Shown here piece by piece: positions 1 to 64,000 of a stretch of DNA of 64,000 nucleotides. The stretch's first letter is position 1, and every line of letters begins with the position of its first letter. This DNA is from Citreicoccus inhibens (GTDB lineage: Bacteria; Myxococcota; Myxococcia; Myxococcales; Myxococcaceae), in assembly GCF_019039035.1 (NCBI RefSeq), contig NZ_JAHNZT010000003.1, positions 186,001-250,000 of the forward strand, given 5' to 3'. The position numbers and the translations under genes were made by a program. The notes beneath the pieces are model-generated. The model was not told the origin of the DNA, did not search any database, and saw only the letters and a list, made by a program, of their open reading frames with translations.

Positions 1-717
1 GCGGCGCGCCGCTGGAAGGAGCCGGACGACGGCATCTGGGAGACGCGCGGCGGGCGGCAGCACTTCGTGTTCTCCAAGCTGATGGCGTGGGTGGCGTTGG
101 ATCGCGCCATCCAGCTCTTCGAGCCCGTGCCGGAGATTCCCGCCGACCTGACCGGCTGGAGCCGCGCTCGAGACGAGCTGCGCCAGGCCATCGAGACGCG
201 CGGCGTGGACCCGAAGACCGGCGCCTTCATGCAGTCCTTCGGCAGCACGGCCCTGGACGCCTCGGCGCTCCAGGTGATGCTCACGGGCTTCCTGCCACCG
301 GACGACCGCCGCGTGCGCGCCACGGTGGAGCGCATCGACGCGGAGCTGACCCGCGACGGCCATGTGTACCGCTACCTCGACCGCAAGGACGGACTGCCGG
401 GCGGAGAAGGCACGTTCGTGTTCTGCACGCTGTGGCTCACGAGCTGCTTCGCGCTCAGCGGAGAGGTGGAGCGCGCCGAGGAGCGGCTCGGCCAGGTGCT
501 GTCCTACGTCAACGACCTGGGGCTCTTGTCCGAGGAGATCGACCCGGAGCGCCAGGAGGTGCTGGGCAACATGCCGCAGGCCTTCAGCCACGTGGGCCTC
601 ATCCACGCCATCGTCGCCATCGAGCAGGCGCGGGTCGCCCAGAAGCAAGGCACCACCGTGGGCGTGTCCCCCGTCCACCAGGAGGCCATGGAGGAGCCCG
701 CCCCCGAGTCCCCGTGA
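1..717 (+). CDS. GH15 family glycoside hydrolase, C-terminal part (truncated at window edge)
   Basis: The frame is open from base 1 and about 238 residues are visible, so the N-terminal part lies outside the window. The segment reads like the end of the (alpha/alpha)6 barrel of GH15 glucoamylase/trehalase-like enzymes. The DGIWETRGG motif near the start holds the probable general-acid Glu. The GLLSEEIDP...GNMPQAFSHVGLI motif near the end holds the probable general-base Glu. Such enzymes hydrolyse alpha-glucosidic bonds in glucans or trehalose; which substrate applies here cannot be told. It ends in a short Ala/Pro/Glu-rich tail. The next gene begins 63 bp downstream on the same strand. Family assignment is confident; substrate is open. 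Confidence 0.85.
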   Translation, partial: AARRWKEPDDGIWETRGGRQHFVFSKLMAWVALDRAIQLFEPVPEIPADLTGWSRARDELRQAIETRGVDPKTGAFMQSFGSTALDASALQVMLTGFLPPDDRRVRATVERIDAELTRDGHVYRYLDRKDGLPGGEGTFVFCTLWLTSCFALSGEVERAEERLGQVLSYVNDLGLLSEEIDPERQEVLGNMPQAFSHVGLIHAIVAIEQARVAQKQGTTVGVSPVHQEAMEEPAPESP

Positions 718-780
718 GCGGGAGCCGGACACGTCATTGTCCAGCGCCCGGCCACCGGGGCGGGTATGGTGCCGCCCGCC

Positions 781-1581
781 ATGTCTCGCAAACCCGAAAA
801 GCCGAAGCCCCCTCGCGTGAGCCGTTGGGAGGGCCGGGAGAAGCCCGACTGGCTGTCACGCGCGCTGGCGCGGGCCGGCGCGCTGCCCCAAGCGGAGGCC
901 GAGGCCGCCATCCAGGCCGGTCGAGTGACGGTCAACGGCCGCGTGGTGCGCATGCACCTGGCCCCGGTGCCGCCGGGCGCCGTGTTGCGCCTGGACGGCA
1001 AGCCCGTGTCGACCGAGGCGCCCACGCACGTGCTCGCGTTCCACAAGCCCGCGGGCGTGCTGTCCTCCACCGTGAGGCAGCACCGCGTGGGCACCGTCTT
1101 CGAGCTGCTGCTGCCCCAGCTCCCGGACGAACTCACCGGCTTCACGTGGCACGCGGTGGGCCGGCTCGACGTGGACACCACCGGGCTTTTGCTCTTCACC
1201 AACGATGACAAGTTGGTGGCCCACGCCACCTCGCCGGACTCGCACCTGCCCAAGCGCTACGTGGCCACCGTCTTCGGCGTCGCGGATGACGCGAAGGTGG
1301 AGCCGCTGCGTCAGGGCATGGCGCTGGATGATGGCCCCGCGCGCCCGGCCGAGGTGCGCGTGAGGGATGCGCGCACCGTCGAGGTCAGCATCACCGAGGG
1401 CCGGCACCACCAGGTGAAGCGGATGCTCGGCGCCGTGGGCCTGCCCACCCAGGCGCTCCGGCGCGAGGCCGTGGGGAGCATCGAGTTGCAGGACATCCCC
1501 GAGGGCGGCTTCCGGCTGCTGACGGAGGCCGAGGTGCGCGAGGGCCTGCGGTACGCGGGGCGGGAGCGAAGCGAGCCCTGA
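781..1581 (+). CDS. RsuA/RluB-family pseudouridine synthase
   Basis: This 266-aa protein should isomerise a specific uridine in rRNA to pseudouridine. It has an N-terminal S4 RNA-binding domain (about residues 15-75, with the GRVTVNGRVV turn). The catalytic domain follows, with GRLDVDTTGLLLFTND carrying the catalytic Asp, KRYVATV, and the GRHHQVKRMLGAVG motif near the C-terminus. The length is normal for RsuA/RluB/RluE/RluF enzymes. I chose the ATG at 781 (MSRKPEKPKPP). An in-frame ATG at 766 would add five residues. A basic, proline-rich leader precedes the S4 domain. Which rRNA position is modified cannot be deduced. It lies between a GH15 gene and sthA with no clear functional link. Confidence 0.9.
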   Translation: MSRKPEKPKPPRVSRWEGREKPDWLSRALARAGALPQAEAEAAIQAGRVTVNGRVVRMHLAPVPPGAVLRLDGKPVSTEAPTHVLAFHKPAGVLSSTVRQHRVGTVFELLLPQLPDELTGFTWHAVGRLDVDTTGLLLFTNDDKLVAHATSPDSHLPKRYVATVFGVADDAKVEPLRQGMALDDGPARPAEVRVRDARTVEVSITEGRHHQVKRMLGAVGLPTQALRREAVGSIELQDIPEGGFRLLTEAEVREGLRYAGRERSEP

Positions 1582-1634
1582 GCGCTTCGCACGAAGTCTT
1601 CTAAGCCGAGGGTGGCTCGCATAGGGTGCCCGGC

Positions 1635-3041
1635 ATGGCGGACTTCGATCTCGTGGTGATGGGCTCTGGCCCCGCGGGTGAATGGGGCGCGGTACAGGCG
1701 GCGTTGCAGGGCAAGCGCGTGGCGGTGGTGGAGCGCGAGCCCGTGCTGGGCGGAACCGCGGCCAACACCGGCACCCTGCCCTCCAAGACGCTCCGGGAGA
1801 CGGCGCTCCACCTCTCGGGGTTCCGGGCCCGCGGCCTCTACAGCGTGGAGGCCACGCTCCGGCACGAGGCCACCGTGTCCGACTTCCTCTACCGGGAGCG
1901 GCGCGTGAAGCTCACCGAGCGCGAGCGCATCGCCCAGAACCTCCAGCGGCACGGCGTGACGCTGTTCCAGGGCGTGGCCTCGCTGGTGGATGCGCACACC
2001 GTGGCGGTGACGCGCGCGGGCGCGCCGGAGACGCGGCTCACCGCCGACTTCGTGATGGTGGCCACGGGCTCGTCGCCCTACCGCCCTCCCCTCTACCCCT
2101 TCGGCGATCCACGCGTGCACGACTCGGACGAGGTGCTCGACATCGGCGAGCTGCCCCGCTCGCTCGTGGTGGTCGGCGGCGGCGTCATCGGCTGCGAGTA
2201 CGCCTGCATGTTCGCCGCGCTGGGCATCCCCGTCACGCTGGTGGAGGTGAAGGGCGAGCTGCTGCCCTTCCTCGACGACGAGTTCTCCGCCCGCCTCGCC
2301 CAGTGCATGGAGGCCCTCGGCGTGAAGCTGCGCCTGGGCCACACCGTGCAGTCCGTCCACATCCCCGAGCTCCACGCCGAGCCCATCCGCCTCACGCTCG
2401 CCGCCGGCGAGGTGCTGGAGGCGGACCAGGTGCTCGTGGCCTCGGGGCGCTCGGCCAACACGGCGGGACTGGGCCTGGAGGCCGTGGGCGTCAAGCTGGG
2501 CGCCCGAGGCCAGGTGGAGGTCGGGCCGGACTACCAGACCGCCGTGCCCCACATCTACGCTGTGGGCGACGTCGTCGGCTTCCCGGCGCTCGCGTCCACG
2601 TCCATGGAGCAGGCCCGCATCGCGGTGGAGCATGCCTTCGGGGCCAGCCAGCGGCTGCTCGCGCCCATCCTGCCCTTTGGCATCTACACCATCCCCGAGG
2701 TCTCCATGGCCGGGGAGACGGAGGAGGCCCTGCGCCAGAAGGGCGTCCCCTACGTGTGCGGACGCGCCAGCTTCGACAGCAACCCGCGCGGGCAAATCAT
2801 TGGAGAGCGCCAGGGCCTGCTCAAGCTCCTCTTCCACCGCGAGAGCCGCAGGCTGCTCGGCGTGCACGTCCTGGGCGAGCAGGCCACGGAGCTGGTCCAC
2901 GTGGGCCTCACCGCGCTGCACGCCGAGGCCACCACGCGGCTGTTCGTGGAGATGTGCTTCAACTACCCGACGCTGTCCGAGGCGTACAAAGCCGCCACCT
3001 ACGACGCGCTGGCGCGACTGGACGGCCGCGCCACCGACTGA
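1635..3041 (+). CDS. sthA: Soluble (Si-specific) NAD(P)+ transhydrogenase
   Basis: A 468-aa flavoprotein that interconverts NADPH/NAD+ and NADP+/NADH in the cytoplasm. The N-terminal FAD site is VVMGSGPAGEWGAVQAAL. The redox-disulfide region reads AANTGTLPSKTLRE, so both cysteines of dihydrolipoamide/glutathione reductases are absent, which is the hallmark of SthA. A second nucleotide-binding site (VVVGGGVIGCEYACMFAAL, near residue 180) and the second FAD contact (YAVGDVVGFPALAS) follow, then a dimerisation domain. The length matches the E. coli enzyme (about 466 aa). The ATG at 1635 is preferred over an in-frame GTG at 1626. The gene runs towards the reverse gene ending at 3045, leaving only 3 bp between them. 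Confidence 0.93.
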   Translation: MADFDLVVMGSGPAGEWGAVQAALQGKRVAVVEREPVLGGTAANTGTLPSKTLRETALHLSGFRARGLYSVEATLRHEATVSDFLYRERRVKLTERERIAQNLQRHGVTLFQGVASLVDAHTVAVTRAGAPETRLTADFVMVATGSSPYRPPLYPFGDPRVHDSDEVLDIGELPRSLVVVGGGVIGCEYACMFAALGIPVTLVEVKGELLPFLDDEFSARLAQCMEALGVKLRLGHTVQSVHIPELHAEPIRLTLAAGEVLEADQVLVASGRSANTAGLGLEAVGVKLGARGQVEVGPDYQTAVPHIYAVGDVVGFPALASTSMEQARIAVEHAFGASQRLLAPILPFGIYTIPEVSMAGETEEALRQKGVPYVCGRASFDSNPRGQIIGERQGLLKLLFHRESRRLLGVHVLGEQATELVHVGLTALHAEATTRLFVEMCFNYPTLSEAYKAATYDALARLDGRATD

Positions 3042-3044
3042 GCC

Positions 3045-3350
3045 TCAGGGGGTGCGCTTCAGCGGGCCCACCGTGAGGCCCCCGGCGGGCACGGCCGGGC
3101 CCACGCGGCGGACCGGCGCCTCGTCCGCGCGGAGAGTCGGGGCCTCGGCCCGGGACTCGGGAGCCTGGGCCGGGGCGCCCCGAAGCAGCGCGCGGATGCG
3201 CTCCCAGCGCGCCTTCTCGTCGGAGAGCAGGCGGCCCAGCTCCTCGCGGGCCGGCCCATCCTCCAGACCCGCTGCCGCCTGGGCCACCTTGTCCAGGAAG
3301 GGCATCAGGTAGCCAAAGTCCTTGTCGAAGGCGCTGGGATCCTGGGGCAT
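3045..3350 (-). CDS. Small hypothetical protein
   Basis: A 101-aa protein I do not recognise. The first 60 residues (MPQDPSAFDKDFGYLMPFLDKV...) look helical and acidic with many Glu and Leu. The C-terminal third is Ala/Pro/Val-rich and probably disordered. There is no signal peptide, membrane helix or cysteine motif. I prefer the ATG at 3350 because GGAG stands a few bases upstream. A GTG at 3383 would extend it by 11 residues and overlap the stop codon of the upstream NTF2-like gene by four bases (GTGA). Either start implies co-transcription with that gene. Confidence 0.6.
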   Translation of the reverse strand: MPQDPSAFDKDFGYLMPFLDKVAQAAAGLEDGPAREELGRLLSDEKARWERIRALLRGAPAQAPESRAEAPTLRADEAPVRRVGPAVPAGGLTVGPLKRTP

Positions 3351-3379
3351 GGGGTTCTCCGTCAGAGGGAGGGGCGCGC

Positions 3380-3742
3380 TCACCCGTGGTACACGCGCGA
3401 GGCGACGATGCGGCCGTCCCGGACGTCCAGGACCTCGGCCACGGGCATGGGCGGCTCACCGGGGGCGTGCCGCACGTACTCCATGAAGACCCGATCCCCG
3501 TCCGCCGTGAGGGCCGTCTCCTCGTAGCGCAGGCCCGGGAGCCGGGCGATCGCCTCCCGCCACCAGGTCTCCAGGGCCGACCGGCCGACCAGCCGCCCTC
3601 CCGTCTGGGGGTGGAGCACCCGAATCTTGGGGGAGGTGTGGGTGGCGTCCTCGGCGTACAGGGCCACCAGGGCCGTCACGTCGTAGGCGTTGAAGGCGCG
3701 CAGCCAGGCGCGGGCCAAGGAGAAGTTTTCGGTCGCACTCAT
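3380..3742 (-). CDS. NTF2-like / SnoaL-like domain protein
   Basis: A 120-aa single-domain protein of the cystatin-like NTF2/SnoaL fold. The pattern ARAWLRAFNAYDVTALVALYAEDATHTSP at the N-terminus, a middle GRSALETWWREAIARLPGLRYE and a C-terminal VAEVLDVRDGRIVASRVY are typical. Members are small enzymes (isomerases, cyclases, hydrolases) or ligand-binding proteins, so no reaction can be assigned. Length is standard. It probably forms a two-gene unit with the small reverse gene immediately downstream. Its start is divergent from the EF-G gene, 146 bp away. A perfect 6-bp inverted repeat lies just upstream. Confidence 0.8.
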   Translation of the reverse strand: MSATENFSLARAWLRAFNAYDVTALVALYAEDATHTSPKIRVLHPQTGGRLVGRSALETWWREAIARLPGLRYEETALTADGDRVFMEYVRHAPGEPPMPVAEVLDVRDGRIVASRVYHG

Positions 3743-3753
3743 GGTTAGAAATA

Positions 3754-3769
3754 TCCCTGGGAACAGGGA
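3754..3769. promoter_or_regulatory. Perfect inverted repeat upstream of the NTF2-like gene
   Basis: TCCCTG-GGAA-CAGGGA is a perfect 6-bp inverted repeat 12 bp before the NTF2-like start codon and within the divergent region shared with fusA. It could be an operator or a small hairpin in the 5' leader. No factor is suggested. Confidence 0.25.
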
Positions 3770-3888
3770 AGGTAGGTGCAGGTATGCACACCGTCATGCG
3801 GATTTGGCTGGAAACTGCGGCCTGTGGGAAGTAAGGGCCCCGCCTGCCCTGTTCGCTCAGTCATTTTCAATAGAAGAAGGACCGGATC

Positions 3889-6003
<2,115 letters not shown>

Positions 6004-6037
6004 TCCGGGCATCCGCGACGCGGCTCTGGCAGTAGGG

Positions 6038-6078
6038 AAGGCGCTCCCCGAGGTTGGGGGGCGCCTTTCGCGCTTTTC
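6038..6078 (+). terminator. Hairpin terminator after EF-G
   Basis: A 12-bp stem (AAGGCGCTCCCC with GGGGGGCGCCTT, one G-T wobble) closes a six-base loop GAGGTT and is followed by TCGCGCTTTT. It starts 34 bases after the fusA stop and ends before the ABC-F gene's ribosome site. It should separate the two transcripts. Confidence 0.75.
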
Positions 6079-6092
6079 GGAGGTCTTCGCAC

Positions 6093-8024
6093 GTGACGCT
6101 GCTTCGCGCCGCCAATGTCCAGCTCAGCTTCGGCAGCCGCACCGTCTTCCAGGGCCTCACGCTCACGCTCGAGGAGGGCGAGCGCGTGGGACTGGTGGGC
6201 GTCAACGGCTCGGGCAAGTCCTCGCTGATGAAGATATTGGCGGGCGCGGCCCGTCCGGACACCGGCGAGTTGCAGCTGCGGCGCGGCGCCCGCGTCACCT
6301 ACCTCCCCCAGGAGCCCGTGTTCGAGCCGGGCGCCACCGTGGCCTCCGAGCTGTCCGTGTCCCAGGCCCCCCTCAAGGAGGCCCTGGCCACGCAGGCCGA
6401 GCTCACCCGCCGCTTGGAGGCCGCGCCCCCCGAGGCCCACGAGAAGCTCCTGGAGCAGCTCTCCGCGGTGAGCGACCGCATCGAGCAGTTGGGGGGCTGG
6501 GACACCGAGCACCACGCGAAGACGCTGTTGGACCGGCTGGGCGTGCGCGAGTGGGACCTGCCGGTGGCGCAGCTCTCCGGTGGCTTGCGCAAGCGCGTGG
6601 CCATTGCCCGCGCGCTGCTGACGCGGCCGGACCTGCTGCTGCTGGATGAGCCCACCAACCACCTGGACGCGGACACGGTGGACTGGCTGGAGGACGAGCT
6701 GGACAAGCTGCCCGGCTCGCTGCTGCTCGTCACCCACGACCGCTACTTCCTCGATGACCTGGTGGACCGCATCGTGGAGATCCAACCGGGCGGGGGCGTG
6801 ACGTCCTACCCCGGCAACTACGCGGCCTACGTGGAGCAGAAGCTGGTGGCGCAGCAGAACGCCGAGGTCGCCCAGCACAAGCGCGAGCGGTGGATCTCCC
6901 AGGAGGTGGCGTGGCTGCGCAAGGGCGTGGAGGCGCGCCGCACCAAGAGCAAGGCCCGCATCGAGCGCGCCCAGAAGCTCATGGCCGAGAAGGGCTTCCA
7001 GCGCCCCAAGGTGGCGGAGCTGCGCGTGGTGGCCGCGCCCCGGCTGGGCCACACCGTCATCGAGGCCGAGGGGCTCCAGAAGTCCTTTGGCGAGCGCAAG
7101 GTGTTGGACGACGTCAGCCTGCTGCTCCAGCGCGGCGAGCGGGTGGGCCTAGTGGGCCCCAACGGCGTGGGCAAGACGACGTTCCTGCGCGTGCTGCTGG
7201 GGGAGCTGCCCGCGGACGGCGGCAAGCTCGTCATCGGGAAGAACACGAAGGTCGCCTACTACGATCAGCAGCGCACCCAGCTCGACCCCGAGCAGACGGT
7301 GTACGAGGCCGCCTCGCAGGGCGAGGAGTGGGTGGAGCTGGGCGACGAGAAGATCGCCCTGCGCGACTACCTGGACGACCTGCTCTTCCCGGTGCCCATG
7401 CAGCGCATGAAGGTGGGGGCGCTGTCCGGCGGCGAGCGCAACCGGTTGCTGCTGGCGCGCCTGTTCATCGAGGGCGCCAACGTGCTGGTGCTGGACGAGC
7501 CCACCAACGACCTGGACATCGTCACCCTCAACGTCCTGGAGCGGCTGCTGTTGGGCTTCCAGGGCAGCACGCTGCTCGTCACGCACGACCGGTACTTCCT
7601 CGACAAGGTGGCCACGTCCATCCTGTCCTTCGAGGGCAACGGCCGCGTCGTCCGGTACGAGGGCAACTACGAGATGTACAAGCGGCTGAAGGAGCAGGCC
7701 GCCCCCGCGAACGCCTCCCCCGCCCCCAAGCCCGCGCCGAAGAAGGAGGAGCCCACCGCGGCGGCTCCCGCGGCGAAGGCGGCGCGCAAGCCGGGCAAGC
7801 TGTCCTACAAGGACCAACGCGAGCTGGATGGCATGGAGGCCACCATCGAGGCGGCCGAGCAGCGCAAGGCCGGCCTGGAGGCCCAGCTCGCCGACCCCGG
7901 CGTCTACAGCAACGGCGCCAAGGTGGCCGAGGTGAACCAGGCGCTGGAGACAGCCGCCAGCGAGGTGGACCGCCTCTACGCCCGTTGGCAGGAGCTGCAG
8001 GACCTGGCGAGCGGCGCCGCGTAG
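6093..8024 (+). CDS. ABC-F family ATPase, Uup-like
   Basis: A 643-aa cytoplasmic protein with two fused ABC ATPase domains and no membrane segment, which defines ABC-F. Walker A motifs are GVNGSGKSS and GPNGVGKTT. Signature motifs are LSGGLRKRVAIARAL and LSGGERNRLLLARLF, and the Walker B sites are LLLLDEPTNHLD and VLVLDEPTNDLD. The linker between domains is charged. The C-terminal 120 residues hold an Ala/Pro/Lys-rich tether and a coiled coil (KLSYKDQRELDGMEATIEAAEQ), the layout of E. coli Uup. Uup is linked to ribosome function and branched-DNA tolerance; the role here is inferred. The GTG at 6093 is chosen because GGAGG stands nine bases upstream. Confidence 0.88.
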   Translation: MTLLRAANVQLSFGSRTVFQGLTLTLEEGERVGLVGVNGSGKSSLMKILAGAARPDTGELQLRRGARVTYLPQEPVFEPGATVASELSVSQAPLKEALATQAELTRRLEAAPPEAHEKLLEQLSAVSDRIEQLGGWDTEHHAKTLLDRLGVREWDLPVAQLSGGLRKRVAIARALLTRPDLLLLDEPTNHLDADTVDWLEDELDKLPGSLLLVTHDRYFLDDLVDRIVEIQPGGGVTSYPGNYAAYVEQKLVAQQNAEVAQHKRERWISQEVAWLRKGVEARRTKSKARIERAQKLMAEKGFQRPKVAELRVVAAPRLGHTVIEAEGLQKSFGERKVLDDVSLLLQRGERVGLVGPNGVGKTTFLRVLLGELPADGGKLVIGKNTKVAYYDQQRTQLDPEQTVYEAASQGEEWVELGDEKIALRDYLDDLLFPVPMQRMKVGALSGGERNRLLLARLFIEGANVLVLDEPTNDLDIVTLNVLERLLLGFQGSTLLVTHDRYFLDKVATSILSFEGNGRVVRYEGNYEMYKRLKEQAAPANASPAPKPAPKKEEPTAAAPAAKAARKPGKLSYKDQRELDGMEATIEAAEQRKAGLEAQLADPGVYSNGAKVAEVNQALETAASEVDRLYARWQELQDLASGAA

Positions 8025-8071
8025 CGCCGTCCCGCCAGGCCGTGTGACACCTCGCGCGTCACCTCACCGCG

Positions 8072-10525
8072 TCAGTCGTAGCGCAGCGCGATGATGGGGT
8101 CGACGCGCGAGGCCCGCCGCGCCGGCAACCAGATGGACACCAGCGCCACGCCCAAGAGCAGCAGCGGCGCGCTGACGAAGGACCAGGGGTCCAGGGCGCT
8201 GACGCCGTGGACCACGCTGGACACCACCCGCGTGAGCGCCAGCGCGCCCACGACGCCCACCGCCGCGCCCACCGCCACCGAGACAAAGCCCTGGCGCAGC
8301 ACCAGCAACACCACCTGCCCCTTCGTCGCGCCGAGCGCGAGCCGCACGCCCATCTCCCGCGTCCGCTGGCTCACCAGGTACGACAGCACGCCGTAGATGC
8401 CCACGGCCGCGAGCACCAACGCGAGCCCGGCCATGAGCCCCAGGAGCACCATGTTGAAGCGCTCCGAGCCGAGCGAGCGCTCCACGTGCGACTCCAGCTT
8501 CAGCGTCTCCGTCACCGGCTGCTGCGAGTCCACCGCCCACAGCTCGCGCTGCGCATCCGCCATCACCGCCGCGTGCGTCCCCTGGGACTTCACCACCAGG
8601 CACTGCGGCAACAGGTGCACGAGCATCTGCCCGAGCTTGTCGGACATCTGTCCCGACGGGACGTATGTGATGTTGGGCACCTCCTCATCCAACCCGCGCT
8701 CGTACACGTCGCGCACCACGCCCACGATGCGGCGGGGCACGCGGTCTCCGAACGGCACCGAGTGCGCCAACCGGATGTGCTGCCCCACCACGTCCTCGCC
8801 CGGCCAGTGCTTGCGCGCCATGTGCTCGTTGATGACCACCACGGGCTCCGAGCCAGCCCCGTCCGACTCCGTCAACAGGCGGCCCGCCACGAGCGCGATG
8901 CCCATCGCGGAGAAGTAGTCAGAGGTCACCGGACGATACTGCGCGCCTCCCGCGCCCGGGCCGTTATCGTTGCCGTCGTACTTGCCCTCGATGCTGAAGC
9001 TCAAGCTCGGCCCCTGCTCCATGGGCAGCGTGCTGGTGAAGCCCGCGGCCTGCACCCCCGGCAGCGCCCGCACCCGCTCCACCACCTGCCGATGGAAGCG
9101 CTCCAGGGCCGCGGGCTGCGCGTAGCGCGTCTCGGGCAACGACATGCGCATCACGTGCACGTTCTTCGGCTCGAACCCCGGGTCCTTCTGGCTCAAGGAC
9201 ACGAAGCCGCGGATGAGCAGCGCCGCGCCCACCAGCAACACCACCGCGAGCGCCACCTGTCCCGACACCAGCCACGCCCGCGTCCGTCCTCCGGCACGGC
9301 CCGCGGTGGCCCGCTGCGCGCCTTCGCGCAACGCCCCCGACAACTCCGGCCGCGACGCCTGGAGCGCCGGCAACAAGCCGAAGAGCAACCCGGTCATCAC
9401 CCCCGCCGCCATCGTGAAGGCCAACACGCGCCCGTCGACGCTCACCGACTGGTTCACGAGCAACTCCGAGGGGGCGAGCGACAAGAGCAACGGCAAGCTC
9501 ACCACGGCCAGCCCCAACCCCAGCACCGAGCCCACCACGGCCAGGAGGATGCTCTCGGTGAGCATCTGCCGGATGATCCGCCCGGAGGAGGCGCCCAGCG
9601 CCGCCCGCACCACCAGCTCGCGCTGCCGCGCCGCCGAGCGCGCCAACTGGAGGTTCGCCAGGTTCACGCACGCGATGAGCAACACCAGCGACACCGCGCC
9701 AAGCAACACCCACATCGCGGACTGGAGGTCCCCCACGAGGAAGTCGCGCAGGTCCTCCGCCACGAGGCTCACCTTCTCCTCGAGGATTTTCGGCTCGTCC
9801 GCGCGGAGCTGCGTGGACAACGTGCTCAACGCCGCCTCCAACTGCTGCCGCGACAGGTCCGGCTTCAGCCGCGCGGTGAAGAACAGGTAGTTGGAGTAGT
9901 CCCGGTTGCTCATGTCGAGTTGGAGCGGCGTCCAGAGCTCGGCGCCCGCGGGATAGGCGAAGCCCTTCGCCGCCACGCCCACCACCGTGTACGGCTCGTC
10001 ATTCATCATCATCGAGCGGCCCAGCACGTCCGCCGCCCCACCGAACTGCCGCTGCCACAGGCCGTAGCTGAGGATGACCACCTTCGCCGCGCCCGGCACG
10101 TCATCCTCGGGGAGGAAGTCGCGCCCCAACTCCAGCCGCGTCCCCATCGTGTCGAAGAAGGGCTGCGTCACCCGCGTGCCCGCCAGCCGCCGCGGCATCC
10201 CCTCGCCCACCGTGTTGAAGCCGGCGGGGATGACCTCGAATGCCGTGACCTTGCTCACCACTGACATTCCATGCGCCTGCCACCACGCCAGGAATGCAAC
10301 GGATTGCGAGGAATTCGTGCCATGCACGCCCCGGCGTTGCACCTGCACGAGCTGCTCGGGGTTGCGATACGGCAGGGGGCGCAGGAGGACGCCGTTCACC
10401 ACGCTGAAGATGGCGGTGTTCGCGCCGATGGCCAGCGCGAGTGTGAGCACGGCCACCAGGGTGAAGCCGCGGTTCTTGAGCAACACGCGGCAGGCGAAGC
10501 GAAGGTCCTCGTACAACTTCGTCAT
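8072..10525 (-). CDS. ADOP-family duplicated permease (MacB/FtsX-like), orphan
   Basis: An 817-aa inner-membrane protein with two repeats of the MacB periplasmic-core plus FtsX architecture. Each repeat begins with one transmembrane helix, then a large periplasmic domain, then three helices. The opening reads [38 protein letters not shown]. The second half starts near residue 415 ([19 protein letters not shown]) and ends with [22 protein letters not shown]...[11 protein letters not shown]. This duplicated form without an adjacent ATPase is the Acidobacterial Duplicated Orphan Permease class. No ABC ATPase gene flanks it here. Substrate is unknown; relatives of MacB export peptides, lipoproteins or drugs. 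It converges on the ABC-F gene. Confidence 0.85.
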
Positions 10526-10763
10526 GGGGGGGCACCTCGGGGCTGGTGCGGTGCCCTACGGCGCGAAGTCCCTCCCCATTGCTGGAGACCCGCGTGATTT
10601 CGCGAACACCCTCGGGGCGGCGCTCCGCGTCATGTCTCCACGAAATGAACAACAGAAATTCAAAAAACGACCAGCCGTGGGGATTCGTCCCGTATGTGTT
10701 CCGGAGGTGCGGATCAGGCGCCGTCCCCGCACTCCGTTCCGTTTGATGAAGGAGTTCCCCTCA

Positions 10764-11684
10764 GTGCCCCGCTCCCCGTTCGCGTTCCTGGTCGCTGCCC
10801 TGTCTCTCGCTTTCGCTCCCGCCGCCGCGCGCGCAGAAGGCGAAACACTGAATTCCCTGCCACGGTTCGACCTCCAGCGACTGCGGATGGATCCGTCGGC
10901 GCTGGGCTCGTTGATGGTGGGGACGGGGCGGACGCTGCCGCAGGGCATGGCGCGAGTCTCGTTCAACTTCCACTACGAGAACCTGCCCATGCGCTTCCAG
11001 ACGGCCTGGGAGCCGGGCGCGGGCGTGGGGCTGGTGGAGAACAAGATGACGCTGTCGCTCACCGCGGCGTACGGCGTCTTCTCGTGGCTGGACGTGGGCG
11101 CCGAGCTGCCCTTCATCATCTCCCAGAATGGCCAGCCCACCCTGGCGTACTCGCAGCCGCATTCGAGCGGGCTCGCCACGCCGTGGCTGAGCGCGCGCGT
11201 GGCGCTGCTGCGCATGACGCACCAGGCCCCCCTCAACCTGGCGGTGGCCATGACGGCGGGGCTGCCGGTGGGCAACGAGGCCGCGCTCGGCCGCGAGGAC
11301 CACGTCTATCAACCGCGCCTGCAGCTTGGGTACGTGGGCGACGGCTTCCAGGTGGGCGGCGAGGCCAGCCTCTACCTGCGCCAGAAGCGGGACCTGTCGC
11401 CGGTCTCCTATGAGGACAAGGACATCGTCGGCAACGAGCTGCGGCTGGCCGCGACCGTGACGTCGCGCGAAGGCGAGACGACGCGCGGCGAGGTGAGCGC
11501 GCTGGTGGGCCTGCCCCTCCAGGGCGGCCGCATCGGCGCGGAGCTGCTGGTGGCCATCCGCCGCCACACGCTCCCGGGCCTGGACCTGTACGTCATGGGC
11601 GGCCCGGGCGTGGGCGCGGGCCTGGACACGCCCACCTTCCGCTTCGTTGCGGGGGCCTCGTTCGCGACGGACAAGGTGGACTGA
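10764..11684 (+). CDS. Outer-membrane beta-barrel protein with signal peptide
   Basis: A 306-aa exported protein. The N-terminus has a short basic start, a hydrophobic core (FAFLVAALSLAFA) and an Ala-x-Ala-type cleavage site (ARAEG). The rest is a series of alternating amphipathic strands ending in a VAGASFATD strand, as in porin-like or transporter-like barrels (FNFHYENLPMRF, LDVGAELPFIISQ, LQLGYVGDGFQVGG). Such barrels in myxobacteria are often fused to thrombospondin-3/OmpA parts, absent here. GTG at 10764 is preferred because AAGGAG lies nine bases upstream; an ATG at 10746 would overlap that site. Substrate is unknown. It is divergent from the ADOP permease and convergent with the SlyD-like gene. 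Confidence 0.7.
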   Translation: MPRSPFAFLVAALSLAFAPAAARAEGETLNSLPRFDLQRLRMDPSALGSLMVGTGRTLPQGMARVSFNFHYENLPMRFQTAWEPGAGVGLVENKMTLSLTAAYGVFSWLDVGAELPFIISQNGQPTLAYSQPHSSGLATPWLSARVALLRMTHQAPLNLAVAMTAGLPVGNEAALGREDHVYQPRLQLGYVGDGFQVGGEASLYLRQKRDLSPVSYEDKDIVGNELRLAATVTSREGETTRGEVSALVGLPLQGGRIGAELLVAIRRHTLPGLDLYVMGGPGVGAGLDTPTFRFVAGASFATDKVD

Positions 11685-11715
11685 GCGGCCCGGCCGCGCG
11701 CGGACCGGGCCCGCT
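11684..11715. terminator. GC-rich hairpin between convergent genes
   Basis: AGCGGCCCGG pairs with CCGGGCCCGCT (one bulged base) at the junction of the barrel gene and the convergent SlyD-like gene. There is no T-run on either side, so it would need Rho or a U-independent mechanism. Confidence 0.35.
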
Positions 11716-11724
11716 GACCGGGCC

Positions 11725-12213
11725 TCAAGCCGGGTGGTGATGTCCGTCCGGGCCGTGCGCGTGGCCGTGGGAGCGCTCCTCGATGGAGGCGTCCCGGACC
11801 TCCTGTACGGTGACGTCGAAGTGCAGCGTCTTGCCGGCCAGCGGGTGGTTCATGTCGATGACCACCGAGTCCGGGTGCACTTCCTTGATGAGCAGCGGCA
11901 GGTCTCCCTGGTCCGTCTGGGCCATCAGCGTCATGCCCGCCTTGGGCTCCAGGCCCTGAGGCAGCATGGCCCGCGCCACGGTGCGCACGCCCTGCGGATC
12001 ATGCTCCCCATAGCCCTGCCCCGGGGGCACCACCACCGTGCGGCTCGAGCCCACGTCCACGCCCTCCAGCGCGTTCTCCAGCCCCGGGACAATCTGCCGG
12101 TGGCCGTGCAGATAGGCGAGCGGCTTGCCGGGCGCGCTCTGGTCGATGACCTGCCCGTCGCCCAGGTGCAGGCGGTACTCCAGCGAGACGACTCGGTCCT
12201 TCGCGACCTTCAT
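11725..12213 (-). CDS. FKBP-type peptidyl-prolyl isomerase, SlyD-like
   Basis: A 162-aa cytoplasmic proline isomerase/chaperone. The FKBP half reads KVAKDRVVSLEYRLHLGDGQVIDQS, then PLAYLHGHRQIVPGLENALEG. The IF (insert-in-flap) chaperone domain spans roughly residues 68-125 (VVVPPGQGYGEHDPQGVRTV...MNHPLAGKTLHFDVTV). The C-terminus is histidine-rich (HGHAHGPDGHHHP), resembling the nickel-binding tail of SlyD. AAGGAG stands ahead of the ATG at 12213. Longer in-frame extensions upstream lack support. It lies 68 bp downstream of the symporter gene on the same strand, so the two may be co-transcribed. Metal binding is inferred from the tail only. Confidence 0.88.
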   Translation of the reverse strand: MKVAKDRVVSLEYRLHLGDGQVIDQSAPGKPLAYLHGHRQIVPGLENALEGVDVGSSRTVVVPPGQGYGEHDPQGVRTVARAMLPQGLEPKAGMTLMAQTDQGDLPLLIKEVHPDSVVIDMNHPLAGKTLHFDVTVQEVRDASIEERSHGHAHGPDGHHHPA

Positions 12214-12281
12214 GGACGGCTCCTTGGTGGGCGACGACTGCGCAACTGCTGGGTGGAAGGTGGGGGTGGGCGCGCATTCCG

Positions 12282-13562
12282 TCAGGAGGAAGCGGGCTCT
12301 GACGCTCCCCCTCCGTCCGAGGGGGCAGGCGGTTCCGCGCGCGCCACGTAGACGGCCGCGGCCAGGTCTCCGGTGACGTTGAGCACCGTGCGACACATGT
12401 CCAGGAACCGGTCCACGCCGAGGATGAGGCCCAGGCCCTCCACCGGAATCTTGAACATGCCCAGAATCATCGCGATGACGGGGATGGAGCCCGCCGGCAC
12501 GCCCGCCGTGCCAATGCCCGCCAGCACACAGATGAACATGATGATGGCCTGCTGCTGGAGGCTGAGCGGCACGCCGTAGACCTGCGCGAGGAAGAGCACC
12601 GTCACGCCCTCGAACAGCGCCGTGCCGTTCTGGTTCATGGCCGAGCCGGCGGTGAGGACGAAGCGCGACACGTTGCGCGGCAGCTTGAGGTTCTCCTCGG
12701 CCACCTTCAGCGCGGTGGGCAGCGTGGCGCTGGAGGAGGACGTGGAGAAGGCGGTGATGATGGCCAGCCGGCAGTCGCGGAAGAACTGGATGGGGTTGCG
12801 CCCGCCCAGGAAGCGCACGGACAGCGAGTACACGACGAACATGTGCAGCCCGAGCGCCAGCAGCACCACGCCCACGTAGGACGCGAGCTGCCGGAGGATG
12901 TCGAAGCCCAGGCGCGCCGTCATGGAGAACAGGAGCGCGCCCACGCCCACCGGCGCCAGCCGCAGCACCATGTCGATGAGCCGCATCATCACGTCATGCA
13001 GGCCCTGGATGGTCTCTCGCAGCCGCACCGCCGGCTCGCCGGGCGTCAGCGCCAACCCGATGCCGAAGAGCAGCGAGAAGACGATGAGGCCAATCATGTC
13101 GCCGTCCGCCGCGGCCTTGATGGGGTTCTTCGGAACCATCGACACGACGATGGCCACCGGCGACGTGCTCTCCAGGGCCGGCGCCGCGCTCACCGTGGTG
13201 CTGCCGTGCGCCAGGGCCTTGGCCTCGTCGCTCAGCCCCACCCCCGGCTGCAGCGTGTTGACGAGCACCAGCCCGATGAGCACCGAGATGACGGAGAAGA
13301 CGACGGTGTAGCCGAGCGTGCGCGCGCCGAGCCGGCCCACCTGCTTCACGTCCAACTCCGCCACGCCCATCACCAACGCGGCGAAGAGCAGCGGCACCAC
13401 CAGCATGAGCAGCAGGCTGATGAAGATCTGCCCCACCGGCAGGGTGAGGTTGGCGATGCACCAGTCCAGCCAGGGGGCGGCCTTGCCCGCCAGCGCGCGG
13501 GCGGAGAGGCCCGTCACCGCGCCGATGGACATGCCGAGGAGCATCTTCTGGTGCGGCTTCAT
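12282..13562 (-). CDS. Dicarboxylate/amino acid:cation symporter (DAACS family)
   Basis: A 426-aa inner-membrane transporter of the GltP/DctA/GltT type, which couples uptake of dicarboxylates or acidic amino acids to H+ or Na+. Family motifs include FSTSSSSATLPTAL (serine-rich re-entrant hairpin 1, near residue 260), the MNQNGTALFEG helix, and the AGIGTAGVPAGSIPV hairpin 2. DMCRTVLNVTGDLAAAVYV close to the end holds substrate-contacting Asp, Arg and Asn. The ATG at 13562 has GGAG upstream; the longer open frame before it lacks family similarity. Substrate choice between glutamate/aspartate and succinate cannot be settled from the motifs alone. Confidence 0.9.
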   Translation of the reverse strand: MKPHQKMLLGMSIGAVTGLSARALAGKAAPWLDWCIANLTLPVGQIFISLLLMLVVPLLFAALVMGVAELDVKQVGRLGARTLGYTVVFSVISVLIGLVLVNTLQPGVGLSDEAKALAHGSTTVSAAPALESTSPVAIVVSMVPKNPIKAAADGDMIGLIVFSLLFGIGLALTPGEPAVRLRETIQGLHDVMMRLIDMVLRLAPVGVGALLFSMTARLGFDILRQLASYVGVVLLALGLHMFVVYSLSVRFLGGRNPIQFFRDCRLAIITAFSTSSSSATLPTALKVAEENLKLPRNVSRFVLTAGSAMNQNGTALFEGVTVLFLAQVYGVPLSLQQQAIIMFICVLAGIGTAGVPAGSIPVIAMILGMFKIPVEGLGLILGVDRFLDMCRTVLNVTGDLAAAVYVARAEPPAPSDGGGASEPASS

Positions 13563-13659
13563 CCGAGAATCTCCGCGCCCACCCTGTCCGGTGGGCATTG
13601 GGCCGCGCAGCCTAGCGACGAAAGGGAGTGGCGCGCACCCTCCCTTCGACGGAAAGCTT

Positions 13660-14307
13660 GTGCCCCGCGTGCGAACCCTCGTCCAGCTCACCGAAGCCGC
13701 CCTGCCTGCTCCCCTCTTCCACCGCCTGCTCCGGCGCGTGAGTGCCGTGGGACAGGAGCGCCTGCGAACCACCTACCAGACCACCTTCTGGTACGACTTC
13801 GGCCCGCCCACCAACGTGGTGGAGCAGGTCGTCCACACGCTGCGTCCCACCCTCGCCGCGCGCCGCCGCATCGCGGGCGTGGAGTGGTGGCTGTCGCGCA
13901 TGAGCCCCAACGACGTGCGGGTGGACTTCCACCAGGACCTGGACGAGCGGCTCGCGCGCGCGGGCGGACCGAGGGTGCACCCGCGCATCTCTTCGGTGCT
14001 GTTCCTCAACCGCGTGCGCGGCGGCGCCCTGGCGGTGACGCGCGAGCTGCCGTGCGACGACAACCCCTCGCTCGCCCCCTCGCGCTTGGACAACCTGACG
14101 CTGGTGGCGCCGCGCCCCAACCGATTGGTCGTCTTCGACGGGACGCTCACGCACGGCGTCCTCGATGCGAACAATGACATCCCCGATGGCCGGTTGCCCG
14201 GCACCGCGCGGGAGCGCCGCACGTTGGTGATGAACTGGTGGACCGCGCGCCCCACGGACGTCCCGACGTGGGCGTCGACGCGGCACTACCGGGCGCTGGC
14301 CATCTGA
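13660..14307 (+). CDS. Putative 2OG-Fe(II) oxygenase-like protein
   Basis: A 215-aa protein with the residue pattern of the double-stranded beta-helix of 2-oxoglutarate/Fe(II) oxygenases. VDFHQDLDE supplies an HxD pair (H91, D93), VVFDGTLTHGV supplies the distal His (H165), and ERRTLVMNWW supplies an Arg (about 186) that could bind 2-oxoglutarate. SSVLFLNRVRGGALAVTRE between them fits the core strands. Substrate is unknown; relatives hydroxylate prolyl or other residues. The GTG at 13660 is preceded by GGAAAG. The end overlaps the convergent methyltransferase gene by 22 bp. Fold assignment rests on motif spacing only. Confidence 0.6.
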   Translation: MPRVRTLVQLTEAALPAPLFHRLLRRVSAVGQERLRTTYQTTFWYDFGPPTNVVEQVVHTLRPTLAARRRIAGVEWWLSRMSPNDVRVDFHQDLDERLARAGGPRVHPRISSVLFLNRVRGGALAVTRELPCDDNPSLAPSRLDNLTLVAPRPNRLVVFDGTLTHGVLDANNDIPDGRLPGTARERRTLVMNWWTARPTDVPTWASTRHYRALAI

Positions 14308-15059
14308 CGCGCCGTCTCTCGCAGGCGGTGTGTAATCCGCTCCGCCCACTCCGGCTCGACCTCCATGCACGCAGGGCGCCGCCCCAGCCGCAGCGCCGCC
14401 GAGGGCATGGAGCCACTGCCCGCGAATGGATCCAACACCGTGTCGCCGGGCCGGCTGTACGCGCGCACCAGCGGCTCCAGCACGGAGAAGGGCTTGTGGT
14501 GCGGGTGCCCGCCCCAGCGCTCGGCCTCCGCGTCATCGTCGTAGCCTCCGACGACGGCCCACACGGGCGACACGTCTTGTGGGGCCAGCGGCGCGGGGGG
14601 CGTGCGCGCGATGACGAGCGCGACCTCGTACACGCGCAGGAGCTGCTCGTTGGCGTTCTTGTCCGTGGTGCGCTTGCCCCAGGTGTACTCGCCCCACAGG
14701 TGCCCGTAGCCCACGCCGCGCGCGGCGGTGAGGATGGGCTCCTTGCCCAAGAGGTTCGTCCAGATGACGAGCGGCGCGTCGGGCGTCAGGTGCGCCACGG
14801 CGCGCCCGAGCCACGCCTCGGAGAACGTGCGGTAGTCGCGCACGGTCTCGAACCGGACGATGGGGTTGCGGTCGATCTTCTTGTTCGCGCGCGGATCTCT
14901 CAGGTCCCCGCCCTTGCGCCGCCGCGTGAGCAGGCAGTACGGCGGATCCGTGTGCAACAGGGTGGCGCGGGTGTCGCCAAGGGCGGCGCGGTAGCCCTCC
15001 GGCTCGCGCGCGTCGGCGCGGACGCAGCGCAGGGACTCGGGCGTCAGGTCGGCAGTCAT
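14286..15059 (-). CDS. DNA methyltransferase (N6-adenine/N4-cytosine type), solitary
   Basis: A 257-aa site-specific DNA methyltransferase. The catalytic motif IV is LLHTDPPYCLL (about residues 34-44). The SAM-binding motif I is DTVLDPFAGSGSMPSAAL near residue 210. Catalytic motif before SAM motif is the beta-class order. The charged insert (TRRRKGGDLRDPRANKKIDRN) after DPPY and ERWGGHPHHKPFSVLEPLVR before motif I match type II enzymes. No restriction endonuclease or specificity subunit lies beside it, so it may act in gene regulation or strand marking, or be a restriction remnant. The recognition site cannot be predicted. It converges on the oxygenase-like gene with a 22-bp overlap. Confidence 0.85.
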   Translation of the reverse strand: MTADLTPESLRCVRADAREPEGYRAALGDTRATLLHTDPPYCLLTRRRKGGDLRDPRANKKIDRNPIVRFETVRDYRTFSEAWLGRAVAHLTPDAPLVIWTNLLGKEPILTAARGVGYGHLWGEYTWGKRTTDKNANEQLLRVYEVALVIARTPPAPLAPQDVSPVWAVVGGYDDDAEAERWGGHPHHKPFSVLEPLVRAYSRPGDTVLDPFAGSGSMPSAALRLGRRPACMEVEPEWAERITHRLRETARQMASAR

Positions 15060-15123
15060 CGTGAGGGGCCCACCCTACACGTCGCCGCGCGAGGCTCAAG
15101 GCCCGCATGACCTCCGCGCCCCT

Positions 15124-15888
15124 TCAGCCGCGCACCCCACCGCCGTGAGCGTCCGCGGGCGGAATGAACCCCGTGCGCACCACGATGGCATAGCGGGGAA
15201 TGGGCGGCAGCTCGGAGAGCGCCCGCCGGAGCGACGCCTCGCGCCCGCGCTCCCGGGACGCCTCGCCAGACAGGCGATACACAAGCCCCCACGCGAGCCA
15301 CAGCGCCGCGCCCAACCCCAAGGGCCACTCCCACGCGCCCGCCGCCCCGCGCCACGCGAGCACCGCCGCGCCCAGCCCGCCCGCCGCCACCAGCACGGCC
15401 ACCAGGCACCCGGATACGTGCAAGGGCGCCGTCCAGCGGCTCGGGGGCGGCTCGCCCGGGAAGCCCTCTTCCTCCAGGCGCATGGCGTGGGGGGTATACA
15501 CGTAGAGGTCCACCGAGCAGTCCCCCGGCGGCACCTCCACGTCCAACAGCGGCGGCGCCTCCTCGGGCGTGCGCCCGGACACCGCGCCCACGCCCACCAG
15601 CCACAGCCTTCCCGAGGGCGCCCGGAGCCACAGTCCCGTGCGGGACACGCGCGCATACCGGGCGGCGGTGGCCGGGGCGGGCTCATCCACGTAGAGCGCC
15701 ACCTCGCCGGCGAAGTGCCGCGTGCCCTCCGTCTCCAGGAAGCTGCAGTCGCCCCGCTCCGCCGCCACGGCGTAGCCGCGGTGGGCCACGAAGTCTGGAC
15801 CCACGGTGGCGCGCATCCGGGCGCACACCTCGCGGTCCACCAGCAAGCCAGGGCCGTCCTCGACGCGCGCGTCACAGCCGAGCTTCAT
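15124..15888 (-). CDS. Hypothetical membrane protein in the kinase operon
   Basis: A 254-aa protein not assigned to a family. Residues 1-160 look soluble. Two hydrophobic helices follow (PLHVSGCLVAVLVAAGGLGAAVLA and WPLGLGAALWLAWGLVYRL, about 160-205). A basic segment (SGEASRERGREASLRRAL) and a short tail follow these. The topology suggests a large domain and tail on the same side of the membrane. It lies 66 bp after a DUF2381 gene on the same strand, which in turn follows a Ser/Thr kinase, so the three may form one signalling operon. Function is unknown. Confidence 0.6.
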   Translation of the reverse strand: MKLGCDARVEDGPGLLVDREVCARMRATVGPDFVAHRGYAVAAERGDCSFLETEGTRHFAGEVALYVDEPAPATAARYARVSRTGLWLRAPSGRLWLVGVGAVSGRTPEEAPPLLDVEVPPGDCSVDLYVYTPHAMRLEEEGFPGEPPPSRWTAPLHVSGCLVAVLVAAGGLGAAVLAWRGAAGAWEWPLGLGAALWLAWGLVYRLSGEASRERGREASLRRALSELPPIPRYAIVVRTGFIPPADAHGGGVRG

Positions 15889-15954
15889 GCGCTGGAGTTC
15901 TCCCGTCCCAAGGAGGCGCGCGGCCCGGGTGCCGCGGCACGCCCACCTCGGAGT

Positions 15955-16905
15955 CTACGAGGAGAACACCATTTCGAACGAGGCCTGTCCCCCGCCGTCC
16001 GCATCCGAGAGCTTCAGCGTGAACCGGCTGAAGTCCTCGAGCGTCCCATCCTCCACCTGCCCCTCCACGAGGAGGCTCGTGAACCGGGGGGGCGCATCGA
16101 CACCCGCGTTCCACTGGGAACGGAGCTTCACCTCCCGGCCTCGCCGGTCCAGCAGCACCGGCCGCCCGGTGGCCCACCGCTCCGACCCTTGGGTCTCGAC
16201 AATCAACCGCAGGGCCAGATGGGGCGGCATCAGGTAGCGCGTGACGGAGAAGACCTGCGCCGTACATGCCCCCCGGCACACCACCGCGTGTTGCGTCACG
16301 CGGGAGAGCGAGAGCGGGCCAACCCTCGTGCGCTTCAGCAGCTCCGTCAACGGCCCCGTCTCCTCGACCGCGGCCGGAGCGGGCCGCTCACACACCGCCG
16401 GGGCGGCCCCCTGGGACTGGCGCAGCTCGGTCCGGAGCGACTCCACCTGGGCCTCCAGCCGCGCCACCTCCGCCCGGTAGGACTCCACCGTCCGGGGGCG
16501 GCGATTGACCTCCACCTGCCGATCCACGGGCTGACCGGGCTCGGCGGCCCTCAGCAGGAAGGTCGCGCGCGCGGGCGCGGCGCCGTCCCGATAGGCCACG
16601 CTGAAGCGCAGCCGCTCCCCGGGCCGTAAGTCCGCGGACGGCAGCACCACGACGTGCGACGCCCCGCCCATCAGCCGCGCGAAACGCTCGCGCCCCTCCA
16701 GGTCCAGGCGCTCCGACTGGATGTCCGAATCAAAGAGGAAGGTGGTGGACAACCCCGGACCAATCACGACCTCCGGAGTCGAGCCTCCGCTCCCAGACGT
16801 CAGCTCGATGCGCCGCACGGACGCGTCCTGCGAGACCGGGGGAGCGGCAGCCTCGACCCTGTAGCCAAGGAGGACCGCGAACGCGATCAGACACCGGAAG
16901 CGCAC
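15955..16905 (-). CDS. DUF2381 family protein
   Basis: A 316-aa exported protein of a family that appears largely restricted to myxobacteria and commonly lies next to Ser/Thr kinase genes. A signal peptide (MRFRCLIAFAVLLGYRVEAAA) precedes the mature part. Motifs include RRIELTSG, EVVIGPGLSTTFLFDSDI, an Ala/Glu-rich coiled coil (SYRAEVARLEAQVESLRTEL) and the C-terminal EDFSRFTLKLSDADGG. The pairing suggests it senses or transmits a periplasmic signal with the kinase, but no biochemical role is established that I can cite. It is 70 bp downstream of the kinase on the same strand. Confidence 0.8.
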   Translation of the reverse strand: MRFRCLIAFAVLLGYRVEAAAPPVSQDASVRRIELTSGSGGSTPEVVIGPGLSTTFLFDSDIQSERLDLEGRERFARLMGGASHVVVLPSADLRPGERLRFSVAYRDGAAPARATFLLRAAEPGQPVDRQVEVNRRPRTVESYRAEVARLEAQVESLRTELRQSQGAAPAVCERPAPAAVEETGPLTELLKRTRVGPLSLSRVTQHAVVCRGACTAQVFSVTRYLMPPHLALRLIVETQGSERWATGRPVLLDRRGREVKLRSQWNAGVDAPPRFTSLLVEGQVEDGTLEDFSRFTLKLSDADGGGQASFEMVFSS

Positions 16906-16975
16906 GATGGAGAGGCTCCTCGCAAGAACCTACGGAACGTACGGGGCTCTATCACGGAGGGCTGACAACGCGTAT

Positions 16976-19078
16976 CTAGCGGGGCGCATAATCGCCGCGC
17001 CGGTAGACTTCCACATCCTGTCCGAAGCTGTAGACCGGAACCAGCAGGAGTGGGTTGAACAGCTTGCGCTCGACGGCGGTGTCGCCCTTCTGGACGGGGT
17101 ACCCGTAGCGGGCGGTGACCTGCCAGTAGAACTGCATGCAGACGGGAATGTGGCGGCCATCCGGCATGCGCGCCTCGTTGATCCACACGTGCGTCGCGGC
17201 CTCGGTGAAGAAGACCTTCCCGATGTAACGCGTTCCCTCGGGGAGCGAGTGCCAGGAGTAGGGCCCGATCTGCAGGGCGTAGATGGGCCCTTCCTTGACC
17301 ACGGACTCGTCCATGGTGCCGTTGACGAGCAGCCCGTCCATCCACTCGTGGTACTTGAGGCCCACCGCGCGCATCGCTTCGACGGCGCCGGGTGGGCAGG
17401 GCTCCGTGGGCTGAGCGGCGGGGAGGCTGGCGGGCACGGTGGCGCACGCGGCGCCCAGACACGCGGCGACGGCGGCTCCCGAGGCCTTCTTGAGCGCGCC
17501 GTGGGGTTCCGTCCGGCGCTTCTTCGCGATGGGCTCGGGAGCGGGCTCCACCGGGTCAGCGGTGCGGACGAAGGACGCGTCAAGCGGCTCGGGAAGCACC
17601 GTCCCGGCATCGGCGGGCGGCGCCGCCGCGAGCGCGGCGTTGGCGGGAGGGGAGGCACGGGTCACGGGGACAATTCCTTTCTTGGGGGCAACAGGCGCCG
17701 TCACACCTCCGGAGCTCGGGGCGAGGCGAATCCACCCCAGCGTCACCAACCCCAGGACAAGCAGCGCGCCCGCACCCACCCTCACGGCGGCACGGCGGCG
17801 CTCACGGCCCGGAGCAGGCATCTCGGGGCGCGCGTCAGCAAGACTGCTGAGGTGCTCTTCCGCGAAACGGCTGAGGTGTTCTTCCGCGGGACTGCTGAGA
17901 GGCTCCTCCGCGGGATTTCTGAGAGGCTCTTGCGCGGGACCGCCGCCCTGCTGCGCGTCCGCGGGACGGACCAGGCGCTCCTCCACGGGACGGACCAGGA
18001 CCGGCGCGGGCGTCGGGGCCTCCGACTCCTCGAGTTCGGGGGCCCCCGGCGGGGGGGCCAGCGACGCGTCAGGAGGCAGCGGAGGGTCGGCCTCGTCGTC
18101 GTCCTCCACCTGGGGCGCGAGCCGCAGCCCCGGGCCCTCCCCTGGCACGTCCAGGGACACCCGCCACGCGGGCTGCCGCTTCTCCTTCGCCGCGTCCCAC
18201 AGGGCCTGCAAGAGCGCCTCGGCGCTCAGGTAGCGGTCCTCGGGGCGCTTGGCCAGAAGCCGCAGCGCGATGTCGCCCAGCACGGGCGGAACCTTGGGGT
18301 TGAGCACGTGCGGCGGCCGAGGCGTCACCGTCTCGATGGCCGGCAGCAGGCGGTCGTACGGGAGCTTTGGGTCGAACGCGTACCCGTCCGTCAGCGCCTC
18401 GTAGAGCAGCGCGCCCAGCGCGTACAGGTCGCCCGGGACGCCCGCGTCGAAGTGCGCGCCCTTCTGCCACGAGCCTTCGCGCAGGAACGCCACGCACTCG
18501 GGGGGTAACAGGTGCGGCGATGCGGGAGCCACGCCCACCGTCAACGTGGACACGCCCGGCATGCGCACGGTGCCCAGGTCGATGAGGACGGGCCGCTCGT
18601 CCTCGCGGCGCACCAGCAGGTTGTCGCCCTTGAGGTCGCGGTGGTGCACGCCGCGCCGGTGCAGGTCCGCCACGCCTCGGACAATCTCGGTGTAGACGGA
18701 GAGCAGGTGCGCCGCGGTGGGCTTCACGCGCCAGCGCCACTCGTGGAACGTCTCGCCGTCCACGAAGTCGGTGACGAAGTAGAAGTACCCGTTGGGTGGG
18801 TCCGGCCAGCGGTCCACCGCGTGCACGCGGGGCAGGTGCGGGTGCGGAGAGCACGCCAGGAGGGCCGCCACCTCACGCGCGAGCCGACCGTTGATGTCCT
18901 CTTCCTCGGAGGCATGCGGGCCGGCGGGCCGCAGCGCCATCTTCAGCGCGAAGTACTGGCGGCCTCGCTCCACCTTGAAGACGCGGCCGAAGCCTCCCGC
19001 GCCCAGAGAGCCCACGATGCGCCAGGGGCCAACGTGGTGGTCCGGACCGAGCTGGTCCGGATGAAGAGGCGTCGTCAT
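16976..19078 (-). CDS. Transmembrane Ser/Thr protein kinase (Hanks type)
   Basis: A 700-aa receptor-like kinase. The cytoplasmic domain (about 15-295) shows the P-loop GSLGAGGFGRVF, ATP-binding Lys46 (FALKMAL), catalytic HRDLKGDN (146-153) and LIDLGTVR (DLG in place of DFG). An acidic/proline linker, four copies of an eight-residue repeat (about 383-414) and a membrane helix (about 432-452) follow. The remaining 250 residues would be periplasmic, ending in a folded-looking domain with KYHEWMDGLLVNG, GPIYALQIGPYSWHSLP and CMQFYWQVTARYGYP. The ATG at 19078 has GGAAGG nine bases upstream. It overlaps, by ATGA, the stop of a possible 50-aa ORF. DUF2381 and membrane-protein genes follow. Confidence 0.9.
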   Translation of the reverse strand: MTTPLHPDQLGPDHHVGPWRIVGSLGAGGFGRVFKVERGRQYFALKMALRPAGPHASEEEDINGRLAREVAALLACSPHPHLPRVHAVDRWPDPPNGYFYFVTDFVDGETFHEWRWRVKPTAAHLLSVYTEIVRGVADLHRRGVHHRDLKGDNLLVRREDERPVLIDLGTVRMPGVSTLTVGVAPASPHLLPPECVAFLREGSWQKGAHFDAGVPGDLYALGALLYEALTDGYAFDPKLPYDRLLPAIETVTPRPPHVLNPKVPPVLGDIALRLLAKRPEDRYLSAEALLQALWDAAKEKRQPAWRVSLDVPGEGPGLRLAPQVEDDDEADPPLPPDASLAPPPGAPELEESEAPTPAPVLVRPVEERLVRPADAQQGGGPAQEPLRNPAEEPLSSPAEEHLSRFAEEHLSSLADARPEMPAPGRERRRAAVRVGAGALLVLGLVTLGWIRLAPSSGGVTAPVAPKKGIVPVTRASPPANAALAAAPPADAGTVLPEPLDASFVRTADPVEPAPEPIAKKRRTEPHGALKKASGAAVAACLGAACATVPASLPAAQPTEPCPPGAVEAMRAVGLKYHEWMDGLLVNGTMDESVVKEGPIYALQIGPYSWHSLPEGTRYIGKVFFTEAATHVWINEARMPDGRHIPVCMQFYWQVTARYGYPVQKGDTAVERKLFNPLLLVPVYSFGQDVEVYRRGDYAPR
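17843..17938. repeat. Four tandem 24-bp repeats inside the kinase gene
   Basis: Four consecutive 24-bp units, similar to one another but not identical, encode the eight-residue repeat PAEEPLSS/FAEEHLSS in the juxtamembrane linker of the Ser/Thr kinase. The reading frame is preserved, so unit number could vary between strains and change the linker length. Confidence 0.8.
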
Positions 19079-19227
19079 CGGTGAACACCTTCCAGGAGCG
19101 GCCCCACCGCTCCAGTCCCCATCTGCGGGCCGGCATCCGACTCCCCGACATGGCGGCGGGCGCGCGCCACCCACGCCCACCCAGGCGTCGGTACGTTCGC
19201 GGGAACCACCCAGGAAGCGGGTCTCAT
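19075..19227 (-). CDS. Candidate small ORF (50 aa) between tfuA-like and kinase genes
   Basis: An ATG at 19227 is preceded by GGAGG at nine bases. It opens a 50-codon frame (MRPASWVVPANVPTPGW...) whose TGA overlaps the kinase ATG as ATGA, the arrangement of translational coupling. The peptide has three Trp in the first half and a Gly/Val-rich end, with only one hydrophobic patch and no Cys. Codon use early in the frame (AGA, GCT, GTA, CCT) is less GC-biased than the neighbours, so it may not be a true gene. It could be a leader peptide for the kinase. It is also the only short same-strand ORF I found downstream of the YcaO-TfuA pair. I do not recognise it. Confidence 0.35.
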   Translation of the reverse strand: MRPASWVVPANVPTPGWAWVARARRHVGESDAGPQMGTGAVGPLLEGVHR

Positions 19228-19234
19228 CGAAGGA

Positions 19235-19247
19235 AACCTCCGAGGTT
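19235..19247. promoter_or_regulatory. Palindrome in the kinase upstream region
   Basis: AACCTC-C-GAGGTT is a perfect palindrome with a single central base, in an AT-richer patch. It overlaps the GGAGG that would serve the 50-aa ORF, so binding or folding here could affect its translation. No factor is suggested. Confidence 0.25.
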
Positions 19248-19354
19248 GACCCTATCTATTCATTCGGGCTTGTCACGTTTTCTTCACCACCTGCCAGGAT
19301 GGGTCACCGCGCGAGCGGACCCAACCTGCTGGGATCTTTTCGAGCCGGAATGCC

Positions 19355-20536
19355 TCAGTCCACGTCTGCCGAATCAGGGGTTTGCGCGTCGGCCTCGGCC
19401 AGGGCACGGGCCGCCTTCTCCCAGTGCCCGCGAAGTCGGGTCTCGGTGGCCAGGGCCTCGTCCCAGGAGGGGCCATCCGGCAGCAACCGCGACGCATGCG
19501 CCAGCGCGAGCCGCTCCAGGGCGAGTTCCTCGCACAGCCGCCGCACGCCCGCGCCGTCCAGGCCGCTGGCCGCGAGGAACGCGGCGCGTCGAGCCGGACG
19601 CACGCCCCGCTCTCGCCACCACGCGGCCTCCTCGGCGGCCAGTTCCTCGTCGGTGGCGGACAGGCCCAGGGTCCGCGCCCAGGCCGTGAGCAGCGCCCGG
19701 CGCAGCCCCGCCTCCGCCCACGCCGAGGCGTCCGGCGCCCGACGCAGCAGGTCCAGCACCCGCGCCGATTCCACCGCCCGTCCGCCCACCCGCGTCACGT
19801 CCTCGAGGAGCCGGCGCCGACGCACCAGGGAGGACGGGTTGCGGCGAGTCCCCGGGGTCGGAGCGGGCGCCGAGGCGGCGAACTCGCGCGCGGCCTGAAG
19901 ACAGGCGATGGCGTCCCTGCGCTTGAGGTCCTCCACGCCGCGCGCGAACCACGCCTCCCACGCACGCCGCGAGGCCGCGGACCACGCGGGCCGCACCGCC
20001 TCCATCACCCGAGGCCAGGTGCGGTCCTGGTAGAACAACCCGCCCGCGGCCTCCACCAGCGCGCGCGCCGCCGCGGGGCCGAGCGCACGGGCCTTGCGCG
20101 CACAGGCCGCCGCGTGCCGCACGTTGACGAGCGGCAGCGTGAGCGGGCGCCAGTCATGCTCGGCGTCGGCGTGGAGCAGCGCCACCTCCGCGTCGTCCAC
20201 CACGTCGCCGTCGCGGTACCACGCGAAAACCTGTCCCACGCCCACCATGCCGTGCGGGGCCAGCTCCGCGGCGCGCAGCGCGCCCATGCTGGAGGCCCCG
20301 AAGACGGCCACGCCCTCTTCCATCGCGGCCAGCAGCTCGTGGTGCCAGACGGAGGGTTGCGACTCGAAGACACCGTCGATGAGCGCGATGACGCGAGGCC
20401 GCAGCGACATGGCCCGCCACACGTCGCCCTGCCGCGCGGGCGGCAACACCGTGCAGCCCGGCGCGAGCCGCCGCGCCTCCGCCGCAGGCAGCGACGGCCC
20501 CAGGAAGACCACCAGTTCCCCATCGCGACGCTTCAC
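19355..20536 (-). CDS. TfuA-like protein (YcaO partner)
   Basis: A 393-aa protein. Residues 1-165 carry the TfuA core: VVFLGPSLPAAEARRL, CTVLPPARQGDVWRAM, VIALIDGVFESQPSVWHHEL, GVAVFGASSMGALRAAEL, HGMVGVGQVFAWYRDGDVVDDAEVALLH and LPLVNVRHA. TfuA proteins assist YcaO enzymes in backbone thioamide formation (thioviridamide; methyl-CoM reductase in methanogens) and were first named in trifolitoxin clusters. About 220 further residues form an Ala/Arg/Glu-rich helical extension that I cannot assign. The GTG start at 20536 overlaps the YcaO stop by four bases (GTGA), so the two are translationally coupled. Partner and chemistry are inferred from family knowledge. Confidence 0.88.
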   Translation of the reverse strand: MKRRDGELVVFLGPSLPAAEARRLAPGCTVLPPARQGDVWRAMSLRPRVIALIDGVFESQPSVWHHELLAAMEEGVAVFGASSMGALRAAELAPHGMVGVGQVFAWYRDGDVVDDAEVALLHADAEHDWRPLTLPLVNVRHAAACARKARALGPAAARALVEAAGGLFYQDRTWPRVMEAVRPAWSAASRRAWEAWFARGVEDLKRRDAIACLQAAREFAASAPAPTPGTRRNPSSLVRRRRLLEDVTRVGGRAVESARVLDLLRRAPDASAWAEAGLRRALLTAWARTLGLSATDEELAAEEAAWWRERGVRPARRAAFLAASGLDGAGVRRLCEELALERLALAHASRLLPDGPSWDEALATETRLRGHWEKAARALAEADAQTPDSADVD

Positions 20537-21702
20537 AGCAGCTCCGAGACCCGCATGCCCGGGATGATCACCTTCCACACGTTCAGCCCGGGCACCGGCG
20601 CGTCCATCGCCACGCCGGCCACCTCCCGGAAGCCGGCCCGGGCCATCCGCCCGAGCACCCGCTTCACCTGGGCCGCCACCGGACGCGCGGCCTCGGCCGG
20701 CAGGTCCGGCACCTCGCGCGGCGCCCGCTTGGGCACGACCTCCGCGAGCGCCTCCGCGAACCCCAGCGCGGCCTCGCGATCCGTCGCGGCCACGTCCTCG
20801 CGGGCGCCGTGGATGTCCGTCAGCCGCGACTGCGCCGCCTCCAACAACGCCTTGCACAGCGCCTCATCGCGCCGGAGCGCACAGGCATACCCCGCGGTGA
20901 GCGGCACCGGCCCGCCGTCGCGGTCCACCAGCACCGCCGCCGCCACGGGCAACCCCACCGTGCCGGGCATGCGCCCTGTCGGGGTCGCATCAAACAGGTA
21001 GGCGTCGAAGCCCCGCTCCCGCAGCGACGCCACCAGCTCCGCCGCGCGCGGGGCCGCGGCCTCCAGCCCCTTGGGCTGCAAGAGCCGCCGCGTCACGCCC
21101 TCCTCCGTCCAACCGTCCGGCAGCGCCCGCGCGAGCTGATCCCGCTCGATGGCCTCGCACAGCGCATGGAGCAGCGCGCGCGAGGACTCCGGATGCGCGC
21201 CGGATCCATTGCTCGTCCACGCCACGGATACGGGCCCCAGCGCCGTCGCGCCCGCGGGCGGGCAGTACACGCCTTGCGCGGGCACCCACACCGACGCGCC
21301 CGAGCCCAGCTCCGTGGCCTCGCGCCACGCGCAACTCACCTGGTCACTCCACAGCCGAGGCACCACCAGGGCGCCCGCCGAACCCAGCCGGTCCGCGCCC
21401 CACAGCGTGCCCAGCCGCCCTTCCAGGTGGGCCCGCGCGCCCCACCGCAGGCGCTCCTGGGGCACCGTCTCCGCCGCCCACAATTCCGCCGTCTCCAGCA
21501 GGGCGCCCCAGGCCGCCTCGGCGAACGAGCGGCCTTTGCCATTGCACACCTGGAGCACGTGGCCGCCGGGGCGCACCGCGCACGCCACCTCGACACCCGT
21601 GCGGTCAAGCCCCGTGACGCGCGCCACACGTGTGACCCCCAGGGCACGGGCCAGTTGTTGGGCGGAAGGCTGCGGGGCGGGGACGTCCCTGGGAGGCGAC
21701 AC
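20533..21702 (-). CDS. YcaO-domain cyclodehydratase/thioamidation ATPase
   Basis: A 389-aa YcaO protein. These enzymes use ATP to activate a peptide-backbone amide as an O-phosphate, giving azolines, amidines or, with TfuA, thioamides. Visible signatures are QVCNGKGRSFAEAAWGALLE (about 65-84), WTSNGSGAHPESSRALLHAL and CEAIERDQ (the E-x-x-E-R-D metal/ATP site, near residue 195), ALLEAAQSRLTDIHGARED, and the C-terminal PGLNVWKVIIPGMRVSE. No fused C- or E1-like domain is present, fitting a stand-alone TfuA-dependent enzyme. The start is GTG with AAGG nine bases upstream. The gene is divergent from a peroxiredoxin. No precursor-peptide gene is obvious. Confidence 0.92.
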   Translation of the reverse strand: MSPPRDVPAPQPSAQQLARALGVTRVARVTGLDRTGVEVACAVRPGGHVLQVCNGKGRSFAEAAWGALLETAELWAAETVPQERLRWGARAHLEGRLGTLWGADRLGSAGALVVPRLWSDQVSCAWREATELGSGASVWVPAQGVYCPPAGATALGPVSVAWTSNGSGAHPESSRALLHALCEAIERDQLARALPDGWTEEGVTRRLLQPKGLEAAAPRAAELVASLRERGFDAYLFDATPTGRMPGTVGLPVAAAVLVDRDGGPVPLTAGYACALRRDEALCKALLEAAQSRLTDIHGAREDVAATDREAALGFAEALAEVVPKRAPREVPDLPAEAARPVAAQVKRVLGRMARAGFREVAGVAMDAPVPGLNVWKVIIPGMRVSELL

Positions 21703-21819
21703 GGCGGCGGACCTTAGTCAGAAAACTTTCCGCCTGACACACGCGCGAATGCCGTCGTCGGAACGTGCGCGAAACGTGGTAGGGGTGGCCCGCCGGGTTG
21801 CCCCAGGAGCCGGAACCGC

Positions 21820-22299
21820 ATGATTGCCATTGGAGACCTCGCGCCGGACTTCGCCGCGACGGACTGTCACGGGCAGCCCGTGCACCTGTCCGCCCTGCGC
21901 GGGCGACGCGTCGTCCTCTTCTTCTTCCCCAAGACATTCACCATCGGCTGCACCATCGAGAACCGGGCGTTCCGAGACAACCACGAGCTGATTCGAGGGC
22001 TGGGCGCGGAGCTCGTCGGCGTGTCGGTGGACACCGTGAAGACGCAGTGCGAGTTCGCGCAGCAGGAGGACATCCACTTCGCCCTGGTGGGCGACGAGGA
22101 CCGGCGCATCAGCCGCGCCTATGACGTGCTGTGGCCCGTGCTCAACGTGGACCGGCGCGTCACGTACATCCTGTCCCCCTCGGGCATCGTGGAGCACATC
22201 ATCCACCACGAGGTGCGCGTGTACCGTCACCTGGACGACGTGCTGCGCTACCTGCGCCAGCACCCGCTGCCCGCGGCAGACGAGCCCGCGCCGGCCTGA
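21820..22299 (+). CDS. Peroxiredoxin, AhpC/TSA (Bcp-like)
   Basis: A 159-aa thioredoxin-fold peroxidase reducing H2O2 or organic peroxides. The active site reads PKTFTIGCTIENRAFRDN, with peroxidatic Cys44 in the family context PxxxTxxC. The Bcp/PrxQ resolving cysteine, usually five residues later, is Arg here. The other cysteines (Cys16, Cys77) are not at standard resolving positions, so it may be a 1-Cys type. RDNHELIRGLGAELVGVSVDTVKTQCEFA matches the family. AGGAG stands ten bases before the ATG. It is divergent from the YcaO gene, sharing a 117-bp promoter region. Confidence 0.88.
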   Translation: MIAIGDLAPDFAATDCHGQPVHLSALRGRRVVLFFFPKTFTIGCTIENRAFRDNHELIRGLGAELVGVSVDTVKTQCEFAQQEDIHFALVGDEDRRISRAYDVLWPVLNVDRRVTYILSPSGIVEHIIHHEVRVYRHLDDVLRYLRQHPLPAADEPAPA

Positions 22300-22304
22300 G
22301 CCCC

Positions 22305-22883
22305 TCAGCGCCACGCGCAGGTGTATTCGCAATACGTCGCGCCCAGCGCTCGGCACACCGGATGGGCCACCCGCACCTCGCGCCCGCCGGACAACTCGAT
22401 GGCGCGCGCGTGCCAGCCGACCACGGTGAGGCAGTCCGTGGCGGTGACGCTCTCCGCGCCGAACGTGCGCAGCACCGCGGACTGAGCGCCCGTCCTCTCG
22501 TACTCGCGCGAGCCCACCGCGTAATAGGAGCGGTAGATGCGCGGCGCCTGGCTCAGGAGGAAGTGCGGATCCCCGGGCCTGAGGAAGACCTGGTGCGCGC
22601 CGTGGAGGTTCTCCTCGGCGGACGCGCGGCCCATGTCCAGGAACGCGCGCGGGGTGTCCTCGGGGGACACCACCTCGGCGATGGTCGCATCCAGGCGCAG
22701 GTTCAGCGCCAGCGGGTACCACGCCGCGGGCACCAGGAGCGTGCGCAGGATGGCCTGGTCCTCCGGGGGGAGGCGCCGGAGCACCTCGTCCACGCGGGCC
22801 TGTCCTCCCCACTGGCGCAGCATGTTCAGCCGGGAGACGAGCACGCCTCCCTTGATGCGTGAGCCTGTCCCTGTGGCGTCCAT
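22305..22883 (-). CDS. DUF2378 family protein
   Basis: A 192-aa protein of the myxobacterial DUF2378 family. Matching features are IKGGVLVSRLNMLRQWGG, VDEVLRRLPPEDQAILR, LLVPAAWYPLALNLRLDATI, the long helix after PRAFLDMGRASAEENL, and the C-terminal CRALGATYCEYTCAWR. The C-terminal YCEYTCAW segment resembles the cysteine-rich end seen in V4R/heme-NO-like sensory folds, so a small-molecule sensor role is possible but unproven. The ATG at 22883 is chosen; the frame is open upstream without family similarity. It is divergent from the ECF sigma operon and converges on the peroxiredoxin gene. Confidence 0.8.
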   Translation of the reverse strand: MDATGTGSRIKGGVLVSRLNMLRQWGGQARVDEVLRRLPPEDQAILRTLLVPAAWYPLALNLRLDATIAEVVSPEDTPRAFLDMGRASAEENLHGAHQVFLRPGDPHFLLSQAPRIYRSYYAVGSREYERTGAQSAVLRTFGAESVTATDCLTVVGWHARAIELSGGREVRVAHPVCRALGATYCEYTCAWR

Positions 22884-23008
22884 GCCCCCTCCTCGGGTCC
22901 AGCGAGGGTCCGGCGGAGTGTCCCCGAGCGTCCGGACAGGCGGCAATCACCCTGCCTCCCCGTCCCATCCAACGTGCGACAGTGGCCATTCTTCGGCGCT
23001 GGGGCGGC

Positions 23009-23027
23009 GCGGAAATGCAGCGGAAAT
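23009..23027. promoter_or_regulatory. Direct repeat GCGGAAAT upstream of the sigma factor operon
   Basis: GCGGAAAT occurs twice, 11 bp apart (about one helical turn), some 80-100 bp before the sigma-factor ATG. The second copy continues as GGAAATAACC, resembling the GGAA core of ECF -35 elements. It may be an autoregulated promoter or activator site. Confidence 0.3.
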
Positions 23028-23105
23028 AACCTTTTGCCCCCATGGCGGGTTGAAGGCGGCGTGAGTGGCACACACCCAGGGCTGGCGGCGGTGGTCGGAG
23101 GTCGG

Positions 23106-23687
23106 ATGGATCCGCCCTCCGACGAAGCCCTGTGTGAGGCCTTCCTGGCGGGTGACGCGGCGGCGTTCGGCCGGCTGGTGGAGCGGCACCGCACGCTCGT
23201 CCTCTCGCTGGTGCGCCGCTACGTGACGCGGCCGGAGGACGCCTCGGACCTGGCGCAGCAGGCGTTCCTGCGCGCGCTGGAGTCCTCGCGTCGGGTGTTC
23301 GCGCGCTTCACGCCGCTGACGTCCGCGCCGTTCCGCGCGTGGCTGGTGCGCGTGACGCTCAACCTGGCGAAGAACCACGCGCGCCAGGGACTGCGGTGGC
23401 GGCCCGTGCTCGTGGAGGCGGTCGAGGACGACGTGGCCGCGGACGGCGCGGAGGGAGCGCACGAAGCGCTGGAGCGCGCCGAGCGGGCGCGGCGGGTGCG
23501 CGCCGCGGTGCTCACCCTGCCCCGTCGTCAGCGCGAAGTCCTGACGTTGCGGGTGGACGGGGAGCTGCCGTTCAAGGACATCGCGGAGACGCTGGGCATC
23601 ACCGAGAACAATGCGAAGGTGCAGTTCCACCACGCGGTGAAGCGCCTGCGCGCGAGCGTGACGGAGATGAACGAGGGGAGCGCGTGA
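23106..23687 (+). CDS. ECF-type RNA polymerase sigma factor
   Basis: A 193-aa sigma-70-family regulator. Region 2 (about 10-80) contains AFGRLVERHRTLVLSLVRRYVTRPEDASDLAQQAFLRALES. Region 4 (about 130-185) reads LPRRQREVLTLRVDGELPFKDIAETLGITENNAKVQFHHAVKRLRA, a helix-turn-helix for the -35 element. The ATG at 23106 has GGAGG close upstream; GTG at 23061 would add 15 residues. Its stop overlaps the start of an anti-sigma factor gene by one base. This sigma/anti-sigma/exported-protein arrangement indicates envelope-stress control, and ECF operons of this kind are usually autoregulated. The stimulus is unknown. Confidence 0.9.
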   Translation: MDPPSDEALCEAFLAGDAAAFGRLVERHRTLVLSLVRRYVTRPEDASDLAQQAFLRALESSRRVFARFTPLTSAPFRAWLVRVTLNLAKNHARQGLRWRPVLVEAVEDDVAADGAEGAHEALERAERARRVRAAVLTLPRRQREVLTLRVDGELPFKDIAETLGITENNAKVQFHHAVKRLRASVTEMNEGSA

Positions 23688-24217
23688 TGGGTGCCTGCGC
23701 GGAGTACGAGGAACGATTGAGCCTCCACGCGGCCGGAGCGCTGGAGGGCGAAGCAGCGGCACAGGTGCGCGCGCATCTGGAGACGTGCGCCGCCTGTCGC
23801 GCCGAGGCCGCCGACGCCGCCGAGGTGCTGGGGCTGGTCGCCCTGCCCGCGCGCAGTCCCGCCGAGACTCGCGAGTGGGAGGCCCTGCCCGCGCGGACCC
23901 AGGCCGCGTGGCGCCGCGAGCGCTCGCGGCGGGACGGCTGGCGACGCGCAGCGGGAGGGTTCGTGGCCGCGGCGGCGGGCGTGGCGCTGATGCTCGCCTT
24001 CACGGGCCGCGCGCCGCTGGCACCTCGGCCGACGGTGGTGCCCGAGCCTCCCGCCGAGGACGCACCGCTGGCGCAGCCGGTGGACACGCAGACGCTGGCG
24101 GACTTCGAGGCCTGGGCGGGGTTGGAGCCGCTGACCGACGAGCCGGAGGCCGATGACGGCCTGCCCTGGGACGACGAGGACGGCAGCCTGGACCTGGACA
24201 TGGGAGAGACGCTGTGA
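23687..24217 (+). CDS. Anti-sigma factor with zinc-finger (zf-HC2) domain
   Basis: A 176-aa single-pass membrane protein. The N-terminal zinc-binding anti-sigma domain has HLETCAAC (H30, C34, C37), the conserved HxxxCxxC of ZAS proteins, which hold the sigma factor inactive in the cytoplasm. A transmembrane helix (about 88-106, GGFVAAAAGVALMLAFTG) leads to a short acidic, proline-rich periplasmic tail ending in DDEDGSLDLDMGETL. It overlaps the sigma gene upstream and the exported Spy-like gene downstream, so all three are one operon. Proteolysis or zinc/redox change would release the sigma factor; the mode is inferred. Confidence 0.88.
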   Translation: MGACAEYEERLSLHAAGALEGEAAAQVRAHLETCAACRAEAADAAEVLGLVALPARSPAETREWEALPARTQAAWRRERSRRDGWRRAAGGFVAAAAGVALMLAFTGRAPLAPRPTVVPEPPAEDAPLAQPVDTQTLADFEAWAGLEPLTDEPEADDGLPWDDEDGSLDLDMGETL

Positions 24218-24732
24218 CGACGACGATGCGAAGCGTGGTGCTGGCGGCGGCGGTGCTGCTGCCGACGATGGTCTGGGCCCAGGCGCCGATGACGCCCCCG
24301 CGGGAAGAGCGGCGCGAGGAACGCCGCGCGGAGCGACAGGAGCGCGCCGAGCAACGCAGCCGCCTGCGTCGCGTGCTGGAGCTGTCCGACGTGCTGGAGC
24401 TGGACAACTCCCAGGCGCTGAAGGTGGAGGACACGCTGCGGCGCTTCGATGAGAAGCGCCGGCCCTTGCGCGAGCAGGTGCGCGAGGCCGCGCGCACGCT
24501 CATCCTCGCGGCGCAGGGCGACCCCGCGGCGCTGGCTCAAGCCGATGCCGCGGCCCAGCGGGCCTTCGAGGCGCGCGCGCAGATTCTCGCGATGGACCGC
24601 GAGCTGTATGCCGCGCTGGCCAAGGAGCTGCCCGCGCAGAAGCGAGCGCGGTTGGCGCTGGCGCTCGCGCGCGCGGGCAACGGCCGCGACATGAAGCTCC
24701 CATGGAAGGCGGAGCGCGGGGGGGACGACTGA
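24214..24732 (+). CDS. Periplasmic Spy/CpxP-like (heavy-metal-sensor type) protein
   Basis: A 172-aa exported protein with signal peptide MRSVVLAAAVLLPTMVWAQA. The mature part is nearly all charged alpha helix (REERREERRAERQERAEQ, LSDVLELDNSQALKVEDTLRRFDEKRRPLREQV, ARAQILAMDRELYAAL), as in the Spy/CpxP/ZraP family of periplasmic chaperones and stress sensors. GTG at 24214 overlaps the anti-sigma stop (GTGA) and has GGAGAG five bases upstream. An ATG at 24226 would start closer to the signal peptide. Within this sigma operon it may buffer envelope stress or feed back on the anti-sigma factor. Identification is by pattern, not by a strong motif. Confidence 0.65.
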   Translation: MTTTMRSVVLAAAVLLPTMVWAQAPMTPPREERREERRAERQERAEQRSRLRRVLELSDVLELDNSQALKVEDTLRRFDEKRRPLREQVREAARTLILAAQGDPAALAQADAAAQRAFEARAQILAMDRELYAALAKELPAQKRARLALALARAGNGRDMKLPWKAERGGDD

Positions 24733-24756
24733 CGCGCCGTCCCCCCGCCCCAGGCC

Positions 24757-26148
24757 TCAGTGGTGGTAGCCCGAACCCTCGGCCTCGGACAGCGACTTGG
24801 CCACCGGGTGCTTGCGGAGGAACTCCAGGCTGGCCCGGATGTCGTCCATCAGCATGCTCGCCAGGTCCATGCTGACGCCGTGGCGCACGAGGATGCGCTG
24901 CACGACGATGTCCTGGCAGTCCTTGGGCAGTGAGTACGCGGGCACCTGCCAGCCGCGCTCGCGCAGCCGGTCCGCGAGGTCGAACAAGGTGTAGCCGGGC
25001 CTGGCCCCGTCCTTGAGCTTCCAGCACACGCCCGGGATGCCGCCCTTGCCGTCGTAGACGATGTCGAACGGGCCCGCCTTGGCGATCTCCCGCGCGAGGT
25101 ACTGGCCCACGTCCGAGCACGACTGCTGCACCTTGCGGTAGCCCTCGCGGCCCAGGCGCAGGAAGTTGTAGTACTGGATGACAATCTGTCCGCCGGGCCG
25201 CGAGAAGTTGAGCGCGAAGGTCGGCATGTTCCCGCCCAGGTAGTTCACCCAGAAGATGAGCTCGGGCGGCAGGTCCGCGCGGTCGCGCCAGACGACCCAG
25301 CCGCACCCCAGCGGCGTCAGGCCGAACTTGTGGCCCGACGTGTTGATGGACTTCACGCGCGGGAGCTGAAAGTCCCAGACGACATCCTTGTGGATGAAGG
25401 GCGCGAGGAAGCCGCCGCTGGCCGCGTCCACGTGGATGGGGATGTCCAGGCCCGTGCGCTTCTGGAGCTCATCGAGCGCCTGGCTGATGGCCTGCACGGG
25501 CTCGTACTGGAGCGTGAAGGTCAACCCGAGCGTGGGCACCACGCCGATGGTGTTCTCGTCGCAGCGCTTCAGCACCTCCTCGGGCGACAGCATCATCCGG
25601 CCGTGCGCCATGGGCACCTCGCGCAGCTCCACGTCGAAGTAGCGCGCGAACTTGTGCCAGCAGATCTGCACCGGCCCGCAGATGAGGTTGGGCTTGTCGG
25701 TGGGCTTGCCCTCCGCCTCGCGGCGCTTGCGCCACCGCCACTTCATCGCGAGGCCGCCCAGCATCGCCGCCTCGCTGGAGCCCGTGGTGGAGCAGCCCAT
25801 GGCGTTCGCGGCCTCCGGCGAGTGCCACAAGTCGGCGAGCATGTTCACGCAGCGCGTTTCAATCTCCGCAGTCTGCGGGTACTCGTCCTTGTCGATCATG
25901 TTCTTGTCGAGGCACTCGTCCATGAGCTTGTGGACTTCCGGCTCGCTCCACGTCTGGCAGAACGTGGCCAGGTTCTGCCGGGAGTTGCCGTCCAGCATCA
26001 GCTCGTCGTGCACGACGGCGTACGCGTGCGCGGCGCTGTGCTCATCGTCCGGCATCCGGTACTTCGGCATCGCGACGGACAGGTCCGTGGACGCATAGAC
26101 GTCATCGAACTCCGCGTGCTCCGCTTCGTCCTTGCTGTGCAGGGCCAT
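24757..26148 (-). CDS. gadB: Glutamate decarboxylase
   Basis: A 463-aa PLP enzyme that decarboxylates glutamate to GABA, consuming a proton in acid resistance. The PLP lysine lies in [10 protein letters not shown] (Lys274). Other family motifs are [47 protein letters not shown] and [23 protein letters not shown], though the last reads NFSRPGG here. The C-terminus ends in SGYHH, like E. coli GadB whose terminal His closes the active site at neutral pH. GAGG lies six bases ahead of the start. No glutamate/GABA antiporter (gadC) is adjacent. Length matches the family (about 460-466). Confidence 0.95.
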
Positions 26149-26350
26149 GGTTCACCTCGTCGTCATCGAGAATCGCGCCCCGTGGGGCAGCACTCTTCAG
26201 GGTTGGGCTCGCGCCCTGCACCGACAAGCGACCCGCCCTGCGACGAGGCCCCGCGCGCGCCGCTCGCCCCCCCCAGGGGTGCGTTCAGCCGGGAGGCAGG
26301 CACGCGAGCGGACCTTCGCCCCAGCGGCCGGGGCTGGACAGGCGAGTGGC

Positions 26351-27508
26351 TCAGCCCTGGCGTCGCGCGGCCTGACGCCACGCCCGCAAGAGCACCAGGC
26401 CCACCCCGAAGCCGCCCACGAGCCCCAGCCCCACGAGCGCGAACAACCACAGGAAGACGCGATCCACCAACCGCGTGGCCCGGGTGAACGACTCCTCCAC
26501 CCAGCCGCGTCCCACGCCATCGAGCTGCTCCAGCGTCGCCACGCGCTCGCTGTGCAGCCCCAGCATGACGGCGATGCGCTCGCGGCTCAGGTCCGCGAGC
26601 ACCGCCTGCCGCTCCCCGGTGAAGAACACCTGAAGCGCCACGCGCTCGCGGGCCACCGCGGCCGTCACCGCGACGCGCTCGCGGTCCACCAGGGCGGGCA
26701 GGTCCGCCATCCGCTCCCCCATGCTGGCGAGGATGTCCACCGTGCGCGATAACTCGGAGACCGAGGTCCGCAGCGCGGGAGACTCCAGCGCGTCCACCGC
26801 GACCAACTCCGCCTGCCAACGCGCCTGGCGCGGCAGGCTCGCGGCGTAGAGGTCCACGCGCGCGGTGAGGTCCTGCGTGTCCTCGACGAGCCCCGCCGCG
26901 CTCTGCAGCAGCCCTCCGCCGGAGACATCCGCGACGTCCGCGAGCAGCGACGCGGTGGACTCGCGCGCGACGAGCGGCCCCGTAAGCGGGTGCGCCGTGG
27001 CCCACGCATGCACGCGGGCGCGCGCGGGCGAGACATCCGAGCGCCCCGTCACGTGTCGCCACTGCGCCTCGACCTGCGCCTCCATGTCGTCCAGCGAGCG
27101 CGTGGCCTGGGCGAGGAGCTCGGGCGAGGCGCGAGCCGCCGAGGCGGGCAGCGCGTCTTCCAACTGCGCGAGCAAGGCCCAGGCGTCCACCAGGGCCGCC
27201 ACGGGGTCCGCCTGGAACAGCGCGCCCTGCATGGCGGGCACCGCGTTCGACTTGAACGTGAGCATGGCGCGCGCCACGTCCGCGGAGTCCGAGCGCTCGG
27301 CGAGGCCATCCGCCATCGCCTCGATGAGCCCGGAGAAGCGGCGCGCCAGATCGCGAACCCGCGTGCGCAGCACGCCCACGGACAAGTCCGAGCGCCCCAC
27401 GCGCTCGGCCAGCAGGGAGCGAGGAGGCTGCACGGACGCGCACGCCGCCAGCCCCAGCGCAAGCACCACGCCGAGCACGAGGCGCGGGCTCCGGACACAA
27501 GTCGCCAT
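26351..27508 (-). CDS. Hypothetical lipoprotein with coiled coil and C-terminal membrane helix
   Basis: A 385-aa protein I cannot place in a family. It begins with a lipoprotein signal (SPRLVLGVVLALGLAACASV; lipobox LAAC). The middle is a long series of amphipathic helices rich in Ala, Arg, Glu and Val (TARVDLYAASLPRQARWQAEL, RAVTAAVARERVALQVFF). The end has a transmembrane helix (LWLFALVGLGLVGGFGVGLVLL) and a basic tail. The combination of lipid anchor and C-terminal helix could tether two membranes or place a coiled coil in the periplasm. Upstream in-frame ATGs add residues but weaken the signal peptide. It is 202 bp downstream-facing of gadB. Confidence 0.6.
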   Translation of the reverse strand: MATCVRSPRLVLGVVLALGLAACASVQPPRSLLAERVGRSDLSVGVLRTRVRDLARRFSGLIEAMADGLAERSDSADVARAMLTFKSNAVPAMQGALFQADPVAALVDAWALLAQLEDALPASAARASPELLAQATRSLDDMEAQVEAQWRHVTGRSDVSPARARVHAWATAHPLTGPLVARESTASLLADVADVSGGGLLQSAAGLVEDTQDLTARVDLYAASLPRQARWQAELVAVDALESPALRTSVSELSRTVDILASMGERMADLPALVDRERVAVTAAVARERVALQVFFTGERQAVLADLSRERIAVMLGLHSERVATLEQLDGVGRGWVEESFTRATRLVDRVFLWLFALVGLGLVGGFGVGLVLLRAWRQAARRQG

Positions 27509-27762
27509 GGGCGGGCGCAAGCTGGGCATCCGCGCTCGGCGCGCCGAGCATCCCGGGGGTGCAGGTGGACGTCTGGCACTGAAAGAAACCAGGGGCACGG
27601 TCGCTCCGCGCGACGCCCCGCTCTCCCGTTCGGCACTCCCCCCAGGGCGGTGGGCGACCTCGCGGGCGACCCCCATCCTTCCCGGCGCGAGGGCGGCGAG
27701 CGCCCTGCGTGCCTCATCGAGCCCGCGGGAGCGGGTCCGTCACGTCAACCAAGGAGCATCCC

Positions 27763-28485
27763 ATGCGACTCACGCGCCTGCTGCCTCTCGGTCTCCTGGC
27801 GCTCGCGGCACCTGCCCTGGCGGCCTCGCGCTCCGAGGGCTCGACCGCGGCGTCCTCCTCCTCGGGCTTCACGGAGGAGGACCTGTACCCGACGCAGCGG
27901 TTCATGTTCAACGTGGGCGGCGGCGTGTCCTTCCCGCTCGCGGACTCCGCGGACCACTTCCAGGTGGGCGGCGGCTTCCAGCTCGGCGCGGGCTTCAAGT
28001 TCCTGCCGCGCCTGGGCGTGGAGGTCGAGTACGTCTACACGTCCTATGGCTTGAAGAACGACGTGCTCAGCGCCTCGGGCATCGACGGCAACCACACCAT
28101 GCAATACGGCGCGCTCGACGCGGTGGTGGACGTGATGCACGCGCGGCCCGTGGGCGTGTATGTCATTGGCGGACCGGGCATCTACTACCGCCAGGTGGAG
28201 CTCAATCGGGTGGACGGCGTGGGGCTCGTCCCGTTCTGCGACCCGTGGCTCCTGGTGTGCTCGTCCGAGCCCGTGGCCGTCACCCAAGTGGTTGGCTCGC
28301 GTAGCTCCACGGACTTCGGTCTCAACGGTGGCGTGGGCCTCACGCTGCGCATCTACGGGCCGCTGCGGCTGTACGTGGAGGGCCGCTACCACTACATCTT
28401 CGGGCCCAAGTTCACCACGCTGGATGGCTCGACGAAGCGCGCGAACGGTGAGTACATCCCCATCATGTTCGGCCTGCGCTACTGA
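27763..28485 (+). CDS. Outer-membrane beta-barrel protein
   Basis: A 240-aa exported protein with signal peptide (LLPLGLLALAAPALAAS) and a serine-rich linker. The barrel consists of strands such as RFMFNVGGGVSFPL, FQLGAGFKFLPRLGVEVEYVYTSYG, AVDVMHARPVGVYVIGGPGIYYRQ and LRIYGPLRLYVEGRYHYIFGPK, ending in the aromatic C-terminal strand PIMFGLRY. That last Tyr is typical for BAM recognition. The OmpW/OmpX-like size suggests a small barrel; no function can be named. AAGGAG precedes the ATG at 27763. One Cys pair (CDP...VCSS) could form a loop disulfide. Confidence 0.75.
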   Translation: MRLTRLLPLGLLALAAPALAASRSEGSTAASSSSGFTEEDLYPTQRFMFNVGGGVSFPLADSADHFQVGGGFQLGAGFKFLPRLGVEVEYVYTSYGLKNDVLSASGIDGNHTMQYGALDAVVDVMHARPVGVYVIGGPGIYYRQVELNRVDGVGLVPFCDPWLLVCSSEPVAVTQVVGSRSSTDFGLNGGVGLTLRIYGPLRLYVEGRYHYIFGPKFTTLDGSTKRANGEYIPIMFGLRY

Positions 28486-28499
28486 GCCCTGAGCCCGCG

Positions 28500-28524
28500 C
28501 CGCCGCGTCCCAGGGGCGCGGCGG
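28500..28524. terminator. GC-rich hairpin between convergent genes
   Basis: CCGCCGCG and CGCGGCGG form a perfect 8-bp stem around TCCCAGGGG between the barrel gene and the convergent glutathione peroxidase gene. No T-run follows on either side. Confidence 0.4.
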
Positions 28525-28543
28525 TGAGCGGTGCAGTCGAGCG

Positions 28544-29101
28544 CTACTTCGCGGCGAGCGCGCTGTCGAGCGCGGCCTTCAGCTCGGCGCTGTCCGGCGT
28601 GACGGCGCTGGGGAAGGCGGCCTTCACCTTGCCGTCCTTGCCCACCACGTACTTGTGGAAGTTCCACTTGGGCGCGCCGTGGTCGCGAGCGAGGAACTCG
28701 TAGACGGGGGACTGGCCGTCGCCCTTCGTCTTCACCTTCTCGAACATGGGGAAGGTGACCTTGAAGCGCAGCTCGCAGAACTTGGCGATCTGCTCGGACG
28801 AGCCCGGCTCCTGCCCGCCGAAGTCATTGGACGGGAAGCCGAGGATGACGACGCCCTTGTCCTTGTAGCTCTCGTAGAGCTTCTCCAGGCCCGCGTACTG
28901 GGGCGTGTAGCCACACTCGGACGCGGTGTTGACGACGAGCACGACCTTGCCCTGGTACGAGGAGAGCTTCTCGGGCGTGCCGTTCAGTCGATTGGCGGAC
29001 AGTTCGTGGAAGGACATGACTTTCTTCTCGGGAGCGCCCGCGATGGCGGCAGTGGACAGCGCGCCCACCGCGGCAACGGTGATGAGGAAGGAGGTCTTCA
29101 T
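28544..29101 (-). CDS. Glutathione peroxidase family protein, exported
   Basis: A 185-aa thiol peroxidase of the GPx fold. A signal peptide (TSFLITVAAVGALSTAAIAGA) implies periplasmic location. The catalytic Cys stands where animal enzymes have selenocysteine, in VVNTASECGYTPQYAGLEKLYE. The Gln and Trp of the tetrad appear in GFPSNDFGGQEPGSSEQIAKFC and WNFHKYVV. Most bacterial GPx proteins are thioredoxin-dependent, so the electron donor in the periplasm is unclear. A frame extension upstream of the ATG at 29101 is a shadow of uvrA. It starts 34 bp after the UvrA-like stop on the same strand and may be co-transcribed. Confidence 0.9.
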   Translation of the reverse strand: MKTSFLITVAAVGALSTAAIAGAPEKKVMSFHELSANRLNGTPEKLSSYQGKVVLVVNTASECGYTPQYAGLEKLYESYKDKGVVILGFPSNDFGGQEPGSSEQIAKFCELRFKVTFPMFEKVKTKGDGQSPVYEFLARDHGAPKWNFHKYVVGKDGKVKAAFPSAVTPDSAELKAALDSALAAK

Positions 29102-29135
29102 GGCGACGTCAGGATGCCGCATGCGCCGCCACATT

Positions 29136-32100
29136 TCACCGACCATCCGTGCGCGCCCGCGGTGACTCCGAAGAGAAGAGCGTCTTGAGCACCCGCCCCG
29201 TCGGCGTCTTGAGCTTCCCCACCTCGCGAGGCGTCCCCGCGGCGACGATGCGCCCACCGGCCTCGCCGCCTTCCGGCCCCAGCTCGACGACGTGGTCCGC
29301 CGCGGCGATGACGGCGGGATGGTGCTCGATGACGACGAGCGTGTCGCCCCGGTCCACCAGCCGCCCCATGAACGTGATGAGCTTCTCCACGTCACCCACA
29401 TGCAGGCCCGTGGTGGGCTCATCCAACACATACAACGTGGGCTCGTGGCGCGCGCTCGCGGTCAGCTCGGCGGCCAGCTTCAGGCGCTGCGCCTCACCGC
29501 CGGAGAGCGTGTTGGAGCCCTGGCCCAGTTGCAGATAGCCCACGCCCAGGTCCGACAGACACGCCAGCGGCGCGGCCACCTTGGGGATCGACTGGAAGAC
29601 GTCCTTGGCCTCATCGGCGGACAGCCGCAGCACATCGCCCACGGAGAGGCCGTGGTAGCGCACTTCCAACGTGGCCGCGTCGAAGCGCGCGCCGCCGCAG
29701 GCCTCGCACGGCGTGACGACGTCCGGCAGGAAGGACATCTCGTGGGAGATGGCGCCCTGCCCTTCGCACACCGAGCAGCGTCCGCCGCTGGCGGTGTTGA
29801 AGGAGAAGCGCGCCGCGGTGAAGCCGCGAATCTTCGCCTCGGGCGTGGCGGCGAAGGCGCGACGCAGCTCGTCCCAGAGGCCCAGGAACGTGGCCGGCAC
29901 CGAGCGCGGCGTGCGGCCAATGGGTGACTGATCCACCGACAGCACCCGCTTCACCGCCTCGGCGCCGCGCAGGGCATCGAAGGCGCCGGGCTTCCCGGTG
30001 ACGAGCCCCAGCTTCTCGCGCAGCGCCGGATACAACACCTGTCGGATGAGCGTGCTCTTGCCCGAGCCCGACACGCCCGAGACGACGTTGAGCCGCCCCA
30101 CGGGCAGGCGCAGGTCCACGCGCTGAAGGTTGTTGGCGCGCGCGCCGGTGAGCTCCAGCCACTGCGTGGGCTCGCCACGCCCGGAGGGCGGACGCACGCG
30201 CGCGGCCCGGAGCGCGAGCGCCGTGGGCGAGCCGCCCTCCAGAACCTCCTCCGGAGCGCCTTCCGCCAGGATGTGGCCACCGCCTCGGCCGCCCGTGGGT
30301 CCCAGGTCGAGCAGATGGTCCGCGGCGCGGATGGTGTCCGCGTCGTGCTCCACCACCAGCACCGTGGAGCCGGTGTCCACCAGCGCGCGAAGATTGGCCA
30401 GCAAGAGGTGCGTGTCGCGCGGATGCAAGCCGATGGTGGGCTCGTCCAGCACGTACATGGCGCCGGTGAGGCCCGCGCCCAGTTGCGCGGAGAGCCGCAG
30501 CCGCTGCATCTCGCCACCCGAGAGCGTGGACGCGTTGCGATCCAACGACAGATAGCCCAGGCCCACGCGCTCCAGGAACTCCAAGCGGCGCAACAACTCC
30601 AGGCGCGACGGCTCGCCAATCAGGGCGCGGTCTCCCTTGAACTTCCACGCGCGCACCCGCGGGAGCATCGCGGCGACGGAGGCCTGCACCACCTCGTGGT
30701 AGCGCGCGCCCTCCAGCCGCACGCCGCGCGGCACCGGAGCCAGCCGGCTGCCTCCGCAATCACGGCACGGCGCCACCTCGCCCTCGGCCACGGCCGACGG
30801 GCCGCCCTGGACGCCGGTGCCTTCGCACGCCTCGCAGCGGCCCTGCTTGGTGTTGAAGGAGAACCAGCGCGGATCCAACTCCGGCACCGCCGTGCCGCAG
30901 CGCGGACAGGTGCGCTCGCTGGACAGGAGCGTCTCGCCCTGGGCGTTGCGCACCTTGAGGGCCCCCTGCCCCCACCCGAGCGTCTGCTCGAACCGCTCGC
31001 GCGGCAGCTTCGAGAGCCGGCCCTCGTACATGACGAGGTCGATGTCGTGCTCCCGCGTCTTGGCCAGGCGCGGCGGATCATCCGTGGAGGCAAGCTGCCC
31101 GTCCACGATGGCCGTGGTGATGCCCGCGCGCGCGGCGGCGGTGAAGACATCCAGGTACGTGCCCTTGCGCGAGCGCACGGCCGGAGCGAGCACCGTGCCG
31201 TCCCCCTTCATCGCCTGCACCTGGGAGAACAGTGCCTCGGGCGTGGTGGCGCCGATGGGCGTGTCATCCACCGGGCAGTGCGGCGCGCCCAGCTTGGCGA
31301 ACAACAGCCGCAGGTAGTGCGCCACCTCGGTGACGGTGGCCACGGTGCTCGTGCCGCCCGCGCGCGAGGTGCGCTGCTCCAACGCCACGGTGGGCGGGAT
31401 GCTGCTGATCCGCTCGACGTCCGGGCGTGGCAGCGTGGGGAGGAACTGGCGCGCGTAGGGCGTGAGCGTCTCCAGGAAGCGCCGCTGTCCCTCGGCGAAC
31501 ACCACGTCGAACGCGAGCGAGCTCTTGCCCGAGCCGCTCGGCCCGGTGACGACCGTCATCTTCCCCAGGGGAATCCGGCACGAGACATCCTGGAGGTTGT
31601 GCTCGCGCGCGTGCTCCACCTCGATGGCCGCGACCTGCGTGCCCGTGCGCCGCGCCTTCGTCGCGCGCGGAGCGGGACGTCCCTCGTCCCGAAGCGCGGC
31701 GGCGGTGGCGCTGCCCTTCACCTTCGCGACCCCGGCGGGGGTGCCCTCGGCCACGAGCCGTCCGCCATCGCGTCCACCGCTCGGCCCCAGGTCGATGATC
31801 CAATCCGAGCCGCGCATCACCGCGACGTCATGGTCCACCACGATGACGCTGCCGCCCTTGTCCACCAGCGCGTGCAGCGCGGCGAGCACGTGGCGCACAT
31901 CCTCCGCGTGCAGGCCGGCGCTCGGCTCATCGATGAGGAACAGCGTGCCCTGCGCGGGGCTGGCGAGCGCGCGCGCCAGCTTCAGCCGCTGCGCCTCGCC
32001 CCCCGACAAGGTGGACAGCGGCTGGCCCAGCGGCAGGTAGCCCAGGCCCAAGCGCTGCGCCGACCCCAGCGTGCGTTGCAGCGCCGGGTCCTCGCCAAAG

Positions 32101-34430
32101 TGGCTCAGCACCTCGTCCACCGTCATCTCCAGCACCTGCGCGACGCTGAAGCCCTGGTGGCGGACGGCGAGCACCTCTTCTTTGAAGCGCCGGCCCCGGC
32201 ACGTCGCGCACAAGAGGGCGACGTCCGCGAGGAACTGCATCTCCACCGTCTCGTAGCCCTCGCCCGCGCACGCCTCGCAGCGGCCCTTGTCCACATTGAA
32301 GGAGAAGTGCGCCGCCGTGAGCCCTCGCACCTCGGCCTCGGGCTCGGAGGCGAAGCGCTCGCGCAGGCGGTCCCACGCCTTGGTGTACGTGGCCGCGTTG
32401 CCACGCGACGTGCGCCCCAGCGGAGACTGGTCCACGAAGGTGATGGCCTTGACCCCCTCGGCGCCCTCCACCGAGTCCACCGCGCCCGCGGCCTCCACGT
32501 CCTTCTCGCCCAGCCGCCGCGCCAGGTGCCGATAGACAATCTCGTCCATCAGCGTGCTCTTGCCCGAGCCGCTCGGGCCGGTGATGGCGCACATCACCCC
32601 CAGCGGCACGCGCACGGACACGTCCTTCAGGTTGTGCTCGCGCGCGCCCTTCACCACCAGCTCGCCCTTGCGCTCGCGCGGCGTGCGCGGCGTGACGCTC
32701 GACTCCGCGAGCATCCGTCCGGTGGGCAGGTCCTTCTTCTTCGCCAACGCCTCGGGCGTGCCGTCGAAGCACAGACGCCCTCCCTGCCGACCCGCGCCGG
32801 GCCCCAGCTCCAACACCCGGTGCGCGGAGCGAATGACCCACGGGTCGTGCTCGAGGACGAGCGCGATGTTGCCTCGGTCCGCCAGCTCCGCGATGGCCTC
32901 GGTGAGCGGCGGCACGTCTCCGGGGTGCAGGCCCACGGTGGGTTCATCCAGCACGAAGAGCGCGCCCGTGAGCGACGTGCCCAGCGCCGCCGTCAGGGAC
33001 ACGCGCTGCGCTTCTCCCCCGGACAGCGTGCGCGCGGGCCGGTCCAACGTGAGGTAACCCAGCCCCACGCGCTGCAAGTAGCGCAGCCGGCTGGACAGCT
33101 CACGCCGCGCCAGCTCGCCTTGCCCCGTGGTGGTGCGCAGCGCGTCCAACCGGGTCAGCGCCTCGGTCAGCTCCAGCCCATGCCATGCCGGCAGGTCGAT
33201 GCCGCCCACGCGCCACGCACGCGCCTGGGCGTTGAGGCGCCCGCCATGACAGCTCTCGCAGAGCGTGTAGGCCCGGTAGCGCGCCAGCAGCACGCGCACG
33301 TGCATCTTGTACGTGCGGCTCTCCATCCAGCGGAACCACGCGCGCACGCCGGGATAGGCCTTGCCATCGCGGTAGTCACCCTCGCCCTCCAACACCAGCT
33401 CGCGCTGCGCGGCCGTGAGCTCGCCCCAGGGCTTGTCCCAGGGGATGTGGCGCGCGTGGCACCAGCGCTGGAGCATGCTCCGCTCCCACTCGCTGGAGGC
33501 GCCGGACCACGGGCGGATGGCCCCCTGAGACAGGCTCAGCGCGGGGTTGGGAATCACCTTGGCCCAGTCGATGCCGATGATGCGGCCAAAGCCCTTGCAC
33601 GGCGCGCACGCCCCCACCGGGCTCTGGTAGCTGAAGAGACCGGGGCGCGCGGGCTCGAACTCGCGAGCGCAGCGCGGACACACGAGCCCCCGGCGCAGCC
33701 GGCGCGGCGGAACCTCGGGAACGAGGAGCCACGCATCGCCCTCGGCGCGGGCCCACGCATCCTCCAGCGCCTGGGTGACGCGCGAGAGGTTGCCGCTCGA
33801 CAGCTTCACGCGGTCCACCACCACCTGCGCCACGCCCGCCGCGTCCGTCGCCTCGGCCGGGCGCAGCGACTCCAGTTCACGCACCTCGCCGCGCACCACG
33901 AGCCGGTGATAGCCGTCCTTGAGCAGGCGGGCGCGCGCGTCGAGGAACGCCGCGGTGTCGGGGATGCGCAGCGGGAAGGTGAGCACCGCCTGCGCCTCCG
34001 GGTGCGCGGTCAGCGCGGCCGTGGCGGCCACGCGGGCATCGGTGCGCACGGCCACCTCGCCGCAGTCCGGACACACCGGCATGGCCTCGCGCGTGAACAG
34101 GGCGGACAGGTACGGCTCCACATCCGCGAGCGTGGCCACCGTGGAGCGCGAGCTCTTCACCGGCGCGCGGCGATCCACCGCGACGCCCGCCGCCACCGGC
34201 TCCAGCGCGTCCATGGGCGGCCGCTCCAGGCGCTCCAGGAACTGCCGCGCATACGGGCTGAAGCTCTCCACGAAGCGCCGCTGCCCCTCCGCGTAGAGGG
34301 TGTCCAGGGCGAGGCTCGACTTGCCCGCCCCCGAGACGCCGGTGATGCAGACGAACTCGCCCTCCGCGAGGTCCACCGAGAGGCCCTGGAGGTTGTGGGT
34401 GCGAGCGCCGACGAGGTGGGTCTTGTGCAT
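29136..34430 (-). CDS. Double-length UvrA (covalently fused UvrA-like dimer)
   Basis: A 1764-aa protein, nearly twice the usual UvrA length (about 940). It holds four ABC ATPase modules. Walker A motifs lie near residues 31 (GVSGAGKSS), 617 (GPSGSGKST), 961 (GPSGSGKSS) and 1451 (GVSGSGKST). LSGGE signatures lie near 467, 807, 1301 and 1641. Paired CxxC zinc sites occur in both halves (CPRC/CAPC, CEAC/CATC, CPRC/CEAC, CSVC/CEAC). Each half has the UvrB-binding-like insertion; the second keeps LAPAVRSRKG better than the first. UvrA acts as a dimer in nucleotide excision repair, so this looks like two protomers in one chain. The 34430 start follows homology; no good ribosome site is visible. Long open antisense frames are shadows. 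Confidence 0.9.
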   Translation of the reverse strand: MHKTHLVGARTHNLQGLSVDLAEGEFVCITGVSGAGKSSLALDTLYAEGQRRFVESFSPYARQFLERLERPPMDALEPVAAGVAVDRRAPVKSSRSTVATLADVEPYLSALFTREAMPVCPDCGEVAVRTDARVAATAALTAHPEAQAVLTFPLRIPDTAAFLDARARLLKDGYHRLVVRGEVRELESLRPAEATDAAGVAQVVVDRVKLSSGNLSRVTQALEDAWARAEGDAWLLVPEVPPRRLRRGLVCPRCAREFEPARPGLFSYQSPVGACAPCKGFGRIIGIDWAKVIPNPALSLSQGAIRPWSGASSEWERSMLQRWCHARHIPWDKPWGELTAAQRELVLEGEGDYRDGKAYPGVRAWFRWMESRTYKMHVRVLLARYRAYTLCESCHGGRLNAQARAWRVGGIDLPAWHGLELTEALTRLDALRTTTGQGELARRELSSRLRYLQRVGLGYLTLDRPARTLSGGEAQRVSLTAALGTSLTGALFVLDEPTVGLHPGDVPPLTEAIAELADRGNIALVLEHDPWVIRSAHRVLELGPGAGRQGGRLCFDGTPEALAKKKDLPTGRMLAESSVTPRTPRERKGELVVKGAREHNLKDVSVRVPLGVMCAITGPSGSGKSTLMDEIVYRHLARRLGEKDVEAAGAVDSVEGAEGVKAITFVDQSPLGRTSRGNAATYTKAWDRLRERFASEPEAEVRGLTAAHFSFNVDKGRCEACAGEGYETVEMQFLADVALLCATCRGRRFKEEVLAVRHQGFSVAQVLEMTVDEVLSHFGEDPALQRTLGSAQRLGLGYLPLGQPLSTLSGGEAQRLKLARALASPAQGTLFLIDEPSAGLHAEDVRHVLAALHALVDKGGSVIVVDHDVAVMRGSDWIIDLGPSGGRDGGRLVAEGTPAGVAKVKGSATAAALRDEGRPAPRATKARRTGTQVAAIEVEHAREHNLQDVSCRIPLGKMTVVTGPSGSGKSSLAFDVVFAEGQRRFLETLTPYARQFLPTLPRPDVERISSIPPTVALEQRTSRAGGTSTVATVTEVAHYLRLLFAKLGAPHCPVDDTPIGATTPEALFSQVQAMKGDGTVLAPAVRSRKGTYLDVFTAAARAGITTAIVDGQLASTDDPPRLAKTREHDIDLVMYEGRLSKLPRERFEQTLGWGQGALKVRNAQGETLLSSERTCPRCGTAVPELDPRWFSFNTKQGRCEACEGTGVQGGPSAVAEGEVAPCRDCGGSRLAPVPRGVRLEGARYHEVVQASVAAMLPRVRAWKFKGDRALIGEPSRLELLRRLEFLERVGLGYLSLDRNASTLSGGEMQRLRLSAQLGAGLTGAMYVLDEPTIGLHPRDTHLLLANLRALVDTGSTVLVVEHDADTIRAADHLLDLGPTGGRGGGHILAEGAPEEVLEGGSPTALALRAARVRPPSGRGEPTQWLELTGARANNLQRVDLRLPVGRLNVVSGVSGSGKSTLIRQVLYPALREKLGLVTGKPGAFDALRGAEAVKRVLSVDQSPIGRTPRSVPATFLGLWDELRRAFAATPEAKIRGFTAARFSFNTASGGRCSVCEGQGAISHEMSFLPDVVTPCEACGGARFDAATLEVRYHGLSVGDVLRLSADEAKDVFQSIPKVAAPLACLSDLGVGYLQLGQGSNTLSGGEAQRLKLAAELTASARHEPTLYVLDEPTTGLHVGDVEKLITFMGRLVDRGDTLVVIEHHPAVIAAADHVVELGPEGGEAGGRIVAAGTPREVGKLKTPTGRVLKTLFSSESPRARTDGR

Positions 34431-34453
34431 TCGGGGCGGACGTTTAACGAGCC

Positions 34454-34480
34454 GACACTTCCGAGCCAAGGGCAAGTGTC
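34454..34480. promoter_or_regulatory. Inverted repeat upstream of the UvrA-like gene
   Basis: GACACTT and AAGTGTC form a perfect 7-bp inverted repeat with a 13-bp spacer, 24 bp before the UvrA-like start and in the region divergent to the protease gene. The spacing (arm centres 20 bp apart) suits a dimeric repressor on one DNA face. It does not look like the SOS boxes I know from myxobacteria. Confidence 0.35.
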
Positions 34481-34600
34481 ATGGCAAGCAGTCGAGGGCC
34501 CGCGGCCCCCGCTGATGGAGCAGGCGACTCCGGGCCCTGCTACAAATCCTCCGGGCTCCCGCTGCCGAGCCCTTCTCGCCGTCCTGACTCAGGAGGCCCC

Positions 34601-35608
34601 ATGCCCGAGGCCACGTCCAAGACCCTGGCTCGGGAGGTGCTCCTGCGCGCGAGCGCCTCCGTGGTGCTGTTGGAGGTGGATGGACATCCGGCCACGGGCT
34701 TCGTCGCATCGGACTCCGGGCACCTCATCACCAGCCTGCACGCGGTGGCCGGCGCGCGCGTCATCATGGCGAGCCTCCCGGACGGCGCGCGCGAAGAGGT
34801 CCCTCGGATCATCGCGGTGGACGAGCGCCGGGACCTCGCCGTGCTCCGCCTGCCCACGCTCCTGCGCGCCCCCGCGCTCGCGATGGGCCAAGGACCGCTG
34901 CCCGCCGAGGGAGAGCCGCTCGTCATCCTGTGCGCGACAGCCGGGGCGCCCCCGGAGGCCCGCACGCTCGAGGTCCGCGCCGTCCAGGTCCTGGGCGACT
35001 GGCTCACGCTCCTGGAGCTGACCCACACCCTGCCCGAGGAGTCCTCGGGAGGCCCCGTCCTGGATGCGCGCGGCGAGGTGGTGGGCGTGGCCACCGCGGC
35101 GGTGGCCAACGGGCGAGCGCTGGGGTTGGTGATTCCCGCGCGCTACGCCTCGCCTCTCCTACAAGGCGAGGACAGCCTGCCCCTGTCTGCGTTGGAGACC
35201 TCGCGCAAGCGCGCGCGCCGGGTGAGGCAGGTGCCCCACCATCCCGTGGGCCTGCTGTCGGGCTGCCCGGCCGACGCCGTGGAGGCCGTCGCCACCACCC
35301 TGGGGCAGACCATCAACATGGGCGCGCCCGCGTACAACCGAGGCGACGTGGATGGCTGCTACCGCCTCTATTGCGGTACCGCCGAGCAGCTCATCGACGA
35401 GCGCCGGGACTGCCCAGGCGTCCAAGGGGCCCTGCGCGAAGGCCTCCGCCGCTGCGAGGGGCTCACCGAGGCCGATGATCGCGCCTGGGCGCTGCGGGAC
35501 ACCTTCGATGGCCTGCTGGATGTCATCGGCCGGTGGCTCCAGCACCGCACGCCGCCTGCCCCCACCGCCCCCGCGGCGCGCCGCCCGCCCAAGACGTACC
35601 TCAACTAG
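34601..35608 (+). CDS. Trypsin-like serine protease (S1C, HtrA/DegP-like core)
   Basis: A 335-aa protein. The chymotrypsin-fold domain (about 10-190) has the full triad: His in LITSLHAVAGA, Asp in ERRDLAVLRL and Ser in EESSGGPVLDARGEVVG. HATG-like GFVASDSGHLIT and GLVIPARYA also match HtrA-type proteases, but no PDZ domain follows. The last 140 residues form a separate helical part with two cysteines (YRLYCG, RDCPG, RRCEG) and a proline-rich tail, which I do not recognise. No signal peptide is present, so it may be cytoplasmic or exported otherwise. AGGAGG stands four bases before the ATG. It is divergent from the UvrA-like gene. Confidence 0.8.
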   Translation: MPEATSKTLAREVLLRASASVVLLEVDGHPATGFVASDSGHLITSLHAVAGARVIMASLPDGAREEVPRIIAVDERRDLAVLRLPTLLRAPALAMGQGPLPAEGEPLVILCATAGAPPEARTLEVRAVQVLGDWLTLLELTHTLPEESSGGPVLDARGEVVGVATAAVANGRALGLVIPARYASPLLQGEDSLPLSALETSRKRARRVRQVPHHPVGLLSGCPADAVEAVATTLGQTINMGAPAYNRGDVDGCYRLYCGTAEQLIDERRDCPGVQGALREGLRRCEGLTEADDRAWALRDTFDGLLDVIGRWLQHRTPPAPTAPAARRPPKTYLN

Positions 35609-35681
35609 CGATCGCCGCCCGCTGATCCACCGCGGGCCCGATTTATCGCGGGATTTCTGCGAAAATCGCCCGGACGCGCCG

Positions 35682-35749
35682 TGTTTCCAGCCCACCGTCG
35701 GGGTGAAAACCCCTGTCTCACGGCGGGCTGAAACATGTATCAGCCGCCG
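35682..35749. ncRNA. Structured intergenic inverted-repeat element
   Basis: TGTTTCCAGCCCACCGT (35682-35698) and ACGGCGGGCTGAAACA (35720-35735) form a long imperfect stem with a bulge and one mismatch (a G-T wobble on the reverse strand). It encloses a perfect hairpin GGGGT-GAAA-ACCCC (35700-35713) with a GNRA-type loop. The right arm can instead pair with TCAGCCGCCG at 35740-35749, so two folds compete. It lies between the protease gene and the metalloprotease promoter. It could be an attenuator, a terminator without T-run, or a small RNA. There is no reverse transcriptase nearby to suggest a retron. Confidence 0.35.
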
Positions 35750-35847
35750 CGCCAGGGCCCCAAATCCCCCTTAATTCAGGAATAAGCCGCAAATTCGCAA
35801 CAGCTTCACTGGAATCGCACGACTCCCCTGATTCTTTTGTCAATCCG

Positions 35848-35877
35848 GTGGAAACTCGCGGACCGCTGTCTCGATAA
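35848..35877 (+). promoter_or_regulatory. ECF-like promoter element of the metalloprotease gene
   Basis: GTGGAAACTC, 13 bases, then TCGATAA, about 35 bp before the ATG. ATCCGG precedes it. The same AACTC-N13-TCGATAA spacing occurs ahead of the 236-aa protein gene at 40410. The boxes resemble -35 (GGAAC-like) and -10 elements of ECF sigma promoters. Confidence 0.45.
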
Positions 35878-35911
35878 CTCTACATTCACCCTGCCGTCGC
35901 GAGCGTTCCCC

Positions 35912-38062
35912 ATGTCCATCCGCCGAACCGACAGCCCGAAGCAGCCGACCATCCGCCCCACCACCGCCGCTGACGCCAAGGCCACGAACACCGCGAAGCC
36001 CGCGGCGAAGCCGATGGTGACCAAGGACGGGTTCAGCGCCTCCACGCGCCCGTCGGAGCTGGCGCGCGCCGAGCAGACCCTGACGCCGCTGACCACGCAG
36101 CCCAAGGCGGGCCGGCTCGCCCTGGACAGCAAGGAGGCCCAGTCGGCCATCCAGACGTCGCTGGCCTACCTGACCCCGCCGCAGACCGCGCAGACGCTGC
36201 TGGCCAACCGCTCCGGCGCCACGCTGGCCCCCAAGAGCGTGGACCGCGACGAGCTGGGCATGACCCACGTCCGCCTGGACCGCATGCACGAGGGCGTGAA
36301 GGTCTTCGGCGAGCAGCTCATCTCGCACCTGGACAAGGACGGGAAGGTCTCCAGCGTCACCGGCAACCAGAACCCCATCCCCGCCGGTCTGGGCAGCCAG
36401 AAGCCCGCGCTGTCGCCGCAGCAGGCCATCGAGGTCGCTCGCAAGGACTTCGGCGCCAAGCCGGACAAGCAGCCGGCCGCTGAGCGCGTGATCTACCAGG
36501 ACAAGGCTGGCGAGTATCACTCCGCCTACCGCGTGGAGATCACCCAGGTCGAGGGTCAGAAGGACCCCCGCAAGATGAACTACCTGGTGGACGCGAACAC
36601 CGGGAAGGTCTTCGAGAGCTTCAACCAGATCGACGGCTTCTCGCGCTCGACCAAGGCGAAGGCGGCGGGCACCACGGATCCGTCCACCACGCCGGTGCAG
36701 GTGAGCGGTTCGGCGGCCCCCAAGGCGGCCATCCCGGACATGGGCAAGGTCTCCTCCAAGGTGACCCTGACGGACGATGTCTCCATCGACAAGCTCAAGC
36801 TGTCGCTGGACATCAACCACACCTACCGCGGCGACCTGACCATCACGCTGACCAGCCCCTCGGGCAAGTCCGCCACGGTGCTCAACCGCTCGGGTGGCAG
36901 CGCGGACAACGTCAAGCAGGACTTCGACCTGACCGCCTTCACGGGTGAGAAGACCAAGGGCGAGTGGACGCTGACGGTCGAGGACAAGGCCAAGCGCGAC
37001 ACGGGCACGCTCAACAAGTGGAGCCTGACGGCCACGGGCAAGAAGCCCTCCACCACCCCGACGGACCCGGGCACCCCGGGCGGCACGGGCAAGGCCGACG
37101 ACACCACGATGTACAGCGGCAAGGTCGACCTGCAGACCACGAAGAACGCGGACGGCACCTACAGCCTCGAGGACAAGACCCGCGGCAAGGGCATCTCGAC
37201 CTACGACGCCGGCAACAAGGAGCGCGCCTCCGGTCAGACCAAGTTCGTGGACGGCAACGACGTCTGGGGCGAGACCACGGACCCCACGCGCGCCAAGGCC
37301 GCTGTCGACGCCCACTACGGCGCCGAGATGACGTACGACTTCTACAAGAACATCCTCGGCCGCGACTCGATCGACGGCGCGGGTGAGCAGCTGAACTCGT
37401 ACGTCCACGTGAGCAACAACTACGTGAACGCGTACTGGGACGGCGAGAAGATGAGCTACGGCGACGGCGACGGCAAGGATGCCGGCCCGCTCACCACGCT
37501 CGACATCGCTGGCCACGAGATCACCCACGGCCTGACGGAGCGCACCGCCGGCCTGGTGTACAGCGGCGAGTCCGGAGGCCTGAACGAGGCCATGAGCGAC
37601 ATCATGGGCACGGGCGTGGAGTGGTACGCCGCGCAGAAGAACCCGGGCGTGAAGTCCAACTGGACGGTGGGCGAGGCTGCCTGGACGCCGAACAACGGCG
37701 ACCCGAACGACGGCCTGCGCTACATGAACGACCCGACCAAGGACGGGTACTCGATCGACAACTACAAGAACTACCCGAAGCAGACGGAGGTGCACGGCTC
37801 CAGCGGTATCGCCAACAACGCCTTCTACCTGCTCGTCGAGGGCGGCAAGAACCGCACGTCCGGCCTGGAAGTGAAGGACGGCATCGGCATGGAGAAGGGC
37901 CTCAAGGTCTTCGGCCGCGCGCTGACCACCTACATGACCCCGAAGACCACCTTCGCCCAGGCCCGCGAGGCCACGGTGAAGGCGGCCACGGACCTGTACG
38001 GCGCGAACTCCACCGAGGTCCAGAAGGTGAAGGACGCCTGGACCGCGGTCGGCGTGAACTAG
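35912..38062 (+). CDS. M4 (thermolysin-family) metalloprotease with internal P-domain
   Basis: A 716-aa zinc protease. Order: Ala/Thr/Pro-rich leader (1-70), FTP/PepSY-type propeptide (about 105-240), proprotein-convertase P-domain (about 262-378; VSIDKLKLSLDINHTYRGDLTITLTSPSG), linker, M4 catalytic domain (about 398-716). Zinc ligands are HEITH (535-539) and Glu559 in GGLNEAMSD. The proton-donating His is in EVHGSSGIAN (about 628). In most M4 proteases a P-domain, if present, follows the catalytic domain; here it precedes it. No Sec signal is seen at either the 35912 ATG or an upstream in-frame start at 35837. The leader MSIRRTDSP resembles that of the protein at 40410. Expected to be secreted and self-processed, as family members are. 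Confidence 0.9.
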   Translation: MSIRRTDSPKQPTIRPTTAADAKATNTAKPAAKPMVTKDGFSASTRPSELARAEQTLTPLTTQPKAGRLALDSKEAQSAIQTSLAYLTPPQTAQTLLANRSGATLAPKSVDRDELGMTHVRLDRMHEGVKVFGEQLISHLDKDGKVSSVTGNQNPIPAGLGSQKPALSPQQAIEVARKDFGAKPDKQPAAERVIYQDKAGEYHSAYRVEITQVEGQKDPRKMNYLVDANTGKVFESFNQIDGFSRSTKAKAAGTTDPSTTPVQVSGSAAPKAAIPDMGKVSSKVTLTDDVSIDKLKLSLDINHTYRGDLTITLTSPSGKSATVLNRSGGSADNVKQDFDLTAFTGEKTKGEWTLTVEDKAKRDTGTLNKWSLTATGKKPSTTPTDPGTPGGTGKADDTTMYSGKVDLQTTKNADGTYSLEDKTRGKGISTYDAGNKERASGQTKFVDGNDVWGETTDPTRAKAAVDAHYGAEMTYDFYKNILGRDSIDGAGEQLNSYVHVSNNYVNAYWDGEKMSYGDGDGKDAGPLTTLDIAGHEITHGLTERTAGLVYSGESGGLNEAMSDIMGTGVEWYAAQKNPGVKSNWTVGEAAWTPNNGDPNDGLRYMNDPTKDGYSIDNYKNYPKQTEVHGSSGIANNAFYLLVEGGKNRTSGLEVKDGIGMEKGLKVFGRALTTYMTPKTTFAQAREATVKAATDLYGANSTEVQKVKDAWTAVGVN

Positions 38063-38081
38063 TCTTCGAGTCGTAGTTCCC

Positions 38082-38126
38082 CGAGGCGGGCCCGGCCAAT
38101 CAGCCGGTGCCCGCCTCGTCATTTTT
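38082..38126 (+). terminator. Intrinsic terminator after the metalloprotease
   Basis: A perfect 10-bp stem (CGAGGCGGGC with GCCCGCCTCG) encloses a second stem (CCGGC with GCCGG) and loop CAATCA, and is followed by TCATTTTT. It starts 20 bases after the stop codon and is the clearest Rho-independent terminator in the window. Confidence 0.88.
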
Positions 38127-38133
38127 CAGCGAC

Positions 38134-39444
38134 TCACGCGAACAAGCGCCGCAGCACGGCCACCATCGCGTGCACGTCCGAAGCCGCCGCCATCTCGCGG
38201 ATGGAGTGCATGGACAGCATGGGGTTGCCCACGTCCACCGTGCGGATGCCCAGCTGCCCCGCGGTGATGGGCCCGATGGTGCTGCCGCAGCCCAGGTCCG
38301 TGCGCGTGACGAAGTGCTGGGGCTTCACGCCCGCCTCGCGGCACAGCGCCGCGAAGTGCGCCCACGACTCGCCGTCCGTCGCGTAGGACTGGTTCACGTT
38401 GGACTTGATGACCGGCCCGCCCCCCAAGAGCGGATGGTGCTTGGGCTCGTGCAGCGAGGCGTAGTTGGGGTGCACCGCGTGCGCCATGTCCGCGCTCACC
38501 AGGAACGAGTGACGGAGGGCCCGGTGCAGCGCGTCCGCCTTCCCATCCGAGTGCGAGAGCACGATGCGCTCCAGCACATCCTTCAGGAACGGAGACGCCG
38601 CGCCCTGCGCGCTCCGGCTGCCGCACTCCTCGTGGTCATACAGGACCACGCCGCACGTGGCCTCACGCGGGCCCGAGTCCGCCAGGAGCGCGGACAGGCT
38701 CGCGTGGCAGCTCGCCAGGTTGTCCAGGCGCGCCGCATGGAGGAACTCACCGTGCGCGCCCGAGCGCGTGGAGGGCTGCACGTCGTACAGGCACAGGTCA
38801 TAGCCGAGCACGTCGTCGCCGCTCGCCTTCACCCCGGCCCGCGCCAGCTCCTCGGTGAGCAGGCCGCGCAGCTCCACTTCGCCCGCGCGCTCCAGGCCCA
38901 GCACCGGCACCATGTGATCCTGCGCGTTGAGCTTGAGCCCGTCCGTGTTGACGCCCCGGTTCAGGTGGATGGCCAGGTTGGGCACGCGCAAGAGCGGGCG
39001 GCGGAAGTCCACCAGGTGGTGCCGCGGACGTCCGTTCTCCAGGACGACCACGCGCCCGGCCAGCGACAGGTCGCGGTCCGTCCACGTGTGCAACAGCACG
39101 CCGCCGTAGATCTCCACGCCGAGCTGCTGATAGCCGTGGCGCGACACCTGCGCGTTCGGCTTCAGCCGCAGGTTGGGTGAGTCCGTGTGCGCGCCCACCA
39201 GCCGGAAGCCGACCTGATCCACCGGACGCGAGCCCACGTGGAAGGCGGCGATGCTGGTGTCTCCACGCACCACGAAGAAGCGGTCGCCGGCCTTGAGCGA
39301 CCAGCTCTCTCGCTCGTCCAGCGGGCGGTAGCCGGCCGCGGTGAGGCGGCGCGCCGTCTCGCGCACGGCGTGGTACGGCGTGGGGGAGGCGTCAATGTAC
39401 TGCAGCAGGTCGGTGGCCAGGGCGTCGGTATCGGTGGGGCTCAT
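38134..39444 (-). CDS. apeB: M18 family aminopeptidase
   Basis: A 436-aa zinc aminopeptidase of the M18 family, which removes acidic or other N-terminal residues in the cytoplasm and forms large dodecamers. Metal-binding and catalytic motifs include VGAHTDSPNLRLKP, GEFLHAARLDNLASCHASL, VLYDHEECGSRSAQGA and SADMAHAVHPNY, with DLGCGSTIGPITAGQLGI towards the C-terminus. Length agrees with the bacterial ApeB group (about 430). No signal peptide. It converges on the metalloprotease terminator. A 12-bp gap separates its start side from the downstream-facing stop of the next reverse gene. Confidence 0.94.
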   Translation of the reverse strand: MSPTDTDALATDLLQYIDASPTPYHAVRETARRLTAAGYRPLDERESWSLKAGDRFFVVRGDTSIAAFHVGSRPVDQVGFRLVGAHTDSPNLRLKPNAQVSRHGYQQLGVEIYGGVLLHTWTDRDLSLAGRVVVLENGRPRHHLVDFRRPLLRVPNLAIHLNRGVNTDGLKLNAQDHMVPVLGLERAGEVELRGLLTEELARAGVKASGDDVLGYDLCLYDVQPSTRSGAHGEFLHAARLDNLASCHASLSALLADSGPREATCGVVLYDHEECGSRSAQGAASPFLKDVLERIVLSHSDGKADALHRALRHSFLVSADMAHAVHPNYASLHEPKHHPLLGGGPVIKSNVNQSYATDGESWAHFAALCREAGVKPQHFVTRTDLGCGSTIGPITAGQLGIRTVDVGNPMLSMHSIREMAAASDVHAMVAVLRRLFA

Positions 39445-39456
39445 GGGCGTCCCACG

Positions 39457-40290
39457 CTAACCCCGTCCGGCCCCTGCGCCACTCCCAACCGACGCCCCCC
39501 CGGCAGGCGTCCCGGCCCCTGCTGGCTGGATCACCTTGGAGGCACGCGCACCGGGCGCCGCGTCCAGGAAGGTGCCCAGCAGCACCCAGCGCCGCGCGTC
39601 CGCCTCCTTCCCCCGGCGCGCCAACAGCGGCGTGGTGTAGTGCCAGAAGGGCAGCCGGTACACCGTGATGCCGCCCACGGTGCTCACCCGCGTCATCTCG
39701 GAGAAGTGCCCGTCCTGGGCGTAGACGAGGTACTGATGATCCACGCCGGGCAGCGTCAGGCTGATGTGCATGTCCACATAGCCGTCGCGGGCCTCGGGCT
39801 CCTCGGGGTGATGATCGTTGTGCGGCCCGCTGTAATCCCCAGGGCTGTAGCACAGCACCTGGATGCCCCAGGGGCGGCTCAGCGCCCGCCCGCTCACCAC
39901 CGCCGCGAAGGCCGCGTAGGTGTCCGAGCGCATCATCGCCGTGAGCCCCACCGCCTCCGCCGCGCGCCACGAGCGCGAGCGGCGGTTCTCCATCAGCGCC
40001 GTGCGCACCCGCACCGTCTTGGGCAGCCGCTCCTCGTAGTTCTCCACCATCCCCAGGATGGAGTCCTCGGGGATGGGGTCCTCCATCAGCACCAACGTGT
40101 CGCGCATCGCCGTGTCCAACGCATCGCGGCAACGGGTGGCCTTCCCCGCGTCGAGGACACCTTGGAGTGACACGAAGGGCCGAGCCGGGTCGAGCAGTAC
40201 ACCCCGGACATCGCGGTCCTTCCCCTCCAGGATGCGGCGGCCCTTGGGGGTGAGGAGATCAGCGAACTCGGAGGGAAAGGGCTGGGGCAT
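39457..40290 (-). CDS. Putative 2OG-Fe(II) oxygenase-fold protein
   Basis: A 277-aa protein with the beta-helix metal-site pattern. CYSPGDYSGPHNDHHPE gives an HxD pair (H157, D159), LPFWHYTTPL gives a distal His (H217) and DARRWVLLGTF gives an Arg (about 234) for an acid cosubstrate. YVDMHISLTLPG and GGITVYRLP match core strands. This resembles prolyl-hydroxylase-like proteins, although I cannot name a subfamily. The last 25 residues are Ala/Gly/Pro-rich and probably disordered. ATG at 40290 is used. It is 12 bp upstream of apeB on the same strand, so co-transcription is likely. It is divergent from the 236-aa gene at 40410. Confidence 0.5.
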   Translation of the reverse strand: MPQPFPSEFADLLTPKGRRILEGKDRDVRGVLLDPARPFVSLQGVLDAGKATRCRDALDTAMRDTLVLMEDPIPEDSILGMVENYEERLPKTVRVRTALMENRRSRSWRAAEAVGLTAMMRSDTYAAFAAVVSGRALSRPWGIQVLCYSPGDYSGPHNDHHPEEPEARDGYVDMHISLTLPGVDHQYLVYAQDGHFSEMTRVSTVGGITVYRLPFWHYTTPLLARRGKEADARRWVLLGTFLDAAPGARASKVIQPAGAGTPAGGASVGSGAGAGRG

Positions 40291-40341
40291 GCGCGCACCA
40301 TACCCAGCACGGAGTGGAACGCACGCGCCGCCTGATATCCG

Positions 40342-40370
40342 GCGCAACTCCATGCATTCCCCGTCGATAA
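40342..40370 (+). promoter_or_regulatory. ECF-like promoter element of the 236-aa protein gene
   Basis: GCGCAACTC, 13 bases, then TCGATAA, 40-odd bp before the ATG, preceded by ATCCGG exactly as upstream of the metalloprotease at 35912. Both elements are followed by a TCT...ATTC...CCCTG stretch. The shared layout suggests one sigma factor controls both genes. Confidence 0.45.
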
Positions 40371-40409
40371 TGTCTTATTCCGGAATCCCTGTACGGAGAG
40401 CCGCCCCGC

Positions 40410-41120
40410 ATGACCTCCATTCGCCCCCGCCCCAACCTCATCCCGCCGTCCCCCGCGCGCACCGCCGCGCCTCAGTCCTCCGCGCAGACGGCAGCGGCCG
40501 CCCAGACGAGCGCTGCCTCGCGCGTGAAGGAGAGCAGCTTCGAGTCCGCCACGCCCGCGCGCGCGGCGGCCGCACCTCAGCCCACGGCGGGCGCGTGGCG
40601 CGGTGGGCCGGACACCGAGGTGGGCAAGGCCATCCAGCAGATGCTGACGCGGATGGAGGGCACCAACATCACCATCAAGGGTGACACGCCGACGAGCCTC
40701 TTCAGCCGCGCCATCCTCGACAACAAGCACATCACCAACGAGCAGTTGATCGCGATGACGCAGGTGAAGCTGGAGCAGCTCGCCACGTCTCCCGAGGACC
40801 GCGCCAAGGTGCTGGAGAAGGTCCCGAACGCGCGCGACCTGCCCGTGCACAAGTTCACCGTGGCCATGCTGTCCGCCGCCACGGGCGTGGACCCCAAGGA
40901 GCTCTCCGAGGCCTGTCCCGACCTGGGCCTGACGGGCGCGCCCAACACGCCCATCCTGTACGCCGCGAAGACCGAGCGCATGCAGCGCTCCACCGCGCTG
41001 CACGACTTCACCGATTACCTGCGCGGCGCCGGCGTCAAGGGCGTCAACAAGGCCGTCTGGGGCGTGGAGAACCGCGTCCTGTCCGCGCTGGTCTCGGCGC
41101 TCGGCGGCGGTCGCTACTAG
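40410..41120 (+). CDS. Unknown protein with signal-less SIR-type leader
   Basis: A 236-aa protein I do not recognise. Residues 1-65 are Ala/Pro/Ser/Thr-rich and presumably disordered, starting MTSIRPRPNLIPPSP. The rest is mostly helical (VGKAIQQMLTRMEG, LFSRAILDNKHITNEQLIAMTQVKLEQLA, HDFTDYLRGAGVKGVNKAVWGVENRVLSALVSAL). No Sec signal, lipobox, transmembrane helix or zinc motif is seen; the single Cys is in SEACPDL. The leader resembles that of the M4 protease at 35912, and the upstream element is shared. Possibly a regulator or cargo exported by a route other than Sec. A hairpin terminator follows. Confidence 0.7.
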   Translation: MTSIRPRPNLIPPSPARTAAPQSSAQTAAAAQTSAASRVKESSFESATPARAAAAPQPTAGAWRGGPDTEVGKAIQQMLTRMEGTNITIKGDTPTSLFSRAILDNKHITNEQLIAMTQVKLEQLATSPEDRAKVLEKVPNARDLPVHKFTVAMLSAATGVDPKELSEACPDLGLTGAPNTPILYAAKTERMQRSTALHDFTDYLRGAGVKGVNKAVWGVENRVLSALVSALGGGRY

Positions 41121-41146
41121 CTCCGCGCCTCGCGCGCCGTGCCTCG

Positions 41147-41188
41147 AGGGCCGCGTCCTCCGCGAAGGGGGCGCGGCCCTTCGTTCAT
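41147..41188 (+). terminator. Hairpin terminator after the 236-aa gene
   Basis: AGGGCCGCGTCC and GGGCGCGGCCCT make a 12-bp stem with one G-T wobble, followed by TCGTTCATT. It lies between convergent genes and probably ends the forward transcript. Confidence 0.6.
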
Positions 41189-42126
41189 TCGTCCGACGAT
41201 GCCCCGGCGCCCGTCAGCCGCTGGCGCGCCGCGATGAGGCGCTTGGCGCGCACCTTCCCGGCCACGTCGAGCAGCCGCCGATCCCGCTCCCAGCGCTCGC
41301 GCGTGAGGGCATCCACCCGCGCCCACTCGGGCTCGGCGCTCGTCAGCGCGCGGCGCACCAGCTCCAGCGCGCCCCCCAGCGCCACGTGGGTCTCGGGCGC
41401 CGATGGGTCCGCGCGGGAAACACCTCGCAGCATCACCGCGAGGGCCAGCAGCTCCTCGCGCACACGCTCCGGCCACCCGTGACGCCGCCCCAGTTGGAGC
41501 ATCCAGCCCACGAGCGCGAGCTGGATGTGACAGTCCTCCACGGTGCGGAACGGCTTGAGGTAGCGGGCATACCCATCTCCGGGCAGCACGTCCGCGGCGG
41601 ACACCTGCACGCGGTCCAGCCGCAGCCCCGCGTGGGGAATCTCCGGCACGAAGGGCAGCTCGGGCAGGGCTTCGACCTGGACACCAGGAGCCCGCGCCTC
41701 CACCGCCACCAGGCGCAGCCGGTTGCGGCCTTGCGCGTCCTGTCCCTCGGTGGCCACCACGAGCAGCAGCTCCGCGCGCGTCCCGAGCGTGACGAAGGTC
41801 TTCTCGCCGTCCAGCCGCCAGCCCTCGCCGTCAGCGACGAGCCGCGTCTGGATGGCGCTGGGGTGCGCGCCCCCGGGCTCGGTGGCGCAGAGCGCGGTGG
41901 GGCGCTCCGCTGGGAGCTGTGGGAACAAGCGGCGATGCGCGGCGTGATAGCCCGACGCGAACGCATAGCCGAGGCGATCCGCGCCGAAGCCTCCCGCGAG
42001 GGCCAGGTCCGCCGCATCGGGGAAGCGCGGCAGCAGCGCGCGATGGCGCTGCCACCAGGCCTCCACGCCGTCGAGGGCGGGAGGCTCGCAGGGCTGGGTG
42101 AGCAGGAAGCGCAGGATGTCATTCAC
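41185..42126 (-). CDS. Short acyl-CoA dehydrogenase-like protein
   Basis: A 313-aa protein related to acyl-CoA dehydrogenases. LCATEPGGAHPSAIQTRLV, EGWRLDGEKTFVTLGTRAELLLVVA and PGVQVEALPELPFVPEIPHAGLRLDRVQV match the FAD/acyl-CoA-binding middle beta domain. The helical C-terminal part is shorter than the usual 380-400-aa enzymes, and I cannot locate the catalytic Glu with confidence, so it may be inactive or adapted. GTG at 42126 has GGAGG eight bases upstream. It lies 25 bp after the SET-domain gene stop on the same strand. Substrate is unknown. A role in fatty-acid or amino-acid oxidation is only suggested by family. Confidence 0.7.
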   Translation of the reverse strand: MNDILRFLLTQPCEPPALDGVEAWWQRHRALLPRFPDAADLALAGGFGADRLGYAFASGYHAAHRRLFPQLPAERPTALCATEPGGAHPSAIQTRLVADGEGWRLDGEKTFVTLGTRAELLLVVATEGQDAQGRNRLRLVAVEARAPGVQVEALPELPFVPEIPHAGLRLDRVQVSAADVLPGDGYARYLKPFRTVEDCHIQLALVGWMLQLGRRHGWPERVREELLALAVMLRGVSRADPSAPETHVALGGALELVRRALTSAEPEWARVDALTRERWERDRRLLDVAGKVRAKRLIAARQRLTGAGASSDE

Positions 42127-42151
42127 GGGTCTTCCTCCCACCACGCGGACT

Positions 42152-42814
42152 TCAGCCGCTGACGCGACGCCCGCGTCCCGCCGACTTCTTGGACGACTTG
42201 CGCCCCGCCGACGACGGCCGCTTCGCCTGCGTCTTCTTCGCGCGCGTGTCCTGGCCACCCGCCTTCGCCTTCACGCCCGAGTCCTTGCCACGCGCCTTCG
42301 ACTTCGCGCGCGTCGCGGGCTTCTTCTTGCGTGCCGGCGCCTTCGCGGGCGGAGCCAGGATGGTGCCTCGGCACGTGGCCGCGCCGCAGCGGCAGACATA
42401 GAGGGCCTCGGCATCGGGGCCCATGTCCTCACTGCGCTCGTAGGCGTAGTCGTACGTCAGCTCCTCGCCCGGCTCCAGGGTGCGCAGCGCGAAGACGTAG
42501 ATGCGCTTCTTGTCGATGAGCGACTGGCAGTTGGGCTCGCACGAGTGGTTGATGTAGCGCGACTCGTTGAAGACCTTCCCCGCGTCCAGCACCGTCCTGG
42601 CGTCGAGGTTGAAGAGGAACGTGTGGTGGCGCTCCATGGACTCGTCGTCGTAGCGGCGGTCCGCCTCGTCCTGGGTGATGCGCTCACCGATGTACTCGAT
42701 GATGCGCGCGCCCTTGCGGATGCGGCGCGTGGCGAAGGCCCCGAGTCCCTGGATGGGAGACGGGCGAAGCTCGAAGGGGATGTCTGCGGTCGTTCGTGGC
42801 GTGGGGGATGTCAT
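42152..42814 (-). CDS. SET-domain protein methyltransferase with H1-like tail
   Basis: A 220-aa protein with a eukaryote-type SET domain (about 12-130). GLGAFATRRIRKGARIIEYIGERI, RYINHSCEPNC (residues 87-96) and GEELTYDYAYE supply the SAM/lysine pocket and the catalytic Tyr. A post-SET zinc motif CRCGAATCRG (141-150) follows. The last 65 residues are Lys/Ala/Arg/Pro-rich (KAPARKKKPATRAKSKARGK...), like histone H1 or bacterial H1-like DNA-binding tails. SET enzymes methylate protein lysines. The target here could be a nucleoid or other basic protein, possibly its own tail. It is upstream of the acyl-CoA dehydrogenase-like gene. Confidence 0.85.
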   Translation of the reverse strand: MTSPTPRTTADIPFELRPSPIQGLGAFATRRIRKGARIIEYIGERITQDEADRRYDDESMERHHTFLFNLDARTVLDAGKVFNESRYINHSCEPNCQSLIDKKRIYVFALRTLEPGEELTYDYAYERSEDMGPDAEALYVCRCGAATCRGTILAPPAKAPARKKKPATRAKSKARGKDSGVKAKAGGQDTRAKKTQAKRPSSAGRKSSKKSAGRGRRVSG

Positions 42815-42915
42815 CGGGGGACGGGAGCAACCTGGGGAGGAGTGCACATCGGCCAGGACGCTCCACCTGTGGCGGTGTAGCGTGCCGCAGTCGGACACGC
42901 GAAGGAAGGCACTCG

Positions 42916-43290
42916 ATGACGCGGTGGTGGCTGGCCCTTGGGGCGGTGAACGCATTCCTGTCCGTGGCGGCGGGCGCCTTCGGCGCGCATGCGCTCAAGG
43001 CCCGGCTCTCACAGGACCTGCTCGTCATCTTCGAGACAGGGGCCCGCTACCACATGTACCACGCGCTCGCGCTGGTCGCGGTGGGGCTGCTCGGACTCGC
43101 AAGACCCAGCCCCCTGCTGTCCGCCGCGGGCGGCGCGATGCTCGCGGGCATCGTGCTGTTCTCCGGCAGCCTCTACGCGCTCGCGCTCACCGGCGTGCGC
43201 GGGCTGGGCGCCATCACCCCGCTGGGCGGCCTGGGCTTCCTCGCGGGCTGGGCCCTGTTCGCCGTGGCGGCCTGGCGAAGCGCGCCGTGA
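42916..43290 (+). CDS. DUF423 family membrane protein
   Basis: A 124-aa inner-membrane protein of the DUF423 (YgdD-like) family. It has four predicted helices (LALGAVNAFLSVAAGAFGAHAL, MYHALALVAVGLLGL, AGGAMLAGIVLFSGSLYALAL, ITPLGGLGFLAGWALFAVAAW). The GAFGAHAL and ARYHMYHALAL motifs and the FSGSLYALALTG...ITPLGG block are diagnostic of the family. Function is not established for the family. GAAGGAAGG stands upstream of the ATG at 42916. It is divergent from the SET-domain gene across a 101-bp gap. Confidence 0.9.
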   Translation: MTRWWLALGAVNAFLSVAAGAFGAHALKARLSQDLLVIFETGARYHMYHALALVAVGLLGLARPSPLLSAAGGAMLAGIVLFSGSLYALALTGVRGLGAITPLGGLGFLAGWALFAVAAWRSAP

Positions 43291-43333
43291 AGCGCTGAAC
43301 GTTCGGCCGGCCCTCCGGCGCGAACCGAAGCGC

Positions 43334-43642
43334 TCAGCCCCGCCACTTCGGCGGCATGGGATAGACGACGTCCAGGTCGCGGTGGTTGCGCATGCCCACC
43401 GCCTCGCGCTGCACCATGAGGTTCCAGCGTTGGCGCTCGGCCTCCTGATACCGCTCGCGGTAGCGCACGAGGCACGCCTCCCGCGCGGCGCCCGTCGAGG
43501 CCCGCAAAGCCTGCTCCGCCTGCGCCAGCGACTCCAGGGCCTTCTCCACCTTGTCGCCCGTGCGCCGCAGGCCCGAGGCCCGCTCCTTCTGGAGCTCGAC
43601 CTCGACCGGCAGCAGGGCGCTGATTCTCGGAGGCTGGGGCAT
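43334..43642 (-). CDS. Small hypothetical protein
   Basis: A 102-aa, strongly charged, helical protein ([70 protein letters not shown]). There is no signal peptide and one Cys. A coiled coil is likely over residues 15-75. The C-terminal [16 protein letters not shown] looks conserved enough to be a folded end, but I know no family. It converges on the DUF423 gene and is divergent from the amidohydrolase gene. Confidence 0.55.
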
Positions 43643-43773
43643 GCCCTGCTCTAACCCCGAGCGGGCCCCTCCGCCGCGCTCGCATGAGCCTCGCTGAACG
43701 GAGCCACGAGGAGACCTTGTCCGTCGGTGTGGTCGCGCGCCATCATCGCACCTCCCTCCTCCCCACTCCGCCC

Positions 43774-45051
43774 ATGCGCGCCTCCCTTCTCCTTGCCCTC
43801 ATGGCCTTGCTCGCGGTGCCGCTCGCCGAGGCTCAGCCAGCCGCTCGCTCGTACCTGCTGCGCCCTGCCCGGGTGTTCGACGGTGTCGACGCGAAGCCCC
43901 ACGCGGGCTGGGCCGTGCTGGTGACGGGGGAGCGCATCGTCGCGGCGGGCCCGGCCGAGAGCCTCACGGTGCCCGCGGGCACGGAGGTGCTCTCCCTGCC
44001 GAACACCACGCTGCTCCCGGGGCTCATCGAAGGCCACTCGCACCTGTTCCTCCATCCGTACAACGAGGCCTCGTGGGACGACCAGGTGCTCAAGGAGTCC
44101 CCGGCGCTGCGCGTGGCGCGGGCCACCCAGCACGCGCGCGCGGCGCTCCAGGCGGGCTTCACGACGACGCGCGACCTGGGGACCGAGGGTGCTGGGGAAT
44201 CCGACGTGGGCCTCAAGCAGGCCATCGCGCAAGGCATCATCCCGGGGCCGCGCATGGTGGTCACCACGCGGGCCATCGTCGCCACCGGCAGCTACGGCCC
44301 CAAGGGCTTCTCACCCGAGTGGCACGTGCCCCAGGGCGCCGACGAGGCCGACGGCGTGGACGCGCTCACGCGCGTGGTGCGCAAGCAAGCGGGGATGGGC
44401 GCGGATTGGATCAAGGTCTACGGAGACTACCGCTGGGGGCCCAACGGCGAGGCGCGCCCCACCTTCTCGCTGGAGGAGATGCGCCTCATCGTGGACACGG
44501 CGCGCTCGAGCGGACGCCCGGTGGCGGTGCACGCCGGCACGGCCGAGGGCATGCGCCGCGCGGTGCTCGCGGGCGCGGAGAGCATCGAGCACGGCGATGA
44601 CGGCACGCCGGAGGTATGGAAGCTGATGGCGCAGCGGGGCGTGTTCCTGTGCCCCACGCTCGCCGCCACCGAGGCGATGCAGCTCTACCGCGGATGGAAG
44701 CGCGGCGTGGAGCCCGAACCCGCGGCCCTCCAGAAGAAGCGCGCCAGCTTCCGCGCCGCGCTCGAAGCGGGCGTGCCCATGTGCGCGGGCGGAGACTCCG
44801 GCGTCTTCGCGCACGGCACCAACGCGCGCGAGCTGGAGATGATGGTCGAATTCGGCATGACGCCCGCGCAGGCCCTCCAGGCCGCGACCTCCACCAACGC
44901 GCGGATGCTCCACTGGGAGGACCGCGTGGGTCAGGTGAAGCCCGGCCTGCTCGCGGACCTCGTCGCGGTGGAGGGAGACCCCACGCAAGACATCACCGCG
45001 CTGCGGCGGGTGCGCCTCGTCATGAAGGGGGGAGCGCGGGTTCCCCGCTGA
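43774..45051 (+). CDS. Secreted amidohydrolase-superfamily protein
   Basis: A 425-aa metal-dependent hydrolase. A signal peptide ([17 protein letters not shown]) precedes a composite beta-sandwich and a TIM barrel. Metal-site residues include [14 protein letters not shown] (HxH), Lys in [11 protein letters not shown] (probably carboxylated), [17 protein letters not shown] and [15 protein letters not shown] (the catalytic Asp). This is the imidazolonepropionase/prolidase-like subgroup, which cleaves cyclic amides or dipeptides. Upstream in-frame ATG at 43684 lacks a ribosome site; 43774 gives the clean signal peptide. It overlaps the convergent GT87 gene by 32 bp. Confidence 0.82.
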
Positions 45052-46267
45052 CGCCGACGGCCTCCGACGTGTCGCTCCCCGCCGCGCGCCACACCTCCCA
45101 CGTCCACGCCACCGCCGTGCCCAACAGCATGAAGTTGCGCACGAGCAGGAGCACCGTGTGTGGCCACTCCAGGCCGCTGCCGTAGGTACTGCCGGCCCAC
45201 AAGCCCCGCGTGATGGCCGCGGCCACGAGCAGCACCGCGGGCGCCGTCACCGGGCCCGAGAGCAGCGCGAGCGCGGCGGCCCCCGTGAGCCAGATGAGGT
45301 ACTGCGGGCTCAGCACCGGGTTGAGGATGACGAACGCGCAGAGCGGCACCAGCGCCAACCGGGCCAGGTCCTCCATGCGCCGGGGCGTCACACGCCACGC
45401 GGTGCGCACGCTCACCGCCGCGGCGGCCAACGAGCCCGCCACCCACACGTAGCGCGTCACGGCCTTCACGGCCTCGGCGGCCTCGCCATGCAGCTCGAAC
45501 GCGGCGGGCGCATGCACCCACTCCACCTGCGCGCGGCCCCACAAGTGCGCGGCCCACAGGAGCCCCGCGCTCAGGGCCTCCACCTGCAACCCGCGCTCGA
45601 CGTGGAACGCCGCGAAGTTCCACCACGGCCACACGGCGCTCAGCGGCACCAGCGGCAGCGCACCCGCGACCAGCCCACCCACCAGCGGCTTCAACGCTCC
45701 GCGCCGCCAGCACAGCACCAGCGCGAACGGCACGAGGACCACCGGGTACAGCTTCGTCACGATGCCCACGGAGAGCGCCACGCCCGCCCACGCGTCGCGC
45801 TTGCGCATCAGCGCCACCAGCGCGCCCAACGTCAGCGCGGCGGGGATGAGGTCATAGCGCTTGAGGTAGTGGACGCTCTGAATCCAACTCACCACGGTGT
45901 ACGCGCCCAGCGGCAACCACGCCCGCGCGGAAGCACCCCAGCGCCGCACGCCCTCGGACAAGAGCAGCCACTTGATGAACGCGTCGAAGAGCGTGAGCTG
46001 CAAACCGAACGCGAGGATGAAGCCGCTCAAGTCACCGCCCAGCCACGCGGCGGGCACGAACCAGAGCAGCGCGTAGGGCGGGTACTCGAAGCGGAAGTCG
46101 CGGTTGGGCACCGCGCCCTCCAGGAACGCGTGCGCCGTCCGGAAGTACAGCGGGAAGTCCCCGGGGCGGGTGGAGAACGCATAGGCCACCAAGGGCAGCA
46201 CGCTCACGGCGAACGCGAGCCAATGCCAGGGGCCGAGCCGGGACGCGGACGGAGAGGGAACGGACAC
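45020..46267 (-). CDS. GT87-type polyprenyl-phosphate-dependent mannosyltransferase-like protein
   Basis: A 415-aa integral membrane protein with about ten hydrophobic helices ([81 protein letters not shown]). Loop motifs such as [29 protein letters not shown] and [11 protein letters not shown] are typical of the DUF2029/GT87 family of GT-C glycosyltransferases. These use polyprenyl-phospho-sugars on the outer membrane face. The sugar and acceptor are unknown. GTG at 46267 is used as the start. It overlaps the secreted amidohydrolase gene at its 3' end. Confidence 0.75.
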
Positions 46268-46340
46268 GCGCGCGACTCTGCCCGGCCCACCGCCCGCTTG
46301 TCGCGGAGAAAGGGGGAGCCCGCGCTCCCCTCCTCGCTCG

Positions 46341-47303
46341 CTACGTGGGCGCGCCCGCGCTCGGAGACACCGGCCCTGGCTGAACCCGAGGCAACAGCTG
46401 ATCGAAGTCCGCCCGATGGCAGAGGTCGGTGCCCGCGGACAGGAGCGCCGCGGTGCCCGACGCGATGCCCCAGCGCAGCGCCTCCTCGGGCGGATGTCCG
46501 CGAGACAGCGCCAGCGTCATCCCGGCCAGGAAGCTGTCACCGGCGCCCACCGAGCTGCGCGGCTCCACCGGCGGGGGCCGCGCGTGGAGCTGCGCGGTGC
46601 GCGTGGTGAGCATGGCGCCATCCGCGCCCAGCGACACCACCAGCACCTCGACCTGCCCCTTGCCCACCAGCTCGCGCGCGGCGGCGGCTTGCGTGACGAG
46701 GTCCTCTGAGGTCGCGCCCGTCAAATCTCGCAGCTCACGCCGGTTGGGCTTGGCCAGATGGACGCCCTCCTCCAGCGCCGCGCGCAGCGGCTCGCCGGCG
46801 GTGTCCACCACCGACCTGGCCCCCAGCTTCTTGGCCAGCCGCGCCACCCGCGCGTAGAAGTCCACCGGCACGCCGGGCATCAAGCTGCCGCTGGCGATGA
46901 TGAACGACGCGCCCACGCTCACCTGGGCCACCGCGTCCAGGCACGCGGTCCACTCGCGCTCGGTGAGAGTGGGCCCCGGCAGGATGAACCGGAACTCACG
47001 CGAGCGACCCGCCTCCGCCACGGTGAAGCTCTCGCGCGTGTACGCCGCGATGGGGATGGAGCGGCGCGTGAGGCCCCGCTCCTCCAACAGGTGCTCCAGG
47101 AGCTGCCCGGTGGGACCGCCCCGCGTGTACAGGGCAATGGCCTCGCCGCCCAGCTCGCGCACCACGCGCGCCACGTTGATGCCACCGCCACCTGGGTCGT
47201 ACCGCACCGGACCACAGCGCAGCTTGTGCTCGGGCGTGACCTCCGGCACCTCCGTCGCCAGGTCGACCGCGGGGTTCAGGGTCAGCGTCACGATGTGCGC
47301 CAT
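46341..47303 (-). CDS. PfkB-family hexose-phosphate kinase (1-phosphofructokinase type)
   Basis: A 320-aa ribokinase-fold sugar kinase. N-terminal VTLTLNPAVDLATEV and YDPGGGGINVARVVRELGGEA form the substrate site with the di-Gly hinge. The C-terminal SVGAGDSFLAGMTLAL is the PfkB signature 2, with the catalytic Asp in GAGD. KPNRRELRDLTG and VVSLGADGAML also match. The proline-containing N-terminal motif points to the 1-phosphofructokinase/PFK-2/tagatose-6-P subgroup, which phosphorylates sugar phosphates to bisphosphates. The exact substrate cannot be chosen. The last 25 residues are Pro/Ala-rich and disordered. No fructose PTS genes adjoin. Confidence 0.85.
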   Translation of the reverse strand: MAHIVTLTLNPAVDLATEVPEVTPEHKLRCGPVRYDPGGGGINVARVVRELGGEAIALYTRGGPTGQLLEHLLEERGLTRRSIPIAAYTRESFTVAEAGRSREFRFILPGPTLTEREWTACLDAVAQVSVGASFIIASGSLMPGVPVDFYARVARLAKKLGARSVVDTAGEPLRAALEEGVHLAKPNRRELRDLTGATSEDLVTQAAAARELVGKGQVEVLVVSLGADGAMLTTRTAQLHARPPPVEPRSSVGAGDSFLAGMTLALSRGHPPEEALRWGIASGTAALLSAGTDLCHRADFDQLLPRVQPGPVSPSAGAPT

Positions 47304-47469
47304 CTCGCACGTCCTCCAAGAAGGCCCCCACGTGCGCTCCACGCCCCGGGGCCCGAGCGGGCGCAGCCCAGCCTGCCCCACCGTGGCGCTCGCGACCAGC
47401 CGCACGTGCCAAGGCTGTCGCGCGCACGAAGGGATAGGCTTCGGATGTCACCCCCCCGACACGCGCCCC

Positions 47470-48024
47470 ATGCCTCCCATCGGCCCCACGAAGGACGAAC
47501 TGCACGCCGCCATCGGCAGCGCCATGCCGGACCTCGTCGCTCCGGGGCTGCGCGTGCTCTTCTGCGGCATCAACCCCAGCCTCTACTCCGTCGTGGTGGG
47601 GTTCCACTTCGCGCGGCCGGGCAATCGCTTCTGGCCCACGCTGCACGCCTCGGGCTTCACGCCGCGCCGCCTCCAGCCATCCGAGCAGGGCCTGCTCTTG
47701 GAGTGGGGCTGCGGCATCACCAACGTGGTGGACCGCGCCACCGCGTCCGCGGATCAACTCGCCCCCGAGGAGCTGGTGGAGGGCGGGCGCGCGCTGGAGC
47801 GCAAGGTGCGCCGCCTGAAGCCCACGTTCCTCGCGGTGCTGGGCCTGGGCGCCTACCGCGCCGCGTTCGGACGGCCCAAGGCGAAGCTCGGGCTCCAGGA
47901 GGAGAAGCTGGGCACCACGCGGCTGTGGGCCCTGCCCAACCCGAGCGGACTCAACGCGAACTATCAACTCGCGGACCTGGCGCGCCTCTACGCCCAGCTG
48001 CACCAGGCCGCGATGTCGCCGTGA
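47470..48024 (+). CDS. mug: G/U mismatch-specific DNA glycosylase
   Basis: A 184-aa uracil-DNA-glycosylase-superfamily enzyme that removes uracil or ethenocytosine from mismatched DNA. VLFCGINPSLYSVVVGFHFARPGNRFWP contains the GINPS catalytic loop of Mug/TDG and the water-positioning Asn. LPNPSGLNANYQ near the C-terminus is the intercalating/hydrolysis loop. Length is within the bacterial range (about 165-185). The ATG at 47470 is used. It converges closely on cysQ, leaving 4 bp between the stops. No other repair gene adjoins. Confidence 0.9.
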   Translation: MPPIGPTKDELHAAIGSAMPDLVAPGLRVLFCGINPSLYSVVVGFHFARPGNRFWPTLHASGFTPRRLQPSEQGLLLEWGCGITNVVDRATASADQLAPEELVEGGRALERKVRRLKPTFLAVLGLGAYRAAFGRPKAKLGLQEEKLGTTRLWALPNPSGLNANYQLADLARLYAQLHQAAMSP

Positions 48025-48028
48025 CGCC

Positions 48029-48862
48029 CTACTTCAGGATGCCCGCCTCGCGGGCGAACTGCTCCACCACGGGCTGCACGCGCGGGAACGCCGCGGCGTT
48101 GCACGCCAACAGCCCCCGGTGGTTCTGCAGCTCCGAGCCGTCATAGCGATACGCCACGCCGCCCAGGTCCGTGAGGATGCCGCCCGCCGAGCGGAGCACC
48201 GCCTCGGGCGCGCAGTTGTCCCAGCGGTAGCTCTTGCCGCTCACGTGGATGTAGAGGTCCGCGTGCGCCTCGGCCAACAGGCCGCACTTGAGCCCCACCG
48301 AGCCGGACTCCTTCTCGCGCGTGATGCCCAGCCGCTGGACGATCTGATCCGTCAGCGCCGAGCGGTGCGAGCGCGACACCACGAGCCGCATCTCCGAGGG
48401 CTCGGCCACATCCGAGACGCGCAGGGCACGGCGGCCGCCCGCGTCCTCCACGAAGCCCTGCTGCCCCACCACGCCCGCGAACAGCGTGTCGCCCACGGGC
48501 CGGTACACCACGCCCACCGCGGCCTTGCCCGCCACCGCCAGCCCGATGTGGATGGCGAACTCGCCGTTGCGCTTGACGAACTCCTGCGTGCCGTCGAGCG
48601 GATCCACGTACCAGCAGCGGTCAAAGCGCTTCGCGTCGGAGGCATCCTCGGACTCCTCCGCGACCACGCCGTCGCCCGGAAAGGCCTTGCGCAGCTCGCC
48701 CACGATGAAGGCGTTGGCGCGCTCATCGGCCACGGTGACGGGGCCGGCGCCGCCCTCCTTGGCCTGCACGGAGAAGTCCGTGGCGTAGACCTGCTGGAGA
48801 ATCTCTCCCGCCTGACGGGCGATGCGCCGGGCGACTTCGAGTTCACGATCGAGGATGGACAT
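48029..48862 (-). CDS. cysQ: 3'(2'),5'-bisphosphate nucleotidase CysQ-like
   Basis: A 277-aa Mg2+-dependent phosphatase of the inositol-monophosphatase fold. The metal-binding motifs are VVAEESEDA (Glu-Glu-Ser), WYVDPLDGTQEFVKRNGEFAIHIGL (DPxDGTxEF, the CysQ form) and RWDNCAPEAVLRSAGG near the C-terminus (WDxxA). CysQ hydrolyses 3'-phosphoadenosine 5'-phosphate to AMP during sulfur assimilation. Related IMPases act on inositol phosphate, but the FV(K/R)xNGEFxxxIxL segment favours CysQ. ATG at 48862. Two tandem palindromes lie about 60-95 bp upstream, between it and the DUF3592 gene. Confidence 0.88.
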   Translation of the reverse strand: MSILDRELEVARRIARQAGEILQQVYATDFSVQAKEGGAGPVTVADERANAFIVGELRKAFPGDGVVAEESEDASDAKRFDRCWYVDPLDGTQEFVKRNGEFAIHIGLAVAGKAAVGVVYRPVGDTLFAGVVGQQGFVEDAGGRRALRVSDVAEPSEMRLVVSRSHRSALTDQIVQRLGITREKESGSVGLKCGLLAEAHADLYIHVSGKSYRWDNCAPEAVLRSAGGILTDLGGVAYRYDGSELQNHRGLLACNAAAFPRVQPVVEQFAREAGILK

Positions 48863-48886
48863 GGAGTCCCGGCAGTCTGCCCTGCT

Positions 48887-48899
48887 CCCCTGTCAGGGG
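48887..48899. promoter_or_regulatory. Palindrome near the cysQ start
   Basis: CCCCTG-T-CAGGGG, a perfect palindrome 25 bp upstream of the cysQ start codon, probably within its promoter or leader. It is distinct in sequence from the tandem palindromes further upstream. Confidence 0.3.
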
Positions 48900-48922
48900 A
48901 AACCCGGACGAGCACGAACTCT

Positions 48923-48956
48923 GGGGCACATTGCCCCATTCGGGGCACATTGCCCC
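48923..48956. promoter_or_regulatory. Two tandem identical palindromic operators
   Basis: GGGGCACATTGCCCC occurs twice (48923-48937 and 48942-48956), separated by ATTC. Each copy is a perfect palindrome of GGGGCA/TGCCCC around CAT, and centres are 19 bp apart. The pair sits between divergent cysQ and the DUF3592 gene. This is the layout of cooperative repressor or activator sites. The factor is not known. Confidence 0.55.
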
Positions 48957-49077
48957 GGCCCGTTCCGCCCCACGCGCCCGTTCCTCCGAGGGGAATTCCC
49001 TCTGGCCCGACGCCTGCACAACCTGCGGGATACGTCTCCCGGGTCCGGGAACCTGGGAGCAACAAGGACTGCCGACG

Positions 49078-49584
49078 ATGATGAAGTGGCTGATGGGGCT
49101 GATGCTGCTGGTGTTCGGAGCTGGGTTGGCCTTCTCGGGCGGGCGCATGGTGTACCGGTCTCAGGTGAGCCCGGGCTGGCCCAGCGTGGAGGGCACCGTG
49201 ACGAGCTCCACCGTGGAGACGCTGCGCAGCAAGCGCTCCGTGAGCTTCCACCCCGAGGTGCGCTACCGCTACGCGGTGGGCTCCGAGGTGTTCACCTCGG
49301 ACACCTTGTCCTTCGGGGGCAATGACTCGGGCGTGCTGGCGGATGCGCAGTACTACACCCGGCACTACCCCTCGGGCGCGAAGGTCACCCTGCACTACCA
49401 GCCCTCGGATCCGTCCGTGTCCTGCGTGGAGTGTGGCAGCGCGGGCGTGGCCAACTACGTGGTGACGCTGGGCGGCGCGGCGCTCGCGGTGGTGGCCGCG
49501 GCGGGCCTGTTGGACATGGCGCGCGCCAGCCGCAAGGAGAAGGCCCGCGCGCAGCAGCCCGCTCGGGCCGGCGCCGCGCGCTAG
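49078..49584 (+). CDS. DUF3592 family membrane protein
   Basis: A 168-aa protein with an N-terminal hydrophobic helix (WLMGLMLLVFGAGLAFSGG) and a second near the C-terminus (VVTLGGAALAVVAAAGLLDMA). The soluble middle part has the DUF3592 pattern: GWPSVEGTVTSSTVE, VSFHPEVRYRYAVGSEVFTSDTLSFGG, YYTRHYPSGAKVTLHYQPSDPSVSCVEC. Function of the family is not established. Two adjacent ATGs (49078, 49081) are possible starts, with AAGGA about ten bases before. It is divergent from cysQ, and the tandem palindromes lie within the shared 215-bp intergenic region. Confidence 0.8.
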   Translation: MMKWLMGLMLLVFGAGLAFSGGRMVYRSQVSPGWPSVEGTVTSSTVETLRSKRSVSFHPEVRYRYAVGSEVFTSDTLSFGGNDSGVLADAQYYTRHYPSGAKVTLHYQPSDPSVSCVECGSAGVANYVVTLGGAALAVVAAAGLLDMARASRKEKARAQQPARAGAAR

Positions 49585-49699
49585 CCGCGCCCCGGCGCTC
49601 CTCACGAGGACTGTCTCGGTGAGGACGGCGAGGGCACAAGACAGTGGGGTCTGCGCGGTGTTCCGTGGCAGCGTCGCGAGGAACCCGAAAGGACCCCAC

Positions 49700-50191
49700 A
49701 TGCCCGTCATCGTGCGTCCCGCGACCCCCTCCGACGCGCCCGCCCTGGGCCGCATGGGCGCGTCGCTCGCGCGCCAGCACCACGACTTCGACTCGCAGCG
49801 CTTCATGCTCCCCGACGACGTCGAGTCCGGCTATCGCGGGTGGTTGGGCAAGGAAGCCCAGCGCCCCCAGGAGGCCGTGGTGCTCGTGGCGGAGCTGGAC
49901 GGCGCGGTCGTGGGCTACTGCTACGGCCGCGTCGAGGGCGTGGACTGGAACATGCTGCTGGACCGCCACGGCGCCCTGCACGACCTCTGGGTGGAGGAAC
50001 CGGCGCGAGGCACCGGAACGGCCCGGCTGCTCGTGGAGGAGATGGTGAAGCAGCTGACGGCGCTGGGCGCGCCGCGCATCGTGCTGTCCACGGCCGCGAA
50101 GAACGAGACGGCGCAGAAGGTGTTCGCGCGGCTCGGCTGGCGCCCCACCATGGTGGAGATGACGCGCGAGACCGCGCCTGCGCGCAAGTGA
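49700..50191 (+). CDS. GNAT family N-acetyltransferase
   Basis: A 163-aa single-domain acetyltransferase. The IVRPATPSDAPALGRMGASL start, AVVLVAELDGAVVGYCYG strand pair and ALHDLWVEEPARGTGTARLLVEEMVKQL helix (the Q/RxxGxG/A acetyl-CoA pyrophosphate site, here ARGTGTA) are typical. ASAKNETAQKVFARLGWRPT-like ending (TAAKNETAQKVFARLGW) is the C-terminal strand/helix. Substrate is unknown; such proteins acetylate small amines or protein N-termini. The ATG at 49700 has AAAGGA upstream. It converges on glnS, and a strong GC-rich hairpin separates them. Confidence 0.9.
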   Translation: MPVIVRPATPSDAPALGRMGASLARQHHDFDSQRFMLPDDVESGYRGWLGKEAQRPQEAVVLVAELDGAVVGYCYGRVEGVDWNMLLDRHGALHDLWVEEPARGTGTARLLVEEMVKQLTALGAPRIVLSTAAKNETAQKVFARLGWRPTMVEMTRETAPARK

Positions 50192-50217
50192 GCCCGGGGC
50201 ACGCGCGCGCCCCGGGC
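50192..50217. terminator. GC-rich hairpin between convergent GNAT and glnS genes
   Basis: GCCCGGGGC and GCCCCGGGC form a perfect 9-bp stem around ACGCGCGC, right after the GNAT stop and 12 bp before the glnS stop. No T-run is present. It may serve both transcripts. Confidence 0.45.
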
Positions 50218-50228
50218 CTGTGCGAGGG

Positions 50229-51917
50229 CTACTTGCCCTTCGCCTGCTCCTTCGTCCACGAGTCCTTCAGCGTGACGGTCCGGTTGAAGACGGGCCGGCC
50301 CGCGGTGGAGTCCTTGGGGTCCGCGTAGAAGTACCCCAGGCGCTCGAACTGGAAGCGCGACTCCGGCGCGGCCTGCGCCAGCATCGGCTCGACGCGCGCC
50401 GTGGTGATGACCTCCAGGCTGTTCGGGTTGAGGAACTCCTTGAAGTCGCGGTCCTTGTCCTTGTCCGGGTGCTCCACGGAGAAGAGCCGGTCGTACAGGC
50501 GCACCTCGGCGGTGGGCGCGGTGCCCGGAACCCAGTGCAGCGTGCCCTTCACCTTGCGACCCTCCGGCGAATCACCGCCGCGCGTGGCCGGGTCATAGGT
50601 GCAGCGCAGCTCCGTCACGTTGCCCGCGGCGTCCTTGATGACCTCCTCGCACTTGATGAAGTACGCCGAGCGCAAGCGCACCTCCTTGCCCGGCGCCAGC
50701 CGGAAGAAGCCCTTCTGGGGGACTTCCTGGAAGTCGTCCGCCTCGATGAACAGCTCGCGCGAGAACGGGACCTGCCGCGTGCCCAGCTCCGGCTTCTGCG
50801 GGTGGTTGGCGACCTCCAGCATCTCCGTCTGGCCCTCGGGGTAGTTCGTCACCACCACCTTGAGCGGGCGCAGCACGGCCATGGCGCGCGGGGCTCGCTC
50901 GTTGAGGTCCTCGCGGATGCTCAACTCGAGCACGCCCATGTCGATCCAGCTGTCCGACTTGCTCACGCCGATGCGCGTGGCGAAGTCGCGCAGCGACTCG
51001 GGCGTGAAGCCCCGGCGACGCAGGCCGCTGATGGTCAGCATGCGCGGGTCATCCCAGCCAGACACGCTCTTGTCGCTCACCATCTGGAGCAGCTTGCGCT
51101 TGCTCATCACCGTGTAGGTGAGCTTCAGGCGCGCGAACTCGTACTGGTGCGGGCGCTCACCCTTGATCAGCGCGTCCACGATCCAATCGTAGAGCGGGCG
51201 CCGGTTCTCGAACTCCAGCGTGCAGATGGAGTGGGTGATGCCCTCGATGGAGTCCGAGAGGCAGTGCGCGAAGTCGTAGAGCGGGTAGATGCACCACGTG
51301 TCGCCCGTGCGGTGGTGGTGCGCGTGACGGATGCGGTAGATGGGCGGGTCGCGCAGCACCGGGTTCGGCGACGCCATGTCGATCTTCGCCCGCAGGGTGT
51401 GCTTGCCGTCCGGGAACTCGCCCGCGCGCATGCGCCGGAAGAGGTCCAGGTTCTCCTCCACCGTGCGGTTGCGGTACGGGCTGTCACGCCCCGGCGTGGT
51501 GAAGTCACCGCGCCACTCGCTGATTTCATCCGCGGTCAGGCTGCACACATAGGCCTGCCCCTGACGGATGAGCTGCTCGGCGAACGCGTAGAGCTTCTCG
51601 AAGTAGTCGGACGCGAAGAACTTGCGGTCGTCCCAGTCGAAGCCGAGCCACCGCACGTCCCGCTGGATGGACTCGACGTAGTCGGTGTCCTCGGTGAGCG
51701 GGTTCGTGTCATCGAGGCGCAGGTTGCACTTGCCGCCATACTGCTGCGCCAGTCCGAAGTTGATGCAGATGGACTTCGCGTGGCCGATATGGAGGTAGCC
51801 ATTGGGCTCGGGCGGGAAGCGGGTGTGAACCCGACCGCCGTACTTCCCGGCCTGCTTGTCCTCCGCGACAATCTCCTGGAGGAAGTTGCGGGCCTGCGTC
51901 TCGTTGCTCGTCGTCAT
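50229..51917 (-). CDS. glnS: Glutaminyl-tRNA synthetase
   Basis: A 562-aa class I aminoacyl-tRNA synthetase that charges tRNA-Gln directly. The HIGH motif appears in [16 protein letters not shown] (about 38) and the KMSKS loop in [10 protein letters not shown] (about 270). [30 protein letters not shown] and [28 protein letters not shown] match the GlnS/GluRS catalytic core. The C-terminal beta-barrels form the anticodon-binding part ([34 protein letters not shown]). Length agrees with E. coli GlnS (about 554). A longer open frame upstream of ATG 51917 is not coding by homology. Having GlnS means the cell need not rely on transamidation for Gln-tRNA. Confidence 0.96.
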
Positions 51918-52027
51918 GATGGGCGAATCCTGTTGAACCCTCTTCAACCCCGCAAGGGATTCCTGACATTCCGCGTCGTCCGTCCCACGTCGCGCCCGGG
52001 CCCCCTTCCCCCCGGGTGCCTGGGAAT

Positions 52028-53173
52028 TCACACGGAGGCCAGCAGGGAATCCCAGGTCTTGAGGGCCCGCTCGGCGGAAAGCTCCTCCGCCCGCTGCCGC
52101 GCCCGGGAGGCCAGCTCCGCTTGGAGCGCCGGGTCCGACACCACCTTCGCCAGCGCGTCCGCCAGGGCCTGAGGCGCGTCCACCGGGACGAGCAGGCCCG
52201 CCCGCCCCCCATCCAGCGCCTCGGCCGGGCCCGAGGGGCAGTCCGTGCTGACGATGGGACAGCCCAGCGCCAGGGCCTCCAGGAGCACCATGGGCAGGCC
52301 CTCGAAGCGCGAGGACAGGGCGAAGACGGTCGCGTGGCGCATGAGCGCGTGGGGGTTGGGCGTAAAACCCGGCATGAAGACCGAGTCCTCCACCCCCAAC
52401 GCCCTCACCAGGGCCTTGAGCGCGTCCCCCAACGCCCCCACCCCCAGGATGAGCAGGTGGTGGTCCACCCCCGCCTTGCGCACGAGCGCGTGGCTGCGCA
52501 CGAGCACGTCGAAGGCCTTCTGGTGCTCCAGCCTGCCCACCGCGATGACCACCGGCTTCTGGAAGATGGGGACGGCCCAATCAGGCAGCGGCGCCTCGCC
52601 CGCGGCGCGGATCCGCTCGCCGTGGACGAAGTTGGGGATGACCTGGAGGCGGCGCGGGTCCACGTGCACCAGGGTGGAGAAAGAGCGAGCCGAGTCATGA
52701 CCGCACGACACGATGCGGGACATGCCGGGGTAGAGCACGCGCAGGCCCCAGAGCTGGCGCTTGCGCTGCTCGCGGTGAAAGGCGCCCCAGTCGAAGTGGA
52801 TCATCCCCACCACGGGCTTGCGCAAGAGCCACCCGGCCAGCCGCGCCAGCAGCGTGGCACGGCCCTCCTGCGCGGCGACGATGACGTCCGCCTTGCGCGC
52901 TTCCTGCAACAGCCGCCACAGGTAGCGCGGGAGGTTGAGGCGCCGGTAGGCGCCCTCGGTGGCCCACGACACCTGGGTGTCCTGGGGGATGCGGTCGCGG
53001 TGGCCCTCGGGCGGCGGGCCATGGTGGAAGAAGAGCGCGGTGTCGAACTGGGCGCGGTCGAGCCCCGCGAGCACGTTGCACACCGAGCGCTCGATGCCAC
53101 CTGGACCCAGGTACACCAGGGTAAAGAGGATGCGGCGCTTGCCGGCCGCTCTGAGCGCAGGCTGTCGCACCAT
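52028..53173 (-). CDS. Group 1 glycosyltransferase (GT4-type)
   Basis: A 381-aa GT-B fold enzyme. The N-terminal acceptor domain starts with [25 protein letters not shown]. The C-terminal donor domain contains [68 protein letters not shown] (the E-x7-E nucleotide-sugar motif) and [19 protein letters not shown]. It probably adds a sugar to a polysaccharide, lipid or other acceptor on the cytoplasmic face. ATG at 53173 has GGAG upstream. It follows the CelD-like gene by 26 bp, so both likely act in one surface-polysaccharide step. Sugar and linkage are unknown. Confidence 0.9.
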
Positions 53174-53199
53174 CCGTTGAGCGCTCCCGGAGTCTCGGC

Positions 53200-54363
53200 T
53201 CAAGTCCCCGCGCGCCGCGCGAGGAACCGACGGGCCCACCCCTGGACCCGCTCGTCATCCAGCATCTCGCGCACGCGCCGATACGTCGCGAAGGCCATCT
53301 GCCCGCGGCGCGCCGGCGAGAGTTGCAGCGCCTCGTGGTAGACAGTCTCGTCCGGGCTCCACCGCGTCTTGGACACATCCCGGCCGGTGGACAGATTCGC
53401 GACCTGGAAGCCCTCCGCGAAGGCGTACTTGAGCGACTCGGCCACCGTGGTGGTCATCACGCTGTAGTCGCCCCAGCGCGGGTCATAGCCCGAGTAGTAG
53501 AGATAGAGGGTGGACCCCAGCACGAAGCCCACCCGCGCGGCCACCACCTCGCCGGCGATGCGCAGCTGGAACACGCGCACCCGGTCCTGCGTGGAGAGCC
53601 GGTCGCACAGCTCCTTCAAGAACCCGCTGGCCTGCACCGAGTCAAAGACGTCCCGGTGCTGCACCGTGTCCGTGGCGGTGGAGCGCGCGCGGTGCAGGCG
53701 CAGCAAGGTGTCCAGCGCGTGGGCCACCTCGTTGCGCTCGCGCGCCACGTCGAAGGTGAACGCGTGCCCGTCCCGCTTGAGCGAGTTGTAGCACTTGCGC
53801 AGGGACTCCTTGATGTTGCGCGAGCGGGTGGACTTGAAGGCCTCCCAGTTCCCCTCCAACGGCAAGGTGAACATGGGGACCTCGCGCGTGGCGGACAGCG
53901 GCGCCAGCGCGGCCAGCTCGCGCGCCGCGTCCCCGTCCATGCGCAGCCCGCTCCACATCATCCAATCCCACTCATCCGCGTGCTCGCGCAGATAGTCCGC
54001 CAGGGCGGCGTAGACCTCGCGCTCGTGAGCGGGGTCGCGCACGATTCCCCGCAGCTCGGTGACGTTGGGGTCCGCGCCGAAGAACTGGAGCACCCGGGCA
54101 CGCAGGGGGCCCATGCCGGGGCGCTCGGTGCGCATGAGCGGCGCCACCGCCACCAGCGCGCCCGAGGCGTCGCGCAGCGCGAGGACGAAGAGGCCGTCGC
54201 GCACGCTCACGCGGCGCTCGCGGAAGTGGGCCCACCAGGTGGCGTTCCACTCCCAGGTGGTGAAGGGGACTCCGCCCCCATGGGCTTGCGCCAGCCGCTG
54301 CCAGTCCGAGCGCAGCGCATGCAGCCCTTCCACCGTCTCCACCTTGTCCACACGCAATTGCAT
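53200..54363 (-). CDS. CelD/BcsL-type GNAT acetyltransferase
   Basis: A 387-aa protein with a duplicated GNAT-like fold. MQLRVDKVETVEGLHALRSDWQRLA begins it, followed by GGVPFTTWEWNATWWAHF. The FKSTRSRNIKESLRKCYNSLKRDG block and the DRVRVFQLRIAGEVVAARVGFVLGSTLYLYYSGYDPRWGDYSVM block match the acetyltransferase_6/CelD family. These transfer acyl groups in exopolysaccharide or cell-surface synthesis. I use the ATG at 54363; an ATG at 54423 adds 20 residues without a better ribosome site. The downstream glycosyltransferase gene starts 26 bp later on the same strand. Acceptor is unknown. Confidence 0.75.
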   Translation of the reverse strand: MQLRVDKVETVEGLHALRSDWQRLAQAHGGGVPFTTWEWNATWWAHFRERRVSVRDGLFVLALRDASGALVAVAPLMRTERPGMGPLRARVLQFFGADPNVTELRGIVRDPAHEREVYAALADYLREHADEWDWMMWSGLRMDGDAARELAALAPLSATREVPMFTLPLEGNWEAFKSTRSRNIKESLRKCYNSLKRDGHAFTFDVARERNEVAHALDTLLRLHRARSTATDTVQHRDVFDSVQASGFLKELCDRLSTQDRVRVFQLRIAGEVVAARVGFVLGSTLYLYYSGYDPRWGDYSVMTTTVAESLKYAFAEGFQVANLSTGRDVSKTRWSPDETVYHEALQLSPARRGQMAFATYRRVREMLDDERVQGWARRFLARRAGT

Positions 54364-54576
54364 CAGGGCCACCGCAGCTCCGAGTCGCGTCGTTGCGTCC
54401 GGCAAGAGCACTTCGGGATGCACGCCCCCCCAGGACCGCCGGGCAAGCTAGCGGATCACCCCCAGCGTGCCAAGACAACCCGGGGTCTTGATTACCCCGC
54501 CCTCCCCCATGAACGAGCTGACCGCTCAAAGCCCGTCCAGCCGCGAGGTGGGTATATCGTCCAGGCCACGCCCACC

Positions 54577-55467
54577 TTGAAGAACTCGACCCCCTTCCGC
54601 CTCGTCCTCGCCGCGCTGGCCCTCTTGTTGCTGGCCGCGGGTGTCGCCATTCCCTATCGCAACGTGCGGCTGGCCCGGTCGCTGATGCACCCGGCGCGCA
54701 AGGCGGTGAGCAGGCCGGCGCCGGACGCGGACCTCCCGTCGCTGGAGGACGTGACGCTGCGGACCTCGGACGGGGTGGCGCTGCGCGGCTGGTATCAAAG
54801 CGCGCGCAACCGGGCCGCCGTGGTGCTGCTGCATGGCTTTGGCGAGAACCGCGAGCAGATGCTCTTCGAGGCCCGGGCCCTGGCGCGCGCGGGCTATGGC
54901 GTGCTGCTCCTGGACTTCCGTGGGCATGGCGAGAGCGCGGACGCGCTGGTGACGTGGGGCGACCGCGAGCGCCTGGACCTGGGGGCCGCGGTGGATTTCC
55001 TCGCGAAGCGGCCGGACGTGGAGGCGACGCGGCTGGGCGTGCTGGGCTTCTCCATGGGCGGCACGGTGGCCATGCTCGGGGCCGAGGCGGATCCCCGGCT
55101 GCGCGCGGTGGCGGCCTCGGGCTCGTACCCTTCCCTCACCGCGGACGCGCACTACAGCTACGGGCGCTGGGGTCCGCTCAGCACCCAGCCCGTGCTGTGG
55201 ACCATGCGCTGGGCCGGCGTGGACGTGGACGCGGTGGACGCCGTCTCGCACCTGTGTCAGCTCGGCGGCCGGCCGCTGCTGCTCATCAACGGCGACGTGG
55301 ACCCCTACGCGCCCGCGTTCCTCCAGGACACGATTTTCCAGGCGGCGTGCGAGCCCAAGTCCTACTGGGTCGTCCCCGGCGCGAAGCACGGCGAGTACGC
55401 CGTGAAGGCGCCGGCCGAGTACGCGAAGCACCTGCGCGACTTCTTCGACGCCGCGCTGCTGCGCTGA
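54577..55467 (+). CDS. Membrane-anchored alpha/beta hydrolase
   Basis: A roughly 296-aa serine hydrolase. A hydrophobic N-terminus (LVLAALALLLLAAGVAIPY) would anchor or export it. The alpha/beta core shows the oxyanion HGFGENREQM, nucleophile elbow GFSMGGTVA (Ser), the acid in LLINGDVDPYAP and His in PGAKHGEYAV. LLLDFRGHGESADALVTWGDRERLDL is typical of the peptidase S9/BAAT-like branch. Substrate is unknown. The start is uncertain. No ATG suits the frame, and TTG at 54577 is the best candidate, without a convincing ribosome site. It converges on bpt, 4 bp apart. Confidence 0.8.
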   Translation: MKNSTPFRLVLAALALLLLAAGVAIPYRNVRLARSLMHPARKAVSRPAPDADLPSLEDVTLRTSDGVALRGWYQSARNRAAVVLLHGFGENREQMLFEARALARAGYGVLLLDFRGHGESADALVTWGDRERLDLGAAVDFLAKRPDVEATRLGVLGFSMGGTVAMLGAEADPRLRAVAASGSYPSLTADAHYSYGRWGPLSTQPVLWTMRWAGVDVDAVDAVSHLCQLGGRPLLLINGDVDPYAPAFLQDTIFQAACEPKSYWVVPGAKHGEYAVKAPAEYAKHLRDFFDAALLR

Positions 55468-55471
55468 CGGC

Positions 55472-56239
55472 TCACGACTCCGGCGCGGCCCCCTCCTCGG
55501 GCCGGGCCACGCGCCACGCGGGGCTGGCATTGAACGCGGGCCGGCTCTCCAGCAGTTCGTGCGGGCGGAACGTGGCCTTGTAGCGCAGCGACGCGCACGC
55601 CAGCACGCGGTAGCCCAGGTACACGTGAGGGATTCCGCGAGCCCGCGCCAGCTCCACCTGGAACACCACGTTCGCCTTGCCCAATGACAGGCGCGCCAGC
55701 TCGGGGTCGAAGAAGAAATAGACCGCGCTCCACGCGCGAGGCGTCTCGTCGCACAGACCCAGCCCGACGAGCCGAGGCCCCTCCGCGCCGCCGTCGTCGT
55801 ACCAGGCCACCTCGCGGGCGGACGGGTGCGGGAAGGCGAACTGCAACGAGTAGTCGCGCGCGGTGAGCGCCGACGGCTCCCACTCCCGCGAGGCCTCCCG
55901 CTCGGCGTGCCAGCGCTGGTAGAGCGCCAGCCGCTCCGCGTCCACGCGCGGCGGACCCACCTCCACCCGCAGGTGGGCGCACGCGGCCCGGGCGCGGCGC
56001 TGGCTGCGATTGGGCCGGAATGACTCCACGGGGATGCGCAGCGACACACACGCCTCACACGCGACGCACGCGGGCCGGAAGTACAGCGGCCCGAAGCGGC
56101 GCCAGCCCCGCACGAGCAGGTGCTCGTACTCCTCGGGCGTCACGTCGCGCATCACCAGGTTCTCCAGCGAGGCTTCCTGATCCGCCAGGTAGCTGCAGGG
56201 GCGGGGAGGCTCGACGTCATGTGCCAGCAGGAGGGCCAT
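55472..56239 (-). CDS. bpt: Aspartate/glutamate leucyltransferase (Bpt-type)
   Basis: A 255-aa aminoacyl-tRNA-protein transferase that moves leucine from Leu-tRNA to N-terminal Asp or Glu, marking proteins for ClpS/ClpAP degradation. PCSYLADQEASLEN holds the conserved N-terminal Cys. YEHLLVRGWRRFGPLYFRPACVACEACVSLRIPVESFRPNRSQRR is the strongly conserved core, followed by ALYQRWHAERE and the FQVELARARGIPHVYLGYRV block. Length is typical. Ate-type arginyltransferases share the fold, so exact amino acid is inferred from size and bacterial context. ATG at 56239. The sigma-54-type promoter region for a small forward ORF lies upstream. Confidence 0.88.
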   Translation of the reverse strand: MALLLAHDVEPPRPCSYLADQEASLENLVMRDVTPEEYEHLLVRGWRRFGPLYFRPACVACEACVSLRIPVESFRPNRSQRRARAACAHLRVEVGPPRVDAERLALYQRWHAEREASREWEPSALTARDYSLQFAFPHPSAREVAWYDDGGAEGPRLVGLGLCDETPRAWSAVYFFFDPELARLSLGKANVVFQVELARARGIPHVYLGYRVLACASLRYKATFRPHELLESRPAFNASPAWRVARPEEGAAPES

Positions 56240-56312
56240 GCGCAGACCTCTACCCGGCGCGACGCGCGGGCGCCATCTCGCCCGAAGCGCGTGTCCGCTC
56301 CCTTGGCTTCAA

Positions 56313-56330
56313 CTGGCACAAAGCCTGCAC
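56313..56330 (+). promoter_or_regulatory. Sigma-54 (RpoN)-type promoter
   Basis: CTGGCAC-AAAGCC-TGCAC matches the -24/-12 consensus TGGCACG-N4-TTGCA. The invariant GG (56315-56316) and GC (56327-56328) are separated by exactly 10 bases. The transcript would start near 56340, 30 bases ahead of the small ORF's ATG, whose ribosome site is GAGGG. Confidence 0.7.
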
Positions 56331-56369
56331 AGATTCACGGCAACACGCCGCACTGGCGAGGGAACGAAC

Positions 56370-56603
56370 ATGGCCCGTGACAGCATGCAGTCCTGGCAGG
56401 CACCCTCCGGCCCCAGCCGTCTCTGGGAACCCCGCGAAAACACTCGGGCGCGTGAGACCTTCCGCGCGTCCCGGCGCCCGCGCCCGGCCAATGATGCGGC
56501 CCTCGACGCGCGCTCGCTCTTCGCTGTCGCGGCGCGAATCGAGGTCGATATCAACCCGGCTGAGGCGTTTGACCCACTTGAGTTCGGGGTCGCGAGCTTC
56601 TGA
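56370..56603 (+). CDS. Small protein (77 aa) under a sigma-54-type promoter
   Basis: A 77-aa ORF that I do not recognise. The peptide is polar and basic in the first half (MARDSMQSWQAPSGPSRLW...RETFRASRRPRP) and more hydrophobic at the end (LFAVAARIEVDINPAEAFDPLEFGVASF). No signal peptide or metal motif is seen. The evidence for a gene is its position: a sigma-54-type promoter 40 bp upstream, GAGGG before the ATG and a 9-bp hairpin after the stop. Sigma-54 genes in myxobacteria are often developmental or stress-responsive, so this may be a small regulator. Coding status needs transcript or protein data. Confidence 0.6.
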   Translation: MARDSMQSWQAPSGPSRLWEPRENTRARETFRASRRPRPANDAALDARSLFAVAARIEVDINPAEAFDPLEFGVASF

Positions 56604-56635
56604 GACATGAGGCGGTGCGTGGTGGCGCGACGGCC

Positions 56636-56656
56636 GCGCGTGTCATCGACACGCGC
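56636..56656. terminator. Hairpin/palindrome after the 77-aa ORF
   Basis: GCGCGTGTC-ATC-GACACGCGC is a perfect 9-bp stem with a three-base loop, 33 bp after the small ORF. There is no T-run, so it may be a terminator, or an operator ahead of the glycosyltransferase gene at 56807. The 200 bp between genes otherwise shows only a TATAAG-like -10. Confidence 0.4.
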
Positions 56657-56806
56657 TGGCCCGCGCCAGTGACTCACCTGCCGCGGCGACCCTCGCGTGC
56701 GAGCGAACGGAGTGCGCCAGCGGCGTCGCGGTCCCGGTGAAAGCCACACATGACGCGGAGGGCCACCCGCCTTTCGGTCGTGGGGCCCGGCCGCTATAAG
56801 GCTGAC

Positions 56807-57649
56807 ATGTCCCAGATTGATGTCTCGGTGGTGATGCCCACGCACCGCCGCGAGAAGGAAGTGGTCGAGGCCATCCGGTCAGCGCTGCGCCAGGAGGGCG
56901 TGCGCGTCGAGGTCATCGTTCTGGACGACACCGCCGAGGGCACGGCGCGCGAGGCCGTGGAAGCCCTGGGCGATGCGCGCGTGCGCTACCTCAAGCAAGA
57001 GGTCCCCTCGCGCGGCAAGCCGGCCCTGGTGCGCAACCACGGGGCCACGCTGGCGCAGGGCCGCTACCTGCACTTCCTCGATGACGACGACATGCTGGCG
57101 GACGGCGCGCTGCACGCGATGGTGGGCGCGCTGGATGCGCGGCCGGACGCGGGCGTGGCGGTGGGGTGGGTGGTGCCCTTCAGCGAGGACGCCGACTGGC
57201 TCCAGGACAAGCGCACCTATTTCGAGTGGGCCGCGAAGGTCGGGGCCAGCACGCCCAACAGCGCGTGGACGGTGGCGCACATCCTGTTCCGCGGGACGCT
57301 GATGGTGAACTCGGCGTGCATGGTGCGCCGCGAGCACTTCGCGAAGCTGGGCGGGTTCGATCCGAACATCCCCGTCTACGAGGACGTGGACTTCTACCTG
57401 CGCGGCATCCGTCACCACGGCCACGTGTACGTGAACCGCCCCATCCTGCACTACCGCGTGGGCAAGCCCTCGCTCATGCACAACCTGGGCAAGGACGGCA
57501 CGCTGGTGATGGAGTCCAACGCCATCATCCACTCCAAGTACCGGCGCGCCCACGGCGAGCTGGAGTACCGCGCGTTGCAGCTCGTCCTGCGCGCCCTGCC
57601 CTTCGACGTGGCCCGCCGCCTGCCGCTGCGGCTGCCGCGCGCCTCGTGA
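56807..57649 (+). CDS. Family 2 glycosyltransferase
   Basis: A 280-aa GT-A fold enzyme. DVSVVMPTHRREKEVVEAIRSAL starts the fold. VIVLDDTAEGTAREAVEAL and the metal-binding FLDDDDMLADGALHAMV (DxD) follow. ACMVRREHFAKLGGFDPNIPVYEDVDFYLRGIRHHG is the acceptor/GT2 signature region, including the catalytic ED. No membrane helix is present, so it probably works on the cytoplasmic face. TATAAG, a good -10, lies about 20 bp before the ATG. The PLP decarboxylase gene starts 16 bp after its stop on the same strand, so they are one operon. Sugar donor and acceptor are unknown. Confidence 0.92.
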   Translation: MSQIDVSVVMPTHRREKEVVEAIRSALRQEGVRVEVIVLDDTAEGTAREAVEALGDARVRYLKQEVPSRGKPALVRNHGATLAQGRYLHFLDDDDMLADGALHAMVGALDARPDAGVAVGWVVPFSEDADWLQDKRTYFEWAAKVGASTPNSAWTVAHILFRGTLMVNSACMVRREHFAKLGGFDPNIPVYEDVDFYLRGIRHHGHVYVNRPILHYRVGKPSLMHNLGKDGTLVMESNAIIHSKYRRAHGELEYRALQLVLRALPFDVARRLPLRLPRAS

Positions 57650-57665
57650 GAAAGAGGACGTCCGC

Positions 57666-59117
57666 GTGAGCCTGCGCCATCGACTCGTCGGGGCCGCCCG
57701 TCAGCGGCTGAAGGAAACGCTTCGTCCCGTGGTGCGCCGGGCCCTCGCGCCCTCGCGCTCGTCGCTGCCCGCCTCGCTGTGGGGGCTGGAGTTCGTCCCC
57801 GGTCGGGGCCTGTGCCTGGAAGGGGTGTCGCTCGCGGAGCTGACCCAGCGCTGGGGCTCCCCGCTGCACGTGGTGCATCTGGCCGCGCTGCGCCGCAACG
57901 TGGAGCGCTTCCTCGCGGTGCCGCCGGGTCGCGCCGGGGGCTGCGAGGTCTATTACTCATACAAGACCAACCCCGTGCCCGGCGTGCTGTCCTTCATGCA
58001 CGAGCGCGGCGTGGGCGCCGAGGTCATCTCCGCCTACGAGATGTGGCTCGCGCTCCAGTTGGGCGTGCCACCCGAGCGCATCGTCTACAACGGCCCGGTC
58101 AAATCGGACGCCTCCATCCGCGAGGCCATCGAGCGAGGCATTGGCCTGCTCGCCGCCAACCACGCGGAGGAGCTGGACGTCTTCGCGCGCCACGCCGCCG
58201 AGCTGAAGCGGCGTCCTCGCGTGGCGGTGCGCGTCTCCACGGGCCACGGTTGGACGGCGCAGTTCGGCACGCCCATCGCGGGCGGCGCGGCGCTGGCGGC
58301 GTTCCGCAAGGCGCGCGAGCTGGGCACGCTGGACGTGGTGGGCCTGCACGCGCACCGGGGCGCCACGATTCGCACCGAGGCCGAGCTGGAGGGCTTCGTC
58401 GCCGCGGTGCTCGACTTCACGGACACGCTGCACCGCGAGCTGGGGTTGAACCTGGAGGTGCTCGACCTGGGTGGCAGCCTGTGCACGCCCACGGTGGAGC
58501 ACGTGGAGCCGCGCGCCTGGCGCTTGAACCAGACGTTCCAGCGCGACCTGCCCGCGCCGGATGCGGCCGCCGCGCTCTCCATCGAGCGCTATGTGGCGCG
58601 CGTGGTGGAGCAGGTGGAGTCGCACTTCGAGCGCCGAGGCCGCGCCCGTCCGCGCATCTTCCTGGAGCCGGGCCGCGCGATGACGGGCGACACCCAGTTG
58701 CTGCTGGGCCGCGTGCACACGCTCAAGGCCGGCCCGGAGCGCACCTGGGCGGTGATGGACATGGGCATCAACCATGCCGAGTGCGTGCGCAACGAGTACC
58801 ACCAGCTGCTCCACGTGGACCGCCCCGAGGCGCAGCTGGCGGCGCGGCCGTACACGGTGGTGGGTCCCATCTGCACCCCGGGCGACACGCTCTACAACGC
58901 CGTGCGCCTGCCCGAGCTGCGTGGGGGGGACACGCTGGCCATCATGGACGCGGGCGCGTACTGCGTGCCCTTCGCCACGTCCTTCTCCTTCCCGCAGCCG
59001 GCCATCATCGCGCTGGACAACGGCGAGGAGCGACTGCTGCGCCGCGCGGAGACCTTCGAGGACCAGGTCGCCTTCGACGCGACGCAGCCGCCCACCGCGT
59101 TTCGCGCCGCATCCTGA
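57666..59117 (+). CDS. Fold-III PLP decarboxylase (diaminopimelate-decarboxylase-like)
   Basis: A 483-aa alanine-racemase-fold enzyme. The PLP lysine is Lys100 in VYYSYKTNPVPGVL. LHAHRGATIRTEAELEGF, EVLDLGGSLCTPTVE and IFLEPGRAMTGDTQLLLG bind PLP phosphate and substrate. The partner-subunit cysteine motif is GPICTPGDTLYN, and DAGAYCVPFATSFSFPQP closes the active site. It is longer than LysA (about 420), with a basic 35-residue N-terminus and sequence changes, so the substrate may be another diamino acid. GTG at 57666. It sits in an operon with GT2 and a membrane protein, not with lysine genes, suggesting a specialised product rather than lysine. Confidence 0.85.
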   Translation: MSLRHRLVGAARQRLKETLRPVVRRALAPSRSSLPASLWGLEFVPGRGLCLEGVSLAELTQRWGSPLHVVHLAALRRNVERFLAVPPGRAGGCEVYYSYKTNPVPGVLSFMHERGVGAEVISAYEMWLALQLGVPPERIVYNGPVKSDASIREAIERGIGLLAANHAEELDVFARHAAELKRRPRVAVRVSTGHGWTAQFGTPIAGGAALAAFRKARELGTLDVVGLHAHRGATIRTEAELEGFVAAVLDFTDTLHRELGLNLEVLDLGGSLCTPTVEHVEPRAWRLNQTFQRDLPAPDAAAALSIERYVARVVEQVESHFERRGRARPRIFLEPGRAMTGDTQLLLGRVHTLKAGPERTWAVMDMGINHAECVRNEYHQLLHVDRPEAQLAARPYTVVGPICTPGDTLYNAVRLPELRGGDTLAIMDAGAYCVPFATSFSFPQPAIIALDNGEERLLRRAETFEDQVAFDATQPPTAFRAAS

Positions 59118-59195
59118 AGCCGAGTCGGCGCTTTTCGCGCCCACTCCTGACGCTTAGTTCGAAGCGACATGCGATGCGGTGGCAATCGATGGTGG

Positions 59196-59675
59196 ATGGA
59201 GCCGGAGAAGCTGACCGTCCAACGTGAGCAGGGCCCCCGGGAGCTCGCCGAGGGCCTGGGCCTGCTCGTGCTCGGCGTGGCGCTGCTCGTGGTCGTGTAT
59301 GGCTTCGGGTGGCGAGAGCTCCTGGGGCTGGAGTTCTGGCTCCTCGTGCTGCTCGGGCCCCTGGGAGGCGTGCACCGGGTGCTGTCTCGGCGGCGCCTGG
59401 TGTTGGACCGGGGGTCGCGGCGGGTGACGCGCGACGTGGGCCTGGGCGTGCCCTTCGTGCGCCACGCGTTCTCGCTGCACCGCTACGAGCAGGTGGAGCT
59501 GCGCGCGCGAGGAAGCGGACGTGCGGGCGGGCTGTTCGCGCTCAAGCCCTACTCCGTCCACCTGCACGGCCCCGGAGGAAGCCTCGCGCTCGCGGGCAGC
59601 CGCGACCGCGACGAGGCCCTGCTGCTGGCCCGAGCCGTGTCGCAGCACCTGGACCTGACGCTGCGACAGGACTGA
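59196..59675 (+). CDS. Hypothetical membrane protein
   Basis: A 159-aa protein with two hydrophobic helices near the N-terminus (LAEGLGLLVLGVALLVVVYGFGW and LEFWLLVLLGPLGGVHRVL). A soluble domain of alternating strands follows (RRLVLDRGSRRVTRDVGLGVPFVRHAFSLHRYEQVELRARGSG, YSVHLHGPGGSLALAGSRDRDEALLLARAVSQHL). This resembles PH-like/YdbT-type membrane-attached domains, but weakly. The ATG at 59196 is preferred over ATG 59169. It is 78 bp after the decarboxylase gene and converges on the ATP-grasp gene. Function is unknown. Confidence 0.6.
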   Translation: MEPEKLTVQREQGPRELAEGLGLLVLGVALLVVVYGFGWRELLGLEFWLLVLLGPLGGVHRVLSRRRLVLDRGSRRVTRDVGLGVPFVRHAFSLHRYEQVELRARGSGRAGGLFALKPYSVHLHGPGGSLALAGSRDRDEALLLARAVSQHLDLTLRQD

Positions 59676-59684
59676 GCCCAGGGC

Positions 59685-61172
59685 TCAGCGGTTGAGCACC
59701 ATCATCCGCAGGAAGGCGCGCGGGTGGCGCGCGGAGCCGTAGACAATCTGCGCCAGCTCCACGGCGGCGGGCATGAGGTCATCCGGGTCGATGAGCGGAT
59801 CCACCGCCTGGGCGCGGTGGTCCTCGAACCAGCGCCGCCACTGCCGGGCCTCGTCCGCCGGCAGCGCGCCGGACAAGCGCTGGAGACTCAACAGCATCTC
59901 CAATGCAATGCGGTTGCAGAACACCTCACCGCTCGCGTCCTGCCCCGTCGCGCGGGCCGCCTCGACCGCGCGGCGCAAGGACACGCGGTCCCCCAGCGCC
60001 GAGTGGTAGGCGAGCATCGGCAGCGGCAGGCCGCGGGCGATGTCGAAGCCCATCTGCCCGTAGTAGCGCGGGTTGAAGTCGATGAGCAGGAAGTCATCCT
60101 TCGTCTGGATGAACTCCACCTCGAAGACGCCGTGATAGCCCACGCGCTTGCACAACCGCGCGAGCCCCTCGGCCAGCTCGGGCTTCACCTCGGCGGACTC
60201 GAAGCACACGCCCACGCCCAGCCGGCGCGGGCGCTGGAGCACCTTCATGGCGCCGCGCAGCTCGAACAGGTCGCCGGATTCATCCACGAAGCCCGACAGG
60301 CTGTAGATGCCCTCGGCGGCCTCGGGGTGGAACTCCTGCACCATGGGCCGCACCACGGCAGAATCGAAGTTCACCAGCATGGGCGCGTAGGTGTCGCGCG
60401 CGAACTCCTGGTACTCGCGCTCCAGCGCCTCGGGCGTGGCGACGGGCTGGCCCTTGCGGTGCGTGGCGTGGAGGATCTGCGTGGTGGGCTTGAGGAGCAC
60501 CGGGAAGCGCGCGTGGCGGCGCACGTGCTCCAGGTCCGCGGTGGACTCGGGGAACCAGGTGCGCGGCAGGTGGAGGCCCACCGCGGTCCCCTCTTCGTAG
60601 AGGCGCCGCTTGTTGAGCAGGCCGTACACCGCATCCACGCCCGGGTCGTAGAGGTGGAAGAGCCCCTCCAACTTCTCGCGATGCGCGGAGATGAGCCAGG
60701 CCAGCTCGTCACTCGTGGGATAGAGCACGTGCTTGACGGGCTCGCGGCGGCCGAAGTCGATGAGCCACGCGAGGAAGGCCTCGGGGTCTGACTCACGCGG
60801 GCACTGGACGCGCCGGCCCACGAAGCGAGACCAGCTCGCGGGGCCCAGGCGGCCGGGATCCGCCACCGTCACGTCCACGCCGTGGCGCCCGAAGCAGCGC
60901 GCCGCCGCGAGCGTGCCGTAGAAGCCGGCGGAGAACAGCAGCACGGGAGGCTTCCCGTGAATGCGCGCCACCGCCACGGATTCGGTCGTCGCCTCGTCGT
61001 CGCGCGAGAGTTCGAGCGAGGCCGCGTCTCGCTCCTCGCGGCGCGGGCGCAGCGGCGACCTGCGGTGGGGGCGATGGTGACGAACCGCACCGGGATCTAC
61101 GACCGGGGCGCTCGCAACCGCGGTGCTCGCCATCAGGCTGGCGGTGAGAAGCGTCAGCAGGTGCCGTTTCAT
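59685..61172 (-). CDS. ATP-grasp enzyme with apparent signal-like N-terminus
   Basis: A 495-aa ATP-grasp ligase. VLLFSAGFYGTLAAARCFGRHGVDVTVADP is the N-terminal lobe. The ATP-binding lid and lobe contain FPVLLKPTTQILHATHRKGQPV and VVRPMVQEFHPEA. The Mg2+ site is KDDFLLIDFNPRYYGQMGFD. Family members couple a carboxylate to an amine or thiol through an acyl phosphate. The first 25 residues (RHLLTLLTASLMASTAVASAP) look like a Sec signal, which is odd for an ATP-using enzyme. The following 45 residues are His/Arg/Pro-rich. An internal GTG start near residue 67 (VAVARIHGK) would remove both. The ribosome site at 61172 is poor. Confidence 0.75.
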   Translation of the reverse strand: MKRHLLTLLTASLMASTAVASAPVVDPGAVRHHRPHRRSPLRPRREERDAASLELSRDDEATTESVAVARIHGKPPVLLFSAGFYGTLAAARCFGRHGVDVTVADPGRLGPASWSRFVGRRVQCPRESDPEAFLAWLIDFGRREPVKHVLYPTSDELAWLISAHREKLEGLFHLYDPGVDAVYGLLNKRRLYEEGTAVGLHLPRTWFPESTADLEHVRRHARFPVLLKPTTQILHATHRKGQPVATPEALEREYQEFARDTYAPMLVNFDSAVVRPMVQEFHPEAAEGIYSLSGFVDESGDLFELRGAMKVLQRPRRLGVGVCFESAEVKPELAEGLARLCKRVGYHGVFEVEFIQTKDDFLLIDFNPRYYGQMGFDIARGLPLPMLAYHSALGDRVSLRRAVEAARATGQDASGEVFCNRIALEMLLSLQRLSGALPADEARQWRRWFEDHRAQAVDPLIDPDDLMPAAVELAQIVYGSARHPRAFLRMMVLNR

Positions 61173-61294
61173 GGAGGCCGTCGTGAGGGGAAGTCTTCGA
61201 AGGATAGCGTTTCGCCCTTCCCTCTAGGAATGGCCGCCGGTCGGAAAAAGCCAGTCACATGCGACGCCTGCCCCGCGGGGTGGGATGTCTCGAA

Positions 61295-62107
61295 TCATGA
61301 GACGCCCGCGGGGGGCGCCCACCGCAGGTAACCACGCGCAAGCAGCCAGGGGTCCGTCGTGACGCCTGGGATGCGTGAGGACAGCCCTACGACGGATTCG
61401 CGAAACGCATCGGGAGGCGCGGTGTGGCCCTCGGCGCGGGCCTGGGTCCAGGCGGCCTCCCAGGCACTGAAGAAGGCGTGCAGGGGCTCGCCAGGACGGA
61501 CGCGGCGGCGCAGGTCACGGGGCAGCCAGTCACGGAACAACCACGGCGCGAAACCGCGCGAGAAGTCGGTGTGGAACAGGAGGGCCTCGCGCGTGAGGTC
61601 CGCGCGGCCGTCGCCGCGCCGCAAGAGATGTGCGACGAGCACCGCGCCGGGGGTGTCACTGCTGCCCTCCACGACGAGCCCCGAGGGGAGCAGGGCCTGG
61701 GCGAGCCGCTGATGCGCCTCGGGGACGCGCTCGGGGGCGCCCTGGCGCAGCAGGTTCATGGCGCGGACCAGACGGGTGGGCTCATCCGGTGCCAGCGGCA
61801 GCGCGAAGCCACCCTGACGAAAGTGGGTCCGCGTGTCCGAGTGCGCGGAAGCAGCGGCCTGGGCACGCGCCTCGTCCAGCTCCACGCCAATGACAAGAAG
61901 GTCCGGGTTCAGGGCACGGAACGCGGCGGCGCTCTCCAACGTCGTCCAGGGGTGCTCGCCGAAGCCCACATCCACGAAGGCCGCTCGGGCCCACGGGCCC
62001 TCGTGACGTGTGAGCAGCGTGGACTCGGCATGACACAAGTAGTCGTCGAGCGCGCGAAGCCGCCCCGGCGTGGTCCGACCGCGAGTGGGTGTGTCGAGGC
62101 CCGTCAT
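61295..62107 (-). CDS. SAM-dependent methyltransferase-like protein
   Basis: A 270-aa protein with a class I methyltransferase pattern. ARAAFVDVGFGEHPWTTLESAAAF replaces the usual glycine-rich motif I (VDVGFGEHPW), and LLVIGVELDEARAQAAA is motif II with the ribose-binding acidic residue. RTHFRQGGFALPLAPDEPTRLVRAMNLL corresponds to motif III and the LRQG catalytic strand. Substrate is unknown. The ATG at 62107 is used, although the GGGAG upstream is very close; ATG at 62170 is an alternative. No metabolic context is visible. The call rests on motif similarity alone. Confidence 0.65.
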   Translation of the reverse strand: MTGLDTPTRGRTTPGRLRALDDYLCHAESTLLTRHEGPWARAAFVDVGFGEHPWTTLESAAAFRALNPDLLVIGVELDEARAQAAASAHSDTRTHFRQGGFALPLAPDEPTRLVRAMNLLRQGAPERVPEAHQRLAQALLPSGLVVEGSSDTPGAVLVAHLLRRGDGRADLTREALLFHTDFSRGFAPWLFRDWLPRDLRRRVRPGEPLHAFFSAWEAAWTQARAEGHTAPPDAFRESVVGLSSRIPGVTTDPWLLARGYLRWAPPAGVS

Positions 62108-62494
62108 GACTCCCGGGTCATCGGCGAGCCACGTGCGAGCGTCAAGTCGCGACGACACGAAACGCCCCATGCCCTGCCGCGCTCACGAGGCGCACGGAAT
62201 GACGAACGCCCCGCGGCTGCGGCGCGGCGCCGCCCCCAGCCATGCGATGAGTCAGCCCTTCGTGGCTGGCGGGCCATGACGTACAGGTCGCAACGAGGCA
62301 GCGCGCTGGCGGGCAGCGCCCTCACACGCAGGCACCCGGCGCGCCCACGGCGAGCGTCCGGCCAGGACGTTCTCCCGCGCGAGCGCAGGTCTGCCGGGTC
62401 ACGCACGCCAACGGAGCATGGAGCGCCGCGCAGGCGACTTGGAGTCACGGGCCCGCGAGGCACCCAAGCCACGCCTCGCGCTAGGCTGCCGCGC
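62108..62494. other. Intergenic region, 387 bp
   Basis: No gene, repeat, hairpin with T-run or convincing promoter is visible to me here. Open frames on both strands have shadow-like composition. It contains the divergent promoters of the methyltransferase-like and HEFGH-protein genes. Confidence 0.5.
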
Positions 62495-63511
62495 GTGACT
62501 CCCGCGCCAGCCCTCCCCTGTCCACGTTGTGGCGCCGCCCGAGCGCAGAGCCCCGAGTGCCCACGCTGCGGCGTCATCTACGCGAAGGCGGACGCGCGTG
62601 CGCGCCAGGAGGCCAGCGCGCGCGAGGCCGAGGACCAGCGGCGCGCCCTGCGAGAAGTGCGGGAAGCCCTACCGCCGCCGCCCACGTTCACGCCGCTGCT
62701 CGCGGAGCTGCGTCCTCCCGAAAACACCGAAGCGCCGGGCCCCGACGATGCGGAGGTCGCCCTGGCTCGCCTGGAGTGGCACCAGCGATTCTGGGTCCTC
62801 CCCGTGACGATGGGCCTCGCCTACGTCGTGATGGGCACGGGCTTTCGCGGCCTCGCGCGCATCTTCCTGTCCATGCACGTGCATGAGTTCGGGCATGCGG
62901 TGACGGCCTGGTTCTGCGGCTTCAGCGCGATGCCCTCGCTGTGGGTCACCTACACGGCGGAGTCACGCTCGCCGGTGTTGAGCCTGATGTTCGCGGGGAT
63001 GTTCGGGGCCCTCGGCTGGCGCGGCTGGAAGACAGGCCGCAAGTCGTGGATGGCCTGGGCGGCGGCGCTGCTCTTGATTCAAGCCGTCGCGACCCTCGGA
63101 ACAACCCCACAGCAGGCGCGCGCGCTCATCACCTTCGGAGGGGACGCGGGCTGTCTGGTGTTGGGCGCCCTGCTGATGTCTCTGTTCTATGCACGCCGCG
63201 GCACCGCGCTGCATGAGCGCGGCCTGCGCTGGGGCCTCCTCGTGATGGGAGCGATTGCGTTCATGGACAGCCTCCACACGTGGTGGGGCGCACGCAAGGA
63301 CGTGGACCGAATCCCCTTCGGAGACATCGAGGGCGTCGGCCTGAGCGACCCGAGCAAGCTCGTGGATCAACACGGATGGAGCGTGGGCACCCTCATCGAC
63401 CGTCACGTCGGCGTGGCGACCGCGTGCCTCGTGCTCCTGGGAGCGCTGTATCTCTATCGGCTCTACGAGATCCGGACCGCGGCCCCGAGGCTGCGTGACT
63501 TCCGCACCTGA
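62495..63511 (+). CDS. Membrane metallopeptidase-like protein with zinc ribbon
   Basis: A 338-aa protein. The N-terminus has a zinc-ribbon-like quartet (CPRCGA...CPRCG; Cys9, 12, 22, 25), then a helical charged segment. Six or so membrane helices follow. One contains HVHEFGHAVTAWFCG, an HExxH-type motif (His130, Glu131, His134) as in M50 site-2 proteases and related membrane hydrolases. The third ligand (often LDG or NPxG) is not obvious; HLSDPSKLVDQHGW and DSLHTWWG are candidates. Substrate is unknown; it may cleave a membrane-bound regulator. The start is GTG at 62495. It is not next to a sigma or anti-sigma gene. Confidence 0.65.
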   Translation: MTPAPALPCPRCGAARAQSPECPRCGVIYAKADARARQEASAREAEDQRRALREVREALPPPPTFTPLLAELRPPENTEAPGPDDAEVALARLEWHQRFWVLPVTMGLAYVVMGTGFRGLARIFLSMHVHEFGHAVTAWFCGFSAMPSLWVTYTAESRSPVLSLMFAGMFGALGWRGWKTGRKSWMAWAAALLLIQAVATLGTTPQQARALITFGGDAGCLVLGALLMSLFYARRGTALHERGLRWGLLVMGAIAFMDSLHTWWGARKDVDRIPFGDIEGVGLSDPSKLVDQHGWSVGTLIDRHVGVATACLVLLGALYLYRLYEIRTAAPRLRDFRT

Positions 63512-63663
63512 CACCCCGATTGGGACAGGGCGCGGCGTGAGCCCCCTCCACGCATGCCGCGCCGCGCGACGACGGGAGGCCCTCCTCGCCGTGGGGACGG
63601 GCAAGTTCACCTCACCAGTCAGGTTGTGAGCGCGGGTGAAAGGCCGCTACCCTTCGCGCCCGA

Positions 63664-64000
63664 ATGGCACAACCCGCCCAGCCCCTCCCCTCGAATTCCG
63701 CCGAGTCCCCGTCCGCAGCGACAGGCTCCGAAGCCCCTCGCTTCAGCTTCCTGCCCGCGGTGGGCACCTGGAAGTACCACCTGCTCTTGAGCGCGGTGGC
63801 CATCTTCATCCTCGGCCCGTTGGGCGGCGTGGCCGCCTCGTACATGAACTTCAGCCTGGGCTTCTTCGTGGGCGGGCAGGTGTTGGCCGGCATCCTCGGC
63901 AGCGCCGTCACCTACGGCTACGGCGCGGAGGGCAAGCACGGCGCCAACTACATGCAGACGATGGCGGCCTCGGTGGCCTCGCTGTGCGCCATGTCCGTGC
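63664..64000 (+). CDS. OPT-family oligopeptide/metal-chelate transporter, N-terminal part (truncated at window edge)
   Basis: About 112 residues are visible before the window ends. A polar, Ser/Pro-rich leader (MAQPAQPLPSNSAESPSA) is followed by membrane helices. TWKYHLLLSAVAIFILGPLGGVAASYMNFSLGFFVGGQVLAGILG and SAVTYGYGAEGKHGANYMQTMAASVASLCAM read like the first helices of OPT/YSL transporters, which import peptides or metal chelates with protons. NFSLGFFVGGQVLAG is the strongest motif. No ribosome site is clear ahead of the ATG at 63664. The rest of the gene lies beyond the window, so substrate cannot be assigned. Confidence 0.8.
   Translation, partial: MAQPAQPLPSNSAESPSAATGSEAPRFSFLPAVGTWKYHLLLSAVAIFILGPLGGVAASYMNFSLGFFVGGQVLAGILGSAVTYGYGAEGKHGANYMQTMAASVASLCAMSV

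What the first reader, a model, noticed from the sequence alone, without database searches (positions are those of the whole stretch)
35843..40474. Two genes sharing a promoter element and a signal-less SIR leader
The M4 protease (35912) and the 236-aa unknown (40410) both begin with M(T)SIR followed by a long Pro/Ala/Thr/Ser-rich stretch and lack a Sec signal. Upstream of both I see ATCCGG, then AACTC-N13-TCGATAA at the same spacing, then TCT..ATTC..CCCTG. A secreted-type protease without a signal peptide needs another export route. The shared leader could be a targeting signal, and the shared promoter could make both members of one regulon.
Basis: partly seen in the sequence, partly recalled or inferred. 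Interest (0 to 1): 0.72.

Follow-up and report, generated by a model that had tools for sequence, protein, structure and literature searches.

The report
Predator's type III secretion cargo regulon
The shared promoter and leader that link a protease and an unknown protein in this myxobacterial genome recur in front of dozens of signal-less enzymes (cell-wall amidases, a nuclease, proteases) and of needle-like genes of the predator's 'needleless' type III secretion system, so they probably mark that system's long-sought prey-digesting cargo, switched on by a flagellar-type sigma factor encoded in the secretion cluster itself.

Summary
AACTC-N13-TCGATAA occurs only twice in the 9.05 Mb genome, before these two genes. 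A relaxed box (AACY-N15-CGATAAY) occurs 812 times in 92 Myxococcaceae genomes against 61 for the reversed control. It is conserved upstream of all 30 orthologues examined of each gene. A matrix trained on other genomes puts 15 genes on top of 1,153 sampled own-genome genes; all are signal-less, most have polar leaders (leader/box overlap p=8e-12). They include peptidoglycan amidase, transglycosylase, Endonuclease I and a second M4 protease.

The box also precedes five transcription units inside the T3SS* cluster, 18-40 kb left of the window. T3SS* is the "needleless" system M. xanthus needs for prey lysis; its effectors are unknown. One unit contains the genome's best FliA/WhiG-type sigma (FliA's -10 is GCCGATAA). 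Three others encode divergent needle (SctF) homologues. In a relative, a box gene in the cluster carries DUF1521, a known type III effector domain.

Best reading: M4 and the 236-aa protein are T3SS* substrates in a sigma-28-like regulon, and the leader is their type III signal. The sigma-promoter and secretion steps are inferred. The ATCCGG and TCT..ATTC..CCCTG matches are incidental.

The parts
35851..35878 (+). T3SS*-regulon promoter box of the M4 gene: -35-like GAAACTC (AAC at 35853), -10-like CGATAAC (35872-35878), 33 bp before the ATG
   Evidence: score 17.7 with a matrix trained on other genomes; conserved in all 30 orthologues
35912..38062 (+). M4 (thermolysin-type) metalloprotease, 716 aa, no Sec signal; FTP, PepSY, P-domain, M4 catalytic (HEITH at 535, Glu559, His628); predicted T3SS* effector
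   Evidence: Pfam; catalytic residues; orthologues in 60 of 92 genomes
35912..36046 (+). Leader of the M4 protein: MSIRRTD... polar stretch ...VTKDGFSAS; predicted type III signal
   Evidence: M[ST][IV]RR and ..DGF conserved in 30 orthologues; N-terminal statistics
40344..40371 (+). T3SS*-regulon promoter box of the 236-aa gene: GCAACTC (AAC at 40346), CGATAAT (40365-40371), 38 bp before the ATG
   Evidence: score 23.3; conserved upstream of all 30 orthologues
40410..41120 (+). 236-aa protein of unknown fold (helical core from residue 61), no Sec signal; predicted T3SS* substrate
   Evidence: no Pfam or NCBIfam family; orthologues in 60 of 96 genomes; AlphaFold; no fold match
40410..40589 (+). 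Leader of the 236-aa protein (residues 1-60): MTSIRPRP... polar stretch ...KESSFESA; predicted type III signal
   Evidence: N-terminal motif conserved while the rest of the leader varies in length; disordered in the model

Best explanation
The two genes belong to a scattered regulon of substrates of the myxobacterial 'needleless' type III secretion system (T3SS*). A FliA/WhiG-type sigma factor (C57:165545-166378, minus strand), encoded inside the T3SS* cluster about 55 kb from the M4 gene, recognises GCAACYY-N13/14-CGATAAY. It transcribes its own operon, the tandem needle-like genes and unlinked effector genes. The shared M-x(0-3)-I-R leader, with a following F motif (DGF/SSF/DAF), is the N-terminal type III export signal, which explains why a zymogen-type M4 protease has no Sec peptide. 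The proteins are exported on prey contact, and the M4 proteases, amidases, transglycosylase, nuclease and probable lipases dismantle the prey. Shown here by sequence: box, leader, their overlap, their conservation, the sigma gene and the cluster. Inferred: the sigma binds the box, the leader drives export, the cargo acts on prey.
For: Box counts of 812 against 61 in the control over 92 genomes, 1.0 per Mb where the sigma is found and 0.26 per Mb where it is not. No sigma-less genome has the M4 or 236-aa gene (p=1e-4). A matrix trained only on other genomes ranks 15 signal-less proteins highest among 1,153 own genes. In 1.2 Mb of blind sequence 6 of 7 strong sites lie just before leader genes; the control has 1 site. 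Five boxes lie in the own T3SS* cluster. Cluster identity: SctV, U, Q, N, J and weakly I by Pfam. Sigma: FliA_WhiG 9.4e-34, best in the genome. Cargo domains: Amidase_2, CHAP, LysM+SLT, Endonuclease I, PLA2-like, M4; Endonuclease I with a P-domain; DUF1521, the NopE-type effector domain. Needle-like profile hits needle chain 7y6c_F at 6.7e-6. A review states that T3SS* effectors are unknown.
Against: No transcription start, sigma-binding or secretion data were available. The sigma scores 117 bits, below the FliA_WhiG cut-off of 189.6, and the -35 half (GCAACYY) is not FliA's. T3SS* has no secretin or known translocon, so how cargo leaves the cell is open (perhaps with the Kil/Tad pilus). Co-distribution with the sigma is confounded by phylogeny. 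The leader regex misses about half of the box genes (some start MGF.. or MSW..). The phospholipase and alpha/beta-hydrolase hits are weak (0.0009, 0.007).
Confidence: 0.8

Rival explanations
1. The regulon is real and T3SS*-linked, but the sigma that reads the box is not the cluster FliA-type factor: an ECF or other group sigma, or the housekeeping sigma with an activator bound at the AAC half.
For: An AAC -35 about 16 nt before the -10 resembles ECF promoters (established knowledge). The sigma is below the FliA_WhiG cut-off. Two genomes without a detected sigma still have 5 boxes each, both draft assemblies.
Against: The only strong FliA-type sigma candidate sits in an operon headed by the box. 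CGATAA is the FliA-type -10 core (established knowledge). Sigma and boxes co-occur.
Confidence: 0.15
2. The box marks a predation regulon, but the scattered leader proteins are exported by another route (Kil/Tad complex, T6SS, or lysis); the leader is a general disordered linker, not a type III signal.
For: T3SS* lacks secretin and translocon, and Kil and T3SS* work together. Leaders are low-complexity and only loosely conserved between families.
Against: The same box and N-terminal style occur on T3SS*-cluster needle-like products. A type III effector domain (DUF1521) is among the box genes inside the cluster. The leaders are rich in S, T and P and poor in L, as type III signals are.
Confidence: 0.12
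3. The similarity of the two window genes is a local duplication of an upstream region with no regulatory meaning.
For: They lie 4.5 kb apart in the same orientation, also in Corallococcus.
Against: In Myxococcus the two genes are hundreds of kb apart and both keep box and leader. Dozens of unlinked genes have the box. The sequence around the box is not alike.
Confidence: 0.02

Closest known systems
Myxococcus xanthus T3SS* (MXAN_2434-2464), PMC12075869, PMC10433427
   Same: The cluster next to the window has the same SctRSTUV, N, L, Q, J, I make-up, and an orthologous cluster is found in M. xanthus AM003 (G078). T3SS* is required for prey lysis.
   Different: The papers read name no effectors, no dedicated sigma and no needle. 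Here a sigma, a promoter box, candidate effectors and divergent needle homologues are proposed.
Flagellar FliA (sigma-28)/FlgM late-gene control
   Same: A FliA-type sigma encoded with a type III machine; -10 CGATAA; late secreted parts (needle-like, substrates) in the regulon.
   Different: -35 is GCAACYY, not TAAA. No flagellum. A FlgM homologue is not detected; the 131-aa neighbour is only a candidate.
HrpL regulons of plant-pathogen T3SS
   Same: An alternative sigma co-regulates T3SS genes and scattered effectors through a shared box, and the box can be used to find effectors.
   Different: HrpL is an ECF sigma with GGAACC-N16-CCACNNA. Here the -10 is CGATAAY and the sigma is FliA-like.
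Thermolysin-family M4 proteases
   Same: FTP-PepSY propeptide, HExxH...E catalytic domain.
   Different: No Sec signal; an N-terminal leader of type III-signal kind; a P-domain between propeptide and catalytic domain.

Membership tests
T3SS* substrate regulon (promoter box) | Same bipartite box at the same spacing, just upstream of the start, conserved in orthologues | tested here: met
T3SS* substrate regulon (promoter box) | Box also drives genes of the T3SS* cluster | tested here: met
   five boxes in C57:149.7-168.0 kb; also in G002 and G014. Presence only; activity not tested
T3SS substrate | No Sec signal and a disordered, S/T/P-rich, Leu-poor N-terminus | tested here: met
T3SS substrate | Export depends on the T3SS ATPase/export gate | not testable with these tools
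   needs secretion assays
FliA/WhiG sigma factors | Best match is FliA/WhiG and sigma regions 2 and 4 are present | tested here: met
   TIGR02479 9.4e-34; Pfam r2 and r4
FliA/WhiG sigma factors | Scores over the curated FliA_WhiG cut-off | tested here: not met
   117.1 against 189.6 bits; so called FliA-like, not FliA
SctF needle family (73-aa proteins) | Sequence kinship to known needles | tested here: inconclusive
   profile hits needle chain 7y6c_F at 6.7e-6 but single proteins do not reach PF09392
SctF needle family (73-aa proteins) | Small two-helix hairpin | tested here: inconclusive
   helices 4-29 and 32-72, mean pLDDT 70, pTM 0.34; no useful Foldseek match
HrpL-type ECF promoter | GGAACC-N16-CCACNNA | tested here: not met
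   box is GCAACYY...CGATAAY
Peptidase M4 | FTP/PepSY propeptide and M4 domains with HExxH, downstream Glu and His | tested here: met

The most novel reading that the evidence does not exclude
Myxobacterial T3SS* is a complete, contact-triggered antibacterial type III system. It has a divergent needle and its own sigma-28-like factor, possibly held by a secreted anti-sigma (the 131-aa neighbour), so that completion of the machine or prey contact releases the sigma and switches on dozens of unlinked prey-digesting effectors, all findable from box plus leader. It would be a first catalogue of type III effectors that act on bacterial prey.
Probability: 0.4. Interest if true: 0.95.

Novelty: new variant of a known kind. 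Interest (0 to 1): 0.86.

Why it matters
T3SS* is essential for prey lysis by M. xanthus, yet its substrates are unknown. The box plus leader gives a concrete list of candidates, a candidate regulator and candidate needle proteins, conserved in M. xanthus itself. That turns an open question into a set of simple gene-deletion and secretion tests. It would also show type III export of enzymes that digest bacterial prey, including a zymogen protease with no Sec peptide.

Tried and rejected
TCGATAA before an ATG alone: little enrichment, and the genes found have no leader. ATCCGG and TCT..ATTC..CCCTG: not conserved, dropped. Fold of the 236-aa core: no significant PDB match. Needle model against PDB: no useful match, as expected for a short helical hairpin of low confidence. 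FlgM by Pfam or NCBIfam on the 131-aa neighbour: no match. PADLOC on the 236-aa protein: nothing. One Pfam query of a 73-aa protein was off by one base and was repeated correctly.

Full report
WHAT WAS CLAIMED AND WHAT IS THERE. The window is from a Myxococcaceae genome (G000, 9.05 Mb; window = C57:186001-250000). The M4 protease gene (35912-38062) and the 236-aa gene (40410-41120) both have AACTC-N13-TCGATAA 33-38 bp upstream. The exact string occurs only at these two places in the genome and not in the reversed control. TCGATAA near an ATG alone is only weakly enriched, and its other genes have no leader. ATCCGG stands at different offsets, occurs 25 times in the window and is not conserved. 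The longer TTG-started M4 frame runs over the promoter box; all orthologues begin at the M[ST][IV]RR codon, so ATG 35912 is the start.

CONSERVATION. Orthologues of the 236-aa protein were found in 60 of 96 family genomes and of the M4 in 60 of 92. All 30 fetched upstream regions of the 236-aa gene carry GCAAC-N16/17-CGATAAY or a close variant. All 30 fetched M4 orthologues carry GAAAC or GCAAC followed by CGATAAC, CGAGAAT, CGACAAT or a close variant 29-38 bp before the start (for L077 the script took a start codon 32 codons too early, so its box was not scored). The protein leader keeps M-x-x-I-x-x-R-P (236-aa) or M[ST][IV]RR (M4), while the rest of it varies freely in length. The two genes are neighbours in Corallococcus but hundreds of kb apart in Myxococcus, so a local duplication does not explain the sharing.

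THE REGULON. Relaxed patterns AACY-N15-CGATAAY and AACYT-N15-CGATAAY gave ten sites in the own genome and none in the reversed control. All ten lie upstream of an open frame, most of them for signal-less polar-leader proteins. Over 92 genomes the first pattern gave 812 sites against 61 in the control. A weight matrix built from 38 sites of other genomes was used to score 130 nt upstream of 1,153 predicted own genes. The 15 best are, by inspection, all signal-less, mostly leader proteins. A leader definition made without the promoter overlaps the box set at p=8e-12 overall and p=6e-9 in the 1.2 Mb fetched blind. In that blind sequence 7 strong sites exist on either strand; 6 are just before leader genes, five of them at 32-39 bp, and the reversed sequence gives 1. 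From seven genomes and further hits, 86 box-downstream proteins in 33 families were collected. Compared with 1,066 other proteins they are strongly enriched in polar N-termini (20/31 against 37/1066) and in M[ST]x(0-2)[IV] (15/31 against 61/1066), and a later F motif is frequent (25/31 against 405/1066). At least two of the 33 families (a kinase and an ABC protein) look like chance sites.

WHAT THE MEMBERS ARE. Own-genome members include a second M4 protease (603 aa), Amidase_2 + PG_binding_1, CHAP + PG_binding_1 (weaker box), LysM + SLT transglycosylase and Endonuclease I, and weakly a phospholipase A2 and an alpha/beta hydrolase. In relatives there are more Amidase_2 proteins, a P-domain + Endonuclease I protein, and in G002 (genus g3, which includes Archangium) a DUF1521 protein inside the T3SS cluster. 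DUF1521 is the auto-cleaving domain of the type III-secreted NopE proteins of Bradyrhizobium (PMC6506597). None of these has a recognisable Sec signal. This is the enzyme set expected for dismantling bacterial prey.

THE T3SS LINK. C57:146452-168299, 18-40 kb left of the window, is a type III cluster: SctV, SctU, SctQ, SctN, SctJ and a weak SctI by Pfam/NCBIfam, with R, S, T, L by position and size. Five boxes lie in it: one before each of three tandem 73-aa genes, one before a 156-aa gene, and one before an operon starting with a 187-aa gene. That operon contains the genome's best FliA/WhiG-type sigma (C57:165545-166378), so the sigma probably promotes its own expression. FliA's -10 is GCCGATAA (established knowledge), which the box's CGATAAY matches; the -35 differs. 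The sigma is found in 84 of 92 genomes. The 8 without it have fewer boxes (0.26 against 1.0 per Mb, p=3e-4) and none has the M4 or 236-aa gene; phylogeny confounds this. The 131-aa gene just before the sigma is conserved and has a low-complexity N-terminus with a (S/T)FGxxV-type motif like the secreted proteins. It is a candidate anti-sigma, untested.

NEEDLE. The 73-aa proteins and the C-terminus of the 187-aa protein are homologous. The 187-aa protein alone hits needle models weakly (E 0.03-0.04). A profile of both kinds hits PDB chain 7y6c_F at 6.7e-6, and that chain is a needle protein by Pfam PF09392 (2.3e-17). AlphaFold gives a two-helix hairpin with modest confidence. The published view is that this system has no needle; a divergent, multi-copy SctF is therefore likely but not proven.

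KNOWN SYSTEM. M. xanthus has T3SS* (MXAN_2434-2464), required for prey lysis, and T3SS(2) (MXAN_5643-5654), not involved in killing. In genome G062 (Myxococcus genus) the close SctV lies at 2.86 Mb and the distant paralogue at 6.83 Mb, roughly as the gene numbers predict; so the boxed cluster is T3SS* (inference). G078 is M. xanthus AM003 (contig match) and carries sigma, cluster, M4, 236-aa gene and boxes. The 2023 review states that T3SS* effectors are unknown, and no later paper found here names them. The paper library lacks most subscription journals.

MECHANISM, WITH STATUS. Shown by sequence: the box, leader, overlap, conservation, cluster, sigma and enzyme domains. Inferred: the sigma reads the box; the leader is read by T3SS*; the cargo is delivered to prey, perhaps together with the Kil pilus because T3SS* lacks a secretin; the M4 propeptide folds the protease only after export. 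Confidence is 0.8 for the regulon of T3SS* substrates, lower for each separate step.

Noticed in passing
window 36788-37030 (M4 residues 293-373): A proprotein-convertase P-domain lies between the propeptide and the catalytic domain of the M4 protease; the same P-domain is joined to Endonuclease I in another box gene (L285).
   Followed up: partly
C57:149896-151028 (L096); G002 L168:7999-12726: Tandem nearly identical needle-like genes, three copies in the own genome and six in G002, with a box before each copy examined.
   Followed up: partly
C57:166388-166783 (L096:17888-18283): Conserved 131-aa gene ending about 10 bp before the sigma gene; candidate secreted anti-sigma.
   Followed up: partly
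L261 (BNCN01000014.1): A record labelled Comamonas sp. KCTC 72670 carries a Myxococcaceae-type 236-aa gene at 67% identity; the record is probably mislabelled or contaminated.
   Followed up: no
L156, L162, L167 (G002); L279, L293: Box genes whose products start MGF(L/I)KGIGKA.. or MGF.DI.. and lack the SIR leader; possibly a different class of substrate.
   Followed up: no
L185 (C35:298501-318500), minus strand: One strong box in blind sequence (score 17.2) is not before an obvious leader protein; a chance site or a miscalled start.
   Followed up: no
window 29136-34475: 1,779-aa frame resembling a tandem UvrA-type ABC ATPase, judged by eye.
   Followed up: no
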